A DNA stretch of 64,000 bases from Bacteroidaceae bacterium (GTDB taxonomy: Bacteria > Bacteroidota > Bacteroidia > Bacteroidales > Bacteroidaceae), in the NCBI GenBank assembly GCA_017520935.1, contig JAFXEF010000052.1:1-64000 (forward strand). Reading direction: 5' to 3'. Of this stretch, positions 1 to 64,000 are shown one piece after another. The position numbers and the translations under genes were made by a program. The notes under the pieces were generated by a model. The model searched no databases and was not told the origin of the DNA. It saw only the letters and a program-made list of their open reading frames with translations. Positions within the stretch are counted from its first letter, which is position 1, and each line of letters begins with the position of its first letter.

Positions 1-1523
1 CCAGCCTCACCGCCTGTGCCGGAGCCGACAAGAAGGCCGAGGCTACCGCACCCGAGAAGCCGATGAACATCCTCTTCATCATGTGCGACGACCACTCGTA
101 CCAAACCATCAGTGCCTACGACCAGCGCTACATTGAAACGCCCAACATTGACCGCATAGCCAATGAGGGTGTACGCTTTACCAACAGCTTCGTGGCCAAC
201 TCCATCAGTGGCCCGAGCCGCGCCTGTATGCTCACCGGCAAGCACAGCCATGCCAATGGTTTCATCAACAACAGTACCCGCTTCGACGGTTCGCAGCTCA
301 CCTTCCCCAAACTGCTCCAGCAGGCAGGCTATGAGACTGCCGTCGTAGGCAAATGGCACTTGGCCTCGAACCCCACGGGCTTCGACTATTGGGACATCCT
401 CATCGGACAAGGTGAATACTACGATCCCTACTTCATACGCAACGGCGAGCGCATCCAGCGCGAAGGTTATGCCACCAATATCACTACGGATGTGGCCATC
501 AACTGGCTCGACAGCTTGCGCAACCCCAACAAACCTTTCTGTCTGCTGCTCCACCACAAGGCACCGCACCGTACCTGGATGCCCGATACCTGTGACCTCG
601 ATCTCTTCAGCGACAGCAACTTCCCCGTTCCCGAGACCTTCTACGACAACTACGAAGGCCGCACCGCTGCCCAACAGCAGCAGATGAGCATCGCCAAGGA
701 CATGAGCATCGTGTATGATCTCAAGATGGCCGACCGCGAGAACGAGTTGCACAGCTCCTACGAAGGCTGGGGACGTGAGATGTACCGCCAGCGCATGCGC
801 CCCGAGGTGCAAGCCGCCTGGGATCGTCACTACGATCCCGTGATTGCCGATTTCAAGGCACGCAACCTTACAGGCAACGAACTGGCCGAATGGAAGTTCC
901 AGCAATACATGCGCGACTACTTGCGCGTGATTACTTCCGTTGACCGCAACATCGGCATCGTGCTCGACTACCTTGAGAGGGAGGGGCTGCTTGAAAATAC
1001 AATGATTGTATATACCTCTGACCAAGGATTCTATATGGGTGAGCATGGATGGTTCGACAAGCGTTTCATGTACGAAGAGTCGTTCCGCACGCCGTTGCTC
1101 GTGCGCCTTCCCGGTGGTAAGAAGGGTGATGTGTCTCAACTGGTGCAGAACATCGACTATGGCCCCACTTTCCTCGATCTTGCCGGTGTTGAGGTGCCCG
1201 AAGAGATGCACGGCGAGTCGTTCCTGCCTCTGCTTGAAGGCAAGCGTACCGATTGGCGTGATGCCCTTTATTATCATTTCTACGAGTATCCTGCCGAGCA
1301 TGCCGTGAAGCGCCACTATGGTGTGCGTGACGAGCGTTACAAACTCATCCACTTCTACAACGACATTGACACATGGGAACTCTACGACCTCAAGACCGAC
1401 CCCAATGAGCTGAACAATCTCTACGGGCAGCCCGGCACCGAGCGCATCACTAAGCGTATGATGAAGAAACTCTCTGCCCTGCAAGAACAGTACGATGACC
1501 CCATACGTCATCAGGAACCGTAG
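1..1523 (+). CDS. S1-type sulfatase lipoprotein (5' end outside window)
   Basis: Hydrolyses sulfate esters, probably on a host or dietary glycan, in the cell envelope. The frame is open from base 3 and begins with SLTAC, a lipobox whose Cys would be lipidated, so the true start lies left of the window and the ATG at 63 is internal. Counted from that Met, DD at 9-10 is the usual metal-binding pair and S-G-P-S-R at 49-53 is the serine form of the C/S-x-P-S-R motif, in which Ser49 becomes formylglycine. A second metal and substrate region is DQGFYMGEHGWFDK near residue 320. The anaerobic maturase that converts the serine lies 26 bp downstream, and NagA and a NagB-like gene follow. That context suggests an amino-sugar sulfatase, for example a hexosamine-6-sulfatase, but the substrate is inferred from neighbours only. 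Family assignment is firm. Confidence 0.9.
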   Translation, partial: SLTACAGADKKAEATAPEKPMNILFIMCDDHSYQTISAYDQRYIETPNIDRIANEGVRFTNSFVANSISGPSRACMLTGKHSHANGFINNSTRFDGSQLTFPKLLQQAGYETAVVGKWHLASNPTGFDYWDILIGQGEYYDPYFIRNGERIQREGYATNITTDVAINWLDSLRNPNKPFCLLLHHKAPHRTWMPDTCDLDLFSDSNFPVPETFYDNYEGRTAAQQQQMSIAKDMSIVYDLKMADRENELHSSYEGWGREMYRQRMRPEVQAAWDRHYDPVIADFKARNLTGNELAEWKFQQYMRDYLRVITSVDRNIGIVLDYLEREGLLENTMIVYTSDQGFYMGEHGWFDKRFMYEESFRTPLLVRLPGGKKGDVSQLVQNIDYGPTFLDLAGVEVPEEMHGESFLPLLEGKRTDWRDALYYHFYEYPAEHAVKRHYGVRDERYKLIHFYNDIDTWELYDLKTDPNELNNLYGQPGTERITKRMMKKLSALQEQYDDPIRHQEP

Positions 1524-1549
1524 TTCAGCCTCTAAGAGGATATGGGATT

Positions 1550-2842
1550 ATGCATAATCAAACACTACACTTCACCGATGCACAGAAACTGATGCGCCCC
1601 ACGGCATTCACCACGATGGTGAAGCCGGTGGGGTCGTTATGCAACCTCGATTGCGACTATTGTTACTATTTAGGTAAGGCCGACCTCTATGGCGGGCATC
1701 AGCCGCGGATGAGCGATGAGTTGTTGGAACGTTACATCAGCCAGTACATCGAATCAGTGCAGGTGCCGGTGGTGACCTTCTGCTGGCACGGAGGTGAACC
1801 GCTGCTGGCGGGACTTGATTTCTTCGAAAAAGCGGTGGCAATACAGGAAAAGTATCGCGGTACGAAGAAAATAGAGAATTCGCTGCAAACAAACGGATTG
1901 TTGGTGAATGCGGAGTGGTGCGACTTCTTCCGCCGCAACAACTTCCTTATCGGCATATCGCTTGATGGTCCCAAAGATATTCACGATACCTACCGTCGCG
2001 ATAGGGGAGGGCACCCTACCTTCGACCGCGTGATGCGGGCTGTAGAGATGATGGCTGTCAATGGTGTGGAGTATAACACGCTGAGTACCATCAACGACCG
2101 CTGTGCAGGACGTGGACGAGAAGTATACTTATTTATGCGCTCGGTGAGCAGGTATATGCAGTTCCTGCCAGTAGTGGAGAAGACACTCTCGATGGATACC
2201 TCAGGGTGTCCGGAACACTCGGGAGACAACGGGAGGATACCTCGAGCAGCCATTGTCCCCCCCGGCACACCGGGAGCTATGATAGCTCCTTGGAGCATTA
2301 CCTCCAAGGCATTCGGTAAATTCATGTGCGATATTTTTGACGAGTGGGTCGTGCAGGATGTGGGTGAACGCTTCGTGCAACTGTTCGATATCACCTTGGC
2401 ACAATGGTGCGGTGTGCAACCCTCGTTGTGCTCATTCTGCCCTACGTGTGGTGACGGACTGGTGGTAGAACACAATGGTGACGTGTATATGTGTGACCAT
2501 TTCGTGTATCCCGAATACCGCCTCGGCAATATTGGCGTGGAGCATCTGCGCGACCTGCAGCGCAAACCCGAAATTTTCCGCTTCGGTATAGAGAAACGCA
2601 ACGCACTTCCCTCTGACTGTCGCAAGTGCGAGTACCTCTTTGCGTGTCGTGGCGAATGCCCCAAACACCGCTTTGCCACCACGAGACGCGGCGAGAAGGG
2701 ACTCAACACCCTGTGCGAGGGGTATAAGCTCTTCTTTGAGTATACCGCTCCATACATGCAACAGATGCGTTCGTTCCTTGAACAAGGTCTGGAGGCATCG
2801 CGCATCATCCCTTGGGCGCGTCAGAAACGTGGATTACGCTAA
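1550..2842 (+). CDS. Anaerobic sulfatase-maturating enzyme (radical SAM, SPASM)
   Basis: Oxidises the active-site serine or cysteine of sulfatases to formylglycine without oxygen, in the cytoplasm before export. The radical-SAM cluster motif CNLDCDYC is at residues 31-38 (Cys 31, 35, 38). A Cys-rich C-terminal SPASM region carries two auxiliary clusters: cysteines in CGVQPSLC...CPTCGDG, then GDVYMCDHFVYPEYRLGN, then CRKCEYLFACRGECPKH. At 430 residues it is slightly longer than the usual ~415; the extra residues lie around 215-245, in a Gly/Pro-rich loop that includes one more Cys. The gene follows the sulfatase by 26 bp on the same strand, so the two are probably cotranscribed as a substrate/maturase pair. 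In Bacteroides the homologue is often called chuR or anSME. Confidence 0.95.
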   Translation: MHNQTLHFTDAQKLMRPTAFTTMVKPVGSLCNLDCDYCYYLGKADLYGGHQPRMSDELLERYISQYIESVQVPVVTFCWHGGEPLLAGLDFFEKAVAIQEKYRGTKKIENSLQTNGLLVNAEWCDFFRRNNFLIGISLDGPKDIHDTYRRDRGGHPTFDRVMRAVEMMAVNGVEYNTLSTINDRCAGRGREVYLFMRSVSRYMQFLPVVEKTLSMDTSGCPEHSGDNGRIPRAAIVPPGTPGAMIAPWSITSKAFGKFMCDIFDEWVVQDVGERFVQLFDITLAQWCGVQPSLCSFCPTCGDGLVVEHNGDVYMCDHFVYPEYRLGNIGVEHLRDLQRKPEIFRFGIEKRNALPSDCRKCEYLFACRGECPKHRFATTRRGEKGLNTLCEGYKLFFEYTAPYMQQMRSFLEQGLEASRIIPWARQKRGLR

Positions 2843-2911
2843 TTATCTTTTTATGAGATTTGCTCTGTCTGGTTGGCATCTACTACCTCGATAATGAAAT
2901 CTTTACCTCCT

Positions 2912-2945
2912 TTTGGTACTTTCATGGAAAAAAGTTGTACCTTTG
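2912..2945 (+). promoter_or_regulatory. Bacteroides-type promoter before nagA
   Basis: TACCTTTG at 2938-2945 matches the -7 consensus TAnnTTTG. TTTG at 2912-2915 lies 22 bp upstream, close to the usual -33 spacing. The nagA start codon is 50 bp downstream. This suggests nagA has its own promoter and is not only read through from the sulfatase operon. Confidence 0.65.
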
Positions 2946-2994
2946 TGACGACATTGACTCTCACGTGAGAAATACAAACCATAAAAACATATAA

Positions 2995-4158
2995 ATGCTA
3001 ACACAAATTATCAATGCCAGAATCCTGACTCCTCAGGGCTGGCTTAAGGATGGCTCGGTAATCATCCGCGACAGCAAAATCTTAGAGGTTACCAACTGCG
3101 ACCTTGCAGTAATAGGCGCAGAGGTTATTGATGCAAAAGGTATGTATGTCGTACCCGGTGGAGTGGAGATACATGTACACGGTGGTGGAGGATGTGACTT
3201 TATGGAGGGTACGGAAGAGGCTTTTCGTGGTGCTATCGCCGCCCACATGAAGTATGGTACCACAAGTATTTTCCCCACCCTGTCATCATCTACAGTGCCC
3301 ATGATTGAGGCGGCAGCTGAAGTGTGTACGAAGTTGATGAAAGAGCCTGACAGTCCTGTGCTTGGCCTTCACCTTGAGGGACACTATTTGAATTTGGCAA
3401 TGGCGGGTGGCCAGATTCCCGAGAACATCAAGAATCCCGACCCTACGGAATATATCCCCTTGGTAGAGAAGTGGAATTGTATCAAACGTTGGGATGCTGC
3501 GCCTGAGCTGCCGGGTGCCATGCAGTTTGGCAAATATATTACCGAGAAGGGTATCTTGGCTTCTGTGGCACACACGCAAGCCGAATATGAAGATATCCAT
3601 GCCGCACGCAAGAGTGGTTACACCCATGCTACTCACTTCTACAATGCGATGCCGGGTTTCCATAAGCGTCGTGAGTATAAATATGAGGGTACGGTAGAGA
3701 GTATTTATCTGCACGAAGACATGACGGTAGAGGTCGTTGCTGACGGTGTTCATGTGCCTGCTACCATCCTGCGCCTCATACATCACATCAAGGGAGTAGA
3801 GCGGGCTTGCGTCATCACCGATGCGCTTGCTTGTGCGGCCAGTGACAGTACATCCGCATTTGACCCTCGAGTAATCATCGAAGATGGTGTGTGCAAACTC
3901 TCAGACCGTTCTGCGCTTGCAGGTTCGGTGGCTACTATGGATCGTTTGATACGTACCTTAGTGCAAAAGGCAGAGATACCTTTAGAGGATGCCATACGCA
4001 TGGCATCGGAGACTCCGGCCAAGATTATGAATGTCTATGACCGTAAGGGCTCTCTGCAGAAAGATAAGGATGCCGATATCGTAGTCTACGACGACAAACT
4101 GAATGTTCGTGGAGTGTGGTCGATGGGTAAACTTGTGGAGGGCACATACAGCATCTGA
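2995..4158 (+). CDS. nagA: N-acetylglucosamine-6-phosphate deacetylase
   Basis: Removes acetate from GlcNAc-6-phosphate to give glucosamine-6-phosphate, the first committed step of amino-sugar use, in the cytoplasm. Family motifs are in order: IHVHGGGGCDFMEG near residue 55-68, HLEGHYLN near 130, the histidine regions AHTQAEYED and ATHFYNAMPG near 190-220, ADGVHVP near 250, and the catalytic Asp in VITDALA near 275. The 387-residue length is normal. It starts 150 bp after the maturase gene behind its own promoter and is followed by a terminator, then by the NagB-like gene. Together with the sulfatase pair this forms a small catabolic block for sulfated or free GlcNAc. Confidence 0.95.
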   Translation: MLTQIINARILTPQGWLKDGSVIIRDSKILEVTNCDLAVIGAEVIDAKGMYVVPGGVEIHVHGGGGCDFMEGTEEAFRGAIAAHMKYGTTSIFPTLSSSTVPMIEAAAEVCTKLMKEPDSPVLGLHLEGHYLNLAMAGGQIPENIKNPDPTEYIPLVEKWNCIKRWDAAPELPGAMQFGKYITEKGILASVAHTQAEYEDIHAARKSGYTHATHFYNAMPGFHKRREYKYEGTVESIYLHEDMTVEVVADGVHVPATILRLIHHIKGVERACVITDALACAASDSTSAFDPRVIIEDGVCKLSDRSALAGSVATMDRLIRTLVQKAEIPLEDAIRMASETPAKIMNVYDRKGSLQKDKDADIVVYDDKLNVRGVWSMGKLVEGTYSI

Positions 4159-4189
4159 CAAAGATATATATACTCGTTGTTGAACGAAC

Positions 4190-4230
4190 AAATACCCCTG
4201 GAAAGCATTTTGCTTTTAGGGGTATTTTGT
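4190..4230 (+). terminator. Terminator after nagA
   Basis: A perfect 10-bp stem (aaatacccct at 4190-4199 pairing with aggggtattt at 4218-4227) is followed by T-rich sequence. It separates nagA from the next transcription unit. Confidence 0.8.
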
Positions 4231-4324
4231 GTTATAGAAACCCCCTATGAATTTATAGAAAAAGCCAATGGTCGTTTTCGCTAAAAAAACCGTTAAAAGT
4301 TAAGGTTTTCTCAAAGCCTTTTTC

Positions 4325-4332
4325 TAACTTTG
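4325..4332 (+). promoter_or_regulatory. -7 box upstream of the NagB-like gene
   Basis: TAACTTTG fits TAnnTTTG and lies 26 bp before the ATG at 4359. An upstream -33 element is not clear; a TTTT run near 4305 is the best candidate. Confidence 0.5.
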
Positions 4333-4358
4333 AGGCTCAAATTAATAACAACCTTTAA

Positions 4359-6293
4359 ATGCATTCTAATATGAAAAGTAAGTACACACTTCCCAAAGAC
4401 GGTGGGCTGATTACCACTGGAGTACCTCGTGACATCATCTGCCGCTACGAGAAAGTTCCTACCGAGATTTTCGAGACTGAATACAAGGGCGTGCAACACG
4501 TAGCCGACCAGATTGTAACCGCCATCAACGGACACAATGAAGCAAAACCCTTTATGTTGGGACTCACCACCGGCCGTACCCCGCTGGGTCTTTATCGTGA
4601 ATTGGTTGCCCGCTACCAAAAGGGACAAGTGAGCTTCAAGAACGTGGCTGTAGTGAGCCTTGATGAGTTCTATCCCATTGCTCCCGATCATCAACAGAGC
4701 CGTAACTTCCGTATCCATGAGGAGTTGCTCAACCATATTGACATCCTCCCCGAGAATATCCATATCCCCGACGGTACAGTACCTGTAAGTGACATCTCGG
4801 CCTACTGCAAGCAGTACGACGAGGTGGCCGGCAAGGTTGATTTTATGATTATCGGTATAGGCGAGCAGGGACAACTCGGCTTCAACGAGCCCGGCTCGTA
4901 CGAGAAATCACGCACACGCCTTGTGCAGCTTAGTCTCAACTCTCGCAAGATACAATCCAAATTCTTCTCACAAGAGAAAGAGGTGCCCACCATGGCCATC
5001 ACCATGGGTATCGGCACCATCATGAAAGCCAAGAAGATTGTGGTTATGGCTTGGGGCGAGAACAAGGCCGAGGTAATCCAGAAGGTCGTGGAAGGTGAAG
5101 ATACCGAACTGATACCCGCCAGCCTGCTGCAGGCTCATCCCAATATTGAAGTGGTCATTGACGAATTTGCCGGTGACAAACTCGCCCGTGTAGAGTCTCC
5201 TTGGGTAGTAGGCTCGTGCGAGTGGAGTAAGAAGTTGGTGCGCAAGGCCGTCATCTGGCTTTGCAACAAGGTGGAGAAGCCCATCCTCAAGCTTACCTAT
5301 CAGGACTATATCAAGAACTCACTGTCAGAGATGCTCGATAGCCTGGGCAAGACTTACGATAAGGTCAATATCGAGGTGTTCAACGACTTGCAACACACCA
5401 TTTCCGGTTGGCCCGGCGGCAAGCCCAATGCCGATGACAGCACACGTCCCGTGCCCTCAACTCCCTTCCCCAAGCGTGTACTCATATTCTCTCCGCACCC
5501 CGATGATGATGTGATATCCATGGGTGGTACCTTCATCCGCCTTGTAGAGCAAGGTCACGATGTGCATGTGGCCTACGAGACCTCGGGCAACGTAGCCGTA
5601 TACGATGATGTGGTGGTGCAGCACATGGATACCGCACGCGAGATTGGCTTTGCCGACCGCTACGATGAGGTGCGCCAGATTATTGCCAACAAGGTAGAGG
5701 GCGATCCCGAGCCCCGTGCACTGCTCAACCTCAAGGGAGCCATCCGTCGCGCCGAGGCCAAGGCTGCCGTGCGCTCATTCGGCCTCAACGACGAGACCAA
5801 CGCTCACTTCCTCAACCTCCCCTTCTACGAGACGGGCGGTATCAAGAAGGGCGAACTTGGCGATGCCGATATTGAAATCGTGGTAAAGCTGCTCCGCGAG
5901 GTCAAGCCTCATCAGATATATGCGGCAGGCGACCTCACCGACCCTCATGGTACACACCGCGTATGTATCGAGGCTGTGCTTGGAGCTTGGGAGGTGGTAC
6001 AGAATGACGATTGGGCCAAGGAATGCCACATCTGGCTCTACCGTGGTGCATGGCAGGAATGGGATCTCGGCATGGTAGACATGGCCGTGCCTCTCAGCCC
6101 CGACGAGCTCATCAAGAAGCGTCACGCCATCTTCCGCCATCTCTCGCAGAAGGACATCGTGCCCTTCCCCGGTGAAGACCACCGCGAGTTCTGGCAACGT
6201 GCCGAAGACCGTACACAAAACACTGCCCGCCAGTACGACAAGCTTGGCATGGCCGAGTATCAGGCCATCGAGGTGTTTGTGCGTATGAGATGA
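4359..6293 (+). CDS. Glucosamine-6-phosphate deaminase-like domain fused to a PIG-L/LmbE deacetylase-like domain
   Basis: Residues about 35-300 are a NagB/6-phosphogluconolactonase fold: GLTTGRTPLGLY near 68-79, SLDEFYPI at 100-107 and FNEPGS at 175-180. Residues about 365-640 are a PIG-L/LmbE N-deacetylase fold with SPHPDDDVISMGG and DPHGTHRVC, which supply the zinc ligands. The NagB active-site loop reads GIGEQGQLGFNEP where E. coli NagB has G-x-D-G-H-I-A-F-N-E-P. The general acid/base Asp141 and His143 are therefore both Gln here (170 and 172), while the glutamate and the Asp72 equivalent remain. Similar long NagB-like proteins are common in Bacteroidales. The fusion suggests de-acetylation coupled to sugar-phosphate binding, but whether the deaminase half is active is doubtful. 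NagA lies upstream. Confidence 0.85.
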   Translation: MHSNMKSKYTLPKDGGLITTGVPRDIICRYEKVPTEIFETEYKGVQHVADQIVTAINGHNEAKPFMLGLTTGRTPLGLYRELVARYQKGQVSFKNVAVVSLDEFYPIAPDHQQSRNFRIHEELLNHIDILPENIHIPDGTVPVSDISAYCKQYDEVAGKVDFMIIGIGEQGQLGFNEPGSYEKSRTRLVQLSLNSRKIQSKFFSQEKEVPTMAITMGIGTIMKAKKIVVMAWGENKAEVIQKVVEGEDTELIPASLLQAHPNIEVVIDEFAGDKLARVESPWVVGSCEWSKKLVRKAVIWLCNKVEKPILKLTYQDYIKNSLSEMLDSLGKTYDKVNIEVFNDLQHTISGWPGGKPNADDSTRPVPSTPFPKRVLIFSPHPDDDVISMGGTFIRLVEQGHDVHVAYETSGNVAVYDDVVVQHMDTAREIGFADRYDEVRQIIANKVEGDPEPRALLNLKGAIRRAEAKAAVRSFGLNDETNAHFLNLPFYETGGIKKGELGDADIEIVVKLLREVKPHQIYAAGDLTDPHGTHRVCIEAVLGAWEVVQNDDWAKECHIWLYRGAWQEWDLGMVDMAVPLSPDELIKKRHAIFRHLSQKDIVPFPGEDHREFWQRAEDRTQNTARQYDKLGMAEYQAIEVFVRMR

Positions 6294-6311
6294 TTGGATT
6301 GCGCGATTTAT

Positions 6312-6344
6312 AAAGAGGAGGGTATTGGGGTATCCTCCTCTTTT
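6312..6344 (+). terminator. Terminator after the NagB-like gene
   Basis: A 10-bp stem, aaagaggagg (6312-6321) with cctcctcttt (6334-6343), ends in a T run. The A-rich left side means it could also act on the other strand. Confidence 0.8.
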
Positions 6345-6370
6345 GTCATCTTTCGCACTGTATAACAAAC

Positions 6371-6398
6371 AAAGAAGCCTCTCTGATGAGAGGCTTCT
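6371..6398 (-). terminator. Terminator of the tRNA-Asp transcript
   Basis: Read on the minus strand, agaagcctct (from 6398) pairs with agaggcttct (ending at 6373), followed by TTGTTTGTT. It sits 1 bp past the 3' end of the second tRNA gene. Confidence 0.8.
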
Positions 6399-6399
6399 G

Positions 6400-6473
6400 C
6401 GGTGCGTACGGGACTCGAACCCGTGACCCCCTGCGTGACAGGCAGATATTCTAACCAACTGAACTAACGCACC
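6400..6473 (-). tRNA. tRNA-Asp (GTC), distal copy
   Basis: On the minus strand the 74-nt sequence begins GGTGCGTTAGTTCAG and ends ACGCACCG. The 7-bp acceptor stem GGTGCGT/ACGCACC is perfect, the T-loop contains GGTTCGAGTCC, and the anticodon loop is CTGTCAC, so the anticodon is GTC (Asp). The CCA end is not encoded. It is identical to the copy at 6510-6583 and 36 bp from it, so both probably come from one precursor. Confidence 0.97.
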
Positions 6474-6509
6474 AAATTGTGTGTGCTGCGAAGACTGAAG
6501 ATTTCTGTG

Positions 6510-6583
6510 CGGTGCGTACGGGACTCGAACCCGTGACCCCCTGCGTGACAGGCAGATATTCTAACCAACTGAACTAACGCACC
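6510..6583 (-). tRNA. tRNA-Asp (GTC), proximal copy
   Basis: Same 74-nt sequence as the copy at 6400-6473, with acceptor GGTGCGT/ACGCACC and anticodon GTC. This copy is first in the transcript. A Bacteroides-type promoter lies about 45 bp upstream on the minus strand. Confidence 0.97.
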
Positions 6584-6627
6584 AGAAATATTTCAATCCC
6601 TTAGGCAATCTCTCTCGATTGCGGGTG

Positions 6628-6658
6628 CAAAGATAGGTACTTTTTCCGTATCTGCAAA
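6628..6658 (-). promoter_or_regulatory. Promoter of the tRNA-Asp pair
   Basis: On the minus strand TTTG (6658-6655) is followed after 19 bp by TATCTTTG (6635-6628). Both elements and the spacing match the Bacteroides -33/-7 consensus. Confidence 0.8.
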
Positions 6659-6682
6659 ACGTTTGAGCGTTTTTTTTAATAA

Positions 6683-7201
6683 TTATTTTTCAAATATCCG
6701 TTGATAGAGGCACACCGCGCGATACTCGTTACCCGAAAGTACCCAATCGGCAAGGCAAACGACCTCCCGAAAGCCACACGAGGTGAACAGTTGGCGAGCC
6801 GCCATATTGTCTGCCAGCACATAGGCATACAACTGGTGTATGGAGAGCATGCGTGAGGCGTAGTCGCACATCAGGGTCAAGGCCTCCTTGCCCAATCCAC
6901 GCCGACGAAAGTCCTTGTCGATGACTATTCCCACCTCGGCACGTCGGTCGGCCGGGCTGAAGTCGAAGAGGTCAATGGTGCCTGCCACCGTGCCGTCGGC
7001 CTCGATCATCAGGCGCATCTGCTTGTCGGCATACAGGTCGTGGGCATTGTTTTCTATGTATGTCTGTAGCTGGTAGCGCGAGTAGGGGGTCTTGCAGGCC
7101 GACACCACCCACAGGCGGGTGTCGTTCTCGATATGAAACAGGAAGTCCAGATCGGTGAGCTCGGGTGCTCTGAGGCGTAGGGTGTCTGATTGCAGGAACA
7201 T
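6683..7201 (-). CDS. GNAT-family N-acetyltransferase (RimJ/RimL type)
   Basis: Transfers an acetyl group from acetyl-CoA to an amine; the acceptor cannot be told from sequence. The 172-residue protein begins MFLQSDTLRLRAPELTDLDFLF, the standard opening of this subfamily. It has EVGIVIDKDFRRRGLGKEAL near residue 95, containing the R-x-x-G-x-G/A acetyl-CoA loop, and the late motif NMAARQLFTSCGF. The frame is open to 7492, but that extension overlaps the glycosyltransferase and is rich in Arg/Gly, so I take the ATG at 7201, which follows the glycosyltransferase stop by 35 bp. It is the last gene of the recR operon. Confidence 0.85.
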   Translation of the reverse strand: MFLQSDTLRLRAPELTDLDFLFHIENDTRLWVVSACKTPYSRYQLQTYIENNAHDLYADKQMRLMIEADGTVAGTIDLFDFSPADRRAEVGIVIDKDFRRRGLGKEALTLMCDYASRMLSIHQLYAYVLADNMAARQLFTSCGFREVVCLADWVLSGNEYRAVCLYQRIFEK

Positions 7202-7236
7202 GGTTGGAGTTGTGAGTTGGAGTTGTGCAGTTCCTA

Positions 7237-8424
7237 TCAGTCTAAGGTGTACACTGCCGTTTCGGTTATCAGCACTTTGGTTGCAGGCGAATAGGTGGCT
7301 ACGCGCAGAGAGTTGGCTGGTGTCTTCTCCAACTGAGCCAACAGGCATGCATAGGAGTAGCTGTCGGTATCGTACACCACCGTGTCGTAGCCGGCGAGGG
7401 CGATACCCTTTGCCAAATGACCTGCGGGTAGCGTATCCTCGGTGCCCTCGACAAAGCGGTGATTGCCCCTCGGCTGGCAACGATTGAGCCATGTGCGCAT
7501 CTGCTCAAGCATCAGCGGAGAGCCTACGACGAGCATGTTCATCGGAGCCGGCTCCGCAGCGCTCCGTTTGCGATGCCGGAACTGGTTGCCTATATATGCC
7601 AGAAACGAACGTGCCCAGATGGCTAAATTGATAGGCAGGCTCACCAGGAAAGAATAGTGGGCATAGTGCTTGCGGAAGAAAAGCCGCATGGCCTGATAGA
7701 AGGTATATACGTAGCGGTACGAGCTCTTCTCCGTGCTCTCGCCCTTGTAGTGGAGCATACGTGTGGGCAGGAAGTAATTTTTGTATCCCCCCTTGAGTAT
7801 GCGGTACGATAGGTCGATGTCCTCGCCATACATGAAGAAATCCTCGTCGAGCAACCCCACCTTGTCGAGTGCTTCGCGACGGAGAAACATGTAGGCTCCC
7901 GAGATAATCTCCATCTCGTTCACCTCATTCTCGTCGAGGTAGCCCATGTAGTAGCGGCCAAACACGCGCGACTTGGGGAAGAAGGAGGCCAGGCCCGACA
8001 TCTTGCAGAATGCCACGAAAGGCGTGGGCAATCCGCGGCGGCTCTCCGGGGCAAAGGTGCCGTCGGTGCGCAGCATATAGGCTCCTGCGCCACCTGCCTC
8101 GGGATGTTCGTCCATGAAGCGTACGAAATCGCCGAGCGTATGCTCGGCCACTATCGTGTCGGGGTTGAGCAACAGCACATACTTGCCGGTGGACAGACGT
8201 ATGGCTTGGTTGTTGGCACGGGCAAAGCCCACGTTTTCCTTGTTCTCCACGAAGGTCACCTCAGGGAACCGCTTGCTGAGGTAGGGAATGGAGTCGTCGG
8301 TCGACAGGTTGTCGACTACGTACACCTCTACCTGTAGCCCCTCGGCGGCACGGCGCACCGACTCGAGGCATTGCTCCAAGTAGTACTTGACATTGTAGTT
8401 GACGATGATGACGGAGAGGGTCAC
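7237..8424 (-). CDS. Family 2 glycosyltransferase
   Basis: Likely moves a sugar from a nucleotide donor to a cell-surface glycan on the inner face of the membrane. Residues 1-250 are a GT-A domain: SVIIVNYNVKYYLEQCL at the start, VVDNLSTDDS near 36, the donor/metal motif LLNPDT near 85, and the C-terminal acceptor motif DEDFFMYGEDIDLSYR near 195. A hydrophobic stretch, YSFLVSLPINLAIWARSFLAYIG (about 260-282), may anchor it. The last ~100 residues (after SAAEPAP) look like a separate small Rossmann-like domain beginning NMLVVGSP, which is not typical of the family core. It lies between a membrane protein and a GNAT gene in the recR operon. Confidence 0.85.
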   Translation of the reverse strand: MTLSVIIVNYNVKYYLEQCLESVRRAAEGLQVEVYVVDNLSTDDSIPYLSKRFPEVTFVENKENVGFARANNQAIRLSTGKYVLLLNPDTIVAEHTLGDFVRFMDEHPEAGGAGAYMLRTDGTFAPESRRGLPTPFVAFCKMSGLASFFPKSRVFGRYYMGYLDENEVNEMEIISGAYMFLRREALDKVGLLDEDFFMYGEDIDLSYRILKGGYKNYFLPTRMLHYKGESTEKSSYRYVYTFYQAMRLFFRKHYAHYSFLVSLPINLAIWARSFLAYIGNQFRHRKRSAAEPAPMNMLVVGSPLMLEQMRTWLNRCQPRGNHRFVEGTEDTLPAGHLAKGIALAGYDTVVYDTDSYSYACLLAQLEKTPANSLRVATYSPATKVLITETAVYTLD

Positions 8425-8438
8425 GGGAGGGTGGGTGT

Positions 8439-8912
8439 TTAGTGTTTTGAGTTGGTAAGGAGGCTCTCCAGCTCAATCTCCACCCCCTCGGCCGAGGGCA
8501 GGCAGAAGAGCGACGATACGAAGGCGGCCAGCGCATAGTACATGCCCCAGTTTTCCAGCGTGCCGTAGTAGAAGAACACGCCTAACATCACCAGGAAGGT
8601 CAGGAAGGCGACACGTGAGATGTTGCAGACCTGATAGAGCTGCACGCGATGCTCGCCCTCGGCCTTGAGCACCCGATGGTGCAGTAGCCAGTCGTAGCCC
8701 TTGAGGGCGGCAAAGATGCCTATGCCCACTATGGCGAGCATGCCCACCTCTACTACGTACATCGTGCCGGCATCCATGCCCACGAGCATCCCCTCGACGG
8801 GGATTACGTTCCATTCGCACAAGGCCACAAAGGCCACCGCCACCAGCATCTGCACGGCATACACCCAGCGTATGTTGCGGCTTATCTTCTTATAGGTTGT
8901 CTTGTTGTCCAT
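8439..8912 (-). CDS. Four-helix membrane protein of unknown function
   Basis: I do not recognise a named family. From MDNKTTYKKISRNIRW (ATG at 8912) the 157-residue protein has four hydrophobic segments: VYAVQMLVAVAFVAL near 17, TMYVVEVGMLAIVGIGIFAAL near 45, VAFLTFLVMLGVFFYYG near 93 and MYYALAAFVSSLFCLP near 118. Basic residues follow the second segment. The frame stays open to 9338, but that part overlaps recR and has shadow-frame composition, so it is excluded. It starts 26 bp after recR and ends 14 bp before the glycosyltransferase, so it is cotranscribed. Confidence 0.75.
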   Translation of the reverse strand: MDNKTTYKKISRNIRWVYAVQMLVAVAFVALCEWNVIPVEGMLVGMDAGTMYVVEVGMLAIVGIGIFAALKGYDWLLHHRVLKAEGEHRVQLYQVCNISRVAFLTFLVMLGVFFYYGTLENWGMYYALAAFVSSLFCLPSAEGVEIELESLLTNSKH

Positions 8913-8938
8913 AATAATATATATATTAATGTATGTCC

Positions 8939-9556
8939 TCAGAAAGCTTTTCCGGTAAACGGCATGCGGTTCACCAATGAGCGCCCCAACGTGGCCTCGT
9001 CGGCATACTCTAACTCGTCGCCTACGGAGATGCCGCGCGAGAGCACCGACATCTTCACTCCCGGGCTCTCCAGCCGGCGGTAGATGTAGAAGTTGGTGGT
9101 GTCGCCCTCCATCGTAGGGCTGAGCGCAAATATCACCTCGCTCACCTCGCCCGAGCGCACACGCTCTACTAAGCTGTCGATTTCCAGGTCCGAGGGACCT
9201 ATGCCATCCATCGGCGAGATGACGCCACCTAACACGTGATACAGGCCACGGTAGAGCGAGGTGTTCTCCACGGCTATCACATCGCGCACCGTCTCTACCA
9301 CACACACCATGCTGCTGTCGCGCGAGGGCTGTGCGCAAATCTCACACACGTCGTCGTCCGAGATGTTGTGACACACCTTGCAGTATTTCACTTCGCGCCG
9401 TAGCGTGGCCACCGCATCGGCAAAGGCCTCGGCCTCGGCGGCCGGTTGGCGCAGCAGGTGCAACACCAGGCGGAGCGCTGTCTTGCGCCCTATGCCCGGC
9501 AATTTGGCAAACTCGCCCACTGCCCGCTCAAGCAATGTAGATGAATACTGTTGCAT
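8939..9556 (-). CDS. recR: Recombination mediator RecR
   Basis: Acts with RecO/RecF to load RecA at gaps. The 205-residue protein has the N-terminal helix-hairpin-helix ([21 protein letters not shown], about 14-34), a C4 zinc finger (CKVC...CEIC, about 59-77), and the Toprim domain starting [15 protein letters not shown] (about 83) with [20 protein letters not shown] near the end. Length is standard. It heads the operon recR > membrane protein > GT2 > GNAT on the minus strand. Confidence 0.96.
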
Positions 9557-9572
9557 ATCGGTAAAAAGCGTG

Positions 9573-9580
9573 CAAAGGTA
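9573..9580 (-). promoter_or_regulatory. -7 box of the recR operon
   Basis: Minus-strand TACCTTTG, 16 bp upstream of the recR ATG at 9556. The expected -33 region would overlap the end of the GH110 gene and shows no clear TTTG. Confidence 0.6.
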
Positions 9581-9600
9581 GCAAAATAATTCCTATCTCC

Positions 9601-11487
9601 CTACTTCTGATTGGGGAAAAGCATCAGCTTCACCTGCTTCAGCTCGTTGCCGCGATCCCATAGGGCGTTCTGGATATTCACATTGGTCACCCGCTCCAGC
9701 AGGACGCTGCTCTTGTTCCAGTGCAGGGGAGGGTAGTCCGAATTGTGCTTGATGCTATTGCCCCGCCACAGTAGCCCGTCTACCGACTTGGCATAGAGCA
9801 GAGGGTGGTCAAACGTGTGGAACTCATTGTCCACGATGCGTATGGCGTTCTTCTTCCCGCCGTGGAAGTAGGCCTTCTGTCCCTCAAGGTCGGGTATCTC
9901 GGGGTAGATGGAGATGACGGCATTGGTAAACTGGAACATGTTGGTGAGCGCATTCACGAATCGGTTGCGGCGGATGACGACATCGCGGCAGGCGCCTGTC
10001 TCGTACCACCCGTTACAGTCGCCACAGAGCAGGATGGCCGTGCCCGACGTGTGGTCGAAGAGGTTGTCCTCCACCACCGTACGGCGTGGGGTGCTGAAGA
10101 GCGTGCCGCGGGCGCGGTTGTTGCGGATGGTGTTGTGGGCGAAGTACACCTCGGGAGTCCATGTCAGGTTCTCGATGCCGAAGCCCTCGGCGGCGACAAC
10201 CGCCTCGGGTAGCGGGTCGCTGAAGCGGATGATAAACTCGCGGGCACCGTGAGAAACACCGTGCTGCCAGTGCTCCCTATTCGAGTTCCCTGAGTTCTCC
10301 GATACCTCCGATATCTCTGCCACCTCAGTGACAAACGGCTCCGCTCCGCCCACCAGCTCCATCGTGCGCGACCGCACGAACTGCACCTTGTCGCCCGTGT
10401 AGCCCCAGTCGAAGCCCCAGGCCTGTCCGTGCATGTAGCGGGCGCGCAGGGTATGGTCGTCGATGCGCTCCGTCACCTTCAAGTAGGTGCCGTGCACATT
10501 GATGGCATCGTCCATCATCCCCTCATAGAGGCCGTTCACCGAACGTATCTTTCCCTTGCAGCCCGAGAAGTGGGTGGCGTCGGCCTGTGTGGTGAAGTAG
10601 CGCGGGTCGTCATCGCCACGCAGACACACCGAGAAGCCGTCCAGCGTGATGTCTTCGCTCATCTGTGCCAGCAGCCCCATGCCCTCGGCATAGTGCACCT
10701 TGATGTTTTCGAGGCGTGTGTCCTTGGCATGGCTCACGAAGATGCCCGGCGAAGGGCGCTCGTAGGTGCGCATGGCCACGATGGTGCCCGGCCTGAGGCG
10801 TCTGTCTCTCCATACGGGGCTGTGGAAGGTATCCTCATCTATCTGCTCCACCTGATGCACGGGTGTGCCGATGTCCGACGTGTTGTATACGATGTGGCGC
10901 GTGTCGGGCTCGAAGGCGATGCCCCATCCCGGGCGCATGGCCCAACCCTCGCCGCAGTGCTCGAAGGCTCCCTCGGCAGTCACCCGGGCGTTGACCCACG
11001 GCGCCACCCGGAAGGTGATTCCCTGCTCGGGGTCATTGGCCACCACCTCGGCCTGGGCTATATGCGGTGTGGCAAAGTCGATGCTCAGATTGCGTAGCGT
11101 ACACTTCGTGGTGCCCACCACACTGACGGGCAGCATGCGCCCGTGGAAGATGAGGTCGGCACCGCAGCCGTCGAGCGTCAGCCCGCTGAACCCCTCTATG
11201 GCGATGCCCACCGCACGGTCGGCATGCTGGTCGTGGTTCGATATGTAGTACTCCTTGTGTACGGCCCCCTCGGGGTAGAAGTGATACGTGCCCGGAGCCA
11301 GGCGTATGGTCACGGCACGCCCGGCCGCCTCGGCCTTCACCTTGCCCAGCAGCTGCTCCATGAGCGGACCCATATCTTTCTCCGTGCTCGGCACTATCCC
11401 ATACGATGCGGCATCATATACTCGTGCTGCCCCGGCCATGGAGGCAAGCATCACACACACTAAGATGGCGGATAAGCGTTTCTTCAT
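9601..11487 (-). CDS. glaB: GH110 alpha-1,3-galactosidase (exported)
   Basis: Releases alpha-1,3-linked galactose, as found in blood group B or linear alpha-Gal structures, outside the inner membrane. A signal peptide MKKRLSAILVCVMLASMAGA precedes a right-handed parallel beta-helix, recognisable from repeated short strands such as SGLTLDGCGADLIFHG, CTLRNLSIDF and DITLDGFSVCL. The family signature GLYEGMMDDAINVHGTYLKV is near residue 355; the Asp pair is the likely catalytic site. ATG at 11487 is chosen because it starts the signal peptide; an in-frame extension to 11571 adds an implausible charged leader. A short Ser/Glu/Asn-rich insertion (EVSENSGNSNREHWQ, near 410) is unusual. Length 628. 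GlaB rather than GlaA subtype is a judgement from overall resemblance. Confidence 0.87.
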   Translation of the reverse strand: MKKRLSAILVCVMLASMAGAARVYDAASYGIVPSTEKDMGPLMEQLLGKVKAEAAGRAVTIRLAPGTYHFYPEGAVHKEYYISNHDQHADRAVGIAIEGFSGLTLDGCGADLIFHGRMLPVSVVGTTKCTLRNLSIDFATPHIAQAEVVANDPEQGITFRVAPWVNARVTAEGAFEHCGEGWAMRPGWGIAFEPDTRHIVYNTSDIGTPVHQVEQIDEDTFHSPVWRDRRLRPGTIVAMRTYERPSPGIFVSHAKDTRLENIKVHYAEGMGLLAQMSEDITLDGFSVCLRGDDDPRYFTTQADATHFSGCKGKIRSVNGLYEGMMDDAINVHGTYLKVTERIDDHTLRARYMHGQAWGFDWGYTGDKVQFVRSRTMELVGGAEPFVTEVAEISEVSENSGNSNREHWQHGVSHGAREFIIRFSDPLPEAVVAAEGFGIENLTWTPEVYFAHNTIRNNRARGTLFSTPRRTVVEDNLFDHTSGTAILLCGDCNGWYETGACRDVVIRRNRFVNALTNMFQFTNAVISIYPEIPDLEGQKAYFHGGKKNAIRIVDNEFHTFDHPLLYAKSVDGLLWRGNSIKHNSDYPPLHWNKSSVLLERVTNVNIQNALWDRGNELKQVKLMLFPNQK

Positions 11488-11568
11488 TTTTTTCTTGTTA
11501 GGTGTTAATCTTATGTCATGTCGGCACCTTTTACATTCTATGCCCTCGTGCCCTCGGGTTACCTTGCG

Positions 11569-11576
11569 CAAAGGTA
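11569..11576 (-). promoter_or_regulatory. -7 box of the GH110 gene
   Basis: Minus-strand TACCTTTG, 81 bp upstream of the ATG at 11487. No convincing -33 TTTG is seen at the normal distance. Confidence 0.5.
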
Positions 11577-11684
11577 ATCTTTTCTTTTTGATAATGCTCT
11601 ATCCGAAGGGTGAAAAAACTGCGGTTGCCTAAAACGGAGGGGCTCTTATGGGGAAGATTCATCATAGCTTGCGCTTCGGCTTGT

Positions 11685-11718
11685 CGTAAGTTAAGACCGG
11701 CGTCTGCCTTAACTTACG
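11685..11718. repeat. Inverted repeat (hairpin) in the GH110 upstream gap
   Basis: cgtaagttaag (11685-11695) and cttaacttacg (11708-11718) are exact reverse complements around a 12-bp centre. The dyad extends imperfectly outward through CGGCT on each side. There is no adjacent T run, so it is not an obvious terminator. The gap 11488-12504 has no credible gene; open frames in it lack family features. Confidence 0.7.
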
Positions 11719-11796
11719 CTTCGAGCCGACGTTCATATTCCTTATGTATGTGCGAGCGTATATATGCCTCTTTTCTTTGGCTTTTCGGCAATCCCT

Positions 11797-11868
11797 CCTA
11801 CAGGTGGTAAATTTAGGCATCTATAGGTCTTTATTTTTATCACCTGTAGGTCTTTCGAAACAAGACCT
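11797..11868. repeat. Two overlapping inverted repeats built on a CCTGTAGG core
   Basis: cctacaggtg (11797-11806) pairs with cacctgtagg (11841-11850). The second copy also forms part of another dyad, aggtctt (11848-11854) with aagacct (11862-11868). The CTGTAG core therefore occurs in alternative pairing partners. Function unknown. Confidence 0.55.
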
Positions 11869-11957
11869 GTAGAGGGCTGTGTCATCCGTGCCGCGCCTGT
11901 GACATCAGATACCCATATTGCCGGACAGGCAGCCTTTGAGACAAGAACCATCCCTCA

Positions 11958-12001
11958 CGAAGAAAATTTTGTTTCATCGCGAAGAAAATTTTGTTTTATC
12001 G
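11958..12001. repeat. 22-bp tandem repeat
   Basis: cgaagaaaattttgtttcatcg (11958-11979) is followed at once by a copy with one change (11980-12001), then by the start of a third degenerate unit (cgtagaaac). The unit contains the palindrome aaaatttt. Confidence 0.85.
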
Positions 12002-12132
12002 CGTAGAAACAAAAATCGCCTCCTCGGCGAGGGAAAAACCAGTGCCGTGAACTGTCCGTGCACAGACGGTGTCGGTCGGACGAGCGTTGGTGGATATGTG
12101 CGAAAGCTATATCTTCGCATATTTCCCCTCTC

Positions 12133-12185
12133 ACGCTGATTCTTTGTCTCACGCAGACTCCGCCGACTTCCGCAGACTTTGGCGA
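12133..12185. repeat. Dispersed CACGCAGACTCCGC-type intergenic element, copy 1
   Basis: Contains ctcacgctgattctttgtctcacgcagactccgccgacttccgcagac in three short steps. The same word pattern (ctcacgcagac, tccgc-gac, ttacgcagaa) recurs at 16535-16735 and 17540-17605, always between genes. Confidence 0.6.
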
Positions 12186-12214
12186 GTCGCTTCGCCTCGG
12201 TAGACATTTGGCTG

Positions 12215-12373
12215 ATCTCCGGGGAAGAGATAACGGATTGAGGATAAGCGTGAGTGCAATGAGGTACTTAATTGATTATTTGGCTTATATTTCAATGTTT
12301 ATCTCAAAAAAGCAACATTTATTCAACTAATTTTCATACCTTTGTACGCTTAATTAATCTCTTCCCCGGAGAT
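12215..12373. repeat. 17-bp inverted repeat enclosing a promoter (candidate invertible segment)
   Basis: atctccggggaagagat at 12215-12231 and its exact reverse complement at 12357-12373 bound a 125-bp AT-rich interval. The interval contains TACCTTTG at 12337-12344, pointing at the secreted-protein gene at 12505. Each repeat has ATCTC/GAGAT arms around a 7-bp asymmetric centre (CGGGGAA); at the right-hand site the arms extend to 9 bp. This is the layout of a site-specific recombinase crossover site. No recombinase gene lies in the window. Inversion is inferred, not shown. Confidence 0.7.
12337..12344 (+). promoter_or_regulatory. -7 box of the 1163-aa secreted protein gene, inside the inverted repeat
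   Basis: TACCTTTG, with predicted transcription start near 12350 and a leader of about 150 nt before the ATG at 12505. The right-hand 17-bp repeat would lie in the leader RNA. The -33 region is AT-rich without an exact TTTG. Confidence 0.6.
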
Positions 12374-12504
12374 TAATAGGATGGTAAGTGCTAACAACCA
12401 TAAATACAGGTGTATATAACAGAGAGAACGATAAAAACAGGATACCAAGAAAACTTATAAAACAGAGAGGAAAACAATTATTTAATAACTAAAACAAACT
12501 AATC

Positions 12505-15500
12505 ATGAGAAAAAAATTTACTATGCTTTTGGCTGCACTCCTTGCTTGTGCGGGAGTGATGAAGGCGGACGTTACTGATCTGCCTGTGCTGACGACAAGT
12601 ACCGATGACATCAAGTGGTACGCAATTAAAAACACCCGTTCGGGCAAATATGCCAGCTATGCAGGTGATGGTGTGCAGATGACACAAGAGGAGGCGATTT
12701 CTGTGAACTCTTTGTTCTATTTTACAGCTGTTGATGGTGAAGTGGCTGATGGCTTTACTGCCGTGAAGATTCATGCGTTTATGACAGAGAATCTTCTCTC
12801 TAACTATAATTCATGGACGGCAGAAGGCGTTACATGGTACCTTCACGAAGATACTTATTCGAAGGTGGAGGATGTTGTGACTCCTGCAGGTTTGCATTTT
12901 GTTAAAGAAGCAAACCTTGAAGGTTGGAATGCATTGAACGATGCTAATCAGACAAAGATTACAGATTATTATTCACAAGATGCAGGCTCTATTTTCGTTG
13001 TAGAAAGTGTAGATGCATCTCAATTGCCGAATTTGGTAGATGCTTATTTGCCTACTGTTAAAGAAGCCGCAAAAACAGAACTTGAAACTCTTGCTCAGGG
13101 AACAGACATCTACCCAGCAGCAACAACGGCTATTGAAGAGGTTGAAGATGTTACACTTGTCAATACTACTCCTTCTGAAGTGATTGCCGCTGCTGAGGCA
13201 GTTGATGCTATTGTCGCTACATACAAGATCAATGCTTACAAGGCTCTTGAGGGTAAGTACTTTACACTCTACACCCCTGGCCGCAGTGGTTATGCAAAAA
13301 TGACCGTAAGTGGCACTGGTAATGCTGGAACCGCAAGCACTCCTGATTTTATTTGGCAGTTTGTAGAGAATAACGGTTCTGTTAACATCTACAATCCTTA
13401 TATTGGTAAATACCTTGTAATGAATGGTACTAACGCAATGAATGTTACGGCAAACCAGGCAGAGGCTGGCGCTTTTGACATAACAGTTGCAAGTACCCCT
13501 TCTGATGAAAACGCGAAAATAGGTTTCAAGAGCAATGGATGGTATATACATTTGAATGGTAGTCTTTTGGGCTGGTACTCTGGTGGTGCTTCGGAGTGGA
13601 CCGTAGCTGAAGTTACTGACTTCACTACTATGGTAGAAGCCTATAAACTTTCGTCTATCGCTACTTTGGATTCTTGGTCTACTCTTAGTGTCGTATTTGA
13701 TGCTGGACTAATTAATACAGCTAAAGAAAACATCAATGCTATCGAGACAACAGATTGGGCTACGTTCGCAGAGATTGATGCCGAGTTGAAGAATGTTACT
13801 GATGCTGTTGCTGCTAAGATGTTCACATTCCAAAATAGCAATACTACCGAACCGAATCGTAGCAACGTGTATTTGGCAGCGGATATGAGCGACAACAAGG
13901 GACGTGGTAATAAGGTGTATGACTACAATGCTGTATGGAGTTTGAAAAGTGCAGGTGGTGCCTCCTTCTATCTTTATAACGAACTGAATGAAGTTTATTT
14001 GGGTACCCCTAGCAGTGCAGGTACTTTGACATCAGCCCCTGCAGCTGCTTACACATTCGAGGTCGTAGACAAAAATACTAATCTCGTCGAATTGAAGAGC
14101 GGTAGTCAGACATTGCACGTACACAATTGGGAGGACTGCACCCTGACAAATTATGATGGTGATGAATCGGCTTCTCGTTGGTATGTTAAAATCGCGGACA
14201 TAACGACTGATATCACAACTTTGCTTGAGACTATTGGCGAGAATGATTATGCTGAAGAACCTGCTCTTGGTCAATACCCCAAAGCCGCATACGATGCACT
14301 TGTGGAGGCTAAAACTACAGCAAAAACGATTCAAGAGGTTGAGGCTGCTATCGCAGCGTTCAAGCTTTCACTCAATTCTCCTGTATACTTCATTACCAGT
14401 GCTCATGATGGCTATGCGGCAGGTTCGGCTATCTATTATGATGGCGCATGGAAGTGGAAAGCTGCCAATAAGTTTGACAAGCAGATGTGGATGACTATCC
14501 CTGGCTATACTCAAGAGAATGTTCCTGTAGTGGATACATACGATGCTGATGGAACCTCATACGAAATCTGTGACTTCCTTACTGGTACTGTGATGCGTGG
14601 CAAGAGCGTGCAGATTGTAAAGATTTCTGGTTGGGAAGGTGCTTATAACTTGCAGTATGGTACAACACTGTATGATGCTGCTCAGCATGCTGCAGGTAGT
14701 GGCTCGTTGGTTAATTGGAACCCCGCAACGTCTTCGGATTGCCAAGCCTCTGCATGGCAGGTAGAGTACATCGGTAACAGCTATGACCTCGCACAGTTGC
14801 CGTTTACCGACGAATTCTTGACAGCAGCTGCTGAACTCAGAGCCGTTACTGTTCCTGCCTTCGACTTTAAAGATGGTGTGAACAATTATGACGAAACTAC
14901 CAAGCCTGCTCTTGATGCAGCTGTGAAAAATCGTGCTATAGTATTGAGCGACCTCGAGTCTACAACTGAAGATTTGGTCTCAGCTAAGCAGCAACTCGTA
15001 GATGCTATTGCTGGCGTACAAATCAATATGCCTGAGAATGGCAAGTTCTATCGTGTACGTTGCGCTGGTAATGGTATGAAGTATCTTCAGTCTACATTGG
15101 ATGAATCTAATGCGAACGATGTTCGTCTTCAGGTTCTTTCTTCAGCAACATCTGTCAACGCTACCTTCTGCTATATTGATGGTGCTTTGCTTTCTTACAC
15201 TACTGGTCTCTACATCAACGCTTATCGTTTCAATGGAGTAGGCACCAAGAGTGAGGTAGCATTCTCTAAGGCCAGCAATGGTAAGGTGGGTACTTATAAC
15301 ATTTTAGTAGATGGCCGTTACATCTTTGGCGCTTCTGATAATAATAAGATTGATTCAGGTACTACGCCCGATGCTCGCGATGGATATACATGGTGGCTCG
15401 AAGAGGTAACCACCCTCCCCGTAACTGTTAGCGCTGCTGGCTATGCTACCCTGTATGCTCCCGTAGCTTTGAATATTCTTGAGGAGAGTGTAACTGTATA

Positions 15501-15996
15501 CACTGCAGCTGTAAAGGGTGAGTACCTGACTTTGAAGCCAATAGAAGAAGGTGGTGCTATCCCAGCTAAGACTGGTGTTCTCATCGAGGCTGCTGAGGGC
15601 ACATACAACTTCGAGATAACAGGAGACGATGTTGTGCCTATTGATGATAACGCTTTCACTGGTGCACTTGCCAAGTCTACTAAGAATGCCGAGAAGAAGG
15701 TATACACCTTGCAGAAACCGACCAATAATGAAGTGGGTTTCTACCTTTTCAAGGGTCAGAACAGCGAAGGTGCTACCACCTACATCAACGGTTTCCGTGC
15801 ATGGGTAGAACTCGATCCTGAGACTTCTGTTCAGGCTCTCCGCATCACACGTGGCGGTGCTGAAGATACCACAGGCATTGAGCAGCTCGTGGACAACAAT
15901 GCCGAGCTGGTAATCTACGACCTCCTTGGCCGTCGCGTAGAGAAGATGGAGAAGGGTATCTACATTGTGAACGGACGTAAAGTTGTGATTAAGTGA
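12505..15996 (+). CDS. Large secreted multidomain protein with Bacteroidales C-terminal tail
   Basis: No enzymatic family is recognised. A signal peptide (MRKKFTMLLAALLACAGVMKA) is followed by repeated beta-rich modules with aromatic/Gly patterns resembling beta-trefoil or carbohydrate-binding units: KWYAIKNTRSGKYASY near 33, GKYFTLYTPGRSGYAKM near 250, SNVYLAADMSDNKGRG near 455, PVYFITSAHDGYAAGS near 628 and GKFYRVRCAGNGMKYLQ near 845. Alpha-helical spacers rich in Ala/Glu/Thr separate them. Residues ~970-1110 are a conserved beta domain (SAAGYATLYAPVAL...). The last ~35 residues (ELVIYDLLGRRVEK...GIYIVNGRKVVIK) match the short C-terminal sorting-like tail of Bacteroidales surface proteins. 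The gene is more AT-rich, with T-ending codons, than its neighbours, and lies behind an inverted-repeat-bounded promoter. Adhesin or glycan-binding roles are guesses. Confidence 0.85.
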   Translation: MRKKFTMLLAALLACAGVMKADVTDLPVLTTSTDDIKWYAIKNTRSGKYASYAGDGVQMTQEEAISVNSLFYFTAVDGEVADGFTAVKIHAFMTENLLSNYNSWTAEGVTWYLHEDTYSKVEDVVTPAGLHFVKEANLEGWNALNDANQTKITDYYSQDAGSIFVVESVDASQLPNLVDAYLPTVKEAAKTELETLAQGTDIYPAATTAIEEVEDVTLVNTTPSEVIAAAEAVDAIVATYKINAYKALEGKYFTLYTPGRSGYAKMTVSGTGNAGTASTPDFIWQFVENNGSVNIYNPYIGKYLVMNGTNAMNVTANQAEAGAFDITVASTPSDENAKIGFKSNGWYIHLNGSLLGWYSGGASEWTVAEVTDFTTMVEAYKLSSIATLDSWSTLSVVFDAGLINTAKENINAIETTDWATFAEIDAELKNVTDAVAAKMFTFQNSNTTEPNRSNVYLAADMSDNKGRGNKVYDYNAVWSLKSAGGASFYLYNELNEVYLGTPSSAGTLTSAPAAAYTFEVVDKNTNLVELKSGSQTLHVHNWEDCTLTNYDGDESASRWYVKIADITTDITTLLETIGENDYAEEPALGQYPKAAYDALVEAKTTAKTIQEVEAAIAAFKLSLNSPVYFITSAHDGYAAGSAIYYDGAWKWKAANKFDKQMWMTIPGYTQENVPVVDTYDADGTSYEICDFLTGTVMRGKSVQIVKISGWEGAYNLQYGTTLYDAAQHAAGSGSLVNWNPATSSDCQASAWQVEYIGNSYDLAQLPFTDEFLTAAAELRAVTVPAFDFKDGVNNYDETTKPALDAAVKNRAIVLSDLESTTEDLVSAKQQLVDAIAGVQINMPENGKFYRVRCAGNGMKYLQSTLDESNANDVRLQVLSSATSVNATFCYIDGALLSYTTGLYINAYRFNGVGTKSEVAFSKASNGKVGTYNILVDGRYIFGASDNNKIDSGTTPDARDGYTWWLEEVTTLPVTVSAAGYATLYAPVALNILEESVTVYTAAVKGEYLTLKPIEEGGAIPAKTGVLIEAAEGTYNFEITGDDVVPIDDNAFTGALAKSTKNAEKKVYTLQKPTNNEVGFYLFKGQNSEGATTYINGFRAWVELDPETSVQALRITRGGAEDTTGIEQLVDNNAELVIYDLLGRRVEKMEKGIYIVNGRKVVIK

Positions 15997-16175
15997 GTGC
16001 AGAACCATGCTTGCATGGGTTATGCCAAGCGTGAACAACTAAAACGAAGTTAAAGTAATCCGCTAAAGAATTAAAAATTAAGAGTTAATAAATGAAATAG
16101 GGTTAATGGGCTACTTCAGCCTGCTTTAGTAGCTCTTAACTCCCTTAATAACCTTTGATAAATTACGATAAGACA

Positions 16176-16346
16176 ATGGACAAGAAAGTATATGTTAAGC
16201 CCGAAATTGAAGTGCAGGGATTTGTTTCAGATGTATTGATGCAATCTGCCAGTTGGGCATTAAATGAAGAGGGTGGTGAAGAGCAGTCTCTCACCAATGG
16301 TCGTCGCCGCGGCACATGGGGTGACCTGTGGGACGAAGGTGAGTAA
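16176..16346 (+). CDS. 56-residue peptide of the 'KxYxKPxIEV...LM..S' type
   Basis: MDKKVYVKPEIEVQGF begins a short ORF that ends GTWGDLWDEGE. Its N-terminus (basic K-K-x-Y-x-K-P-E-I-E-V), then a hydrophobic LMQSASW, then a Gly/Glu/Arg-rich tail, follows a pattern shared by many tiny Bacteroidales proteins of unknown role. The ATG at 16176 is preferred over an in-frame ATG at 16155 because the conserved block starts there. It lies 180 bp after the secreted protein gene on the same strand and is followed by a strong hairpin. A role as processed peptide, anchor partner or toxin-like peptide is possible, but nothing in the window decides between them. Confidence 0.65.
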   Translation: MDKKVYVKPEIEVQGFVSDVLMQSASWALNEEGGEEQSLTNGRRRGTWGDLWDEGE

Positions 16347-16375
16347 CGACACCGAAGCAGAGACTTCGCAAGCAT

Positions 16376-16399
16376 ACTCCCGGCCATGTGGCCGGGAGT
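16376..16399 (+). terminator. Perfect 10-bp hairpin after the small peptide gene
   Basis: actcccggcc and ggccgggagt enclose a 4-base loop, 30 bp past the stop codon. There is no T run, so it may be a rho-assisted terminator or an RNA-stabilising 3' hairpin. Confidence 0.6.
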
Positions 16400-16534
16400 C
16401 TACCAAACCTCACCGTGAGAGCGGGAGGCTTATATGATTTGATTGTTGGGGAGCGAGGGGGCATGAGCACCTTCGCTCCCCTTACTTTTAGTGCCTCTTC
16501 GTACGCATCTGCCGTGCTTGCTCTTCTCTCACGC

Positions 16535-16735
16535 GGACGTTTTTCTCCTCACGCAGACGGATGTTCTTTTTCTCACGAAGACGACGCCGACCTACGCAGA
16601 AGCACGCATCGTAAACTCGCGTGTGCCTCCGGGATGTAAGCAGGCTGCATAGGCCTCCAGCCGTAGCTCACGCGAGCCCCGCAATGCGTGAAGGTCTGCG
16701 TAAGTCTGCGCTGCGTGAGACTATTGTCAGCGTGA
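16535..16735. repeat. Dispersed CACGCAGACTCCGC-type element, copy 2 (both orientations)
   Basis: Three forward words (ctcacgcggacg, ctcacgcagacgg, ctcacgaagacgacgccgac) are followed at 16690-16722 by the reverse-complement form (gtctgcgtaagtctgcgctgcgtgag). The whole block can fold on itself. The 545-bp gap 16347-16891 otherwise holds only the hairpin at its left and the engB promoter at its right. Confidence 0.6.
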
Positions 16736-16836
16736 GGTTAGTGATGTGTGAAAATAAACATCTGTGTGAAACTTCCCGTTCCCCCTGAATCTGATATTCG
16801 AGTAACTGAACGGCTCTGGAGAAATGCGGGATAGTG

Positions 16837-16867
16837 TTGTAATTCTCAGAAATGATTCGTACCTTTG
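16837..16867 (+). promoter_or_regulatory. Promoter of engB
   Basis: TACCTTTG (16860-16867) with TTG at 16837-16839, 20 bp upstream. Predicted start about 20 nt before the ATG at 16892. Confidence 0.7.
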
Positions 16868-16891
16868 TTTCTCAAAGCAGTATATCTACTT

Positions 16892-17488
16892 ATGGAAATA
16901 AAAAGCGCAGAATTTGTCATCAGCAACACCCGGATAGACCGCTGCCCGCAGGACGGGTTGCCTGAATATGCTTTCATCGGGCGTTCCAACGTGGGGAAGT
17001 CGAGCCTCATCAACATGCTGACACGTAAGCCTAAGCTGGCCATGACCTCGGCCACACCGGGCAAGACGATGCTCATCAACCACTTCCTCATCAACAAGGC
17101 GTGGTATCTTGTCGACCTCCCCGGATACGGCTATGCCCAGCGCGGAAAGAAGGCGAAGGACAAGTTGGCGCAAATCATCGAAAGCTATATCCTCGGACGC
17201 GAGCAGATGACCAACCTCTTCCTGCTCATCGACATACGCCACGAACCACTGGCCATTGACCTCGAGTTCATAGAGTGGCTGGGCGAAAACGGAGTGCCCT
17301 TTTCCATCGTATTCACCAAGGCTGACAAGTTGGGCACACAACGCCAGCGCGAGAATGTGGAGCGCTACCTTGCCCGCCTGTCAGAGCAATGGGAAGAGCT
17401 GCCACCGCACTTTGTCACCTCGTCGGAGAAGGGGATCGGGCGCAACGAGGTGCTCGGCTACATAGAGCAGATCAACCGGAGCCTATAG
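16892..17488 (+). CDS. engB: Ribosome biogenesis GTPase EngB/YsxC/YihA
   Basis: GTPase needed for large-subunit assembly. The 198-residue protein shows all G motifs: G1 GRSNVGKSS near 33, G2 Thr in TSATPGKT, G3 DLPGYGYA near 75, G4 TKAD near 140 and G5 SSEKGIG near 180. The ATG at 16892 ([11 protein letters not shown]) is used because an upstream in-frame ATG at 16865 overlaps the -7 box. Monocistronic in appearance. Confidence 0.96.
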
Positions 17489-17539
17489 TGCCGAATATCT
17501 TGCCTTCCTGTCGATGAACTTTGTTGTCTCACCGTTTTT

Positions 17540-17605
17540 TCTCATGCAGACTCCGCGGACTTACGCAGAAGCGCTCCATTCTGTGAGAGTCTGCGTGCGA
17601 GGAAA
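17540..17605. repeat. Dispersed CACGCAGACTCCGC-type element, copy 3
   Basis: ctcatgcagactccgcgg...ttacgcagaagcg is followed by gagagtctgcgtgcgag. gcagactc (17546-17553) pairs with gagtctgc (17587-17594). It lies in the short gap between the convergent engB and ABC-F genes. Confidence 0.6.
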
Positions 17606-17651
17606 GAAGAAAACGCTCCGTGAGAGGAGCCCGTTTCTCCTGCTACTCGAC

Positions 17652-19568
17652 TCAGTCGGGTATCTCGCTGAGCTCGAGCCAGCGCATCATCTTCTCGTCC
17701 AACTCGTCATTGATGGCCGACAGGCGGATGGACTTAGCAGTCAGCTCATCGGCACTTAGCGTGCCGGTGCAGAGGGCAGCCTCGATGGTCGCCTTCTCCT
17801 CTTCCAGGGCAGCGATGCACTGCTCCACCTCGGCAAACTCGCGACGTTCCTTGAAGGACTTCTTCTTAGGAGAGGGACGGCCTCTCTCCCCACCCTCTCC
17901 CGAAGGGAGGGAGCCTGCAGACATCGCGGTACCAGTTCCCTTTTTCACCTTTTCCTTAGGCTCCCCTCCCTGGGAGGGGCTGGGGGAGGCTTCCTTCCAC
18001 TCGCGATACTGCGTGTAGTTGCCGGGGAAGTCACGGATGTCGCCCTGGCCGTTGAACACCAGGAGGTGGTCGACGATCTTGTCCATGAAGTAGCGGTCGT
18101 GGCTGACTACGATGACACAACCGGCGAAGTCGCGCAGGTACTCCTCGAGCACCTGTAGGGTGAGGATGTCGAGGTCGTTGGTGGGCTCGTCGAGGATGAG
18201 GAAGTTGGGGTTGCGCATGAGCACGGTGCACAGGTAGAGCCGGCGGCACTCGCCGCCACTGAGCTTGTATACGTAGCTGTGCTGCTTCTCGGGCGGGAAG
18301 AGGAAATGCTGGAGAAACTGTGAGGCGGTGAGCTGCTTGCCACCCGCCATGGGGATGACCTCGGCAATCTCGCGGGCCACGTCGATGACCTTCATCTGTG
18401 TGTCGAACTGTAGGCCCTCTTGCGAGTAGTAGCCGAAACGCACGGTGTCGCCAATATCGAGCCTTCCGCTGTCGGGAGCCTGTTCCCCGAGCAGCACCTT
18501 GAGGAAAGTGCTCTTGCCGGTGCCATTGTCGCCCACGATGCCGAGCTTCTCGTAACGGGAGAAGGTGTAGGAGAACTTGTCGAGGATGCAGCGGTCGCCA
18601 AAGCGGAGCGAGAGCTCGTCGGCCTCGAATATTTTGGAACCGATGTACGAGGCCTTCACGCCTAACTGTACGCGGTCGTTGGCAATGCGTTGCTTGGCCA
18701 CCTTCTCCAGCTCGTAGAAGGCCTCTTCGCGGTAGCGTGCCTTGTGGCCACGGGCCTGAGGCATACGGCGCATCCACTCCAGCTCGGTGCGGTAGAGGTT
18801 GTTGGCACGGATAATCTCAGTGTTGCGAGCCTCGATGCGCTCTTGGCGCTTCTCCAGATAGTAGCTGTAGTTGCCTTTGTAGGAATATACGGTGTGGTCG
18901 TCGATCTCGATGATTTCGTTGCACACGTTGTCGAGGAAGTAGCGGTCGTGCGTCACCATAAGGAGTGTGGCGGTGCTGCGTGTAAGGTAATCCTCGAGCC
19001 ACTCGATGAGCGGGAGATCGAGGTGGTTGGTAGGCTCGTCGAGGATGAGCATGTCGGGATTGCCGATGAGTACGTTGGCGAGAGCCACGCGCTTGAGTTG
19101 TCCGCCCGATAGTGTCTCTACCCGCTGGGCATAGTCGGTGATATGTAGCGAGGTGAGTATCTGCTTGGCACGCTGCTCGTAGTTCCAGGCATCGGCATGC
19201 TCCATACGGTCGAGCAGGGTATCCAGGTTCGGGGTACCGGGGGTGTCCAGGCATTGTTCATATTCGCGGATGAGCTGAAGCGTGTCATTGGTCTCATGGA
19301 AGCAAGCCTCCAGTACGGTAAGCCCTGCCGGATAGGTGGGGCGCTGGCGCAGGTAGCCCACCCGCAGGTCGTTCTTATAGACGATGGAGCCGCTATCGTG
19401 ACCCTCGATACCTGCTAACACATCGAGCAGGGTGCTCTTGCCGGCACCGTTGCGGGCTATGAGACCCACGCGCTGTCCCTGGGCCACACCAAATGATATG
19501 CCCTCGAAGAGCACCAGGTCGCCGAACGATTTCGTCAGACCGTCAACTTGCAGGTAGGGAATCAGCAT
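17652..19568 (-). CDS. ABC-F family ATPase (Uup-like) with in-frame repeat insertion
   Basis: Soluble twin-ATPase that acts on ribosomes. First cassette (about 1-240): Walker A GLIARNGAGKST, signature LSGGQLKR, Walker B MLILDEPTNHLD. Second (about 315-530): GIVGDNGTGKST, LSGGECRR, FLILDEPTNDLD. The linker is RQERIEARNTEIIRANNLYRTELEWMRR. A C-terminal coiled coil (FKERREFAEVEQCIAALEEE...) is the Uup hallmark. Between the second cassette and the coiled coil, residues ~526-563 read EASPSPSQGGEPKE...SAGSLPSGEGG and are encoded by a G/C-rich palindromic repeat also found in the neighbouring gene. The start ATG overlaps the stop of the upstream DUF3805-like gene (ATGCTGA), so the two are translationally coupled. 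Confidence 0.92.
   Translation of the reverse strand: MLIPYLQVDGLTKSFGDLVLFEGISFGVAQGQRVGLIARNGAGKSTLLDVLAGIEGHDSGSIVYKNDLRVGYLRQRPTYPAGLTVLEACFHETNDTLQLIREYEQCLDTPGTPNLDTLLDRMEHADAWNYEQRAKQILTSLHITDYAQRVETLSGGQLKRVALANVLIGNPDMLILDEPTNHLDLPLIEWLEDYLTRSTATLLMVTHDRYFLDNVCNEIIEIDDHTVYSYKGNYSYYLEKRQERIEARNTEIIRANNLYRTELEWMRRMPQARGHKARYREEAFYELEKVAKQRIANDRVQLGVKASYIGSKIFEADELSLRFGDRCILDKFSYTFSRYEKLGIVGDNGTGKSTFLKVLLGEQAPDSGRLDIGDTVRFGYYSQEGLQFDTQMKVIDVAREIAEVIPMAGGKQLTASQFLQHFLFPPEKQHSYVYKLSGGECRRLYLCTVLMRNPNFLILDEPTNDLDILTLQVLEEYLRDFAGCVIVVSHDRYFMDKIVDHLLVFNGQGDIRDFPGNYTQYREWKEASPSPSQGGEPKEKVKKGTGTAMSAGSLPSGEGGERGRPSPKKKSFKERREFAEVEQCIAALEEEKATIEAALCTGTLSADELTAKSIRLSAINDELDEKMMRWLELSEIPD
17879..17990. 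repeat. Palindromic repeat element, copy A, inside the ABC-F coding sequence
   Basis: G/C-rich arms (cccctccctgggagggg at 17963-17979; an imperfect partner around 17893-17912) flank the core catcgcggt at 17922-17930. Relatives with the same core and arms are at 20019-20104 and 23816-23930. Read in the gene's frame it adds about 38 low-complexity residues without a stop. Confidence 0.8.
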
Positions 19569-20434
19569 ACGGCCTCGGCTATTCGCGTACGTATATCTTC
19601 TACTATCTTCGTCACGTCAGCCTCGGCCAAAGCCTCGCCCTGCTTGCCGAAGAGGAGCATGGGGCGTGCCACACAGGTGGTGCCATACATGAGCACAGGG
19701 GCTTCTACCTTGCCGTTGACGAAGGTGTTCCACTCTAAGCCCTCGATGCTCTCGGTGAGGAGTGCGCATAGCGTGATACCCATGACGGCACCGGCATCGC
19801 TCCGCAACTGCTTGGTCAGCTCGGGGCGTGAGGCAATCTTCTGTAATAACCGTACATTGTAGTCGAAGTCGCGGAAACGCTCCTTGAAAAGCTTCATCCC
19901 CAGCTCCTCGATGGTGGCATAGCACGACTCGATGAGCTCGACCTCGGACACACGAACGGGGATGTATTGGTTGTGGAATGTGTCGCGGGGCTGCAAGATT
20001 TCGAGAGAGGCGATGATGGCCTCCCCCCTGCCCCTCCCAAGGAGGGGTGATTCTGTCATCGCGGAGCCAAATTCCCCTCCTTGGGAAGGGTTATGGGAGG
20101 CCTCCGTAAACGAACATTCCACACAGGTCTGTCCACAACCAATCACCCAGCGATGGGTTACATACTCCACCAACTCCTCGGTAAACGACTCGGCACTATA
20201 CACCGTCTCCCAGCGGCTAACCTTTGCCAGTTTGGAACCAGGGGTATTCAGCGTGTCGCGCATCATCTTGTCACCAAACGCGGGCGAGGCATCACGATAG
20301 GCCGAAATACGGAAGTTGCCGTCCCATTTTTCGGGATTATAGAAGAGGAAACAGTCGGGCTCTTCGCTGAACTCAAACCACTCTTCGGGGTACGAAAATG
20401 CAAACCACGAACCGGGAGATATAAACTTTTTCAT
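19562..20434 (-). CDS. DUF3805/DUF3806-like cytoplasmic protein with in-frame repeat insertion
   Basis: Function unknown. The 290-residue protein has an N-terminal alpha+beta part (SPGSWFAFSYPEEWFEFSEEPDCFLFYNPEKW, given here by its positions 6-37) and a helical C-terminal part (ELGMKLFKERFRDFDYN, TLCALLTESIEGLEW) that resemble the Bacteroidales DUF3805 and DUF3806 domains; that assignment is from memory of the families. Residues ~110-138 (EASHNPSQGGE...SPLLGRGRGEA) interrupt the fold and are encoded by a palindromic repeat related to the one in the ABC-F gene. The gene precedes and overlaps that ABC-F gene by 7 bp. No signal peptide. Confidence 0.7.
   Translation of the reverse strand: MKKFISPGSWFAFSYPEEWFEFSEEPDCFLFYNPEKWDGNFRISAYRDASPAFGDKMMRDTLNTPGSKLAKVSRWETVYSAESFTEELVEYVTHRWVIGCGQTCVECSFTEASHNPSQGGEFGSAMTESPLLGRGRGEAIIASLEILQPRDTFHNQYIPVRVSEVELIESCYATIEELGMKLFKERFRDFDYNVRLLQKIASRPELTKQLRSDAGAVMGITLCALLTESIEGLEWNTFVNGKVEAPVLMYGTTCVARPMLLFGKQGEALAEADVTKIVEDIRTRIAEAVC
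20019..20104. repeat. Palindromic repeat element, copy B, inside the DUF3805-like coding sequence
   Basis: Arms cccctcccaaggagggg (20031-20047) and cccctccttgggaaggg, core catcgcgg (20057-20064), outer ends gcctccccc and gggaggc. Same orientation and same reading frame as copy A: both encode EAS-x-PSQGGE on the minus strand. Confidence 0.8.
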
Positions 20435-20518
20435 TTCTCAAGTGTTGTTTATTCGTAAAATATCGGGTACAAAATTAAAAAAAAATGGTCAACGTATTGC
20501 CATTATAAATAAAATATC

Positions 20519-20526
20519 TATTTTTG
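20519..20526 (+). promoter_or_regulatory. -7 box of rho
   Basis: TATTTTTG, with ATTG about 20 bp upstream (20497-20499). It implies a leader of about 120 nt before the rho ATG at 20653; a long leader would fit autoregulation of rho, which I infer only. The 218-bp gap 20435-20652 holds nothing else. Confidence 0.55.
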
Positions 20527-20652
20527 CACCGTCAAATTCTACTTCACACAACGTTTTCCTTAAAAATCTGTAAAAGAGCAAGCAACATCACCTCGTGAGA
20601 GGAGTATGCTGAGTGTGGAGTGAAATGTATAAATCACACATTTTGCATCTAT

Positions 20653-22716
20653 ATGTACAATATCATTCAACTGAACAACAAAGAAGTGGGCGAACTGCAG
20701 GAAATCGCCAATGAAATGGGCATCAAAGGTGTCAAATCACTCGAACGCCAAGACCTTATCTACCGTATCCTCGACGAGCAGGCCATTGCTGGAGCACAAA
20801 AGAAGGTGGCAGCCGAAGAGGGCAAGGCTGAACGTCGCCAGCGCGCACGTATCAACAAGAAAGAGGTAGCCAGCAAAGTTTACTCGGTCGACAAGAACAA
20901 GGCCGAGAAAATCGACGATACACCGAAGATTGTAGCCTCTCCCGTGGATGAGAGAATGGAAGAGAAGGAGAATGTCCAGCCTGCTGCTCCCAAAGAGGAA
21001 CCGCAACTCCCCACTGCTGATGCAACGACACTGCAGGAGGTGAAGGAGGAAACTCCCGCCCAAGGCAAGAAGCGCGGACGCAAGTCGAAAGCACAAAAGG
21101 CTGCCGAGGCAGCAGCCAATGAGCAGGGCGCAACAGCAGCAACCGCAGAAATGACTACCCCTTCGAAGGAAACAGATGTAGAGGAGCCTACCAAAGCGGA
21201 GCAGAAGGAGGCTAATCCCGAACAACCGGTAGCCACCGACACACCTGTACAGGGCAAGAAGCGCGGACGCAAGTCGAAAGCACAAAAAGCTGCCGAGGCA
21301 GCAGCCAAGGAGGGCGAACTTGCCTCTAACGAAGAGGTTCCGGCGGAAACTGCGACTGATGATTTTGTACCCATCGAAGAGCTGCCCACGGAATCCGCCG
21401 AGCTCCCTGCCGAGCTCATCGGCAAGTTTGAAGCTACCAAGCTGGAGCAGCCTGCCGCAGCTACACAAAACGAGCCTAACAAGAAACCCAAGCATAAGAA
21501 GGGCGGCTATGCCGAAGCCTACCTCGAAACCACACAAAGCAAACAATCCGAAGCCAAAGAGCAAGAACTGCAACGCAAGCCCGAACGTATCTACGACTTC
21601 GAAGACATCATTGAGGTGAATGGCGTGCTCGAGATTATGCCGGACAACTACGGGTTCCTCCGTTCGGCCGACTACAACTATCTGGCCTCACCCGACGATA
21701 TCTATGTGGCACAGCACCAGATACGCCTCCACGGCCTTAAGACCGGCGATGTGGTGGAAGGTACCATCCGTCCCGCTCGTGAGGGTGAGAAATACTTCCC
21801 GCTGGTGAAGATAAACCGTATCAACGGACTTACCCCCAGCGTAGTGCGTGACCGCGTACCTTTCGAGCATCTTACTCCGCTCTTCCCTGATGAGAAGTTC
21901 ACCCTCTGCACTGGCAACTACGACAATCTGTCTGCCCGTGTGGTGGACCTCTTCTCGCCTATTGGCAAGGGACAGCGCGGCCTTATTGTGGCACAGCCAA
22001 AAACCGGTAAGACCATCCTCTTGAAGGATATCGCCAATGCCATCGCCGCCAATCACCCCGAGGTATATATGATCATGTTGCTCATTGACGAACGCCCCGA
22101 GGAGGTGACCGATATGGCACGTAGCGTCAATGCCGAGGTTATAGCCTCTACCTTCGACGAGCCTGCCGAGCGCCACGTGAAGATTGCCGGCATCGTACTC
22201 GAAAAGGCCAAGCGCATGGTAGAGTGCGGTCACGATGTAGTCATCTTCCTTGACTCCATCACACGTCTTGCCCGTGCCTACAACACCGTGTCACCCGCTT
22301 CTGGTAAGGTTCTCTCGGGAGGTGTCGATGCCAATGCCCTGCACAAGCCCAAGCGTTTCTTCGGTGCGGCACGTAACATCGAGAACGGAGGTTCGCTCAC
22401 CATCATCGCTACCGCTCTCACCGAGACTGGCTCTAAGATGGACGAAGTCATCTTCGAGGAGTTCAAGGGTACAGGTAACATGGAACTCCAGCTCGACCGT
22501 AACCTCTCTAACAAACGTATCTTCCCCGCTGTGAACATCGTGGCATCAAGCACCCGTCGCGATGATTTGCTCCACGATAAGCAGACTCTGGATCGCATGT
22601 GGATACTCCGCAAGTTCCTCTCCGATATGAACCCCATCGAGGCCATGGACTTCGTCAAAGGCCGATTGGAGAATACCAAAACCAACGAGGAGTTTCTCCT
22701 GAGCATGAACTCGTAA
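20653..22716 (+). CDS. rho: Transcription termination factor Rho with long disordered insertion
   Basis: Hexameric RNA helicase ending transcription. ATG at 20653 ([19 protein letters not shown]) is chosen; an in-frame ATG at 20620 adds an implausible leader. Order: N-terminal helical Rho_N domain (1-45), a ~280-residue Ala/Glu/Lys/Pro-rich disordered insertion, the cold-shock-like RNA-binding domain ([15 protein letters not shown]... near 335), and the ATPase with Walker [15 protein letters not shown], Walker [18 protein letters not shown]-loop and R-loop ([16 protein letters not shown]). The insertion makes it 687 residues versus ~420 in E. coli; in B. theta Rho a similar insertion drives phase separation and gut fitness (established for that species). 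Here it contains a 59-bp duplication with [10 protein letters not shown] motifs. Confidence 0.96.
21061..21308. repeat. rho: 59-bp in-frame direct repeat in the rho disordered region
   Basis: Bases 21061-21119 and 21250-21308 are nearly identical and 189 bp (63 codons) apart. Each encodes [19 protein letters not shown], whose GKKRGRK core resembles an AT-hook or nucleic-acid-binding basic patch. Confidence 0.85.
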
Positions 22717-22742
22717 ACGCAACGGAGTACAAATAGAGTAAG

Positions 22743-22778
22743 AAGAGGTTGGATACGTGTCCAACCTCTTTTTTTTTG
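22743..22778 (+). terminator. Terminator of rho
   Basis: aagaggttgga (22743-22753) and tccaacctctt (22760-22770) form a perfect 11-bp stem with a 6-base loop and an 8-T tail. Confidence 0.92.
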
Positions 22779-22813
22779 ATTCTATTTTGGATGAGAGGAC
22801 GAAGCTCCTCTTT

Positions 22814-22893
22814 CCTAAGAACTGTGAGCGGCAGTGCCGTTCAGCCTTTCGTCCCGTTCTTAGGGACGAAAGAATGCCCTTTGTGGCGAACGG
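22814..22893. repeat. Overlapping, mutually exclusive palindromes
   Basis: cctaagaac (22814-22822) can pair with gttcttagg (22856-22864), while ctttcgtccc (22846-22855) can pair with gggacgaaag (22863-22872). The second arms share bases 22863-22864. A third pair is ccgttc (22837-22842) with gaacgg (22888-22893). This fills most of the gap between rho and the SDR gene. Confidence 0.55.
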
Positions 22894-22939
22894 AAAAAAG
22901 GATGTGACGGGCGCGAAACCTTTGCCTCGCTATTTGTTA

Positions 22940-22947
22940 TACATTTG
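22940..22947 (+). promoter_or_regulatory. -7 box of the SDR gene
   Basis: TACATTTG, 50 bp before the ATG at 22998. TTTG at 22921-22924 is only 15 bp upstream, closer than usual. Confidence 0.5.
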
Positions 22948-22997
22948 CAGTGCGAAAGCAGGTAATACAAATAGTTGTTAAAGGTAAAAAATCTGTT

Positions 22998-23804
22998 ATG
23001 AAAATCAGTAACAATAGCGTGCTTATCACTGGCGGAGCATCAGGTATAGGCAAGATTATGGGCCGCATAGCCTTGGAGAAGGGAGCGCGGGTGCTCGTCA
23101 TTTGGGATATCAACCAGGTGGGTATCGATGCCACCGTGAAGGAGTTGAGTGCCAAGGGAAACGTGATAGGACGGCATGTGGACGTATCGGACAACGAGGA
23201 TGTGAAGGTTGCCTATGCGGCTTCCGTGGAGGCGTGTGGCGAGGTGGATATCGTGATTAACTGTGCAGGCATCATCACAAGCAACAAGACTTTCGATCGT
23301 GTGGAGGTATCGGAGATTGACCGCACGATGCGCATCAACACCATCGCTCCGATGTATGTGGCATTGCAGGCACTGCCCGACATGAAACGTCGTGACAAAG
23401 GACATATATGCAATATCGCCTCGGCAGGCGGCATGCTTTCAAATCCCAAGATGTCGGTATATGCCGCATCCAAGTGGGGGGTCATCGGATGGTCTGACTC
23501 GGTGCGCATAGAGTTGCAGGAGGAGAGGTCCAACGTACACCTTACCACCATCGCACCTTATTATATAAATACAGGTATGTTCGATGGGGTGAAGTCGCCC
23601 ATTATTCCCATTCTTGACCCTGAGCGTACCGCTGCCAAGATACTGCGTGCCATAGAGAAGGACAAGCGCTTCAAAGGCATTCCCTTCGGTTTCCACTTTA
23701 TCCGCTTCTGGCAATTCCTGCTCCCAACAAGGATTTTTGACTTTTTTTTCGGGAAAGTCTTTGGTATTTATCATGCAATGGATAACTTTACAGGACGAAA
23801 GTAA
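22998..23804 (+). CDS. Short-chain dehydrogenase/reductase
   Basis: NAD(P)-dependent oxidoreductase; its layout resembles the retinol/17-beta-hydroxysteroid dehydrogenase branch. Motifs: LITGGASGIGK near 8 (cofactor loop), DVSDNEDV near 63, NCAG near 87, catalytic IASAGG Ser near 140 and YAASK near 156. An Asp/Asn after strand 2 (IWDINQ) suggests NAD preference. The last ~45 residues (FHFIRFWQFLLPTRIFDFFFGKVFGIYHAMD) are hydrophobic and could bind the membrane, as in long-chain or sterol-type SDRs. ATG at 22998 is used; an upstream in-frame GTG at 22950 overlaps the promoter. The next gene is an aldehyde dehydrogenase, so alcohol-to-acid oxidation of a lipid-like substrate is a reasonable guess. 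Confidence 0.85.
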   Translation: MKISNNSVLITGGASGIGKIMGRIALEKGARVLVIWDINQVGIDATVKELSAKGNVIGRHVDVSDNEDVKVAYAASVEACGEVDIVINCAGIITSNKTFDRVEVSEIDRTMRINTIAPMYVALQALPDMKRRDKGHICNIASAGGMLSNPKMSVYAASKWGVIGWSDSVRIELQEERSNVHLTTIAPYYINTGMFDGVKSPIIPILDPERTAAKILRAIEKDKRFKGIPFGFHFIRFWQFLLPTRIFDFFFGKVFGIYHAMDNFTGRK

Positions 23805-23815
23805 AAAGAACTATG

Positions 23816-23930
23816 CTGCCCCTCCCTGTGTGGGAGGAAATACAGGGACTATTGAATAATTAATCATTAATGACACCCACATTACCGCGATGCCGGTAAG
23901 TCCTCTCTCATAGGGGGGATTTAGGTGGAG
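23816..23930. repeat. Palindromic repeat element, copy C, intergenic and opposite orientation
   Basis: cctccctgtgtgggagg at the left, core ccgcgatg (23885-23892, reverse of the core of copies A and B) and a C/T-rich arm tcctctctcataggggggattt at the right in broken form. It lies between the SDR and aldehyde dehydrogenase genes and ends within about 10 bp of the latter's start. Confidence 0.6.
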
Positions 23931-23939
23931 CTTCTATTT

Positions 23940-25328
23940 ATGATACCATCCGTTATCGAATCCCAGCGCGCCTTCTTCCATACAGGCGCCACGCTCGGCC
24001 TCAATTTCCGCCGACAGATGCTCAAGAAGTTGCAAGGCGCATTGGACAAGTGGGAGAAGCCGCTCGCCGATGCCCTTTGGACTGATCTCCACAAGTCGTA
24101 TGAGGAGGCCTATCTCACCGAACTGAGCATAGTGAAGGGCGAAGTGAAAAACCATCTGCGTCACCTTGGCAGCTGGGTCAAGCGCAAGCGTGTGAGCACC
24201 CCTATCAAGATGTTTCCATCGAGAAGTTTTATCGTGAGCGAGCCACTCGGCAACACACTCATCATGGCTCCGTGGAACTATCCCGTGCAACTACTGCTCA
24301 ACCCACTCGTGGGGGCTATCTCGGCCGGATGCACTGCCGTGTTGAAGCCCTCGCCCTACGTGCCCAACGTATCGGCCACGCTGGCCCGGATGATTGAAGA
24401 CACCTTTGACTCGCAATACATCGCTGTGGTGCAAGGCAATCGAGAGGTCAATCAAGCACTGCTTGCCCAGCGCTTCGACCTCATCTTCTTCACCGGAAGT
24501 CCTTCATTGGGAAAGATGGTGATGGAAGCTGCATCGAAGCATCTCACACCCGTCATCCTCGAACTGGGTGGCAAGAGTCCCTGCATCGTAGACCGAGATG
24601 CCGATATCAAGACTGCCGCCAAGCGTATTGCCTGGGGCAAGACGCTCAACTCGGGGCAGACCTGTATCGCGCCGGATTACCTGCTTATCCACGAGGAGGT
24701 GAAGGAACACTTCATCGAAGCCTTCGCCAAGGCCGTGAAGGAATTGCATGGCAGCGATATTAAAGCACATAAGCATTATGTACGTATGGTGAGTGACCGC
24801 GCTTTTGAGCGTGTGAAAGGCTATCTCGCTGAGGGCGATATCCTCTATGGCGGGCGTACCGATGCCAGCGAGCGTTTCATCGAGCCCACCATACTTGATC
24901 CACACATCAGCCTCAGCGATGCCGATGCCGATGCAAAGGCCAACGGCAAGGCTGTACTCACCGAAGAAATCTTCGGCCCCGTATTCCCGCTGCTCACCTT
25001 CAAGGAGTCGGATGAGGTCGTAGCTTACATCACTCGTCGCGAAAAGCCGTTAGCTTTCTATTATTTCGGTAGTGAGGAGAATGGTTGGCGCATCCTGCAT
25101 CATACCTCATCGGGCGGTGCCTGCATCAACGATACCATCATGCACATAGCCAACGAACACGTCCCCTTCGGCGGTGTAGGGAACTCTGGTATGGGTGCCT
25201 ATCACGGTGAGGAGAGTTTCCGTGCCTTTTCACACCGCCGAACGGTAGTGGCCACAGGCACCTGGATTGATCTCCCCTTCCGCTACATGCCCTACAGGAT
25301 GTTCGGGCTGGTGAAGAAGATTGTGTAA
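23940..25328 (+). CDS. Aldehyde dehydrogenase (class 3-like)
   Basis: Oxidises aldehydes to acids with NAD(P). Motifs: APWNYPVQL near 105 (cofactor and oxyanion Asn), GSPSLGKMVMEAA near 185, catalytic Glu in LELGGKSP near 205, catalytic Cys in NSGQTCIAPDYLL near 240, EEIFGPVFPLLTF near 340. At 462 residues without an N-terminal extension, and with a hydrophobic C-terminus (FRYMPYRMFGLVKKIV), it fits the class 3/fatty aldehyde group. ATG at 23940 (MIPSVIESQ) is taken; a GTG at 23925 in frame lies in repeat copy C. It follows the SDR on the same strand and ends at a strong bidirectional hairpin. Confidence 0.93.
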   Translation: MIPSVIESQRAFFHTGATLGLNFRRQMLKKLQGALDKWEKPLADALWTDLHKSYEEAYLTELSIVKGEVKNHLRHLGSWVKRKRVSTPIKMFPSRSFIVSEPLGNTLIMAPWNYPVQLLLNPLVGAISAGCTAVLKPSPYVPNVSATLARMIEDTFDSQYIAVVQGNREVNQALLAQRFDLIFFTGSPSLGKMVMEAASKHLTPVILELGGKSPCIVDRDADIKTAAKRIAWGKTLNSGQTCIAPDYLLIHEEVKEHFIEAFAKAVKELHGSDIKAHKHYVRMVSDRAFERVKGYLAEGDILYGGRTDASERFIEPTILDPHISLSDADADAKANGKAVLTEEIFGPVFPLLTFKESDEVVAYITRREKPLAFYYFGSEENGWRILHHTSSGGACINDTIMHIANEHVPFGGVGNSGMGAYHGEESFRAFSHRRTVVATGTWIDLPFRYMPYRMFGLVKKIV

Positions 25329-25413
25329 CATAGTGCCGGAAACTTTCCGATGGACTATATGGACTGGCATTCACTTGCCAGCCTGTCCTCAAAGTAATGG
25401 TGGAACTAAAATG

Positions 25414-25448
25414 AATGCGAGGATACATCTTAGGTGTATCCTCGCATT
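25414..25448. terminator. 14-bp hairpin between convergent genes
   Basis: aatgcgaggataca (25414-25427) and tgtatcctcgcatt (25435-25448) form a perfect 14-bp stem with a 7-base loop. It can serve both the aldehyde dehydrogenase (+) and ppiD (-), though T runs are short. Confidence 0.75.
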
Positions 25449-25479
25449 ACTATATGAATTATTATGGAAACGAGTCTGA

Positions 25480-27618
25480 TTAGAAGAAGAGGTAGCGGTT
25501 GTCCTCGATATTACCTTGGCGATAGAGCTCGTTGAGGATGGTGTTGCTGTTGATGTTGCGGGTAGCAGTGGCCTCAAGGGTCTTCTGCTCTGCCGCAGCG
25601 TCAAACTTGGCTACACCGTTGCTCTTCTTTACTACCTGAATGAAGTAGATACCACCGTTACCCTTGATAGGAGTGCTCAGTGTGCCCTCCTCGAGGGTAG
25701 CTGCTGCACCGCTGAGCACGGGCTCGCTGGCGGGTACCTTGCTCACGTAGGCAGGTGAAGAGAAGCTTACACGACGGAGTGTGTCGGACTTTACACCGTT
25801 CAAAGCAAGAGCTTCCTGCATGGTCTTTACGCCCTTTACATCGGCCAGAATCTTCTCGGCTTTCTTGTCTGCAAGAGCTTGCATGCGGAACATCTCGGCG
25901 AACTGCTCTACGGGACGGTAGCCTGCCTTGTGGATGTCTGATACGGCTACTACCATCAGGTGGTTGTTCTCACCTGCCTCGAAGATTTGTGAAACTTCGC
26001 CCTTCTTGGCACCGAAAGCCCAACGGAGTGCCTCGCGGGTACCTTGTACACCACCGATGGTGTGTGCGGCATTGCTAATCTCATTGACGGGGTAGAGGCG
26101 GAAGCCTGCTTCCTCGGCATTGGCCTCAATGTCTTCGAGTGTCTGGTTGTCAGCTACGAAAGCGCTGAGCTTGTTGTAGGCTGCTGCGTAGGTCTCGTTG
26201 CTGAAATATGCAGGACGCTTGATGACTGCGGCTGTGTATTTCTCTATGGGGCTCTTGGTGTCGAGTACCTCGATGATGAGTTCGCCACCGGCAAGGGGGA
26301 GTTGCTTGAGCTCGTTTTTCTTCATGCCGAAGAGGGTGTTGAGGTAGGTGGCGTTGTCGCCGCTGATGCCTGCACCTTCAAAGTTTGCGGTAGCAATCCA
26401 TACAGGCTCAGAAGGCTGGTTGTACTTGGCTGCGAGCTCGGCGAAGTCAGCACCGCTCTTCAAGGCGTTGTAGATGCTGTCTGCCAGTACCTTTGTGCGG
26501 GCTGCATCGGCATCGACAATCTGAATCTGACGATACTGTACAGAGTCGGGGAGGTGTACCTTGCTGAGTACGCGGAAGGCGTTGTATGAGTCGTCGGTCT
26601 GGTTGTAGTAGGGACCGTATACCTCGTCGCCCTGTACTGAATCGAGATGGGCTACAACATCGGCGGGGAGGCCGTTCTCAGAAACGGGCACCTCAGAGTA
26701 TGCCTCGGTAGAGTTGGCCAAGCGTACGAGGGCTGCCAGGTCTTCGGTGGTAGCCAGCTGGGCTGCATACTCGCCTACCTCCTTGAGGAGTTCGTCGCGG
26801 TCGGCCTGGCTGGGTGTCACGGTCACGTCGATGTACTTGATGGCGCGTGTCTCGGCAGACTGTTTGTAGAGCTCTTTTTTAGCTTCGTAGAGCTTGTTGA
26901 TGTCGCTGTTGCTTACCTTTACGAGTGAGTCGGCAATGCTGTTGAAGGGCACTACAGCATAGGCTACCTCTGCGTGTGAGTTGCGTGCATTGAAGTTGTA
27001 CTCGGCAGCTACGGGGTTGGTGAGCTGTGCACCGGCGATGAGTGACTCGTACTTCTGCATCAGGAGACTGCTCTGCAGGTTACTCTCAATGAACTTCCAA
27101 TAGTTATAGAGCTGATGATAGTAGTCTACGTACTCAGCGGGCATCACCTCGGGATCCATGTTGGCGTATTCGGCGAGGAAGTTCATGAGTACGTCGCGAT
27201 CGAACTTGCCTGTTGTCTGATTGCGGAATGCAGATTGAGCCAACAGAGGGTCAGTGCCTTCGTCGATTACAGCCTGAAGCTCGGCGGTAGTAACGGTGAG
27301 GCCGAGTTTCTTGGCCTGTTCGCCTACGAGGGTGTTGGTCACGAGGGTGTTCCACACCTCATCCTTGATTTGTGCGTTCTCGCTTTCGGTGAGTGAGTTA
27401 CCGCCACGGATGAAGTTGATGGCTTGGGTGTACTCCTCTACCTGCTTCTGGTAGGCCTGCGCGTCAATCTTGTTGCCGTTGATTTCGCCTACGTTCTGTG
27501 AGTTCTGGTGGGGTTGCAATACCTGTGCGGCATCGCCTGCAATGAATGCAAACAGAGCGAGACCGATGATAATCACCAGGAAGGCTCCGTGTTTTCTGAT
27601 AGATTGTAATGTTGCCAT
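25480..27618 (-). CDS. PpiD/SurA-type periplasmic peptidyl-prolyl isomerase
   Basis: Membrane-anchored folding factor for exported proteins. MATLQSIRKHGAFLVIIIGLALFAFIAGDAA is an uncleaved N-terminal anchor (positions 1-30) as in PpiD. A SurA-like N-terminal helical region (about 35-260) is followed by two parvulin-like modules; the clearest rotamase segments are around SVQYRQIQIVDADAARTKVLADSIYNALKSG near 345 and the AGFRLYPV...GAKKGEVSQIFEAGENNHLMVVAV region near 500-550. The 712-residue length is typical of Bacteroidetes PpiD. It is the last gene of a minus-strand run (trpS, coaX, barrel protein, TPR, lptC) but has its own -7 box. Confidence 0.9.
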   Translation of the reverse strand: MATLQSIRKHGAFLVIIIGLALFAFIAGDAAQVLQPHQNSQNVGEINGNKIDAQAYQKQVEEYTQAINFIRGGNSLTESENAQIKDEVWNTLVTNTLVGEQAKKLGLTVTTAELQAVIDEGTDPLLAQSAFRNQTTGKFDRDVLMNFLAEYANMDPEVMPAEYVDYYHQLYNYWKFIESNLQSSLLMQKYESLIAGAQLTNPVAAEYNFNARNSHAEVAYAVVPFNSIADSLVKVSNSDINKLYEAKKELYKQSAETRAIKYIDVTVTPSQADRDELLKEVGEYAAQLATTEDLAALVRLANSTEAYSEVPVSENGLPADVVAHLDSVQGDEVYGPYYNQTDDSYNAFRVLSKVHLPDSVQYRQIQIVDADAARTKVLADSIYNALKSGADFAELAAKYNQPSEPVWIATANFEGAGISGDNATYLNTLFGMKKNELKQLPLAGGELIIEVLDTKSPIEKYTAAVIKRPAYFSNETYAAAYNKLSAFVADNQTLEDIEANAEEAGFRLYPVNEISNAAHTIGGVQGTREALRWAFGAKKGEVSQIFEAGENNHLMVVAVSDIHKAGYRPVEQFAEMFRMQALADKKAEKILADVKGVKTMQEALALNGVKSDTLRRVSFSSPAYVSKVPASEPVLSGAAATLEEGTLSTPIKGNGGIYFIQVVKKSNGVAKFDAAAEQKTLEATATRNINSNTILNELYRQGNIEDNRYLFF

Positions 27619-27667
27619 TTTTTTGTTATTTTTAGTTTTTTATTATTTTCAAATGAATTTGAGCGCA

Positions 27668-27675
27668 CGAAGGTA
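27668..27675 (-). promoter_or_regulatory. Possible -7 box of ppiD
   Basis: Minus-strand TACCTTCG, one mismatch to TAnnTTTG, 49 bp upstream of the ATG. No clear -33. Confidence 0.4.
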
Positions 27676-27792
27676 CGAAAAAAACCTTTAACGACATAAA
27701 GATTAGAGTCAAAAAATGACTTTTGCCCTTAATTTAGGTGCGATTATGAGGTTTTTGCTACTTTGTACTATGCGGATTAGGAAGGTGGGCTG

Positions 27793-28470
27793 TCAATTCT
27801 GTATTTCTTTAGCCTCTTCGATAGTGGTTACTGTGTCTTTGGGAAAGGTGGGCGCGGCTATGGTATCAGTAGTCAGGGAAGTGCTGTCGGTTTGGCTCTC
27901 TTCCTTTATGGGGAAGATGCCTTGGGTCTGCTTGATGGTGTATCGGGTGAAGTCTTGGTTGGAGATGAACCCGATACCGGTAATGATGCGTTTCTGCTGG
28001 CGTATGCGGATGAATAAATCGGAGTATACCCGTTTGGTCTTCTGATCCCAGAAGAGGAGTTGGGTATCGAACTGCTCGTCCTGCTCGTTCTCGATGTGTA
28101 CGTTTCCACGCAACTCCCACAGTTCTTTCTTGTCGTAGTAATAGGCTGTATCGGCCACGATGGTGGCTTCGATGCTGAGATCGTTATTGAACTTCTCCAG
28201 ATAGACTCCCTGCTCGAATGTCCACATGGAGGGATCGAGTCGGTCAAACACTTGCCACTCGTCGGCAATGATCTTGTAGCGCACTACGCCCGAGTCGCTG
28301 ATATAGGTGGACACGTCTCGGGTAACCATCACGGGTACGGAGTCGCGGTTGGTGATGGCATCGGTAACCGGTTCCTTGCCTTTGGTGCAGGAGGCGGATA
28401 GAAACAGCATAACAACCGCCGGAATGACGGTTGCTATGCTATAGATTATAGTATGCTTCGTGGTAGTCAA
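27793..28470 (-). CDS. lptC: LPS export periplasmic protein LptC
   Basis: Bridges the inner-membrane LPS transporter to LptA. The N-terminus is hydrophobic and ends LFLSASC, a lipobox-like site, so this may be a lipoprotein. The LptC/OstA beta-jellyroll core shows in VVRYKIIADEWQVF (about 60), GVYLEKFNNDLSIEATIVADTAYYYDKKELWELRGNVHI (about 85-125) and GIGFISNQDFTRYTIKQTQGIF near the end. The C-terminal tail is Thr/Asp-rich. It begins immediately after the stop of the TPR gene, so they are cotranscribed. Confidence 0.88.
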   Translation of the reverse strand: MTTTKHTIIYSIATVIPAVVMLFLSASCTKGKEPVTDAITNRDSVPVMVTRDVSTYISDSGVVRYKIIADEWQVFDRLDPSMWTFEQGVYLEKFNNDLSIEATIVADTAYYYDKKELWELRGNVHIENEQDEQFDTQLLFWDQKTKRVYSDLFIRIRQQKRIITGIGFISNQDFTRYTIKQTQGIFPIKEESQTDSTSLTTDTIAAPTFPKDTVTTIEEAKEIQN

Positions 28471-29841
28471 TTAGCGGATAGTGACTGTTTCGTTGATAAT
28501 ACCGCCTACCTTCACTTGGTCGCCCTTCTTGTAACCGAGGAAGAAAAGTTCCTCTACAGCAGGTGTATGGGTAGAGTAGGCTGCAATCATCTTGTTGGCC
28601 TCTTCAGCTACCGACTCGTCAACACGCTTAGCTTGATACAGCTTGTCGAGTACAGCGAAGTACTTGCAGCTGTTGAGGTTGTCATCATCGTTCCAGCGAG
28701 GAGATGCGGCATAGATGTTGGCCAGCAGGATGTAATAAGCGCCCTTGTTCCCGTTGAGGCTGATGGCACGTGTCACATAACCCTTGGCCTTGCTCAGTTG
28801 CTTGTCTGAGTTGAGGATGACAGCTGCCTTGTAGCAGTACTCGGCTTTACTCAGATTGGTGCTGTCGAGCTCGATAGCTTGGTCGAAGAATTCGATGGAC
28901 TTGTTCACATCGCCACGCTTGAAGTAACGGTAGGCACATCCGGCAGCTGTCTCGGCTGTAGGTGCGATGTTGTGTGCGTACTCTGATGCATTGTAATATG
29001 CGTCAGACTCGGTACATGCGAGCATTCCCATAATGGATACCACCTTCTTCAGGTACTCGAGGTTGTCTTTGTTCTCTTCAATCTTGGGGGCATAAATCTT
29101 TTCAAGTTGCTCGCAATCGGCAGCACCGCTGTTGATGAAGTAGGCATCAACGTTCTCCTTGGTGGTGGCTACGGCCTTCAGCAGAGCTTCCTTCTGAGCC
29201 GATGTGCTGTTGTTGGCTGCTTCGGCGATAGCGTTGATGTGCTCTGACGCGGTGAGGTAGTCCTGGATGAGCTGCTCACGGTGGGTGTCATCGTTCTTGA
29301 ATTTCTGGGTGGAGATCTTCATGAAGTCGCCGATGATGTAATATTGGTTTTTTGCTTTACCCAACTCGATGGCTTCTGAAAGCATCTCGTATGCCTTATT
29401 TGCGTCCATGCCAGGATAGTAGGTGATGTAGGTATGTGCCTTCTCGCCCTTTACATAGAAGTCTGTCCAAGGTGACTTTCTCAACATGTTCAACTTGTCG
29501 AGATACTTGAGCTGCTGGTCATATACGCTCATCAGCTCATCGGCATATTTCTTACGCTCGGTCATATCCTTGGTGGCTGCAATCAGGTTCTTCAGAATGA
29601 CTGCACCATTGGTGTAGATGCTGTGTTGTGAAAAAGGTGCATCAGCGAATACCTTCTGCCAATAGGGGTATGCTTCAACGTAGTTCTTGGTCTTTACATA
29701 CTCACCGTAGAGGCTGAGGTTGTTCAAGCAGTCGATGCTGTCTTGGCCGTGTCCGAAACGTGAACCGTCTTCTACTCCCTTCTGTGCCATAGCCACAGTA
29801 GAAGTCAATGCAAATAATGCGATAATAGCTTTAATTCTCAT
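28471..29841 (-). CDS. Exported tetratricopeptide-repeat protein
   Basis: Signal peptide MRIKAIIALFALTSTVAMAQ. The rest is helical, with TPR-like pairs: LSLYGEYVKTKNYVEAYPYWQKVF near 43, AYRYFKRGDVNKSIEFFDQAIELD near 310 and AKGYVTRAISLNGNKGAYYILLANIYAA near 355. It lies between an outer-membrane barrel protein and lptC; such TPR proteins often act as periplasmic scaffolds, which is inference here. Conserved in Bacteroidales as a hypothetical TPR protein. Confidence 0.82.
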   Translation of the reverse strand: MRIKAIIALFALTSTVAMAQKGVEDGSRFGHGQDSIDCLNNLSLYGEYVKTKNYVEAYPYWQKVFADAPFSQHSIYTNGAVILKNLIAATKDMTERKKYADELMSVYDQQLKYLDKLNMLRKSPWTDFYVKGEKAHTYITYYPGMDANKAYEMLSEAIELGKAKNQYYIIGDFMKISTQKFKNDDTHREQLIQDYLTASEHINAIAEAANNSTSAQKEALLKAVATTKENVDAYFINSGAADCEQLEKIYAPKIEENKDNLEYLKKVVSIMGMLACTESDAYYNASEYAHNIAPTAETAAGCAYRYFKRGDVNKSIEFFDQAIELDSTNLSKAEYCYKAAVILNSDKQLSKAKGYVTRAISLNGNKGAYYILLANIYAASPRWNDDDNLNSCKYFAVLDKLYQAKRVDESVAEEANKMIAAYSTHTPAVEELFFLGYKKGDQVKVGGIINETVTIR

Positions 29842-29942
29842 TGTTCATTAAATGTATTTAGTTGTTATTATTCTTGCTCCTATATTATTTTGACTGTTTC
29901 TTTAGATTAAAGTTTAATAACGGGTTACTCCCCTTCACTCAA

Positions 29943-31202
29943 TCACTGTACCTTCCATTTGTCGAACCATCCTTCGTTGAAGGAGAGGCCTATGCTCAGG
30001 CGGAGGTAGTTCTCGGTAATCATGCCCGACCCTGGTGCAGGGCGTACGTGTACGGCTTGACCCGATATGTTGATGATGCTCTTGGCACTCCAACCGTTCA
30101 TGATGGGAAGCCCTATGCCGATGGTGGCTCCATATTCGGTAGGGCCTTTGTACTCGCCTACATAGTAGTGTGAGGTGGCGTAGTGGAGTCCGGCACGGTA
30201 GCGTGTGCGGCGGAACAGCTTGCGGGTGATACGCTCGGGTATGTACTCGAAGCCCACCGATGCGCGGTGATAGTCGGCACCTTTGTAGCCGAAGAAGTTG
30301 GTGGCGCTGTATTGTTGTACGCTGTAGTCGGCGGCAAACGTAAGACGCTCGTCGTAGGTGTATGATATGCCGGCACCTATGCCTGCGGGGATGCTGAATG
30401 AGGATACACTCAGTGTGTCGTAGTTGGCGGTGCCGTTTGTAGATGTCACGTCAACCGTGTAGCCTTTATCATCAATGGTGTGTCCCAACTGGTAGGTGGC
30501 ACCCAAGGTAATACGGTTTTTGCCGAACGTGGTCTGGTACTGCAAGCCGAGGTCAGTCTTGTAGGTGGTGATGTCGGCCTGGTACTGCTTGGTGCGGGTG
30601 CTGATTGACGATTCGCTGTATTGGTTGTATACGTAGTGGTAAACCTCTCCGTAAAGGTAGGCGAGATTGGCTCCTATGGAGAAGTTCTTGAAGGGGCTCC
30701 ATCCGAGACCTATAGTTACCTGGCGCAGACCACCATCGCCATAGTAGCGGTTGGTAGTGGTCACCATGCCATCTTCGTCATCGCGGATAGTCTGTGTGTT
30801 GCTGAAGTTGTATCCGATATTCGAAAAGGGAGTCATGCCGATGGTCATACCCAACTTAGGCATTAGACGGAACTGCATGGCGAGGTAGTCGAAGGTGGTG
30901 TTGCGGGCATTCATCCTGACGTTACCTTCGGCAAAGTTGGTATTGTGTAGGCTCATCCCCACATCGAGAAGGAAGGTGAGTGTGTCTACAGCAGCATACG
31001 AGGCGGGGTTGAGCATGTTGATTTGGCTGCTGTTCTGCAAGCCGATGCCTGTGCCTCCCATACCTTTGTTTACGCCAACCTCTGCGATAGAAAGCTGTCC
31101 GAAACCATATCGCGTATATGGTGAATTCATTCCATTGTCTGCGAAAATGGGCAGTGTAAACAATGTTACGGCCAATATGGATAGTGCCTTGAATGCTCTC
31201 AT
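29943..31202 (-). CDS. Outer-membrane beta-barrel protein (FadL/PorV-like)
   Basis: Signal peptide MRAFKALSILAVTLFTLPIFA followed by the conserved opening MNSPYTRYGFGQLS and GVNKGMGGTGIGL, then alternating aromatic/hydrophobic strands (e.g. FDYLAMQFRLMPKLGMTIGMTPFSNIGYNF, about 103-132) to a C-terminal strand LRLSIGLSFNEGWFDKWKVQ. Composition and length (419) fit a 12-14-strand barrel; the ligand is unknown. Its ATG overlaps the coaX stop by ATGA, so translation is coupled to coaX, an arrangement common in this order. Confidence 0.85.
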   Translation of the reverse strand: MRAFKALSILAVTLFTLPIFADNGMNSPYTRYGFGQLSIAEVGVNKGMGGTGIGLQNSSQINMLNPASYAAVDTLTFLLDVGMSLHNTNFAEGNVRMNARNTTFDYLAMQFRLMPKLGMTIGMTPFSNIGYNFSNTQTIRDDEDGMVTTTNRYYGDGGLRQVTIGLGWSPFKNFSIGANLAYLYGEVYHYVYNQYSESSISTRTKQYQADITTYKTDLGLQYQTTFGKNRITLGATYQLGHTIDDKGYTVDVTSTNGTANYDTLSVSSFSIPAGIGAGISYTYDERLTFAADYSVQQYSATNFFGYKGADYHRASVGFEYIPERITRKLFRRTRYRAGLHYATSHYYVGEYKGPTEYGATIGIGLPIMNGWSAKSIINISGQAVHVRPAPGSGMITENYLRLSIGLSFNEGWFDKWKVQ

Positions 31203-31927
31203 TTGTTTAATGTTAAAATTCTGTTCAGTCCTTTTGCTACAAGCAAATTGTCTGCAAAGGTGCGACTTTTTGCCCGATTATCCAAGAGAAACGTACCACC
31301 GCCTGTTAAAAAAATCAAAAGTTTTGGGTATTTAAGATTACAGGCGCGTATGTATCCCTCGATTTCATAATGCACGCCTTGCAAAACACCTTCTCGGATG
31401 GCAGTTTCGGTGGTGTAGCCTATCTCAGTGCGCTCTCCAGTCTTGCTTACCAGTGGCAGTTTCCCTGTGAAGTGGTTGAGCGCCTTAAACCGCATGCCTA
31501 TGCCAGGCGATATGTTGCCGCCAAGATAGATGCCTTCGGCTGTGACGATATCGTAGGTGATGGCGGTGCCTATGTCAATGACCAGCAGGTCATGTCCTGG
31601 TTTCTGTGCATAGGCTTCGGCTACTGCAGCCAAACGGTCGGGACCCAATGTCTCGGGTGTTTTGTAGGCGATGCGGAAGGGCAGCCTCAGTGTGGCCGAC
31701 ATGCGTAGACAAGGGTAGGGGAGAGTCTCGATGGCTTGTCCGATGGCTTCGCTGACGGGGATTACCGATGACACGATGGCATGGACTATTGAACTGTCGT
31801 GAGCCTTTTGAACAAGCAGTTCCGGCAGTTCGGTGTGCTCTACACGGGTGTGCTCGGTAAGGGTTTCGCCCTCAAAGAGCGAAACCTTGGCCGATGAGTT
31901 GCCTATGTCAATGATAAGATGCTGCAC
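31199..31927 (-). CDS. coaX: Type III pantothenate kinase
   Basis: Phosphorylates pantothenate, first step of CoA synthesis. The ASKHA fold is shown by LIIDIGNSSAKVSLF at the start, RLAAVAEAYA near 100, LLVIDIGTAITYDIV near 115 and GGNISPGIGMRFKAL near 135. Length 242 is normal. It follows trpS by 21 bp and overlaps the barrel-protein gene by 4 bp. Confidence 0.96.
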   Translation of the reverse strand: MQHLIIDIGNSSAKVSLFEGETLTEHTRVEHTELPELLVQKAHDSSIVHAIVSSVIPVSEAIGQAIETLPYPCLRMSATLRLPFRIAYKTPETLGPDRLAAVAEAYAQKPGHDLLVIDIGTAITYDIVTAEGIYLGGNISPGIGMRFKALNHFTGKLPLVSKTGERTEIGYTTETAIREGVLQGVHYEIEGYIRACNLKYPKLLIFLTGGGTFLLDNRAKSRTFADNLLVAKGLNRILTLNK

Positions 31928-31948
31928 TCTTGCACTAAACTCTAAGCA

Positions 31949-33034
31949 CTAAACACTAAACTTGCGCGATTGTTCTGCAATGAGTTCTGCATCGTCGAAG
32001 TAGTCAATGCGCATGGCTCGGCGTACGTCGGCCAGTGTGCCTGCGGCTACCTCACGAGCGGCTTCGCTGCCACGTTTCAGAATGTTGAATACGGCAGGAA
32101 TGTCTTTCTCCCATTCTTTGCGGCGCTCGCGGATGGGAGTGAGCAACTCTTCCAGTATGGCAAAGAGGAATTTCTTAACCTTCACGTCGCCCAATCCGCC
32201 ACGTTGGTAGTGCGCTTTCAACTCGTCCAGACTGCTGTAATCGGGCCAGTATTGGGCAAAGTGTTCGGGACGGCAGAAAGCATCGAGGTAGGTGAATACG
32301 GTGTTCCCTTCTACCTTACCTGGGTCTTCTACACGGATGTGGTCGGGGTCGGTATACATGCTCATTACACGCTTGCGCACCTCCTCGGATGAGTCGGAGA
32401 GGTAGATGCAGTTGCCCAGCGACTTCGACATCTTGGCTTTGCCGTCTGTACCTGGCAGGCGCATGCAGGCAGCATTGTCGGGCAGCAGTATCTCGGGCTC
32501 CACGAGGGTGTCGCCATAGATGCCGTTGAAGCGGCGTACGATTTCGCGTGCTTGCTCTATCATCGGCTGCTGATCCTCACCGGCAGGCACCGTGGTGGCA
32601 CGGAAGGCTGTGATGTCCGATGCCTGGCTGATGGGGTAGGTGAAGAAGCCTACAGGGATACTTGTCTCGAAGTTGCGCATCTGAATTTCTGTCTTTACGG
32701 TCGGGTTGCGTTGCAAACGGCTAACAGTGACGAGGTTCATATAGTAGAATGCCAGTTCGCACAGTTCGGCTACTTGCGACTGTATGAAGATAGTGCTCTT
32801 CGCGGGGTCGATGCCACAAGCCAGATAGTCAAGAGCTACCTCGATGATGTTCTGGCGTATCTTCTCGGGATTGTCGGCATTGTCGGTCAGTGCTTGGGCA
32901 TCGGCAATCATGATGAATATCTTGTCGAAGAGTCCTGAATTCTGCAACTCTACACGACGTCGCAGCGAACCTACGAAATGTCCCAAATGCAGACGTCCGG
33001 TAGGACGGTCACCTGTAAGAATTATCTTTCCCAT
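31949..33034 (-). CDS. trpS: Tryptophanyl-tRNA synthetase
   Basis: Class I aminoacyl-tRNA synthetase. HIGH-type motif in [15 protein letters not shown] (10-24) and KMSKS in [15 protein letters not shown] near 203. The rest follows TrpRS ([19 protein letters not shown] near 150). Length 361. First gene of the run trpS > coaX > barrel > TPR > lptC > ppiD. A minus-strand TAATTTTG at 33104-33097 is a possible -7 box about 60 bp upstream. Confidence 0.97.
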
Positions 33035-33158
33035 TTTTCTAAGTGTGGTTTATGCTTAATACTATGTGTACTATACCTATTTATATAAAGCGGCTGCAAA
33101 ATTACATAAAATCTTTCGATTTCCCGTAAAATGGAACTGCCTTTCTGAAAAAATATAC

Positions 33159-33166
33159 TACTTTTG
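33159..33166 (+). promoter_or_regulatory. -7 box of the DUF4105/phosphatase fusion
   Basis: TACTTTTG, 17 bp before the ATG at 33184. The -33 region contains CTTTC rather than TTTG. Confidence 0.55.
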
Positions 33167-33183
33167 TCATTCATTTCTTTTAG

Positions 33184-35988
33184 ATGTTAATGATTATGAG
33201 AAAGTCTATAGCGCTGTTGCTGATGCTGAGCCTGTCGGTGCTTGGCGTATCGGCCTTTACCGATTCGCTGCTTGTGCGTGATGCAAACGACTCTATCCGG
33301 GTGAGCCTCGTCACTTGTTCGCCTGGCACGGAGGTGTATGCCGTATATGGGCATACGGCTTTGCGTGTTGAAGTGCCTTCCGAAGGCATTGATGTGGCGG
33401 TCAACTATGGACTGTTCTCCTTTGAGGCACCTCACTTCGTGTGGCGTTTCATCAAGGGGGAGACCGACTATATGGTGGGTGCTGTGGGCTATCCTATGTT
33501 TGAGCGCGAATATACCGAGCGCGGCTCTTCGGTAACACTGCAGGAACTCAACCTTTCTGAACCCGAGAAGGTGGCGCTGGTCAGGTCGCTCGATGAGAAC
33601 CTGCGCCCCGAGAACCGCGAATATCGCTACAACTTCCTATATAACAACTGCAGCACCAAGGCGCGCGACAAGGTAGAGGAGGTGCTTCATGGGCACCTTG
33701 CAGTAGGTGTGGCCGACTCGGTTTCCACGTATCGTAACATCCTGCATCAGTATACGGAGGGGTATCCTTGGCTGCAGTTTTGTATAGACTACCTGCTCGG
33801 CATAGAGGTCGACCGCCCCATCGGGATACGTGAGCAGATGTTTGCCCCTGAGTATCTGAGGAACTATACGGCTGCCGCGCAATTGGCCGTATCGGGACGT
33901 GAGTATCCGTATGTGGTGGATGAGCGGGTAGTGGCACCTATGGTCCCACAGCCCGATACCTTTACTTTTATGCTCACTCCCATGCAGCTGATGATACTGT
34001 TGTTGTTGTTCACGGCCTGTATCTGTACGCTTGAGTTCCTTGTCGAACGCCGTCAGTGGTGGTTCGATGTTCTGCTGCTTCTTGTACAGGGACTTATGGG
34101 GTGTGTGGTGGCATTCCTCTTCTTCTTTTCCGGGCATCCCACGGTGGGCAGCAATCTGCATGTGATATACCTCAATCCGTTGCCACTTCTCTTTATTCCC
34201 TTCATCGTGCGCGATATCGTGAAGGGAAGTAAGAGCATCCTCAGTTATGTGCTGGGGGCACTGCTTGCCATCTTTGTCGTGGTGTCGCTTTTGACTCATC
34301 AGTATATACAGCCTGCGGCCTATATGCTTGTTGCAGTATTGCTGTTGCGTGTGGTGCATAATGTATGGCTCTATCCTTGGATGTCGCGCATGCTTGTCCG
34401 TCGCAAGGCTGTGCGCTCGCGAGGAACCCATATACGTGCTGTGGCTTTGATGCTTCCCTTGCTGGTACCTGCTATGGCAAAAGCCAATACCAGCGGCAAT
34501 GTGCCCAAGGTTGTGGTGGGTATTGTGGTCGACCAGCTACGTGCCGACTATTTGGAAAAGTATGTCCATCTCTATGGAGAGGATGGCTTCAAGAAGCTTT
34601 TTGCTGAAGGCCGCGTATATACCAACGGCTATTTTGAGCACGCTAATCCCGACCGTTCATCGGCCGTAGCCTCCGTGTATAGCGGTTCCACGCCCTACTA
34701 TCACGGTATTACGGGCAACCGCTTCCTTGAACGTAAGAGTATGCGTGTGTTAGGAACTGTCGATGATGCTTCGTATGCAGGCATCAACACCTCTGATGCC
34801 ACTTCGCCTGCTCGTCTGCTTGTAACTACGGTTACAGATGAGCTTAAGCTTGCCACCAAGGGGCATGCTTATGTGCTTTCGGTGGCACCGGAGCGTGATA
34901 TGGCTGTCCTTGCTGGTGGTCATGCCCCCAATGCGGTAATCTGGCTGGCAGAGGACAAGGCGATGTGGGCCTCTTCGGACTATTATAATGGTGTTCCTGC
35001 TTGGGTGCGTCCCTTCAACCACCGTATCGGTACCCATTTCGACTGGAGTAATGTGGAGTGGGTTCCCTACTATCCTACCGGTGTGTATAGCTATTCTGCA
35101 TACGATGGTGTGCCCAAGGCCTTCCGTCATACCTTTCGTGGGGGCGATGCCGAGGCGGTGCGTCGTTACAAGACCTCGGCATGTGTCAACGATGAGGTCA
35201 CTCAGTTGGCTCAAGCCTGCATCGCGGGCAGCCTTTTCGGACGGAACAAGACCACCGATATGCTTTGCGTGGGCTATTATGCAGGCAATTACAAAAATCT
35301 CTCCGAATGGGAACATCCGATTGAACTGCAGGACATCTATTGTCGGCTCGACCGCAATATAGCCGACCTGCTACGTGCTGTAGATGAGAAGGTGGGTATT
35401 GATAATGCTCTCTTTTTTATCACCTCTACAGGCTATTCTGATGCTTATATGCCTGACAGCAGATACTTTACACTACCTACAGGTGAACTCAAGATGGAAC
35501 GCTGCGTGACTTTGCTCAATATGTATCTCGGTGCTCTGTATGGCAAGGATAGCTATGTGGAGGGCTCGTTTCTCAATGAACTGTATCTCAATCATTCGCT
35601 TATTGAAAAACGCCAACTGAAGATGAAGGAGCTGCTCGATCGTTGCACCGAGTTTCTGAGTCAGGTGGCAGGTGTCAAGCGTGTATATCCGTCGCTCGAC
35701 CTTCTTGCCGGTTCGGCCGATGCTGCTATGTGTAACAGCTACAATGCCGAACGTTCGGGTGATTTGATATTGGAGGTGTCGCCCGGATGGACCTTGGTCG
35801 ATGAACGTTGGGGTGAGCGTGTCTACTATAATCGTGCCCACGTGCCTGTTCCCATCATATTGTATGGAGCAGGGATTGCCCCCGCAACCAGCCGATCACC
35901 CATCGCTGTGGAGAGTATAGCGCCTACCGTGTCGCACATATTACGTATCAGCGCGCCTAACAGTTGCTCGGCTCGTCCGGTCGAGTGA
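33184..35988 (+). CDS. Fusion: DUF4105 (Lnb N-terminal-like) membrane protein + alkaline-phosphatase-superfamily domain
   Basis: Signal or anchor at 1-24 (ATG at 33184, or 33196 for MRKSIALL). Residues ~38-260 are the DUF4105 domain: VYGHTALRV (His57) and YNNCSTKARD (Cys156) are its probable catalytic His/Cys. Then five hydrophobic helices (about 262-400). At ~416-435, after basic RRKAVRSRG, the stretch HIRAVALMLPLLVPAMAKA looks like an old signal peptide. From ~438 follows a phosphatase/pyrophosphatase fold: VGIVVDQLRADYL, PDRSSAVASVYSG (nucleophile region), AVLAGGHAPNAVIW. The usual T-x-D-H-G metal motif appears as FITSTGYSD near 746. In other Bacteroidales I know these as two adjacent genes, so this is probably a gene fusion. 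A pseudoenzyme role for the second half is possible. Confidence 0.8.
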   Translation: MLMIMRKSIALLLMLSLSVLGVSAFTDSLLVRDANDSIRVSLVTCSPGTEVYAVYGHTALRVEVPSEGIDVAVNYGLFSFEAPHFVWRFIKGETDYMVGAVGYPMFEREYTERGSSVTLQELNLSEPEKVALVRSLDENLRPENREYRYNFLYNNCSTKARDKVEEVLHGHLAVGVADSVSTYRNILHQYTEGYPWLQFCIDYLLGIEVDRPIGIREQMFAPEYLRNYTAAAQLAVSGREYPYVVDERVVAPMVPQPDTFTFMLTPMQLMILLLLFTACICTLEFLVERRQWWFDVLLLLVQGLMGCVVAFLFFFSGHPTVGSNLHVIYLNPLPLLFIPFIVRDIVKGSKSILSYVLGALLAIFVVVSLLTHQYIQPAAYMLVAVLLLRVVHNVWLYPWMSRMLVRRKAVRSRGTHIRAVALMLPLLVPAMAKANTSGNVPKVVVGIVVDQLRADYLEKYVHLYGEDGFKKLFAEGRVYTNGYFEHANPDRSSAVASVYSGSTPYYHGITGNRFLERKSMRVLGTVDDASYAGINTSDATSPARLLVTTVTDELKLATKGHAYVLSVAPERDMAVLAGGHAPNAVIWLAEDKAMWASSDYYNGVPAWVRPFNHRIGTHFDWSNVEWVPYYPTGVYSYSAYDGVPKAFRHTFRGGDAEAVRRYKTSACVNDEVTQLAQACIAGSLFGRNKTTDMLCVGYYAGNYKNLSEWEHPIELQDIYCRLDRNIADLLRAVDEKVGIDNALFFITSTGYSDAYMPDSRYFTLPTGELKMERCVTLLNMYLGALYGKDSYVEGSFLNELYLNHSLIEKRQLKMKELLDRCTEFLSQVAGVKRVYPSLDLLAGSADAAMCNSYNAERSGDLILEVSPGWTLVDERWGERVYYNRAHVPVPIILYGAGIAPATSRSPIAVESIAPTVSHILRISAPNSCSARPVE

Positions 35989-36420
35989 TTATTCTTCGAT
36001 ATCTACCAGTCGAAATGTCTTGCTGAAGGTGAGGGTAGTGCCATTGTCGAGCTCAATCTCATACATACGGCCGTTGTTCTCGTACTTGCTGATATAGTTC
36101 TTGGGGAAGTGCTTCTTCGTCGTCGTGAGAATTCTTTTTGGCATCACGGCATCGGGCACCGAACCGTTGTCGCAGGTGACCTCCGTGCATAGACCTGTGC
36201 GGTCAAACTGCAGGTCAATGCCTCCTTTGAGCTTCACCTCATATTGAGTGAGACTGGCACGGCGCTCCATGTACACCTCCTTGAGGGGGATGTTCTTGAA
36301 GTATGTGAGCACGAATATCTTTGCGTTTTGAGGAAGCTCTCCGAAAGTAATGGGCAGTTCTTCGGCGTGGAGGGCTATGAAACCAAGCAGTGCAATGAAC
36401 AGAGAAGCAAATCTTTTCAT
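35989..36420 (-). CDS. PepSY-like (DUF2874) periplasmic protein
   Basis: Signal peptide MKRFASLFIALLGFIALHA. The 143-residue protein has the two-fold beta-lactamase-inhibitor-like pattern of Bacteroidetes PepSY-like proteins: LPQNAKIFVLTYFKNIPLKEV and YEVKLKGGIDLQFDRTG, then RILTTTKKHFPKNYISKYE and YEIELDNGTTLTFSK. Role unknown. It ends head-to-head against the preceding fusion gene with no space between stops. Confidence 0.85.
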   Translation of the reverse strand: MKRFASLFIALLGFIALHAEELPITFGELPQNAKIFVLTYFKNIPLKEVYMERRASLTQYEVKLKGGIDLQFDRTGLCTEVTCDNGSVPDAVMPKRILTTTKKHFPKNYISKYENNGRMYEIELDNGTTLTFSKTFRLVDIEE

Positions 36421-36465
36421 GATGGTGTTTTTTTATTGGAAACAATCAAGTTCTGCATTTTGATA

Positions 36466-36473
36466 CAAATGTA
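36466..36473 (-). promoter_or_regulatory. -7 box of the PepSY-like gene
   Basis: Minus-strand TACATTTG, 45 bp upstream of the ATG at 36420. Confidence 0.55.
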
Positions 36474-36641
36474 GGTATAATTCGTAAAAGAAGAAACTGT
36501 AGCTCTGTTTTTTTAGGCTCGGAAGCAGGAAATTTAAGCTTTTGTGTAATCTATATTTCATATTTACAACTTACCGACATCTCTTATATGATGGTTCTTA
36601 TATCACTTGCTCCGATATCTATCCACTTCTTATATAAAAGT

Positions 36642-36725
36642 TAATCATAAGTTCTGATTAAGTAATCACAAGTTCTGATTACTTAATTATAAGTTGTGAT
36701 TAAGTAATCATAAGTTCTGATTTAA
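36642..36725. repeat. Four tandem 21-bp units with internal dyad (TAATCA-n7-TGATTA)
   Basis: Units start at 36642, 36663, 36684 and 36705: taatcataagttctgatta + ag, taatcacaagttctgatta + ct, taattataagttgtgatta + ag, taatcataagttctgattt + aa. Each is a near-palindrome, and 21 bp is two helical turns, so all dyads face the same side. Two copies of tttaatttt(tt)acatcatag follow (36721-36761). The array lies in the 490-bp gap between the divergent PepSY-like and recG genes; the remainder of the gap is AT-rich and includes three TCTTATAT words at 36582-36635. Confidence 0.88.
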
Positions 36726-36874
36726 TTTTACATCATAGCCGTTTAATTTTTTACATCATAGTTCTTGTGTCTTTATCCTCTCTGTCAGACAATAGTTTTC
36801 CCTTTTACAAGCAAAAATGTGGTCAGGTATAGACCAAAAGAAACTCACGCTCGTTGCAAAACGCACAAGTAAAC

Positions 36875-36905
36875 TTGGCTTTTTACTCGCTTATTCGTAC
36901 CTTTG
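36875..36905 (+). promoter_or_regulatory. Promoter of recG (near-leaderless)
   Basis: TTGG at 36875-36878 and TACCTTTG at 36898-36905, 20 bp apart. Only five bases separate the -7 box from the recG ATG at 36911. Confidence 0.65.
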
Positions 36906-36910
36906 CATCC

Positions 36911-39010
36911 ATGTACGACTTGACGACGCGCGACATACAGTATCTGCAAGGGGTTGGCCCCCAACGGGCAGCTTTGCTGACCAAGGAGCTGGGAGTAACT
37001 TCTATGCACGATCTGCTTTACAACTTCCCTTACAAGTATGTCGATCGCAGTCGCCTCTACTACATCCATGAGATTGACGGCAACATGCCCTATATACAGC
37101 TTAAGGGAAAGATCTTGCGCTATGAGACCAACGGTACGGGACGTAAGATGCGCCTTGTAGCCCACTTCTCGGATGGTACGGGGGTGATAGACCTTGTGTG
37201 GTTCAACGGTGCCAAGTTTATTCCCAAGAACTATCCTGTAGGCGTGGAGTATATCGTATTCGGCAAGCCCACGATGTTTGGTGACCGCATCAATGTGGCA
37301 CACCCTGATATAGATAAAGCTTCAGAGCTGTCGCTTTCTGCCATGGGCTTACAGCCTTATTACAGCACTACGGAGCGTATGAAACGCTGCGGACTCAACA
37401 GTAATGCCTTGCAGAAACTTGTGGGTAACCTCTTCGCCTTGTTTGAACGCATGCCTATCAGCGAGACCCTGCCCGAGTCGTTCGTGTGCGAACATCACCT
37501 TATGCCCCTTGCCGAGGCGCTCTATACCATCCACTTTCCCAAAGACCCCGAGACGTTACGCCGTGCCCAGTACCGACTCAAGTTCGAGGAACTCTTCTAC
37601 GTGCAGCTCAGTATCCTGCGCTATAGCAAGGATCGCCGTCGCAAGTGCCGTGGACTCTGCTTCGCCAAGGTGGGCGACTTGTTCAATGAGTTCTACGCCA
37701 AGAAGCTCCCCTTTGAACTCACGGGGGCGCAGAAACGTGTCATCCGTGAGATGCGCCACGACATGAATAGCGGCCGCCAAATGAATCGCCTCCTGCAGGG
37801 CGACGTGGGTAGCGGAAAGACACTCGTGGCGCTCATGTCCTCGCTCATAGCCATCGGTAACGGCTACCAAGCCTGTATCATGGCACCTACCGAGATATTG
37901 GCCGAGCAGCACTATGCTACCCTCTCCTCGATGCTCGAAGGACTTCCCGTGCGTGTAGCCTTGCTTACTGGCAGCGTGAAGGGAAAGAATCGCAAGGAGG
38001 TGCTTGAAGGACTTATTCGTGGCGACATCCAGCTGCTTGTAGCCACCCATGCTGTGCTCGAAGATACGGTTCAGTTCTCGTCACTCGGATTCGTTGTCAT
38101 CGATGAACAACACCGCTTCGGTGTAGCACAGCGTGCCAAACTGTGGACGAAGAACACCTTTCCACCACACGTGCTCGTAATGACAGCTACCCCCATCCCG
38201 CGTACCCTCGCCATGACACTCTACGGCGACCTCGACGTGAGTGTCATCGATGAGTTGCCTCCAGGTCGCAAGCCCATACAGACCATACACCAATATGATA
38301 ACCGGCAGACACAGCTCTATCGTTTCATGGGCGAACAGATTGCACAAGGGCATCAGGTATACGTGGTATATCCCCTCATCAAGGAGAGTGAGAAGATAGA
38401 CCTCAAGAACCTCGAGGAGGGCTATGTGCAGGTGTGCGAGGCTTTCCCGCATTGCGCCGTGAGCATGGTACACGGTAAGATGAAGCCTGCGGAGAAGGAT
38501 GCCGAGATGCAGCGCTTCCTACAGCGTGAAACGCAGATTATGGTAGCCACAACTGTGATTGAGGTAGGCGTGAACGTGCCCAACGCCTCGGTGATGGTTG
38601 TTGAGAATGCAGAGCGTTTTGGCCTCTCGCAACTGCATCAGCTCAGGGGAAGGGTGGGGCGTGGCGCAGACCAATCGTACTGCGTGCTTGTGACCTCTGT
38701 GAAACTTTCTGAGGAGAGCAAGAAACGACTTGACATCATGGTGCGCACCAACGATGGTTTCGAGATTGCCGAAGCCGACCTCAAACTGCGTGGGCCAGGT
38801 GATCTTGAAGGTACCCAGCAGAGTGGCATCGCCTTTGACCTCAAAATTGCCAATATCGCCCGCGATGGACAGATCTTGGGACACGTGCGTGGCATTGCCG
38901 AGCGTATCACCGATGAAGACCCCGATGGGGTGCGCCCTGAGAATGCCCTCATGTGGCAGCAGCTCGAACGCCTGCGTAAGACTAATGTGAACTGGAGTGC
39001 CATCTCGTGA
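36911..39010 (+). CDS. recG: ATP-dependent DNA helicase RecG
   Basis: Remodels stalled forks and branched DNA. N-terminal wedge/OB domain starts MYDLTTRDIQYLQGVGPQRA; helicase motifs: Walker A GDVGSGKT near 305, VATHAVLEDTV near 380, motif II DEQHRFG near 400, MTATPIPRTLAMT near 430, QLRGRVGRGADQSYC near 580. The 699-residue length is standard. ATG at 36911 is used; the open frame extends to 36854, but that part covers the promoter. Confidence 0.97.
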   Translation: MYDLTTRDIQYLQGVGPQRAALLTKELGVTSMHDLLYNFPYKYVDRSRLYYIHEIDGNMPYIQLKGKILRYETNGTGRKMRLVAHFSDGTGVIDLVWFNGAKFIPKNYPVGVEYIVFGKPTMFGDRINVAHPDIDKASELSLSAMGLQPYYSTTERMKRCGLNSNALQKLVGNLFALFERMPISETLPESFVCEHHLMPLAEALYTIHFPKDPETLRRAQYRLKFEELFYVQLSILRYSKDRRRKCRGLCFAKVGDLFNEFYAKKLPFELTGAQKRVIREMRHDMNSGRQMNRLLQGDVGSGKTLVALMSSLIAIGNGYQACIMAPTEILAEQHYATLSSMLEGLPVRVALLTGSVKGKNRKEVLEGLIRGDIQLLVATHAVLEDTVQFSSLGFVVIDEQHRFGVAQRAKLWTKNTFPPHVLVMTATPIPRTLAMTLYGDLDVSVIDELPPGRKPIQTIHQYDNRQTQLYRFMGEQIAQGHQVYVVYPLIKESEKIDLKNLEEGYVQVCEAFPHCAVSMVHGKMKPAEKDAEMQRFLQRETQIMVATTVIEVGVNVPNASVMVVENAERFGLSQLHQLRGRVGRGADQSYCVLVTSVKLSEESKKRLDIMVRTNDGFEIAEADLKLRGPGDLEGTQQSGIAFDLKIANIARDGQILGHVRGIAERITDEDPDGVRPENALMWQQLERLRKTNVNWSAIS

Positions 39011-39063
39011 TGGATGAATAGGTTCCCCTCCTTAGAAAACATTTGTGAAAAATCCTTATCAGT

Positions 39064-39094
39064 TTTGCTGTGTGTGATAAAAATCGTACCTTTG
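39064..39094 (+). promoter_or_regulatory. Promoter of the M23 peptidase gene
   Basis: TTTG (39064-39067), 19 bp, TACCTTTG (39087-39094): a full match to the Bacteroides consensus, 41 bp before the ATG. Confidence 0.8.
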
Positions 39095-39135
39095 CAGTTT
39101 GAAATGTATAAGCGTGATAATTTTTTGTAACAATA

Positions 39136-39990
39136 ATGAATATCAGAATAATCAGACATGCAGTTTTGGCTGTGGCGGTGGTGCTGACGGTACAGGCCTC
39201 AGGACAGGATGTGCTGGCAGCGCAAGCTCCTATGGACAGGCAGATGGCCAAGATTGATTCGGTGGTGCTTGATCGGCTCCTTAAAATCGAGGACTATGAG
39301 TATCCTGCACAGGACCTTTATCCCGAATGGAGTAATGAGTATGCCCATAAGTATACCAATGTGGTGATACCTGACTCTCTGCTCATCGACCTCACGGGAT
39401 TTTGTATGCCTACAGAGAATACGAAGATCACCGACATTTTTGGCTATCGCCCTCGTCGCCGTCGTATGCACTACGGATTGGACGTAAAGGTGCAGCGTGG
39501 CGATACCATTCGTGCAGCCTTTGATGGTAAGGTGCGCTACGTCAGCTATCAGCGCCGTGGTTATGGCAATTATGTGGTGATACGTCATCCTAACGGCCTG
39601 GAAACACTGTATGCCCACTTGACGAAAAAAATGGTGGATGAGAATGAGGTGGTAAAGGCCGGTGACCCTATCGGACTGGGTGGCAATACGGGTCGTAGCA
39701 CAGGTACGCATCTGCACTTTGAAACCCGTTTGTTGGGCAAGGCATTGAACCCGGCACTCTTCTTCGACTTCCCTAATCAGGATGTGACGGGCGATACCTA
39801 CCTCTACACGAAACCCAAGAAGAAGGTGTATGACCCCAGCGATCCCGATACTTATTACAAGGTGCGCTCGGGCGACTCGCTTGGCCGTATCGCTGCCCGT
39901 AAGGGTACTACAGTGAAGAACCTTTGTAAGCTTAACGGTATCACGACGAAGACAATATTGCGTCCTGGACAGGTGTTGAGGCTGTACTAA
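39136..39990 (+). CDS. M23-family peptidoglycan endopeptidase with C-terminal LysM
   Basis: Cleaves peptidoglycan cross-links in the periplasm. Signal peptide MNIRIIRHAVLAVAVVLTVQASG. LytM/M23 domain about 110-215: HYGLDVKVQRGD (H-x-x-x-D zinc ligands), ETLYAHL and THLHFETR (H-x-H). A single LysM domain closes the protein: YYKVRSGDSLGRIAARKGTTVKNLCKLN (about 237-264) to PGQVLRLY. Both metal motifs are intact, so it is probably active. It is preceded by a consensus promoter and followed by the DUF1599 gene at 87 bp. Confidence 0.94.
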   Translation: MNIRIIRHAVLAVAVVLTVQASGQDVLAAQAPMDRQMAKIDSVVLDRLLKIEDYEYPAQDLYPEWSNEYAHKYTNVVIPDSLLIDLTGFCMPTENTKITDIFGYRPRRRRMHYGLDVKVQRGDTIRAAFDGKVRYVSYQRRGYGNYVVIRHPNGLETLYAHLTKKMVDENEVVKAGDPIGLGGNTGRSTGTHLHFETRLLGKALNPALFFDFPNQDVTGDTYLYTKPKKKVYDPSDPDTYYKVRSGDSLGRIAARKGTTVKNLCKLNGITTKTILRPGQVLRLY

Positions 39991-40077
39991 ATGAAAAAGT
40001 GAAGAGTCGCATGCGTTGCGGCCAAATCTTGTTGATAACTCTTAACTTTTCCTTCTTTCCTCTTAACTCATAAAGAT

Positions 40078-40617
40078 ATGGAAACCAACCAACAATTTGA
40101 ACACATTATTGCTATTTGCCGCGACCTCTTCGCAAAGAAACTCAAGGACTATGGCGCAGCGTGGCGTATCATGCGTCCCACATCGGTTACCGACCAGATA
40201 TTTATCAAAGCTAACCGTATACGCAGTATCGAGACCAAGAGGACATCGATGGTCGATGAGGGAATACGTTCAGAATTTATCGGTATTGTCAACTATGGCA
40301 TCGTGGCTCTCATACAGTTGGAGTTGGGCTATGCCGAGGCCGATGATATGATGCCTGAGTCGGCATTGGCCAAGTATGACGAATATGCCACCAAGGCACT
40401 GAACCTGATGAAGGCCAAGAATCATGACTACGATGAGGCGTGGCGTGGCATGCGCATCAGTTCGTACACAGACCTCATATTAATGAAGATATATCGTACC
40501 AAGCAAATAGAGGGCAACGAAGGACATACCATTGTATCGGAAGGTATCGATGCCAACTATATGGATATGATAAACTATGCGGTGTTTGGGCTGATAAAGA
40601 TTGACTTTGGAGAGTGA
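40078..40617 (+). CDS. DUF1599 protein with internal duplication
   Basis: Function unknown. Two homologous halves: KLKDYGAAWRIMRPTSVTDQIFIKANRIRSIE (about 21-52) and KNHDYDEAWRGMRISSYTDLILMKIYRTKQIE (about 111-142). Each is followed by an EGI...NYGI/ANYMDMINY block. DUF1599 proteins are small, soluble and helical, and the DYxxAWRxMR motif is the family hallmark. The stop overlaps the GTG start of the next gene by 4 bp, so it is cotranscribed with the DoxX-like gene and probably tpiA. Confidence 0.88.
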   Translation: METNQQFEHIIAICRDLFAKKLKDYGAAWRIMRPTSVTDQIFIKANRIRSIETKRTSMVDEGIRSEFIGIVNYGIVALIQLELGYAEADDMMPESALAKYDEYATKALNLMKAKNHDYDEAWRGMRISSYTDLILMKIYRTKQIEGNEGHTIVSEGIDANYMDMINYAVFGLIKIDFGE

Positions 40618-41900
40618 ACAGCACTGCAAACATAGTCAGGAATATCATCATCAATAGCCTCCGTTTCGCTTTGGCTCTGGTGTTTGCTTTCTCGGGATTC
40701 GTGAAGGCGGTAGACCCTATGGGCACGGTATATAAGATGGCCGACTATGCCGAAGCCTTCGGTGTGGCGGTACATCCTGCATGGCTGTTGGTTGGGACGT
40801 GGCTGCTCATAGCTGTGGAGTATGTGATGGGTGTGGCTCTTTTTTTCGGGCTATACCGTAGGTTCTACTTATGGTGTATGACGTTATTTTTAGCAGTGAT
40901 GACACCGTTTACATTGTTTCTTGCGCTAACCAACCCGGTAAACGACTGCGGATGCTTTGGCGATGCAGTGGTACTCACCAACTGGCAGACTTTCGGGAAG
41001 AATTTGGTACTGCTGCTGATGACGGTGGTAGTATTGGCAAACAATCGTTGCCTTCTGCGTGTCATTTCAGAGCGGATGCAGTGGCTGGTGTTTGTGTTCG
41101 CATTAGGTTCCGTGGTGGTATTTACGCAGTACAATATGCGCCATCTGCCGATAATGGACTTTCGCCCGTATAGTATTGGTACCAACATCGTGGAGGCCAT
41201 GACAGTGCCCGAAGGTGCACCTCAGGATGTGTATGAAACTTACTTTGTGATAGAGAAGGATGGCGAGCAGCGTACCGTGTCGGCCGATGAGTATGTTGAC
41301 TCTACGTGGGTATTCGTGTCACGCCAGAGTCGACTGGTGAGTCGTGGACATGTGCCTCCTATCACTGATTTCCATCTGGCTTCTCTTGATGGTGAGGATA
41401 TGACTTGGGAGGTGTTGGAACAACCTGGATACACCTTTCTGGTAGTGGCCAACGACCTGAAACGCACGAACGAGGGTATGTTTGATGTCGTAAATGACCT
41501 GTACGACTATGCGAAGGTCAACGGCTATGCCTTCTATATGCTCACTTCATCGAGCAATCAGGTGATAGCTGACTGGACGGAGCATACAGGAGCCACCTAT
41601 TCCTATCTGCAGGCCGATGACATATTGCTCAAGACAATGATACGTTCCAACCCTGGGCTCATTGTGTTGAACGATGCTACGATAGTGGGTAAGTGGAGCG
41701 CTTCCGATATGCCGCGCGACGGACAACTGACACTCCCCATGGAGCGTAACAAGGCTCTGGTGATGACGGCACGAGAAGTGAGAGCCGCTCACGTGGCAAT
41801 GGCATTGTGGATGTTCTTCCCACTGCTGCTCCTTGTGGCGATTGATAAGAACCTTAGGAACAAGAATACAAAACAACATAACAGTAGTATTAATAACTAA
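40614..41900 (+). CDS. DoxX/MauE-like membrane protein with thioredoxin-fold C-terminal domain
   Basis: Starts at GTG 40614 inside the previous gene's last codons (GTGA overlap); no other start preserves the first helix. About 1-165 has four hydrophobic helices ([23 protein letters not shown] first) and the MauE/DoxX motif [10 protein letters not shown] near 102. About 245-400 resembles a peroxiredoxin/thioredoxin-like fold ([37 protein letters not shown]) but lacks a C-x-x-C pair, so it is probably not a classical thiol oxidase. A last hydrophobic helix follows. Conserved next to tpiA in Bacteroides; the role is unknown. Confidence 0.82.
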
Positions 41901-41914
41901 AAAACGACAAGAAA

Positions 41915-42673
41915 ATGAGAAAGAACATTGTAGCAGGAAACTGGAAAATGAACAAAACCCTTCAAGAGGGTGTTGCTTTGGCAACAGAGTTGAATGCAGC
42001 GTTGGCAGCTGACAAGCCCAACTGCGAGGTTATCATTTGCACACCATTTATCCACTTGGCATCAGTGACTCCTATCGTAGACAAGGGTATTATCGCTGTC
42101 GGTGCTGAAAACTGCGCTGATAAGGCATCCGGAGCATATACAGGTGAGGTGAGTGCTGCTATGGTAGCTTCTACTGGTGCGCAGTACGTTATCCTCGGTC
42201 ACTCAGAGCGTCGTGCTTATTATGGTGAGACTCCCGAGATTCTCAAGGAGAAGGTTCTCTTGGCATTGGCCAACGGCTTGACTCCCATCTTCTGCATCGG
42301 TGAGGTGCTGGAGGAACGTGAGGCTGGCAAGCAGAACGAAGTGGTTTACAATCAGCTCGAAGGCTCGCTCTTCGGACTCTCTGCTGAGGACTTCTCTAAG
42401 ATTGTGCTCGCTTACGAACCCGTATGGGCTATTGGTACTGGCAAGACCGCTACTGCAGAGCAGGCTCAGGAGATTCACGCTTACATTCGCTCAGTGATTG
42501 CCAAGCAGTTTGGTAAGGAAGTTGCTGATAACACTTCTATTCTCTATGGCGGTAGCTGCAAACCCTCAAATGCCAAGGAACTTTTCGCAAATCCTGACGT
42601 GGATGGTGGCCTTATCGGTGGTGCTGCTCTGAAGGTAGAAGACTTCAAGGGTATCATTGACGCATTTAAGTAA
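41915..42673 (+). CDS. tpiA: Triosephosphate isomerase
   Basis: Interconverts DHAP and G3P in glycolysis. NWKMNKT near 9 (Asn/Lys), catalytic His in VILGHSERR near 95, catalytic Glu in [11 protein letters not shown] near 168, and the phosphate loop [10 protein letters not shown] and GLIGGAALK. Length 252 is normal. Starts 14 bp after the DoxX-like gene and ends before a 14-bp hairpin. Confidence 0.98.
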
Positions 42674-42686
42674 TACTTGTTTTATT

Positions 42687-42728
42687 TTCAGAGAACCCTG
42701 GAACTCTTGTATCTCAGGGTTCTCTGAA
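42687..42728 (+). terminator. Hairpin between tpiA and the SPOR gene
   Basis: ttcagagaaccctg (42687-42700) and cagggttctctgaa (42715-42728) form a perfect 14-bp stem. Only a weak T-rich tail follows, and the next ATG is 14 bp away, so partial read-through or attenuation is plausible. Confidence 0.7.
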
Positions 42729-42741
42729 TAATATTTTTCTT

Positions 42742-43194
42742 ATGAAAAAGATAGGTGTATTGTTAGCAACTTTGTTCTCTCTCCCCCTTGCTGCCCAGGA
42801 CAATATCATAGACCAGTTGGCTCGTCCCGTTCCTGGTCAAGGGGTAATCACCATTCATCAGGATGCACGCCTCAATGCGCTGCTCGGTAAAGTGTATGAC
42901 CCTGCGCAGGGCAAAGGCAAGAAGATACAGACAGTAGGCTACCGCATACAGATTTATGCTGGAGGCAATACACGCTATGCCAAGGAGGAGGCGCAGAAGG
43001 CGGCTCGGTACGTCAAGGATAACTATCCCGACATACCGGTATACCCCGAATTCGTGTCACCTCGATGGGTGTGCCGCGTAGGCGACTACAAAACCATTGA
43101 AGAGGCCGATCAGGCCATGCGTATGCTCAAAAAGTCGAGCAGTTTTAAGGAAATTGTTATCCTTCCCAACCAGTTGATAAATATATTATTGTAA
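42742..43194 (+). CDS. SPOR-domain periplasmic protein
   Basis: Signal peptide MKKIGVLLATLFSLPLAAQ, then a linker and a C-terminal SPOR domain (about 70-150): TVGYRIQIYAGGNTRYAKEEAQKAARYVK and VCRVGDYKTIEEADQAMRMLK. SPOR domains bind septal peptidoglycan stripped of stem peptides, so a cell-division or envelope role is expected. 150 residues. It lies 9 bp before folE. Confidence 0.9.
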   Translation: MKKIGVLLATLFSLPLAAQDNIIDQLARPVPGQGVITIHQDARLNALLGKVYDPAQGKGKKIQTVGYRIQIYAGGNTRYAKEEAQKAARYVKDNYPDIPVYPEFVSPRWVCRVGDYKTIEEADQAMRMLKKSSSFKEIVILPNQLINILL

Positions 43195-43203
43195 AGCGCT
43201 ACT

Positions 43204-43797
43204 ATGAACTTGACGAATAATCCGGGCAACTATCCCGTAGATGAACGTAACCCCGAATTAGAAGAACACTATCGCCTGATACTTGGTCTGTTAGGTGAAG
43301 ATGCCGAGCGCGAGGGATTGGTGAAGACTCCTCAACGTGTAGCGCGTGCTATGCAGACACTCACACGTGGTTACCGTATGGATCCTAAAGCGGTGCTCAA
43401 TTCAGCAAAGTTCAAGGAAGATTACAGCCAGATGGTTATTGTCAAGAACATCGACTTCTACTCCCTCTGTGAACACCATATGTTGCCCTTCTTCGGCAAG
43501 GTACACGTAGCTTACATTCCTAACGGCTACATCACGGGACTGAGCAAGATAGCCCGTGTGGTTGACATTTTCTCGCATCGTCTACAGGTACAAGAGCGTA
43601 TGACGTTGCAGATCAAGGAATGCATACAAGAAACCCTCAATCCCTTAGGCGTAATGGTGGTAGTAGAGGCACAGCACATGTGCATGCAGATGCGTGGTGT
43701 AGAGAAGCAAAATTCCATTACTACAACCTCTGACTTTACAGGAGCCTTCAATCAGGCCAAGACGCGCGAGGAGTTTATGAATCTCATTCGTGGCTGA
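43204..43797 (+). CDS. folE: GTP cyclohydrolase I
   Basis: First step of tetrahydrofolate/pterin synthesis from GTP. Zinc and catalytic motifs: [20 protein letters not shown] (about 79-98), [19 protein letters not shown], and [16 protein letters not shown] near 157. Length 197. Follows the SPOR gene directly. Confidence 0.97.
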
Positions 43798-43869
43798 TTG
43801 ATAGGGGCGGGTGTTGATTCTTTTTAAGCTTATTGTGATGTGCATGTGCACGTTAGGCCAGTTCCTGTT

Positions 43870-45909
43870 TCACGTGCCTATCACACGGTCGCCTAATCGC
43901 TTTGCCATCTGCTGCTTGATTTCCATTAATTGCTTGTAGCGAGCCATGACCTCTGCGCATAGAACAGGGTCGTTTGCCACTGAGGGCTGGCGCAGTTGGT
44001 TAAGCGCCTCTTTCAGCTCCATCTCCACGATAGCCATCTTGTAATCGATAAGCAGGTGTGGCACAATCTCGTGCAGGCGTTCGGCTTCGTCTATGACTGT
44101 TTGTGTCTTCGAGTGGTATTTGCTCAGTTGGTATTTGTCTTCGGCCAAGTCTGCTGCCAACTTGCTATATTCGGGATTGGCGTGGGCTATGAAGTGGCGT
44201 TCGGCAGAGAAGCCTTCATCGTGGAGGTGTAACATCAGTTCGTCGAGCAGTTGCCTGAATAGGGGAGTGGTGAACGTGAGGGAATCTTGTGTCAGGTCTG
44301 CCACTACAAACTCGGCTACGCATATAGTCTCTATACTGCCGTCTTCATTCTCCTCCTGGTATATCGTCTTCTCGCCGTGCCGTATCAACTGCTGAATGAT
44401 GAGTAGCTCTTTCGGGTAGAGGGGGCCTCTCTCGTTGTTCCTGTTGTCCTGGATATTTGTGGGCTGCAACGCTCCTGCACCCTCGGTGCCTTCAAGGTTC
44501 CCGGCATTTGGCAAGCTCTCGGGGATGGCCGGGTTTTCCTGGATGCTTGTATTGTCTCTTCCTTGATTGTCGGTCGTGTTCTTTTTCTCCTGGGGCGATG
44601 TGGCCTTTTCCTGCTTCAGCTCGGCAACCTTGGCAACAAGGATGCGCTCTTCTACATGCAACATTTGGCTGCACTCCTTGATATATTCGGAGCGCACGAT
44701 GGCCTCGGGGATGACGGAGATGCTCTTCACTATGTCTTTGATGAGCTCGGCCCGTTTGTAAGGGTCGCCAGCCGCATCGCTCATCAGGAGGTTGGTCTTG
44801 AAGCGGATGAAGTCCACCTCGTGTGCTGCGATATACGCTTGGAATTCCGTAGCGTTGTGCTTGCGGGCAAAGCTGTCGGGGTCGTCACCGTCGGGCAACA
44901 GCATGACCTTGATGTTCATGCCCTCCTCAAGCAGCATGTCAATACCACGTATAGAAGCCTTGATGCCCGCCATGTCGCCATCGTAGAGTACGGTGATGTT
45001 GTTGGTGAAGCGGTGTATCATGCGTATCTGTCCTGAGGTGAGCGAGGTGCCCGATGAGGCAACCACATTCTCGACACCCGCCTGATGCATGGAGATGACA
45101 TCGGTGTATCCCTCTACGAGGAAGCACTTGTCTTGCTTCACGATGGCTTGCTTGGCAAAGTATATGCCGTATAGCTCGCGGCTCTTGTGATATATCTCCG
45201 ACTCGGGCGAGTTGACATACTTGGCCACCTTCGAGTCGGTCTTCAGTACGCGCCCCCCGAAGGCCACTACTTTGCCCGAAAGGGTGTGCACAGGGAACAT
45301 GACACGTCCCCAGAAACGGTCGCGCAACTGGCCATCGTCGCGGGTGTAGCATAAGCCGGTCTTCACTAAGTAATCCGTGTTGAATCCACGTTTCTTGGCC
45401 TCATTGACCAATGCATCGCGGCTATCGGTGCTGAATCCCAATTGAAACTTACGGATAATGTCGTCGCGGAAACCACGTTGGCGGAAATAACTCATGCCTA
45501 TGGCCTGTCCGTCGGGATGGGTGTGCAGGATGTCCTGAAAATAGCGGTTGGCAAAGTCGTTGACCAGGAAGAGACTCTCGCGCACGCTCTGTGCCTGTTT
45601 CTCCTCATCGGAGAGCTCACGCTCCTTCACCTCTATGCCATACTTCTTGGCCAACCATTTCAGCGCTTCGTAGTAGTTGAGCTGCTCATGCTCCATGATG
45701 AAGTGTACCGCGTTACCGCCCTTTCCGCAACTGAAGCATTTGCATAGCCCCTTGCTGGGCGACACGCTGAACGACGGTGTCTTCTCGTTGTGGAAGGGGC
45801 ACAGACCGATATAGTTGACACCCCTTCGGCGCAGGGTGACAAACTCTGATACCACATCCACAATTTGTGCGGCATCCATGATACGGTCTATCGTCGCTTG
45901 TTCAATCAT
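43870..45909 (-). CDS. dnaG: DNA primase
   Basis: Synthesises RNA primers. CHC2 zinc ribbon: C37, H40, C58 and C61 (CPFH...CFSC). Catalytic core with FLVEGYTDVISMHQAG and the Toprim acidic motifs DGDMAGIKAS and PDGDDPDS. A low-complexity linker (about 445-500, Asn/Glu/Gly-rich) precedes the C-terminal DnaB-interacting domain. ATG at 45909 (MIEQATIDRIMDAAQ) is used; an extension to 46017 covers the promoter. 679 residues. Confidence 0.96.
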   Translation of the reverse strand: MIEQATIDRIMDAAQIVDVVSEFVTLRRRGVNYIGLCPFHNEKTPSFSVSPSKGLCKCFSCGKGGNAVHFIMEHEQLNYYEALKWLAKKYGIEVKERELSDEEKQAQSVRESLFLVNDFANRYFQDILHTHPDGQAIGMSYFRQRGFRDDIIRKFQLGFSTDSRDALVNEAKKRGFNTDYLVKTGLCYTRDDGQLRDRFWGRVMFPVHTLSGKVVAFGGRVLKTDSKVAKYVNSPESEIYHKSRELYGIYFAKQAIVKQDKCFLVEGYTDVISMHQAGVENVVASSGTSLTSGQIRMIHRFTNNITVLYDGDMAGIKASIRGIDMLLEEGMNIKVMLLPDGDDPDSFARKHNATEFQAYIAAHEVDFIRFKTNLLMSDAAGDPYKRAELIKDIVKSISVIPEAIVRSEYIKECSQMLHVEERILVAKVAELKQEKATSPQEKKNTTDNQGRDNTSIQENPAIPESLPNAGNLEGTEGAGALQPTNIQDNRNNERGPLYPKELLIIQQLIRHGEKTIYQEENEDGSIETICVAEFVVADLTQDSLTFTTPLFRQLLDELMLHLHDEGFSAERHFIAHANPEYSKLAADLAEDKYQLSKYHSKTQTVIDEAERLHEIVPHLLIDYKMAIVEMELKEALNQLRQPSVANDPVLCAEVMARYKQLMEIKQQMAKRLGDRVIGT

Positions 45910-45917
45910 TCCTTTCG

Positions 45918-45925
45918 CAAAAGTA
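45918..45925 (-). promoter_or_regulatory. -7 box of dnaG (near-leaderless)
   Basis: Minus-strand TACTTTTG, with only eight bases between it and the dnaG ATG at 45909. Confidence 0.6.
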
Positions 45926-46077
45926 CGCAATATTCCACTAACTACAGCTCTTGGACTCCAATTTTTTTTCGTCTTCCCATGCAATAGCCTTCTTCTTTTA
46001 TACTGACCTGCCGTCATAGCTCTCTTCCGAGTCAGGGCACTGTTATGTTCTGTTTGTGTAAGTAGGCATTTGATGAG

Positions 46078-46112
46078 TATAAAAAAGAGGGTGTATCGTG
46101 TGATTCACCCTC
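46078..46112 (-). terminator. Terminator of the wza-wzc unit
   Basis: On the minus strand gagggtg (46112-46106) pairs with caccctc (46093-46087), followed by six T. It lies 25 bp past the wzc stop and isolates it from dnaG. Confidence 0.8.
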
Positions 46113-46137
46113 AAAACAAAATCAGAGAAAACGGTAA

Positions 46138-48576
46138 TTATCCTTTCTGGGATTTATCACCATATCCATAGTGACCGTAATGGCCATACTTGCCGTAACC
46201 ATAGCGACCATATTTGCCATATTTCCCATAGCCGTAGTAGTAGCCATACTTGCGCTTGGTCATATCCACACCGTTAAGAACGATGCTCATATTTTTCAGT
46301 TTGCCTTCAGCATAGAGTGAATTCACCAGATTCAGATCATTCTTAGCCGTATAATCTGCACGACAAACATATACACTGGCATCGGCAACACGTGCGATAA
46401 TCAGTGTGTCGGTAACAAGGCCTACAGGTGCGGTATCAAGCAATACGTAGTCATATTTCTCAGAGAGGAACTTAATCGCATTGTCTAAGTTTACCTTCGA
46501 AAGCAACTCCGCAGGATTGGGAGGAACAATACCTGCAGGGAGGATGTCCAAATTAGCGCTTAGGCCAGAAGGGATTATCTGGTCAAACAACAATTGCTTG
46601 TCGTTAGGGTCACCGGCCAAGAATGCTGTAATACCTTTTGAACGATCGGCAAAGCCGAACATCTCGGCCAAGCGGGGTTTTCTAATATCAAGTCCGAACA
46701 GGATGACCTTCTTGCCCAGAAGAGCCAAACTCATGGCAAGATTGGAAGACACAAAAGTCTTTCCCTCACCTGACGTGGTAGATGTAAACTGGATAACTTT
46801 CTTCTCGGGACTACCAAGTACAAACTGCAGATTCGTACGGATTGAACGGAATGTTTCGGCCATCATGTCATTGTCGTTCTCGCGAACAACAATACCACGT
46901 TGACCCTTCTTCAAGTTGTGGGCAACTGCGACATCACCGAGTATTGGCACTTTGGTCAGCTTCTCCAAGTCATTACGTCCCTCAATCTTGTAGCGTAACA
47001 GTTCCATTAGATATATGATGGCAACGGGAATGGCACAGCCCATCACCAAAGCCACCAATAAAATCATACTACGCTTGGGAGATACGGGATAGTCGTTGGC
47101 CAATGCAGCATCGATAATCTTGGCATTATCGGCCGTGGCAGCCAATGCTATGGAGTTCTCCTCGCGCTTTTGCAGAAGCATCAAATACAACCCCGACTTT
47201 ACTTCCTGCTGACGCTCGTAGCCCATCAATATCTTTTCTTGCGTAGGAGCGTCACCCTTCTTTGAGTCAAACTTAGCCGTCTGACGTTCGATGTCACGTT
47301 TCTGAATAGTCAAAGATGTATAAAGAGATTCTATCGAGGTCTTGATTGTTTTCGCCAACAAGTCTACGCTCATCGTGATATCTATTACCGCAGGATTACT
47401 CTCGCTCGCGGTACGCAACATCCTGTTACGTTCGACAACGCCTTCATTATACTTGCTGATAAGCGAGCTTAAAGAAGCGTCAGTCAAGCCTACATTACCA
47501 GGGATGGCCTGAAGGTGATTCTCCGGTTTGTTGACATAGTTGCGCAAATAGGTTACCAAGTTCAATTGAGTAGCTATCTCCACGCTTTTCTTCTCATACT
47601 CGGAGCTTGCCTCCAAGATTTTCTGAGCATCTCCGACAACTGTAGTCAAACCGGAATTCTTTTTGTATTGAGCCATTTCGAATTCAGTAGCATCCAGCTC
47701 GGCTGAAACGAGATCAAGACGTTCCTTAATAAACTCCTCTGTTTTCATCGCAACAATGTTCTTGTCGTTGTTGTTCTCACGATTATATGCTGCGACCAGA
47801 CTGTTTACAAAGTCCATACCACGCCTCTTGTTGACATCGAGATAAGAAATATATGCAACAGAGGTTGTCTTGGAAGTAGGTTCTATAGAAAGATTGCCCA
47901 AACAGCTTTTTGCCATTTTTATGGGAGGAACTATTGAAACCAACAAGGTCTGTCCTTCTGGTAACTCCAACATTCCTTTGGAAAGGATTAACTGTCCGAC
48001 AGGCGATTCAAGTACGTATGGAAAAGCTGACACATACTTCTCATACTCCATGAGTTCGCCATTTTGATCCTTATAATCATATTCTATTTTATACTCCGTG
48101 GAATCCTGACTGCTAATTCTAAGAGTAAATCCTCTGGTAAGTTTCTCTAAATCCTCATCGGAAATCTGTACCTCTATTGGATACTCGCCATATATGACAC
48201 GCTGGCTGATACGTCCTTTCAGTTGGTATGTGGTATACATGCCCATATCGAGGATCGCCTGTCTGATCATAGACTTGGATCGCATTATCTCAATCTCGTT
48301 GTCTATACCACCTGTAGTCCCCATAAAGCCAAAATCTTGCATTGCCATCATTTGGTTTTGGAACGAACCCTTCTTCTCGTCGTTAATCATGACCGTAGCT
48401 TGTATCCTATACACAGGGGTTGCATATCTGAGGTGTACAAAAGCACACAGCAAACACAAAATGATAGAAACTGCGAACCATTTCCAGTGGATTATCAATT
48501 TCATAAAGATAATCTTAAAATCGAAACCGCTCTCTTCTTCTTCCAACTTGTTTATATTGAGATTTTCGTTATTCAT
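46138..48576 (-). CDS. Wzc-like polysaccharide co-polymerase / bacterial tyrosine kinase
   Basis: Controls capsule or exopolysaccharide polymerisation and export in the inner membrane. N-terminal Wzz region: TM at about 33-52 (WFAVSIILCLLCAFVHL), a periplasmic coiled coil, and a second TM near 500 (ILLVALVMGCAIPVAIIYLMELL). The cytoplasmic BY-kinase domain has Walker A TSTTSGEGKTF, Walker A' ILFGLDIRKPRL and Walker B YVLLDTAPVG. The C-terminal tail is a run of Tyr-Gly units with 13 Tyr in about 30 residues, the autophosphorylation cluster, encoded by short imperfect repeats at 46150-46260. AT-richer than flanking genes. It follows the Wza-like gene by 46 bp, but no glycosyltransferase or flippase genes are near. 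Confidence 0.93.
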   Translation of the reverse strand: MNNENLNINKLEEEESGFDFKIIFMKLIIHWKWFAVSIILCLLCAFVHLRYATPVYRIQATVMINDEKKGSFQNQMMAMQDFGFMGTTGGIDNEIEIMRSKSMIRQAILDMGMYTTYQLKGRISQRVIYGEYPIEVQISDEDLEKLTRGFTLRISSQDSTEYKIEYDYKDQNGELMEYEKYVSAFPYVLESPVGQLILSKGMLELPEGQTLLVSIVPPIKMAKSCLGNLSIEPTSKTTSVAYISYLDVNKRRGMDFVNSLVAAYNRENNNDKNIVAMKTEEFIKERLDLVSAELDATEFEMAQYKKNSGLTTVVGDAQKILEASSEYEKKSVEIATQLNLVTYLRNYVNKPENHLQAIPGNVGLTDASLSSLISKYNEGVVERNRMLRTASESNPAVIDITMSVDLLAKTIKTSIESLYTSLTIQKRDIERQTAKFDSKKGDAPTQEKILMGYERQQEVKSGLYLMLLQKREENSIALAATADNAKIIDAALANDYPVSPKRSMILLVALVMGCAIPVAIIYLMELLRYKIEGRNDLEKLTKVPILGDVAVAHNLKKGQRGIVVRENDNDMMAETFRSIRTNLQFVLGSPEKKVIQFTSTTSGEGKTFVSSNLAMSLALLGKKVILFGLDIRKPRLAEMFGFADRSKGITAFLAGDPNDKQLLFDQIIPSGLSANLDILPAGIVPPNPAELLSKVNLDNAIKFLSEKYDYVLLDTAPVGLVTDTLIIARVADASVYVCRADYTAKNDLNLVNSLYAEGKLKNMSIVLNGVDMTKRKYGYYYGYGKYGKYGRYGYGKYGHYGHYGYGDKSQKG

Positions 48577-48622
48577 AGCTTAAAAACTTAATTCATCAAT
48601 TTACTTATAAACTAAACACCTA

Positions 48623-49411
48623 TCATCTAAGGATGTTAAACAAAAGGTTGGCTACTGAAATCATAATCGATGTGGCTGAGAACCAAAGTGATGTTGTGCT
48701 GCCTATATCCGAGTTTCGTGCTTTTGCCTTATTGGGCTCAACATACAAAACATCGTTCTGCTGTAAATAATAATAGGGAGAATACACAATATTGGCATCG
48801 TTTAGATTTAATGGAACAATCTTTTTGGTGCCATCAGCGTTTTCTCTAATCAACTTGATTCCGTCTCGTTTGCCGTATATAGTAAGATCGCCGGCCAATG
48901 CAAGCGCTTCAAATACGTTTACCTTCTCGTTGGATATGTTGTATGAGTTAGGTCTTAAGACTTCGCCTAATACTGATATCTTATAGCTGACAATACGAAC
49001 ATTAACAATAGGGTCGCTCTTGAAGTTTTTTCTTAGCTTATCTTTAATCATCGTTTCGGCTTCAGTCTTGGTCATTCCACCCACATGCAATAGGCCTAAT
49101 GTAGGAAAATCTATAAATCCTGCATTGTCAACCAGATAGGTTTGCAAGGTGGGCTGAGATGTGACGTATCGTGCGGCTGTCTGTACTGTTCCGACTGTCA
49201 AGTTGAACGGTATGGCCGCCTCCATATCTTCACTACTAACCGTTATGGTTAGCATGTCCTTTGGCTGTATTTTTGCATCATATAGTTTTGAAACTACAGT
49301 GGTGTCCAGCATTCTACTGTTTTGAAGATAAGGTACTTGCTTATAAGAAGTACATGAAGCTGTCAACAATATAGCGGCAGCAAAAAACAATATTTTAGAC
49401 TTCTTTCTCAT
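48623..49411 (-). CDS. Wza-like polysaccharide export lipoprotein
   Basis: Outer-membrane or periplasmic export channel component. Lipobox LLTASC at 15-20 after MRKKSKILFFAAAI. Poly_export domain (about 50-125: IQPKDMLTITVSS...LVDNAGFIDFPTLG), then an SLBB domain (VSYKISVLGEVLRPNSYNI, VFEALALAGDLTIYG). A hydrophobic C-terminus (SLWFSATSIMISVANLLFNIL) is typical of Bacteroidetes members. 262 residues. Paired with the Wzc-like kinase downstream; AT-rich codon use. Confidence 0.92.
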   Translation of the reverse strand: MRKKSKILFFAAAILLTASCTSYKQVPYLQNSRMLDTTVVSKLYDAKIQPKDMLTITVSSEDMEAAIPFNLTVGTVQTAARYVTSQPTLQTYLVDNAGFIDFPTLGLLHVGGMTKTEAETMIKDKLRKNFKSDPIVNVRIVSYKISVLGEVLRPNSYNISNEKVNVFEALALAGDLTIYGKRDGIKLIRENADGTKKIVPLNLNDANIVYSPYYYLQQNDVLYVEPNKAKARNSDIGSTTSLWFSATSIMISVANLLFNILR

Positions 49412-49443
49412 ATATATAATTTTATTTTAGTCAATTAACCTCG

Positions 49444-49451
49444 CAAAGATA
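49444..49451 (-). promoter_or_regulatory. -7 box of the wza-wzc unit
   Basis: Minus-strand TATCTTTG, 32 bp upstream of the ATG at 49411. No exact -33 at normal distance. Confidence 0.55.
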
Positions 49452-49552
49452 CAATAAAATATTTATCCTTTCCTCTTTTTTATTCAAAAAAATAACATCT
49501 TACTATTTTACTTATGTCGGAAGGTGGCAAATTAAATAATCCTGTACCAACA

Positions 49553-49584
49553 TTTGCCTAACTCTAAACTTTTGCGTACTTTTG
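49553..49584 (+). promoter_or_regulatory. Promoter of the 205-aa hypothetical gene
   Basis: TTTG (49553-49556), 20 bp, TACTTTTG (49577-49584), 17 bp before the ATG at 49602. Full consensus. Confidence 0.8.
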
Positions 49585-49601
49585 CGGAAAAATTGACTGA
49601 T

Positions 49602-50219
49602 ATGGGATTTTTAGGAAATTTATTTCGCAAAAAAACAACGGACGAGGAGACTAAAGTCGGCGGTATCGAGGACTTCATGACTCTCATCCGTGTATATTAC
49701 CAGGCTGTGATGGCGAGCAACTTAGGCATCAGTAACATCAATATGCTTCCAGACCTTGCCATGTTCAAGCGCACGCTGAAGGTGGCCACGCAAAATAACA
49801 AGTTGGGTATTGCCGAGAAGTCGCGTTGCAAGAAGATGCTGATGCAGATATACAACCTTAATGAGGATTTCTTCAAAGAGATAGACAACTCTATCAAGAA
49901 GAATTGCCGTAATGTGAATATGGTGAACAGCTACTTCTTCCAGTTCCAACGCTTCAACGAGAGCCTGATGATGGCTGTCAGCAACGAGATGAAGTACACT
50001 ATGCGTATCCCTTTCAAGAAGATGCTGTATACCCAGACTGAGGCTGCCATCAACAATATCCTCACCAAAAACAATTGGAAGGATGAAGCGATGTTCAAGA
50101 CCGTAGGTGCCGTGCGCCAGCTGCAGCAAGCATTGGGCTACTCAGGTGTCTGGATGACCGATTTTGTGTTCAACGTCATACGCCTCGCCAAAAAGGAGCC
50201 CAAGAAGAAAGACGCATGA
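49602..50219 (+). CDS. Conserved hypothetical helical protein
   Basis: I do not recognise the family. From MGFLGNLFRKKTTDEE (ATG 49602) the 205 residues are charged and helical, with no signal peptide or TM segment. Recurrent aromatic/Met patterns (FMTLIRVYYQAVMASNLGIS, MVNSYFFQFQRFNESLMMAV) suggest a soluble helical bundle. The end is Lys-rich (KKEPKKKDA). ATG 49602 is preferred over an upstream in-frame ATG at 49554, which lies in the promoter. It overlaps the UDG-like gene by ATGA, so they are coupled. Confidence 0.75.
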   Translation: MGFLGNLFRKKTTDEETKVGGIEDFMTLIRVYYQAVMASNLGISNINMLPDLAMFKRTLKVATQNNKLGIAEKSRCKKMLMQIYNLNEDFFKEIDNSIKKNCRNVNMVNSYFFQFQRFNESLMMAVSNEMKYTMRIPFKKMLYTQTEAAINNILTKNNWKDEAMFKTVGAVRQLQQALGYSGVWMTDFVFNVIRLAKKEPKKKDA

Positions 50220-50806
50220 CATCTCCTATGCCGTCGTTCGAGCAGCATCCTCTAAAACCCTTTCTGCCGGCAAACGCCAAAGTGTTGATGTTAGGAAGTT
50301 TTCCGCCCCAACAGAAACGTTGGAGCATGGATTTCTTTTACCCCAACTTTCAGAACGACATGTGGCGCATCATGGGGATCATCTTCTTTGCTGACAAGAA
50401 TATCTTTGTCGATAGCATAGGCAAGTGTTTCCGCCAAAGGGAGATAATGCAATTTGCCGAAGAAGTGGGAATTGCCATGTATGACACGGCAGAGGTGGTG
50501 CGGCGTTTAAGGGACAATGCATCGGATAGTTACCTTGAAATTGTACGTCCTACCGACATTGAAGGGCTATTGTCACAACTCCCCCAGTGTCGTGCCATTG
50601 CCACTACCGGTGAAAAAGCTACCGAAGAAGTCATAGCACAATACGGGGTACATAAACCGAAGATTGGCGATGCCATAGCATTACAAATAGGACGGCGCAC
50701 CCTATCGCTATACCGCATGCCATCCAGCTCAAGAGCATACCCGCTTGCCATCGAAAAGAAGGCGTCGTACTACCACGCCATGTTTCGCGACTTAGAAATG
50801 CTCTAA
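50216..50806 (+). CDS. Uracil-DNA glycosylase superfamily protein
   Basis: Probably a base-excision repair glycosylase. Motif 1 is VLMLGSFPPQQKRWSMDFFYPN (about 23-44, with NDMWRIM following) and motif 2 is YRMPSSSRAYP near 172. This is the pattern of the small UDG-superfamily members annotated as 'uracil-DNA glycosylase family protein' in Bacteroidetes, related to Mug-like enzymes. No iron-sulfur cysteine set is seen. ATGA overlap with the preceding hypothetical gene. The substrate base is not determined. Confidence 0.82.
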   Translation: MTSPMPSFEQHPLKPFLPANAKVLMLGSFPPQQKRWSMDFFYPNFQNDMWRIMGIIFFADKNIFVDSIGKCFRQREIMQFAEEVGIAMYDTAEVVRRLRDNASDSYLEIVRPTDIEGLLSQLPQCRAIATTGEKATEEVIAQYGVHKPKIGDAIALQIGRRTLSLYRMPSSSRAYPLAIEKKASYYHAMFRDLEML

Positions 50807-50916
50807 TCAAATGGAGATAGCACCAAAATCGTGCTTTCGGGAGGTGCTCGGCAGGGTTTCTTTCCTGTTTTTCTCGTTTTTTCTGTTCATTTCTTTCTTT
50901 TCTTCAAAAAAAAGGC

Positions 50917-50924
50917 TACATTTG
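50917..50924 (+). promoter_or_regulatory. -7 box of the coiled-coil/zapA unit
   Basis: TACATTTG, 18 bp before the ATG at 50943. Confidence 0.6.
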
Positions 50925-50942
50925 TAACGAAGTTTGGTTAAG

Positions 50943-51260
50943 ATGACGGAAGTAGATGAAATTGTAATCAAAAACTTTGAGTCGAAGCTAAGCCGATTGA
51001 TGGACGCGTATACGCAAGTTTCTGAAGAGAACACCCTGTTGCGTGAACAGCTGGACCGCCAATCCGCAGAGTTAGGCAAAGCGCGCGAACAATATGCATT
51101 ACTCGAAAAGTCTTATTCAGACCTCAGACTGGCCAAGATAATCAGTGCCACCGACGATGAAATCGGTGATACACAGAAGCGATTATCCAAGTTAGTGCGT
51201 GAAGTGGACAAGTGCATAGCACTACTCAATGCATCAGAGCAAAAAGAAGACATGCTATGA
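50943..51260 (+). CDS. Small coiled-coil protein upstream of zapA (ZapB-like in form)
   Basis: A 105-residue protein from MTEVDEIVIKNFESKL. Residues ~8-70 are heptad-rich (LMDAYTQVSEENTLLREQLDRQSAELGKARE) and the end is helical with VREVDKCIALL. It overlaps zapA by ATGA. Position and shape suggest a division-associated partner of ZapA, like ZapB in other bacteria, but sequence similarity to ZapB is not evident. Confidence 0.75.
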   Translation: MTEVDEIVIKNFESKLSRLMDAYTQVSEENTLLREQLDRQSAELGKAREQYALLEKSYSDLRLAKIISATDDEIGDTQKRLSKLVREVDKCIALLNASEQKEDML

Positions 51261-51565
51261 CACCGACCAACCTACTGAGAATAAAGGTGATTATTGCAGG
51301 GATGACATTCTTTCTCAAGATTGACCCCAAGGAGGAAGAGGCTATCCGCAAAGCAATAAAACACATAGATGATAAGTTGAACGTGTACCGTGAGCATTTT
51401 CCGGGACAGAGTACTGAAAAGTACCTTGCTATGGTAGCACTCCACATCGGGACGATGTACCAACAAGAGAAAATGCGAACAGACACTCGTCCTTACCAAA
51501 ACAAGTTCGAAGAGCTCAGTATCAAGCTTGACGAATATCTGGCAGGGAACGGCATTGACGTTTGA
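51257..51565 (+). CDS. zapA: Cell division protein ZapA
   Basis: Promotes FtsZ bundling. 102 residues with the ZapA head (LRIKVIIAGMTFFLKIDPKEEEAIRKAIKHIDDKLN, about 6-41) followed by a C-terminal helix (YLAMVALHIGTMYQQEKM). ATG 51257 overlaps the upstream stop (ATGA). Downstream are a long hairpin and rny. Confidence 0.92.
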   Translation: MTPTNLLRIKVIIAGMTFFLKIDPKEEEAIRKAIKHIDDKLNVYREHFPGQSTEKYLAMVALHIGTMYQQEKMRTDTRPYQNKFEELSIKLDEYLAGNGIDV

Positions 51566-51591
51566 CCTATTACATATAAAGGTATAACCAC

Positions 51592-51647
51592 GCACTACTG
51601 TAGCGCTTAGGGATGAACATCCTTGGTGCTGATAGTAGTGCTTTTTT
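51592..51647 (+). terminator. Long hairpin with T tail between zapA and rny
   Basis: gcactact (51592-51599) pairs with agtagtgc (51634-51641), and the interior continues to pair (agcgct/ggtgct with wobbles, aggat/atcct), giving an almost continuous ~22-bp stem, followed by TTTTTT. It is a rho-independent terminator or attenuator, or the end of a small RNA. Confidence 0.8.
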
Positions 51648-51672
51648 AATAATTAAACTAAAGTAATAAAGT

Positions 51673-53214
51673 ATGACGTATTTAATACCAGCAATTGTCG
51701 GAGTAGTCGGCCTTATTCTTGGAGCCGCACTCACCTACTTTATCGCCATTTCTGGTGCGAAATCGAAGGCCAAGCGCATCTTGCAGGATGCCGAGGCACA
51801 AGGCGAAGTGATGAAAAAGAACAAACTTCTTGAAGTAAAGGAGAAATTCCTCAACAAGAAAGCAGAGTTGGAAAAAGAGGTTGCCGCACGCAGCCAGAAA
51901 CTGCAGCAGTCAGAGAGCCGCGTCAAGCAACGCGAGCTACAGCTTAACCAGCAGCAAAGCGAGAACCAGCGGAAACGCAATGAAATAGAAGCCATCAAGG
52001 CCAACCTTGACGAACAACTGCAAATCGTCAGTCAAAAACAAGAAGAGCTCGAAACGCTGCAAAACGAAGAACGCCAGCGTCTTGAGGTTATTAGTGGCCT
52101 GTCGGCAGACGTAGCACGTGAGCAGTTGGTAGAGTCGCTCAAGGAAGAGGCTAAGACTCAAGCCGCCGCCTACATCAACGAGGTCATAGATGACGCTAAG
52201 ATGACGGCCAACAAAGAGGCCAAGCGCATCGTCATCCAGTCAATCCAGCGAGTGGCCACAGAAACAGCCATCGAAAACTCCGTAACCGTATTCCATATCG
52301 ACTCTGACGAGATGAAAGGACGCATCATCGGTCGCGAAGGGCGTAATATCCGTGCTCTCGAGGCTGCCACAGGCGTAGAAATAGTTGTTGACGACACTCC
52401 CGAAGCTATTGTCCTCTCGGCCTTCGACCCCGTACGCCGCGAGATTGCCCGTCTAGCGCTCCATCAGCTGGTGACCGATGGTCGCATACACCCCGCACGC
52501 ATCGAAGAGGTGGTAGCCAAGGTCAAGAAACAGGTAGAGGAAGAGATTATCGAGACAGGTAAGCGTACTACCATTGATTTGGGTGTACATGGCTTGCACC
52601 CTGAGCTCATCCGCATCATCGGCAAGATGAAATACCGTTCCTCATACGGCCAGAACCTGCTGCAGCATGCCCGCGAAACTGCCAACCTCTGCGCCGTAAT
52701 GGCCTCGGAACTGGGGCTCAACCCCAAGAAAGCCAAGCGGGCAGGCCTCTTGCACGATATAGGCAAGGTGCCCGACGAAGAGAACGAACTGCCCCATGCA
52801 CTCTACGGTATGAAGCTGGCTGAGAAGTATAAGGAGAAGCCCGAGATATGCAACGCTATCGGTGCTCACCACGACGAGACAGAGATGACTACCCTGTTGG
52901 CACCTATCGTGCAAGTGTGCGACGCCATCTCAGGAGCACGTCCTGGAGCACGTCGCGAAATCGTAGAGGCATATATGAAGCGCCTCAACGACCTTGAGCA
53001 GCTGGCTTCGTCATATCCCGGTGTCACCAAGACTTACGCCATTCAGGCCGGACGCGAGCTCCGCGTCATCGTTGGTGCCGACAAGATCGATGACAAGACC
53101 ACCGAGACACTCTCAGCGGAAATCGCCAAGAAGATACAGGATGAAATGACCTATCCGGGTCAGGTAAAGATTACTGTCATCAGAGAGACACGCGCCGTAA
53201 GCTACGCACGCTAA
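51673..53214 (+). CDS. rny: Ribonuclease Y
   Basis: Membrane-bound endoribonuclease that starts mRNA decay. N-terminal TM ([21 protein letters not shown], 5-25), a long Gln/Glu/Lys-rich coiled coil (about 30-180), KH domain with [15 protein letters not shown] near 216, and an HD domain with [12 protein letters not shown] near 358 and [10 protein letters not shown] near 396. Length 513 is typical. A terminator hairpin follows at 53243. Confidence 0.97.
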
Positions 53215-53242
53215 TCCACTCTCCCGACGAGCTTATACATAC

Positions 53243-53281
53243 ACAGGCAGCACCATTTCAGGCGCTGCCTGTATTGTTTTT
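53243..53281 (+). terminator. Terminator of rny
   Basis: acaggcagc (53243-53251) and gctgcctgt (53264-53272), then attgttttta. Confidence 0.85.
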
Positions 53282-53339
53282 AAACCTTGTTATTTCTAAA
53301 AAAACGGGCATCAACGATGGTTATTCACAGATTAATTCG

Positions 53340-53347
53340 TATCTTTG
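53340..53347 (+). promoter_or_regulatory. -7 box of ssrA
   Basis: TATCTTTG, 24 bp before the mature tmRNA 5' end. The -33 region (gatggttattc) is weak. Confidence 0.6.
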
Positions 53348-53371
53348 CCTCGATTATCACCACAAACTATC

Positions 53372-53768
53372 GGGGTTGACTGGATTTGACAGCGGGCCGA
53401 GATGGTGTGTAAGCATGCAGTGCGTTGCTTGGTTAGCACTTAAATATCAATCTTGCAGAAAATTAATTGGCGAAAACAACTACGCTCTCGCTGCTTAATC
53501 GAAGTACAGTAGATAAGCTTTATTTCGGCACAAGGTGCTGAAACGAGACATCACCCGAACGCTGTTTTTCCGAAGCTCGTCGATACGGTGGTGCAGTAAA
53601 ATCGGAGATAGCCGTTGGCGGCCTTGCGCCATAGGTGAAACTTTAGAGGATAAGGTGCAAGTTGGTGGCTTTGGTCTTGTTTGCACACGAAAACCGAAGG
53701 CAAAGATAAGCATGTAGAAAGCACATGATTTCCTCGTTTGGACGAGGGTTCGATTCCCTCCAGCTCCA
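53372..53768 (+). ncRNA. ssrA: Transfer-messenger RNA
   Basis: Rescues stalled ribosomes and tags their products. The 5' end GGGGTTGACTGGATTTGAC and the 3' end GGTTCGATTCCCTCCAGCTCCA form the tRNA-like domain; acceptor GGGGTTG pairs with CAGCTCC using two G-U pairs. The tag frame reads ggc gaa aac aac tac gct ctc gct gct taa, i.e. GENNYALAA then stop at 53498. CCA is not encoded. Length about 397 nt. Own promoter upstream and a strong terminator 6 bp downstream. Confidence 0.97.
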
Positions 53769-53773
53769 CGGAT

Positions 53774-53800
53774 GAGAAAGGCAATTGCCTTTCTCTTTTT
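53774..53800 (+). terminator. Terminator of ssrA
   Basis: gagaaaggc (53774-53782), loop aatt, gcctttctc (53787-53795), then TTTTTT. Confidence 0.92.
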
Positions 53801-53827
53801 TATTTTCTCGTTTTTACGCTTAGCGCG

Positions 53828-54010
53828 AAGATACTTACACTCGCTGTAATAAATATTCAAGACCTGCCTTAGCACTTGGCTTGTCCAAGAAGCTTGATAT
53901 TTCTCGCTCGTTTGTCCGTATCTTTATGGCTTCGCCAAGAAGATACTTGCACTCGCTGTGAAAAATACTGGAACAAGTTTCGTATTTCTCGCTCGTTTGT
54001 CCGTATCTTT
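53828..54010. repeat. Direct duplication of a promoter region
   Basis: Two blocks recur: aagatacttRcactcgctgt at 53828-53847 and 53940-53959, and a 28-bp block (tatttctcgctcgtttgtcc + gtatcttt) at 53898-53925 and 53983-54010. The second copy ends in the -7 box TATCTTTG used by the next gene; in the first copy the same position reads TATCTTTA. Confidence 0.85.
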
Positions 54011-54011
54011 G
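54004..54011 (+). promoter_or_regulatory. -7 box of the amidase-like gene (near-leaderless)
   Basis: TATCTTTG with only four bases before the ATG at 54016. Confidence 0.6.
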
Positions 54012-54015
54012 CAGT

Positions 54016-56988
54016 ATGATAAGCAAAAAACTACAAATCCTCATCATCTGTTTACTTAGCTGCATGGCGATGAGCACTTCGGCACAGTCGCAACGCAAGA
54101 CTGTAGAGAAACGCTTGAAGGAGTATTTTCGCACCTACCAATCGAAAGAGGTGGAGACTGGCACATGCAAGTTGGTGCGTTTTCAGCTCAACGCCGGGAA
54201 GAGGACACTGGCCATCCATGCCAATGCCAACTTCGGCTACCAACCCTTCCGCCCGGAGACAACGGAACAGATATACAGCGATATACGAAAGAGGTTGCCT
54301 GGCCCCGTCAACTATTATGATATCGCCGTATTCGTGGGTGACAAGAGTATTGACGACCTCATCCCTAACATCTACCGCAAGGTGAAGGACGATACACGGT
54401 TATGGGGCAAGATTTCGCATCGCAGTGCTCCTTGGGTGACCAATACGTCGCTTCCTTACACCGTCAGCAGAGGGTTGCAGGGACGCCATCTGGCCATCAC
54501 TCCCAGCCACGGCCGCTACTACAAGAACGATGAGATGTGCTGGAAGTGGCAGCGCCCGTCGCTCTACGCCACACGTGAGGATCTGCTGTCACAGTCCATT
54601 GTGGTGCCTTACCTGATGCCGATGCTCGAGAATGCGGGGGCGGTGGTGTTCAGTGCGCGTGAGCGCGACCGCCAGCCTCACGACATTATCGTAGACAATG
54701 ATGTGAACTCCAGTGATTGTGGACTTTACATCGAGGAGAAGCACCGTAAGACCCATTGGGAAGATGGCGCACAGGGCTTTGCCATCCCTGACGGTGCATT
54801 GCTGCACGGGGAGAACCCCTTTCACCAAGGTAGCAGCCGTATCATGCGTACAGCAGGTCACGAGAAATCGGCCGAAGGGGCTGCCCTGTGGGTTCCCTCC
54901 ATCCCCGAGCGTGGGTATTATGCGGTATATGCCAGCTATCAGAGCTTCCCGTCGAGCGTGCCCGATGCCGAGTATCTGGTGTTGCATGCGGGCGGCACTA
55001 CCCGCATTAGAGTGAATCAGCAGATGGGTGGTGGCACATGGGTATACTTGGGTACCTTCGAATTTAAGCGCGGGCAGCATGACAATCAGATGGTGGTACT
55101 CACCAACCGGAGTGCCCATACGGGAGTGGTCAGTGCCGATGCCATCCGCTTCGGGGGAGGCACTGCCCTTGTCAGCCGCTCCGATACCATCCACACGAGT
55201 TCCCTGCCCCGCTACTACGAGGGTGCCCGCTACCAAGCGCAATGGGCGGGATTCCCCACCCGCTGCTATGCCTGCTACGATGGCGAGAAAGACTATGCCG
55301 AAGACATCAACAGCCGCTCGCTTGTCACCAACTATCTGTTGGGGGGCTCCGTCTATTGCTCCGACAGTATAGGGTTGCGCGTACCCATAGAGCTGACCCT
55401 CGGACTGCATACTGATGCGGGCATACGGGAAGACGACACCACCATAGGCACTTTGGGCATATACACCACTGACTACAACAATAGCCGCCTGGCTGGCGGT
55501 ATGCTCTCGCGTCACACCTCGCGCGACCTCACCGACATAGTGCAGAGTTATATCATCCGTGATGTGAACCACCAGTGCACCGCTGCTACCACCACAGACG
55601 AGGATGGCAAGGTAGTGCGCCCCTTCACCCGCCGCAGCATGTGGAACCGCAACTACAGCGAGTCGCGTCTCCCCGAAGTGCCTTCATGCATCATTGAGCT
55701 GCTGTCGCATCAGAACTTTGCCGATATGCGCTATGCCCACGACCCACACTTCAAGTTCACCGCCTCCCGCGCTATATATAAAGGTATACTCCGCTACACA
55801 GCCGGGATGCACGCCACCCAGTATACTGTACAGCCCCTTCCTGTACACGCTTTTGCTATCGACTTTGCAGGCACGGGTAAGGTGCGCCTCTCATGGCGAC
55901 CCACCAAAGATGAGTTGGAGCCGTCGGCCACCCCCGATGGGTATATCCTCTACACACGTACCGACAGTGCAGGATGGGACAATGGTCAACGTATCGGTAG
56001 CACTACCGCCTGCGAGGTGACCCTCCAGCCAGGCAGTATGTACAGTTTCCGTATCACTGCCTACAACCAAGGGGGCGAGAGCTTCCCTTCCGAGGTGCTC
56101 TCTGCACACATTGCACCCGATCCCAAGGGTAGGGTGTTGATGGTCAACGGATTCCAACGTACTGACGGACCGGCCGTTGTGAATACTCCTGAACAGGCAG
56201 GCTTCGACCTCATGGCCGACCCTGGTGTCCCCTACATCGGCACCACAGCCTATAGTGGCCTGCAGTATGAGTTCCGTCGGTCCACAGTTGGATATTATGA
56301 CGAATCCGAACAGTTAGGAGCCAGTGGTGATGAACTGGATGCCACTTACATGGCCGGTAACACGATGGACTATGCCTCTGTGCATGGTGCCTCTATCATG
56401 CGGAGTGGCTATAGCTTCGTGTCGTGCAGCCGTCAAGCCTTCGAGGATGGCACCGTGAAGCCCCAAACCTTCGATGTCGTAGACCTGTATATGGGTCTGC
56501 AGCGCGAACGTGGCGATGCTCTCATCCGTCGTCCCACCTACTATAATGTAACCCCTGCCATGCACACCATTCTGGCAAACTATACCCGCCGGGGGGGAGC
56601 CCTACTCGTAAGTGCCTCATACCTTGGCGAGGAGAGCCAAAGCATGGCCGCCACCCAAGCCCTGCTTGCCGATGTCCTTCACGCCCGCTACGAGGGCAGC
56701 ATCACCCGATGGGACGAGCAGGGAATATGCGGACTGGGCACCACGATGGAGATACCGCGATGGATCAACCCTGAGCAATATCCCGTGACACGCCCAGAGG
56801 TGTTCACTCCCACAGACAGTGCCTTTACTCCTCTGGTCTATGAACACAGCCGCCGCAGTGCTGCCGTAGCTTATCGCGGAGCATACCGCTCAGTACTTCT
56901 TGGCTTCCCCTTCGAGGCTATACGCAGCCAGTGCGACCGCGACCGCGTGATGCTTTCACTGCTTGATTTCCTTACGGGAAGGCAGTAG
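54016..56988 (+). CDS. Secreted amidase_3-like protein with golvesin-type and Fn3 domains
   Basis: Signal peptide MISKKLQILIICLLSCMAMSTSAQ. An N-acetylmuramoyl-L-alanine amidase (amidase_3) pattern is spread over the first ~600 residues: AITPSHGRYYK (His) near 158, MLENAGAVVFSARERD near 200, LGLHTDAG (His) near 468 and CIIELLSHQNFADMR (Glu) near 557. A golvesin/xanthan-lyase-like beta domain (about 265-390: YYAVYASYQSFP...VSADAIRFGGG) is inserted between the first and second zinc-ligand motifs. An Fn3 domain (about 620-695) and a ~290-residue C-terminal domain with a Rossmann-like feel (GRVLMVNGFQRTDGP...) follow. Homologues are often labelled 'xanthan lyase', probably wrongly. I infer a peptidoglycan amidase. 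Confidence 0.75.
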   Translation: MISKKLQILIICLLSCMAMSTSAQSQRKTVEKRLKEYFRTYQSKEVETGTCKLVRFQLNAGKRTLAIHANANFGYQPFRPETTEQIYSDIRKRLPGPVNYYDIAVFVGDKSIDDLIPNIYRKVKDDTRLWGKISHRSAPWVTNTSLPYTVSRGLQGRHLAITPSHGRYYKNDEMCWKWQRPSLYATREDLLSQSIVVPYLMPMLENAGAVVFSARERDRQPHDIIVDNDVNSSDCGLYIEEKHRKTHWEDGAQGFAIPDGALLHGENPFHQGSSRIMRTAGHEKSAEGAALWVPSIPERGYYAVYASYQSFPSSVPDAEYLVLHAGGTTRIRVNQQMGGGTWVYLGTFEFKRGQHDNQMVVLTNRSAHTGVVSADAIRFGGGTALVSRSDTIHTSSLPRYYEGARYQAQWAGFPTRCYACYDGEKDYAEDINSRSLVTNYLLGGSVYCSDSIGLRVPIELTLGLHTDAGIREDDTTIGTLGIYTTDYNNSRLAGGMLSRHTSRDLTDIVQSYIIRDVNHQCTAATTTDEDGKVVRPFTRRSMWNRNYSESRLPEVPSCIIELLSHQNFADMRYAHDPHFKFTASRAIYKGILRYTAGMHATQYTVQPLPVHAFAIDFAGTGKVRLSWRPTKDELEPSATPDGYILYTRTDSAGWDNGQRIGSTTACEVTLQPGSMYSFRITAYNQGGESFPSEVLSAHIAPDPKGRVLMVNGFQRTDGPAVVNTPEQAGFDLMADPGVPYIGTTAYSGLQYEFRRSTVGYYDESEQLGASGDELDATYMAGNTMDYASVHGASIMRSGYSFVSCSRQAFEDGTVKPQTFDVVDLYMGLQRERGDALIRRPTYYNVTPAMHTILANYTRRGGALLVSASYLGEESQSMAATQALLADVLHARYEGSITRWDEQGICGLGTTMEIPRWINPEQYPVTRPEVFTPTDSAFTPLVYEHSRRSAAVAYRGAYRSVLLGFPFEAIRSQCDRDRVMLSLLDFLTGRQ

Positions 56989-57058
56989 CAAGCTGACTCC
57001 TCAAAACTTTTCATTACTTTAACATAATCAATAACAACAACTAAAAAGGCTAACCAAT

Positions 57059-58399
57059 ATGCAGAAACGTAACATCTTATGTGCAGTCTTTGCCATAGGC
57101 ATGGCTGCTACTGCCCAAGAGCAGGTGAAGTTTGAGGATTATTTCCTCCCTAAGACCATGCGCCTCGACTACTACCATGCAGGCGATGCCAAGAGCGAAC
57201 ATTTCTTCCTCGACGAGGTCATCGAGGAGCCCTACTGGGCTGGTAACAAACACTACCTCGTGGACGACCGCAACGTGGGCAATCATCGCTTCGAGGTGAA
57301 GGACAAGGCCACGGGCAAGGTAATCTATTCACGTGGCTACAATACGCTTTTTAATGAGTGGCAATGCACTCCCGAGGCTCGTGTGACCTCCAAGGCGATG
57401 CCTGAGGGCGTGGTATTCCCCTATCCAAAGAACGATGTCATAGTGGAGTTCTACACCCGCGAGAATAGAACTGGCAAGATGCACAAGAAATGGAGCTACG
57501 AGGTGGATGCCGACAGTTACTTCGTGCGCCGCTCGCGCCCCACGCTCAGTACCATGGATATCCACTACACCGGCAACCCCGCTAAACGTGTCGATGTGGT
57601 CATCATCCCCGAAGGCTATACCGAAGTCGATAAGGACAAGTTCGTGGCTGCCGCCAATGCCTTTGCCAAGGATATCCTCAGCTACCATCCCTATACGGAG
57701 TATACCGATAAGTTCAACTTCCGTGCCGTATGGGCTCCCAGCGAGGAATCGGGCATAAGCATCCCTGGTGAGCACCTGTGGCGTAGCACTGCACTTGATG
57801 CGCATTACTACACCTTTGATTCGGAGCGCTATCAGATGTTCGAGGACTACCAGCGCGTGCTCGATATCGCCTCCAACGTACCTTACGAGATTATCTACGT
57901 GCTCACCAACTCACAGAAGTATGGTGGTGGCGGCATCTACAACTTCTACGGCATCAGTGCGGCAAACATCCCCGGTGCTTCTACTCGCAAGACCTATAGC
58001 CATGAGTTCGGGCATCTCTTCGTGGGCTTGGCCGACGAGTATGTGGGCGGCTCAGAGATGAGCGACCTCTACTTCCCTGATGTGGAGCCTTGGGAGGGTA
58101 ACATCACCACACTCACCGACCTCGACTCCAAACTCTGGGGTCAACTCCTGTCCGAGGCTGACAGAGCCAAGGTTACCGACCATAGTGGTTGGGAACTCAA
58201 TCCGCAGAATCCGCAATCGCCCGACTATAACCCCAAGAAGCCGTGGGCGCTGGGCATCTACGAGGGTGGTGGCTACCTGCAGAAAGACATCTACCGTCCC
58301 TGGCCCAACTGTATGATGAACTGGTTCCACCGCATCGACCTCTACTGCCCCGTGTGCGTGGAGGAGATACGGCAGGCGATAGGGTTGTATGTAAAGTAA
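57059..58399 (+). CDS. M64 family (IgA peptidase-type) metallopeptidase
   Basis: Secreted zinc peptidase. Short signal peptide MQKRNILCAVFAIGMAATAQ. An N-terminal beta domain (about 20-165) precedes the M64 catalytic domain: RVDVVIIPEGYTEVDKDKF near 180 and the zinc site SHEFGHLFVGLADEY near 315 (H-E-x-G-H with a downstream Asp-Glu). Cysteines near the C-terminus (CMMNWF, CPVCVEEI) may pair. The name comes from a Clostridium IgA protease; the substrate here is not known. It follows the amidase-like gene by 70 bp without a terminator, so cotranscription is likely. Confidence 0.9.
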   Translation: MQKRNILCAVFAIGMAATAQEQVKFEDYFLPKTMRLDYYHAGDAKSEHFFLDEVIEEPYWAGNKHYLVDDRNVGNHRFEVKDKATGKVIYSRGYNTLFNEWQCTPEARVTSKAMPEGVVFPYPKNDVIVEFYTRENRTGKMHKKWSYEVDADSYFVRRSRPTLSTMDIHYTGNPAKRVDVVIIPEGYTEVDKDKFVAAANAFAKDILSYHPYTEYTDKFNFRAVWAPSEESGISIPGEHLWRSTALDAHYYTFDSERYQMFEDYQRVLDIASNVPYEIIYVLTNSQKYGGGGIYNFYGISAANIPGASTRKTYSHEFGHLFVGLADEYVGGSEMSDLYFPDVEPWEGNITTLTDLDSKLWGQLLSEADRAKVTDHSGWELNPQNPQSPDYNPKKPWALGIYEGGGYLQKDIYRPWPNCMMNWFHRIDLYCPVCVEEIRQAIGLYVK

Positions 58400-58403
58400 A
58401 TAT

Positions 58404-58445
58404 AAAAAAGGAAAGAGGGAACTGCGGTTCCCTCTTTCCTTTTTT
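58404..58445. terminator. Bidirectional terminator, 19-bp stem
   Basis: aaaaaaggaaagagggaac (58404-58422) pairs with its exact complement at 58427-58445 around a 4-base loop. A run on one side and T run on the other allow it to end both the M64 gene (+) and ilvE (-). Confidence 0.92.
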
Positions 58446-58451
58446 ATCATA

Positions 58452-59480
58452 TCATTCCAACACCGTCACCCAGCCGTAGCGGTCTTCGATGTCGCCATAC
58501 TGTATGCCACGAAGTGTGTCGTATAGCTTACGGCAGATGGGGCCGGGCTTGCCGTCCTTGGCGATGACGTAGCTGCGCTTCATTTCCAAGTCATCGATGC
58601 GCTCGATGGGCGATATCACCGCAGCCGTGCCGCATGCACCAGCCTCCTCGAAGGTGTCGAGCTCTTCGATGGGTATCTGGCGGCGTTCCACCTTCATGCC
58701 CATATCCTCGGCCAGCTGCATTAGGCTCTTGTTGGTGATAGAGGGAAGGATAGAAGTGGACTTCGGTGTCACATAGGTATTGTCCTTGATGCCGAAGAAG
58801 TTGGCCGCACCGCACTCGTCGATGTACTTCTTCTCCTTGGCATCGAGGTAGAACTCGCATGAGTATCCCAGGTCGTGCGCCAGCTTATTGGCCTTCATCG
58901 AGGCGGCGTAGTTGCCACCTACCTTATATATACCTGTGCCGAGAGGGGCTGAACGGTCGTATTGGCGTATCACCACGTAGGGATTGGCTGCAAAGCCGCC
59001 CTTGAAATAGGGACCTACGGGCATCACGAACACCATGAACAGATACTCGTCAGCTGGGTGTACACCCACCTGTGCTCCGGTGCCAATGAGCAGCGGACGT
59101 ATGTAGAGCGATGCGCCGCTCTCATAGGGAGGCACGAAGCGCTCGTTCATCTTCACCACGCGGGTTACCATCTCGCGGAATTTCTCGGTAGGCAGCTGAG
59201 GCATCATGATGCCATCGCAGGTGCTCTGCAGGCGTTCGGCGTTCGCTTCGAGGCGGAAGATGCGCACCTTGCCATCCTTGCCACGGAAGGCTTTCAATCC
59301 CTCGAAAGCCTCTTGTCCGTAGTGCAGGCAGGTGGCTGCCATGTGCAGGGTGATGTTCTCGCTGTCAGACACTTCCACTTCGCCCCACTCTCCGTTTCGG
59401 TAGTAGCAGCGCACGTTGTAGTCTGTCTTCATGTAGCCGAACGAGAGGTTCGACCAATCCAAATCCAATGCTCTTTCCAT
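58452..59480 (-). CDS. ilvE: Branched-chain amino acid aminotransferase
   Basis: PLP-dependent transaminase for Leu/Ile/Val. Motifs: LHYGQEAFEGLKAFRGKDG near 52, RLEANAERLQ near 75, YIRPLLIGTG near 125, the PLP-binding Lys in GGNYAASMKANK near 200, and GACGTAAVISPI near 282. Length 342 fits the class IV large-subunit type. Monocistronic, with a full consensus promoter. Confidence 0.97.
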   Translation of the reverse strand: MERALDLDWSNLSFGYMKTDYNVRCYYRNGEWGEVEVSDSENITLHMAATCLHYGQEAFEGLKAFRGKDGKVRIFRLEANAERLQSTCDGIMMPQLPTEKFREMVTRVVKMNERFVPPYESGASLYIRPLLIGTGAQVGVHPADEYLFMVFVMPVGPYFKGGFAANPYVVIRQYDRSAPLGTGIYKVGGNYAASMKANKLAHDLGYSCEFYLDAKEKKYIDECGAANFFGIKDNTYVTPKSTSILPSITNKSLMQLAEDMGMKVERRQIPIEELDTFEEAGACGTAAVISPIERIDDLEMKRSYVIAKDGKPGPICRKLYDTLRGIQYGDIEDRYGWVTVLE

Positions 59481-59523
59481 AACTATACAGTCTATGTTTA
59501 TATACCTATTAATATAATAGGCG

Positions 59524-59555
59524 CAAAATTAGTGCAAGGCGAGAGAAAACGCAAA
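59524..59555 (-). promoter_or_regulatory. Promoter of ilvE
   Basis: Minus-strand TTTG (59555-59552), 20 bp, TAATTTTG (59531-59524), 43 bp before the ATG at 59480. The rest of the 243-bp gap to 59723 shows nothing further. Confidence 0.75.
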
Positions 59556-59723
59556 TTTCAACGAGTGAATGTAAAAGAAATGCTTGCATTTTCTTTACTG
59601 AGCGAGGTGGAAATTCAACAAAGTTAAATTTATTTGCAGTTTTCCGAGCCGCAGCCTAATTTCAAGCTGCGAAGCAGAGTAAAATCAAGGCGAGCGAAAA
59701 AGTTAAGTTTCAGACAACAAAAG

Positions 59724-60044
59724 TCACTTTACCACCAGCAAGGAAAAATTGACATCCCCAGCAGCGAGACTACGCCCTGTGGTGTAGCTGGTGTCGGCAA
59801 GCAGTGTGTAGGGCGACTCGTCGGAGAGGGTAGAGGAGTGGCGCGGCATGGCTATTCCCAACACGAATCCCAGCACTGAGGCTGCCACGAGCCAATAGGG
59901 CGAGATAGTGCGGCGCACTTTCTGTGCATAGGGTTTACATTGGCGCGGCGTGATGGTGGTGTTGTCTTCATCGCGCACTTCGCGTAGCAGATTGAGGAGT
60001 TTGGCCGACTCCTGTTCCATCTTTTTCAGTTCGTTATCGTTCAT
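59724..60044 (-). CDS. Small single-pass membrane protein, putative anti-sigma factor
   Basis: 106 residues from MNDNELKKMEQESAKLLNLLREV. A cytoplasmic helical N-terminus (about 1-55) is followed by one TM (YWLVAASVLGFVLGIAMP, about 60-77) and a short Ser/Thr-rich outer tail. It starts 4 bp after the ECF sigma factor stop. Position and topology suggest an anti-sigma protein, but the zinc-binding ASD motif (HxxxCxxC) is absent. The longer in-frame start at 60062 would overlap the sigma gene. Confidence 0.7.
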   Translation of the reverse strand: MNDNELKKMEQESAKLLNLLREVRDEDNTTITPRQCKPYAQKVRRTISPYWLVAASVLGFVLGIAMPRHSSTLSDESPYTLLADTSYTTGRSLAAGDVNFSLLVVK

Positions 60045-60048
60045 AGTC

Positions 60049-60618
60049 CTATCTATATTCATTCATCATTCTCTTTACACTCTCTAACGCGGCATACAAT
60101 CGCGACTTTACGGTGCCCTCGGGACATCCTACGATATGGGCCACTTCGGGGATGGTGAGTTCCTCATCGTAGTGGAGAAGGAAGGCATCGCGCTGTGCCG
60201 TAGGAAGCAATTGCACGGCTTGGCGCATACGCTGGCGCAGTTCGTCGCGCTCCATCGCCTCGGTAGGCTCATGGGTGGCTTCCTCGCCTTGCCGAATTTC
60301 CTCTACATAGGCTTGGCGCACGGTCTCGTGCCGATACTCATTCTTGCAGAGGTTATAGGCCATGGCGTAGAGCCACGTGGCAAAGGGCTGTTCGGAGCGA
60401 TACTCCCTGCGGTGCGTCCACATCCGGGCAAAGAGTTCCTGCACCATATCTTCGGCCTTGGCGGTGTCGTAGGCGAGCATGCGGAGGAAGAAGCCGCCGA
60501 GCTTTTGTGCATACCTATTATAAATGGTGTCGAAAGCCGCGTGCTCGCCGCGACCGATGCGTTGCATAAGCTCGGCATCGGTCAGCGCACTCAGGGCGTT
60601 AGCGGTCAATCTCTTCAT
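60049..60618 (-). CDS. ECF-type RNA polymerase sigma factor
   Basis: Directs RNA polymerase to a specific promoter set. Region 2: AFDTIYNRYAQKLGGFFLRM and KAEDMVQELFARMWTHR (about 28-72), PFATWLYAMAYNLCKNEYRH. Region 4: LLPTAQRDAFLLHYDEELTIPEVA and GTVKSRLYAALESVKRMM. 189 residues from MKRLTANALSALTD; this start overlaps the preceding TPR gene by 20 bp, and a start at 60651 is also possible. Followed at once by the putative anti-sigma gene. Confidence 0.93.
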   Translation of the reverse strand: MKRLTANALSALTDAELMQRIGRGEHAAFDTIYNRYAQKLGGFFLRMLAYDTAKAEDMVQELFARMWTHRREYRSEQPFATWLYAMAYNLCKNEYRHETVRQAYVEEIRQGEEATHEPTEAMERDELRQRMRQAVQLLPTAQRDAFLLHYDEELTIPEVAHIVGCPEGTVKSRLYAALESVKRMMNEYR

Positions 60619-61780
60619 AGTACTTCTGGCGTTGTTCGTCGGGTGCATCAACTTGCTCTACGATGCGCAGCATCAGTGTGCGCAGTTCGTTGTAGCGGAA
60701 GAAGTTACCTGTCTGCTTGTAATGGTCGAGCAGTGACTTGAAGCAAGGTATGTAATTCAAGTTGAATTTATTGGCAGAAGCCGGGTAGCTCTCGGGGAGG
60801 AAGCTCTCGCGCAAATAGTCGGTAAGGTAATTCTCCTCGAAGTTCTTGCGCTTGATGGCCAAGTTGTCGTAGGGCTTCTCGCTATAGCGCATCACCAGTC
60901 CCTCGGAGTAGAGCTTGTCCTTGAACGACGGAACATTCATCAGTGAAGAGAAGTATACGGCGGGGCGACGGGTGTGCTTGATGATGTGTAGCATCATCTG
61001 TTCTGTATATTTGTCGGCCTCCTCTTGGCTCGAAATCTGTGGTATAGGCTCAAAGTCAGGAATACTCAATCGCTCGCATATCTGTTTCCTGTAGTTGGGT
61101 GCCCATATCATGCTCATGCATATAACATCGATGTCTTCGAAGAGGTTCTTGCCGTATTGCACCAGCAGTTTTGAGAATGTCGGTGAGTCTCCGCTGACAA
61201 AGATGAGGCTGTTTGCCTTCATGCCGCTAAGCTCGTTGTAGGCATAGTTGAGCAGAGAGGGCGAGTAGGTGCCGCTGTTGTACCAACGCTTCAGTATGTC
61301 GGCCATCAACGCTTCGTCGCCCGTTTGCATCAGGTAGCTGACGTAGTCGGGGTACATCTCCACATTGTCCGGGCGCATCTGTATGGCCTTTTTCATCTCT
61401 GGAGCAGCGTTGACATCGCCCTTATGGTAATACTCCATGATATACAATGTATAGGTGTCGGGGATAGCCTTTGCCATCTCTTGCATTATGCGCTCCACTT
61501 TCTCTCTATGTTCAGTGCTTTCATCGAACCATGATTGGTATCTGACCGCCTTGTAATAGTTCTTCCAAGCCTCCTCGTTCTTCGGGTTCTTGTCTATCTC
61601 GGTTTTCCACAGGCGTTCCTGTGTCTTGTACCATTCGGCACTGTGCTTCACCTTGACTGGTGTCTCCACCTTTTGCGGTATCTCCTTCTCCGTGTTGTCC
61701 TGTGCCCAAGCCGTATGAGCGGTAAGTGTAAATCCTGCGATTGCCGTGAGGCAAGCGATAATGGTGTGCTTTGTTTTCAT
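60599..61780 (-). CDS. Exported TPR-like protein upstream of the ECF sigma factor
   Basis: Signal peptide MKTKHTIIACLTAIAGFTLTAHTAWAQ (ATG 61780; an extension to 61867 is rejected for that reason). Helical repeats: AWKNYYKAVRYQSWF near 70, YTLYIMEYYHKGDVNAAPEMKKAIQMRPDN near 108-137 and MYPDYVSYLMQTGDEALMADILKRWY. The second half (SLIFVSGDSPTFSKLLVQYG, VICMSMIWAPNYRKQIC) is mixed alpha/beta and unrecognised. It overlaps the sigma gene, so it may feed a signal to that system; this is inference from order only. Confidence 0.75.
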   Translation of the reverse strand: MKTKHTIIACLTAIAGFTLTAHTAWAQDNTEKEIPQKVETPVKVKHSAEWYKTQERLWKTEIDKNPKNEEAWKNYYKAVRYQSWFDESTEHREKVERIMQEMAKAIPDTYTLYIMEYYHKGDVNAAPEMKKAIQMRPDNVEMYPDYVSYLMQTGDEALMADILKRWYNSGTYSPSLLNYAYNELSGMKANSLIFVSGDSPTFSKLLVQYGKNLFEDIDVICMSMIWAPNYRKQICERLSIPDFEPIPQISSQEEADKYTEQMMLHIIKHTRRPAVYFSSLMNVPSFKDKLYSEGLVMRYSEKPYDNLAIKRKNFEENYLTDYLRESFLPESYPASANKFNLNYIPCFKSLLDHYKQTGNFFRYNELRTLMLRIVEQVDAPDEQRQKYYEEIDR

Positions 61781-61971
61781 TTGCGTGTATGCTTTTTGTT
61801 GTTTGTACTCAGTTTGTTCTATCTGTAAAACGCGTTTTTCATGATTGCATACACGCGAAGCGCCCAATCGTTCGGTACTTTAACAATGTTTAACTCTGAT
61901 GGGCTTGCCCTTCGACTGAGCAAGCAATAATGCGGAAGCCTCTACGTTATACCTATAAATAATGGTATGCT

Positions 61972-62739
61972 ATGAAAAGTCTGCAGCTTCGTATCGGCTT
62001 GTTTGTGATGGGACTATGCTCCCTATTACTTGTTGCTTGTAATGAGGATACTCCTCTTGGTGGTGGAGAAGAGGTACTACCCAATGATACCGTATCCATA
62101 TTGCCTAATGGCGCTTTGGCTTTCACCTGTGCATCTTCTACCGACACGGTGATAGTGCATTGTAATGGTACGTGGAATATCTACGGGTATGCCTACTGGG
62201 CATCGGTATCGCCACAGAGCGGCAAGGATGGTGATACGTTGATTGTGTCTGTCGATGCAAATACCACGGGGGATGAGCGCAAGGTGAGCTACTATCTGTA
62301 TAGTGGCGAGGCAAAGTGTGAATTAGTTATTTTGCAACAGGGGGCGGCAGTGCCGACTATACCAGTAATCGAAGAGGTCAAATATATTTATGAGTCCTTT
62401 GACTATGAACATATCGCTTTTGTTAAACCTCGATTGGAACTTGTTGTGAAAACCAAAAACATGACGAGCTTGCAGATTTGGGATTCGCGAATAGATAATA
62501 TGAAAGTTTGGAATTCAAGAAACTATAATTCATATGAATGTGTTGGTAAGGAAACGTATCGCCTCATCCTCCCCGATTTGCAGTGGGCAGAGGTTCTTAA
62601 GATGCGGGCTTGCAATGAATTGGGAAAATCAGACTTCAGTGAGACTATTTATATTAAAGATTATATCGAAGATTCAGGCATAAAGGCTCTGATAGACAAA
62701 GAACTTGAGTCGTTGATGGGGTATATACCCGGATTGTAA
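61972..62739 (+). CDS. BACON-domain lipoprotein
   Basis: Lipobox LLLVAC after MKSLQLRIGLFVMGLCS, so Cys24 is lipidated. Residues ~60-125 are a BACON domain (NGTWNIYGYAYWASVSPQSG, VSVDANTTGDERKVSYYLYS, LVILQQG), a fold often placed in Bacteroidetes glycan-binding or spacer regions. The C-terminal ~110 residues are unrecognised, Tyr/Lys-rich, with lower GC than the first part. No SusD or TonB receptor genes are next to it, so a PUL role is not supported. Confidence 0.85.
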   Translation: MKSLQLRIGLFVMGLCSLLLVACNEDTPLGGGEEVLPNDTVSILPNGALAFTCASSTDTVIVHCNGTWNIYGYAYWASVSPQSGKDGDTLIVSVDANTTGDERKVSYYLYSGEAKCELVILQQGAAVPTIPVIEEVKYIYESFDYEHIAFVKPRLELVVKTKNMTSLQIWDSRIDNMKVWNSRNYNSYECVGKETYRLILPDLQWAEVLKMRACNELGKSDFSETIYIKDYIEDSGIKALIDKELESLMGYIPGL

Positions 62740-62754
62740 TCAGAGGATGTACAA

Positions 62755-63816
62755 ATGGCCAAGATGACTCCCAAGCAACTGGCGGATAAGTTGCGCTTCG
62801 CTGGCGAGGCGATACCTTCGATGACACGCCGTCGCGATGGGCACGACTACGAGGCGCGGCAGATGTACCTCATCACAATCACGGTAGAGGGGCGTAGGCC
62901 CCTGCTTGGACGTGTGGTGGGCAATCCTGAAGCTGCCGAAGGAGCACCCGATGCTCCGCACACCGAGCTGTCGCCTCTTGGGAAGGCGGTAGAGCAGCAG
63001 TGGATGGCCATCAGCCACTACCATCCCGAAGTGAAGGTGCTTGCCCTACAGATGATGCCCGACCATCTGCATAGCATCCTCTTCGTCAAGGAGCGCATGC
63101 CGCAGCACTTAGGACATATCATCAAAGGCTTCAAGGCCAGCACCAATAAGGAGTATAGGCGGCTCATAGCTCCCGCTCCTTCGAGTGCCGTCCCTGTTGT
63201 CTCCTCGGCTGCGACGCCGTCGCAGCGAACGGGAAGGCCCAAGCCCGACCGCAAGCACGGCCTGCTCTGGAGCATTGGCTACACCGACGGTATCCTTGGC
63301 CGCAAAGGCCAGCTTAACAACTGGCTTGCCTACCTACGCGACAACCCTCGTCGCCTACTCATGAAGCGCCTGCATCCCGAGTTCTTCCGCGTGCAGCGCA
63401 ATGTGCAGGTAGGCAGCTATGAGTTTTCTGCCATCGGCAACCGCTACTTGCTGTCGCATCCCGTACGTCTACAGGTGCAATGCTCGCGCCGCCTCACCCA
63501 AGAGGAGATTGCGCAGCAGACGAACTACTACTTGGGATTGGCCAAGCGTGGGGCGGTACTCGTGTCGCCCAGCATTTCGCCCGGCGAGAAGGCCATCATG
63601 CGTGCCGCCTTCGATGCAGGCTACCCACTCATCCTCTTGCAGGAGAATGGCTTCACCGAACTGGCCAAGCCAGGCGGTGCCCGCTTCGATGCCTGCGCCG
63701 AAGGCCGCTTGCTCATCCTCGCTCCATGGGAGCATCACAACCAGCGCCTTACCATCAACCGCAGCCAATGCCTCTCGCTCAACGATATGGCTCGGGCCAT
63801 TTGCGAGGGCGAGTGA
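62755..63816 (+). CDS. RAYT-like HUH (Y1) transposase with extra C-terminal domain
   Basis: Residues ~36-205 are a Y1_Tnp fold: RQMYLITITVEGRRPLLG, the HUH pair PDHLHSILFV (His104, His106), the region LLWSIGYTDGIL with probable nucleophile Tyr176, and YLRDNPRRLL, the usual REP-associated form of Y-x-x-x-N-P. A Pro/Ser/Ala stretch (139-157) is a loop. The last ~130 residues (QTNYYLGLAKRGAVLVSPSISPGEKAIM...FDAGYPLILLQENG...FDACAEGRLLILAPW) form a Rossmann-like domain reminiscent of DprA/LOG proteins and are not part of the minimal RAYT. No terminal inverted repeats or target duplications flank it, so it is probably a resident single-copy gene. Starts 15 bp after the BACON lipoprotein. Confidence 0.8.
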   Translation: MAKMTPKQLADKLRFAGEAIPSMTRRRDGHDYEARQMYLITITVEGRRPLLGRVVGNPEAAEGAPDAPHTELSPLGKAVEQQWMAISHYHPEVKVLALQMMPDHLHSILFVKERMPQHLGHIIKGFKASTNKEYRRLIAPAPSSAVPVVSSAATPSQRTGRPKPDRKHGLLWSIGYTDGILGRKGQLNNWLAYLRDNPRRLLMKRLHPEFFRVQRNVQVGSYEFSAIGNRYLLSHPVRLQVQCSRRLTQEEIAQQTNYYLGLAKRGAVLVSPSISPGEKAIMRAAFDAGYPLILLQENGFTELAKPGGARFDACAEGRLLILAPWEHHNQRLTINRSQCLSLNDMARAICEGE

Positions 63817-63849
63817 CCTCGTTGCTCTTTTATGCTATCTTTTCTGTGC

Positions 63850-64000
63850 TTACATACGACTCTTCGCACTCTCGCCCGCACCTGTTCCTTTGTACTTGCT
63901 CTTCGTGGTGTTGAACTTATAGCGGATGGTGAGTACGGCTTGGCGAGTGTCGAAATGGTTGTATTGCACGATGCTGTAGTCGCCTGAGCGCAGGCGCACT
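63850..64000 (-). CDS. C-terminus of an outer-membrane beta-barrel (TonB-dependent receptor type) protein
   Basis: Only the last 50 codons are in the window; the gene continues to the right. The minus-strand frame reads VRLRSGDYSIVQYNHFD, then RQAVLTIRYKFN, then TTKSKYKGTGAGESAKSRM and stop. The final strand (alternating residues, LTIRYKF) and the Lys/Gly-rich KSKYKGTGAG tail match the end of Bacteroidales 'outer membrane beta-barrel family' proteins. It is convergent with the RAYT-like gene. Nothing about its substrate can be said. Confidence 0.75.
   Translation of the reverse strand, partial: VRLRSGDYSIVQYNHFDTRQAVLTIRYKFNTTKSKYKGTGAGESAKSRM

Follow-up and report, generated by a model that had tools for sequence, protein, structure and literature searches.

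The window analyzed here is a 64,000-nucleotide stretch of the genome of a Bacteroidaceae bacterium (contig JAFXEF010000052.1). The region of interest lies between a GH110-type gene read leftward and a gene for a large secreted-type protein read rightward, hereafter the client gene. Genes and other elements are distributed as follows:

9601-11487, minus strand: GH110-type gene (GLAA-B barrels and beta helix), most likely start ATG 11487
11569-11576, minus strand: own -7 box of the GH110-type gene, TACCTTTG (sequence match)
12016-12030, minus strand: terminator-like hairpin toward the GH110-type gene (consensus match only)
12215-12231, plus strand: putative left recombination site, ATCTC-CGGGGAA-GAGAT, ATCTCCGGGGAAGAGAT, with the joint top matrix score in the window
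12232-12356, no strand: candidate invertible segment of 125 bp, G+C 0.30, in the ON orientation in the assembly
12337-12344, plus strand: Bacteroidetes -7 promoter box TACCTTTG, 12 nt from the right site
12357-12373, minus strand: putative right recombination site, ATCTCTTCCCCGGAGAT, exact inverted copy of the left one, centre 12362-12368
12374-12504, plus strand: 5' leader
12505-15996, plus strand: client gene, 1163 aa, secreted-type, with a signal-peptide-like start

The two sites, both intergenic, form an exact 17-bp inverted repeat (ATCTCCGGGGAAGAGAT / ATCTCTTCCCCGGAGAT) with arms 125 bp apart. Both copies are composed of ATCTC, an asymmetric 7-bp centre and GAGAT; in the right copy the arms of the palindrome reach 9 bp (12353-12361 / 12369-12377). 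All coordinates proposed in a first-pass annotation of this DNA (repeat, -7 box, arms and gene) were confirmed on the sequence. When the window is modelled as a first-order Markov chain, the mean number of exact inverted repeats of 14 bp (spacer 20-600) is 0.05 per 64 kb, and none of at least 15 bp appeared in 60 simulations. A pattern search of the window with 3 mismatches returned these two sites only, for 0.13 expected. The inverted repeat is not a product of chance.

The client gene starts 131 bp beyond the right repeat. It had been described as encoding a large, AT-rich surface protein: the protein is indeed large and of secreted type according to its signal-peptide-like start, which is as far as the indication goes, and its surface location is inferred; the gene is AT-rich only relative to the window (G+C 0.45 compared to 0.51), the enclosed segment itself being at 0.30. 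No Pfam domain was found in the 1163-aa protein, no relative of solved structure was detected by sequence, and there was no plasmid match. Its C-terminal region of about 190 aa is found again in some twelve other large secreted proteins encoded by this genome and is common to many proteins of that kind in the genus. The promoters of the other genes carrying this C-terminal domain lack the repeat in those checked, and thus serve as an internal control. The closest orthologue of the client, in the related genome G013 (52% over the second half of the client), has a promoter, around which no inverted repeat pair was found in this 62% complete genome.

On the other side, the first-pass annotation had suggested that the promoter, once inverted, would fire at the GH110-type gene. 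This proposal is weak: an effect of the leftward transcript on that gene is unlikely because the gene has a promoter of its own (box 11576-11569) and the terminator-like hairpin (12030-12016) intervenes. Judging from these elements, such a transcript probably does little to the GH110-type gene, which is probably not part of the switch. Two kinds of short repeats were also observed in this intergenic region. Positions 12150-12196 (TCACGCAGACTCC..GCGAGTCGCTTCGCCTCGG) belong to a repeat interspersed in genomes of the genus (83-94% identity, several copies in each), which is present in G001, G004, G010, G012, G014 and G018 and also occurs near one of the cassettes described below (C34). Positions 11955-11998 contain short intergenic tandem or inverted units, AAAATTTTGTTT(T/C)..CGCG(A/T)AGAA, found also on contigs C23, C25, C34 and C56, some of which adjoin cassettes in the genome.

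The first-pass annotation had proposed a search of the genome for other copies of the site. We searched the assembly to which the window belongs (G000; 2.89 Mb, 64 contigs, 87% complete) using the site and the leader as queries; genome-wide statistics are derived from pattern searches. Further cassettes of the same site class were recovered: at least four more inverted-repeat promoters with [A]TCTC-N7-GAGA[T] sites precede genes for large secreted proteins.

C35:9174-9336: cassette with sites at 9174-9190 and 9321-9336, ON
C46:50926-51088: cassette with sites at 50926-50942 and 51073-51088, OFF
C34:71494-71666: cassette with sites at 71494-71510 and 71651-71666
C23:36890-37074: cassette with sites at 36890-36905 and 37058-37074

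Their inverted repeats measure 14-16 bp and their spacers 128-153 bp. In all complete cassettes, that of the window included, a TAnnTTTG box lies at a distance of 12-20 nt from one of the repeats, and the clients behind them are all of secreted type (845, 801, 801, 1207 and 1163 aa), with weak matches to beta-trefoil lectins in two. The 7-bp centre is the same inside each pair and differs between cassettes, except that C35 and C46 share theirs. Contig C50 starts within a sixth site, which leaves half a cassette whose outer flank equals those of C35 and C46; the break may reflect an assembler meeting the segment in both orientations, as would be expected in that case, other causes being possible. 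A strong single site with the same centre as C50 was seen at C25:93915-93931 (ATCTCTTGGGGAGAGAT, 19.8 bits); it has no partner and is perhaps a solo or rearranged cassette. Sites at C18:8109 and C63:37940 fall inside coding sequences and were rejected as chance matches.

The likeness between cassettes extends beyond the repeats. Window positions 12392-12533 match the leader and gene start of C35 (83% identity) and of C46 (80%). Leader and first codons are thus 80-83% identical between C35, C46 and the window cassette (contig C33) although the protein bodies behind them differ, and this conservation suggests that promoter, leader and signal-peptide start move as one module.

Evidence that this class of sites inverts comes from C35 and C46, two paralogous cassettes located at separate loci. 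Direct alignment of their 130-bp segments gives 50% identity, and alignment with one of them inverted gives 95.4%, whereas their flanks are collinear (matching at 22/25 bp in the left flank and at 88% of 130 bp in the right one). One of the two has therefore flipped since they were copied, and the class has flipped in this lineage. In the sister species G007, two cassettes of about 570 bp with ATCTC-N7-GAGAT-type sites stand before genes having the same start as the clients of our genome, and their promoters point away from the homologous gene (OFF). The window cassette itself was seen in one orientation (ON) in the single assembly examined.

A candidate recombinase for such sites, which the earlier annotation had also proposed to look for, was found in the genome. 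The assembly encodes eight tyrosine recombinases (PF00589), and no serine resolvase domain (PF00239) was detected in this 87% complete genome. One tyrosine recombinase, of 386 aa, was noted at G000:C4:30000-41000 (L065), between SusC-type genes on opposite strands that share inverted repeats of 14-18 bp. The enzyme matching the sites is P0002:

C56:4994-5938, minus strand: P0002, solitary tyrosine recombinase of 314 aa

P0002 is the orthologue (70% identical) of a 315-aa recombinase of the related genome G014 which adjoins an inverton with TAAATCTCTTAGCAAGAGATT repeats facing a NusG/UpxY-type gene. It carries the conserved catalytic residues R163, K189, R262, H285 and Y294, invariant in 46 sequences, while the usual histidine of box II is a tyrosine in 42 of the 46. 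No relative of solved structure was found by sequence. No repeat pair of the [A]TCTC-N7-GAGA[T] class lies beside P0002, which would therefore act in trans.

To relate this family to its sites, named genomes were scanned for P0002 homologues, and repeats were sought at 80 loci without any assumed motif. Of the 62 loci with enough sequence, 49 have an inverted repeat of 14 bp or more in the first 1 kb past the 3' end of the recombinase gene; for the 1 kb on the opposite side of the gene the count is 1 of 76 loci. Almost all of these repeats have the core TCTC-N7-GAGA, mostly as TCTCTTnnnAAGAGA; Phocaeicola vulgatus ATCC 8482 (L187) is one cultured relative with a P0002-family enzyme next to TCTCTTnnnAAGAGA repeats. 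A TAnnTTTG box lies 6-16 nt from the repeat in 42 of 47 segments, pointing toward the recombinase in 36 of them and away in 6. Several related segments of opposite orientation beside recombinases align at 65-71% when inverted, compared to about 50% directly. A site matrix was then built using 34 different sites taken from these loci, to which our genome contributed none. Among some 64,000 positions, the two window sites take the top two ranks with 13.5 bits, a score for which about 0.24 sites are expected per 64 kb by chance, their exact inverted register around a promoter being a separate matter. The other complete cassettes score 15.8-24.6 bits.

In named Bacteroidales, the first gene beyond a TCTCTTnnnAAGAGA promoter often has a defence function; the products seen were a type ISP/IIG restriction-methylation enzyme, an HKD+Snf2 helicase, a type II methyltransferase and a HerA-like ATPase. 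Such defence-type loci lie at:

L142:6214-10893
L165:6259-9507
L141:6118-7599
L164:6375-9053

It thus appears that both capsule operons and anti-phage operons are phase-varied by a single family of recombinases.

Sites and enzyme were also compared for their co-occurrence in 19 genomes of the genus. Close orthologues of P0002 (E < 1e-80) are found only in G000, G002, G007 and G014; none was detected in G013 (62% complete). Paired ATCTC-N7-GAGAT sites, defined in a single-site search as sites on the same contig, with complementary centres and within 1 kb, are found among the matches listed (for G018, 5 of 9) only in G000, G007 and G014. On these matches, paired sites occur in 3 of the 4 genomes with the orthologue and in 0 of the 15 genomes without it, small numbers drawn from incomplete genomes. 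In the fourth genome, G002, the recombinase gene is cut by the end of its contig, shortly before the position that the inverton occupies in G014. A fixed-gap search for paired sites in the relatives gave matches outside our own genome that look like chance. Site class and co-occurrence together make P0002 the likely enzyme of these cassettes.

The region 12215-12373 is, with good confidence on the basis of these sequence comparisons, an inverton that would switch the 1163-aa secreted protein on and off under the action of P0002 encoded elsewhere. The reading proposed at first, an invertible promoter served by a tyrosine recombinase, is the best supported, in view of the additional cassettes, the matching recombinase and the opposite orientations of C35 and C46. 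P0002 would bind the ATCTC/GAGAT arms of both sites and pair the two sites of one cassette, with crossover in the 7-bp centre; the identical asymmetric centre would favour inversion, so that the 125-bp segment is reversed. In the ON orientation the transcript would begin near the right repeat and run into the client gene; in the OFF orientation the promoter would face left and the client gene would be silent. Because centres are identical within a pair and mostly different between cassettes, each promoter would flip alone while one enzyme serves all. Independent flips could then produce cells with different combinations of secreted proteins. In a broader and more speculative version, which we put forward as somewhat less probable than its contrary, the orphan P0002 would be a free-standing master switch acting in trans on at least five cassettes, the module of cassette, leader and signal peptide having been copied before unrelated protein bodies to generate combinatorial variation of the surface or secretome.

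Other readings were weighed against inversion by P0002. The one that survives best, although it is unlikely, attributes inversion to another tyrosine recombinase (C6, C43, C52, the tandem pair of C56) or to several acting together. Seven of the eight PF00589 proteins are indeed available besides P0002, and in Phocaeicola vulgatus a promoter flips despite a defective adjacent recombinase, another one being thought to act (PMC13114119). However, no strong [A]TCTC-N7-GAGA[T] pair lies near those genes, the C4 enzyme between inverted SusC copies has the layout of a shufflon, and in the species compared here the P0002 family alone shows an association with TCTC-N7-GAGA sites. We consider it improbable, more so than the preceding reading, that the window carries a former inverton locked ON, whose drifted pair (CTCCG for CTCTT in one half site) is no longer recognised. 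This would fit the site score of the window pair, the lowest of the five complete cassettes, and the orthologous gene of G013 standing behind a fixed promoter without repeat pair. Yet the two copies are identical over 17 bp, the two drifted bases included, which argues for continued exchange or a recent origin; the ATCTC/GAGAT arms are intact, and sites beside recombinases vary at the same positions (TCTCTATG.., TCTCCTTTT..). Repeats serving as operators of a regulator, or as an mRNA 5' hairpin, at a fixed promoter are very improbable: the right copy can fold a 10-bp hairpin at the predicted transcript start, but the leader folds with an unremarkable energy (z -0.38), and operators would leave unexplained why C35 and C46 face opposite ways, why the 7-bp centres are private and why the site class is linked to a recombinase gene. 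A chance repeat has a negligible probability given the Markov and shuffle controls and the recurrence of the architecture in the genome.

Inversion of the window promoter by P0002 would add an uncultured genus of Bacteroidales, and a set of large secreted proteins whose function is unknown, to the known cases of phase variation through inverted promoters. The comparison of loci also connects a family of recombinases with its site: in named species, the TCTCTTnnnAAGAGA repeats beside that recombinase stand in front of genes for capsule starters, type ISP restriction-modification enzymes, methyltransferases and helicases. The site matrix offers a simple computational search for promoters controlled in trans in other genomes.

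Several known systems can be compared to this one. In gut Bacteroidales, invertible promoters lie beside a tyrosine DNA invertase at capsule/UpxY and other loci, and groups of invertons are linked to groups of invertases (PMC11892184). The window cassette shares with these promoters the same box, a segment of about 150 bp, a palindromic inverted repeat whose 7-bp centre varies and a recombinase of the same family in the genome, and for its class, as for theirs, both orientations are found in genomes; it differs by a distant recombinase (C56) and by clients which are large secreted proteins instead of capsule or restriction operons. Seen as a TCTC-N7-GAGA inverton, it has the paired core (with a two-base deviation), a box at 12 nt and a recombinase with intact residues; the adjacent recombinase, usual in such invertons and not essential, is missing. 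The tyrosine invertase Tsr19/BF2766 of B. fragilis acts on one local and one distant promoter; two further enzymes, Mpi and Tsr0667, act as master invertases (PMC4747536). With Tsr19/BF2766 the likeness is in mode of action: one tyrosine recombinase would serve several distant promoters, P0002 differing in having no local one. Mpi, a serine invertase of B. fragilis, controls polysaccharide promoters through the repeat ARACGTTCGT (PMC4747536, PMC8375218); the genome-wide control of invertible promoters by one enzyme is similar, but the window repeat is not ARACGTTCGT and PF00239 was not found in our genome. The phase-variable S-layer promoters of B. thetaiotaomicron share the repeat CCGTTACCTABVRAGTAAC (PMC12118408). 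They resemble our set in that one repeat class, with a 5+7+5 layout, precedes large proteins (surface proteins in that species), whereas the arms are GTTAC/GTAAC there and ATCTC/GAGAT here. In SusC/SusD shufflons, by contrast, the repeats lie inside the coding sequences of neighbouring outer-membrane genes, and those of the window are intergenic. Promoter inversion by tyrosine recombinases is already well described in Bacteroidales; the present case differs from those compared in its site class, in its client family and in that the recombinase has no promoter of its own nearby to invert.

Follow-up and report, generated by a model that had tools for sequence, protein, structure and literature searches.

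The intergenic region upstream of recG holds a row of short palindromes, raising the question of what such an array is for and whether it belongs to recG at all. Within the window (the whole 64,000-nucleotide stretch of a Bacteroidaceae contig analyzed here), palindrome analysis delimited four 19-bp dyads with a 21-bp period at 36642-36723, listed on the plus strand: unit 1, TAATCATAAGTTCTGATTA (36642-36660); unit 2, TAATCACAAGTTCTGATTA (36663-36681); unit 3, TAATTATAAGTTGTGATTA, with TAATTA as one arm (36684-36702); and unit 4, TAATCATAAGTTCTGATTT, with T as outer base (36705-36723). Tandem Repeats Finder described the repeat as having a period of 21 and 3.9 copies. The four-unit palindrome score at period 21 was 30/36, compared with a top score of 23 at other periods (19-30) and of 25 among 60 block-Markov shuffled controls. 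The original prediction of four phased 21-bp palindromes, drawn at 36642-36725, was thereby borne out. It had also given each unit TAATCA and TGATTA arms around seven bases; this pattern was exact in two units and carried one mismatch in the other two, and the dyad proved to be longer, with an extended form TAATCAnAAsTTnTGATTA in which 7-8 of the 9 pairs matched in each unit. The units stand 2 bp apart, which leaves no room for the unique spacers that separate the repeats of a CRISPR.

The array lies between a PepSY_like protein gene on the minus strand (35989-36420, PF11396) and recG on the plus strand (36911-39010, first ATG at 36911; PF17191, PF00270, and PF19833). Promoters of the Bacteroidetes type carry a -7 box with the consensus TAnnTTTG. 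Matches to this consensus were found for the PepSY-like gene (TACATTTG, 36466-36473, minus strand) and for recG (TACCTTTG, 36898-36905, plus strand), and these boxes are 169 bp to the left (from 36473) and 175 bp to the right (from 36898) of the array, in keeping with the predicted location between divergent promoters at about 150-170 bp from each. A sigma-70 promoter scan gave matches at chance level, and a terminator scan gave one weak terminator-like site. Elsewhere in the window, the repeat scan reported another short tandem repeat at 11958-12009 (period 22, 2.4 copies).

A position between two divergent promoters is consistent with a local operator of recG or of the PepSY-like gene, and the original prediction had placed the array between these two promoters. 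A search of the genome for the unit pattern, which the prediction had proposed as a check, points elsewhere. In the assembly to which the window belongs (2.89 Mb in 64 contigs, 87% complete), the pattern with up to two mismatches gave 38 forward matches and none in a reversed control. These matches made up ten arrays of what we call family A, eight with four units and two with two units, and single-unit relics were also present. None of the ten arrays lies within a gene: six are flanked by divergent genes and four by tandem genes, and each is located 5' of at least one gene, as an operator would be; however, the functions of the genes adjoining the ten copies are unrelated to each other, and family A was present in only 2 of 399 genomes of the family (this one and a congener). 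Moreover, no -7 box was found within 110 bp of the dispersed family-A arrays, unlike the arrays of the HU-related genes described below. We therefore regard a local operator as very unlikely, and a local role between the PepSY-like and recG promoters is not supported by the comparison.

The family-A copies have their unit order and flanking words in common, and so they descend from one another. The left flank of the window array (36623-36641, plus strand), which ends in TATAAAAGT, is common to other family-A copies, as seen in the match to a copy on contig C34 that extends over 36623-36760. The right flank (36724-36761, plus strand) is likewise common to other copies and contains two TTTTACATCATAG words (36726-36738 and 36749-36761) spaced 23 bp apart. 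The family-A array of the congener is at the same locus as the copy on contig C5, and in the matching record L131 this array is identical over 82 bases. At the recG loci of congeners, as far as these were read, the upstream sequences differed and no clean empty site was seen. Phage records contained no DNA similar to the window array, and the one stretch matched among viral contigs was not a four-unit array.

Several family-A copies have surroundings of their own. In a one-unit form (L096, C26:30550-30594), both family-A flanks close on a single 21-bp palindrome, probably as a deletion product. A family-A array (L013:3989-4070) and a family-C array (L013:4257-4317; see below) share one intergenic region, less than 200 bp apart. 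Two family-A arrays have long secreted proteins as neighbors (L014:1-3872 and L015:4238-8001), which are paralogous and nearly identical in their signal peptides, and the copy on contig C10 adjoins a protein that carries a Por secretion tail (PF18962).

The architecture of the array is far more widespread than its sequence. When 84,980 species genomes were scanned for pairs of phased dyads matching WAWTCA-N7-TGAWTW, 61 stretches were returned, of which 45 have a Bacteroidales title. We kept 42 and set 19 aside by eye as other phyla, two-unit chance matches, or simple repeats; those set aside include L101, L123, and L155, whose titles name Bacteroidales. The 42 kept arrays mostly had four units, by a lax counter that overcounts at some array ends, and their centers differed widely (e.g., TAATCAGCAGTGCTGATTA, TAATCAACGACGTTGATTA, and AAATCAAAGCTTATGATTT). 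Phased-dyad arrays were carried by 7 of 19 genomes of the window's genus. Two arrays of another family, B, were observed in the window's own genome (L019:1998-2079 and L207:3021-3102), the second at a hisC-side locus with a RhuM-like gene (identified by eye) where two congeners also carry family B.

These comparisons also bear on whether the array is a neutral minisatellite grown by slippage, a reading that was already disfavored. The repeat is a direct tandem one of 21 bp, and the two-unit and one-unit forms in the same genome are what slippage could leave. Copy number, however, was kept: across seven orthologous loci (18 pairs), 17 pairs aligned through the array without a gap column and one pair had a single gap column, so that the highly variable copy number named in the original prediction as grounds for neutral slippage was absent at these loci. 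Array identity at these loci was 0.90-1.00, comparable to the flanks and not clearly higher. Furthermore, four units were the mode across unrelated arrays, and the dyads were kept across very different units, though the arrays had been chosen for palindromes. Neutral slippage is thus scarcely credible as an explanation.

Clustering of the genes that neighbor the arrays revealed one recurring gene for an HU-like protein, found at a distance of 69-89 bp on the downstream side of arrays from three sequence families. By profile, this gene was present in 9 of the 42 kept array loci, and in six its start faced the array at 69-89 bp. The array-associated proteins match PF18291 (HU-HIG) and TIGR01201 (HU_rel); three array-neighboring proteins scored 44-68 bits and the protein of the window's own genome described below scored 54.9 bits against the HU-HIG cut-off of 26.2. 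We term them HU-wHTH proteins for their joined HU and winged-helix parts. HU-type proteins are textbook DNA binders with little sequence preference. Burroughs and colleagues reportedly surveyed the HU clades in 2017. A cognate DNA array for HU-HIG or HU_rel was not described in the literature that we found, nor did a search of the open-licence literature return any account in which HU-wHTH genes are paired with phased arrays of their own.

HU-wHTH genes were gathered with a nine-protein profile, and 132 of 201 genomes had one. After genes with shorter upstream sequences and duplicates were left out, the set comprised 123 distinct genes, each preceded by 300 bp of sequence or more, drawn from the best-scoring listed hits (with 80 extra regions added) and not from all hits. 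Three phased dyads scoring at least 20/27 at period 21 were observed upstream of 49 of the 123 genes; at each of the other periods from 12 to 40, between 0 and 3 genes reached this score, and downstream at period 21, none of 119 regions did. With the threshold lowered to 19/27, arrays were found for 60 of the 123 genes compared with 2 of 2,460 shuffles, a proportion of genes that may be high in that the profile was seeded mainly with array-neighboring genes. The remaining 63 lacked an array by this test, including 54%-identical paralogues in the window's genus. Later analyses use the 60 genes scoring at least 19. Their arrays had four units in 36 cases, three in 12, five in 11, and six in one, and unit identity was 65% within an array compared with 38% between the arrays of different HU-wHTH genes. 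In one Prevotellaceae genome, two arrays (L138 and L153), with five and six TAATCAAAG-type units, each stand beside an HU-wHTH gene.

Pairing of a cognate gene with dispersed arrays of the same family was found for families B, C, and TAATCAnCAnTG. In congeners, family-B arrays are found alongside an HU-wHTH gene that has a family-B array of its own, and genome G156 has an HU-wHTH gene with a TAATCAnCAnTG array plus about 12 other arrays of that family. We define here an HU-wHTH binding-array superfamily by at least three dyads of about 19 bp at period 21, with a cognate HU-wHTH gene bearing a same-family array in the same genome, and by specific binding of that protein to the array. The window array has the first of these features. 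For family A (TAATCAnAAGTTnTGATTA), such a gene was not found; it is absent from the 87%-complete assembly, and among the 399 genomes the congener is the only other carrier of the array. The partner gene may lie in the missing 13%, may have been lost, or may be nonexistent. From these sequence comparisons, we consider it probable (roughly 60%) that the four dyads upstream of recG are a dispersed copy of the putative binding array of a Bacteroidales HU-wHTH protein. The part of the original prediction that took the array for a cooperative protein-binding site, and not random AT-rich DNA, is favored accordingly as a putative function, because of the 21-bp phase, the dyads kept despite changing sequence, and the same design 5' of HU-wHTH genes.

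Such pairing was also seen in the window's own genome. Among eight HU-HIG matches in the assembly, one was a full-length HU-wHTH gene with a phased array (C44:71151), whose three TATTCCAAGACTTGGAATA-type units start 97 bp before the coding start (the same array as L211:2264-2324). This family C (TATTCCAAGWCTTGGAATA three times) occupies at least 34 loci including that of the gene itself, with close copies at at least 30 other loci (among them L335-L366, on G000 contigs), and is more abundant in this genome than family A. Comparison of the 31 of 34 loci with at least 50 of 61 bases identical to the reference revealed a core of about 82 bp with sharp limits (15 left, 61, and 6 right), beyond which the flanks were mostly unrelated. 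The order of the units was conserved between copies, and so the copies descend from one and are not convergent. The array at C44:71151 is the probable source of the family-C copies, which occur in either orientation and, at some loci, between convergent genes.

A sharp core with unrelated flanks, descent of the copies from one, and the common flanks of family-A and family-B copies at unrelated loci are what would be expected of a selfish REP- or MITE-like repeat that some transposase copies, with the dyads as its ends or hairpins and with HU-wHTH genes that merely adjoin a copy. However, no transposase was found among the Pfam-scanned neighbors of family A (the scan covered 16 of the 20 nearest genes, 5 of which gave no match), and a selfish repeat would leave unexplained why, across many unrelated sequences, the arrays stand upstream and not downstream of HU-wHTH genes and keep in phase with promoters. 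We consider it rather unlikely that the arrays are such a repeat and nothing else.

The phase with promoters was observed at the HU-wHTH genes themselves. A -7-type box lay between array and gene in 24 of the 60 array-bearing genes, and of 28 boxes within 110 bp after an array, 21 fell at 0-3 modulo 21, where about 5 were expected; the genes are related, and we claim no probability for this phasing. In 10 of the 60 genes, a box lay 14-17 bp before the array. At 20 dispersed arrays in other genomes, two -7 boxes were seen in all, and the family-C boxes at offset 1 are part of the flank that the repeat itself carries. Boxes in phase at HU-gene arrays and none at family A speak for regulation of the promoter of the HU gene itself and against that of recG. 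An HU-wHTH protein whose gene has a phased array thus likely controls the promoter of its own gene, as far as position relative to predicted boxes can tell.

The position of these boxes is also relevant to a possible RNA element, in which the repeats would fold as hairpins of a transcript. Folded as RNA, the stretch reached -27.8 kcal/mol (z = -5.0), but palindromes fold by construction. A box between array and gene means that the array need not be co-transcribed, and family-C copies in both orientations and between convergent genes are difficult to reconcile with a transcript element. An Rfam scan of 36000-37500 returned three chance matches only, far under gathering scores. We consider an RNA element to have a slim likelihood.

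An AlphaFold2 model of an HU-wHTH protein was poor overall (pLDDT 62, pTM 0.38), with a C-terminal winged helix modeled confidently (pLDDT 81-93), and a fold search on this model assigned a predicted HU fold to residues 26-126 and a predicted winged helix to residues 142-207. Across the 60 genes, the distance between arrays correlated with the distance between winged helices (rho = 0.32; reached in 0 of 2,000 permutations) and with the distance between HU parts (rho = 0.26); the partial correlations were 0.20 for the winged helix and 0.09 for the HU part. This weak correlation, uncorrected for kinship, fits a putative role of the winged helix in reading the array sequence.

Under the HU-wHTH reading, one protein dimer would occupy each 19-bp dyad, with the winged helix reading the family-specific bases and the HU part bending the DNA. 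The 21-bp spacing would place four dimers on one face of the helix, where they could bind together and wrap or loop the DNA. With the array beside and in phase with the promoter of its own gene, the protein would probably control itself. Copies of the array lie scattered as short interspersed repeats over intergenic sites, the region upstream of recG among them, and would be further docking sites produced by some copying process; there as elsewhere, they may act as extra binding sites with a role in nucleoid structure or in titration. In a more speculative extension, which we hold only tentatively, an HU-wHTH gene and its array of four 21-bp units would form a unit whose arrays multiply by themselves through the genome while the specificities of protein and array diversify together, with the recG array a satellite of one such unit. 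If so, each lineage would have many private, mutually independent chromosome-organizing or silencing circuits. A large Bacteroidales family that joins HU to a winged helix and has a private phased array would amount to HU proteins with an address. This would provide a readable target for a family without a known role, would explain a class of interspersed repeats, and would offer many independent protein-site pairs for the study of specificity change.

Among known systems, the closest parallel is that of REP/BIME repeats and RAYT genes, in which palindromic extragenic repeats occur in arrays, many per genome, with a cognate gene beside its own repeat, with gene-repeat co-variation and mosaic flanks, and with a tyrosine transposase as the gene product (PMC2817692). 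In both systems, a gene is paired with a repeat of its own and with dispersed copies of that repeat. In contrast to RAYT genes, the gene here encodes a DNA-binding HU-HIG protein with a winged helix and not a Y1 tyrosine transposase, and the arrays are direct 21-bp repeats, promoter-phased and on the promoter side only, whereas a REPtron has repeats on both sides of its gene (PMC2817692).

A parallel within the Bacteroidales is the BrickBuilt MITE of Porphyromonas gingivalis, which is described as an intergenic element in about 20 copies containing a 23-nt tandem repeat (1 to 22.8 copies), a leader and tail, and IS5-type terminal repeats (PMC4596501). Both are intergenic and set a short tandem repeat within a dispersed element, but relative to that description, the arrays here have dyads at a 21-bp period, usually four, and no paired terminal repeats were found for them (PMC4596501). 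When four published IS5-type terminal repeats were searched with up to two mismatches within 400 bp of 46 arrays, no left-right pair of one element type was found, and scattered hits occurred at 6 of the 46, in family B or C only. Of inverted repeats in the flanks, as a MITE would have, the best reached 10-12 of 14 at varying positions, and no empty site was found. P. gingivalis also has the HU protein PG0121 and a 77-bp inverted repeat at its capsule locus, a comparable combination of HU protein and structured repeat at a promoter region in the Bacteroidales (PMC3969353). That system differs in being a single locus with an E. coli-like HU and an inverted repeat in place of phased units (PMC3969353).

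Translation of the family-B left flank in three frames, in search of a concealed gene, showed a short open stretch ahead of the array. At two unrelated loci (L140 right of 2961 and L148 right of 1443), the family-B copies have more than 500 bp in common, including an apparently broken RhuM-like gene (identified by eye), and so longer units can be copied.
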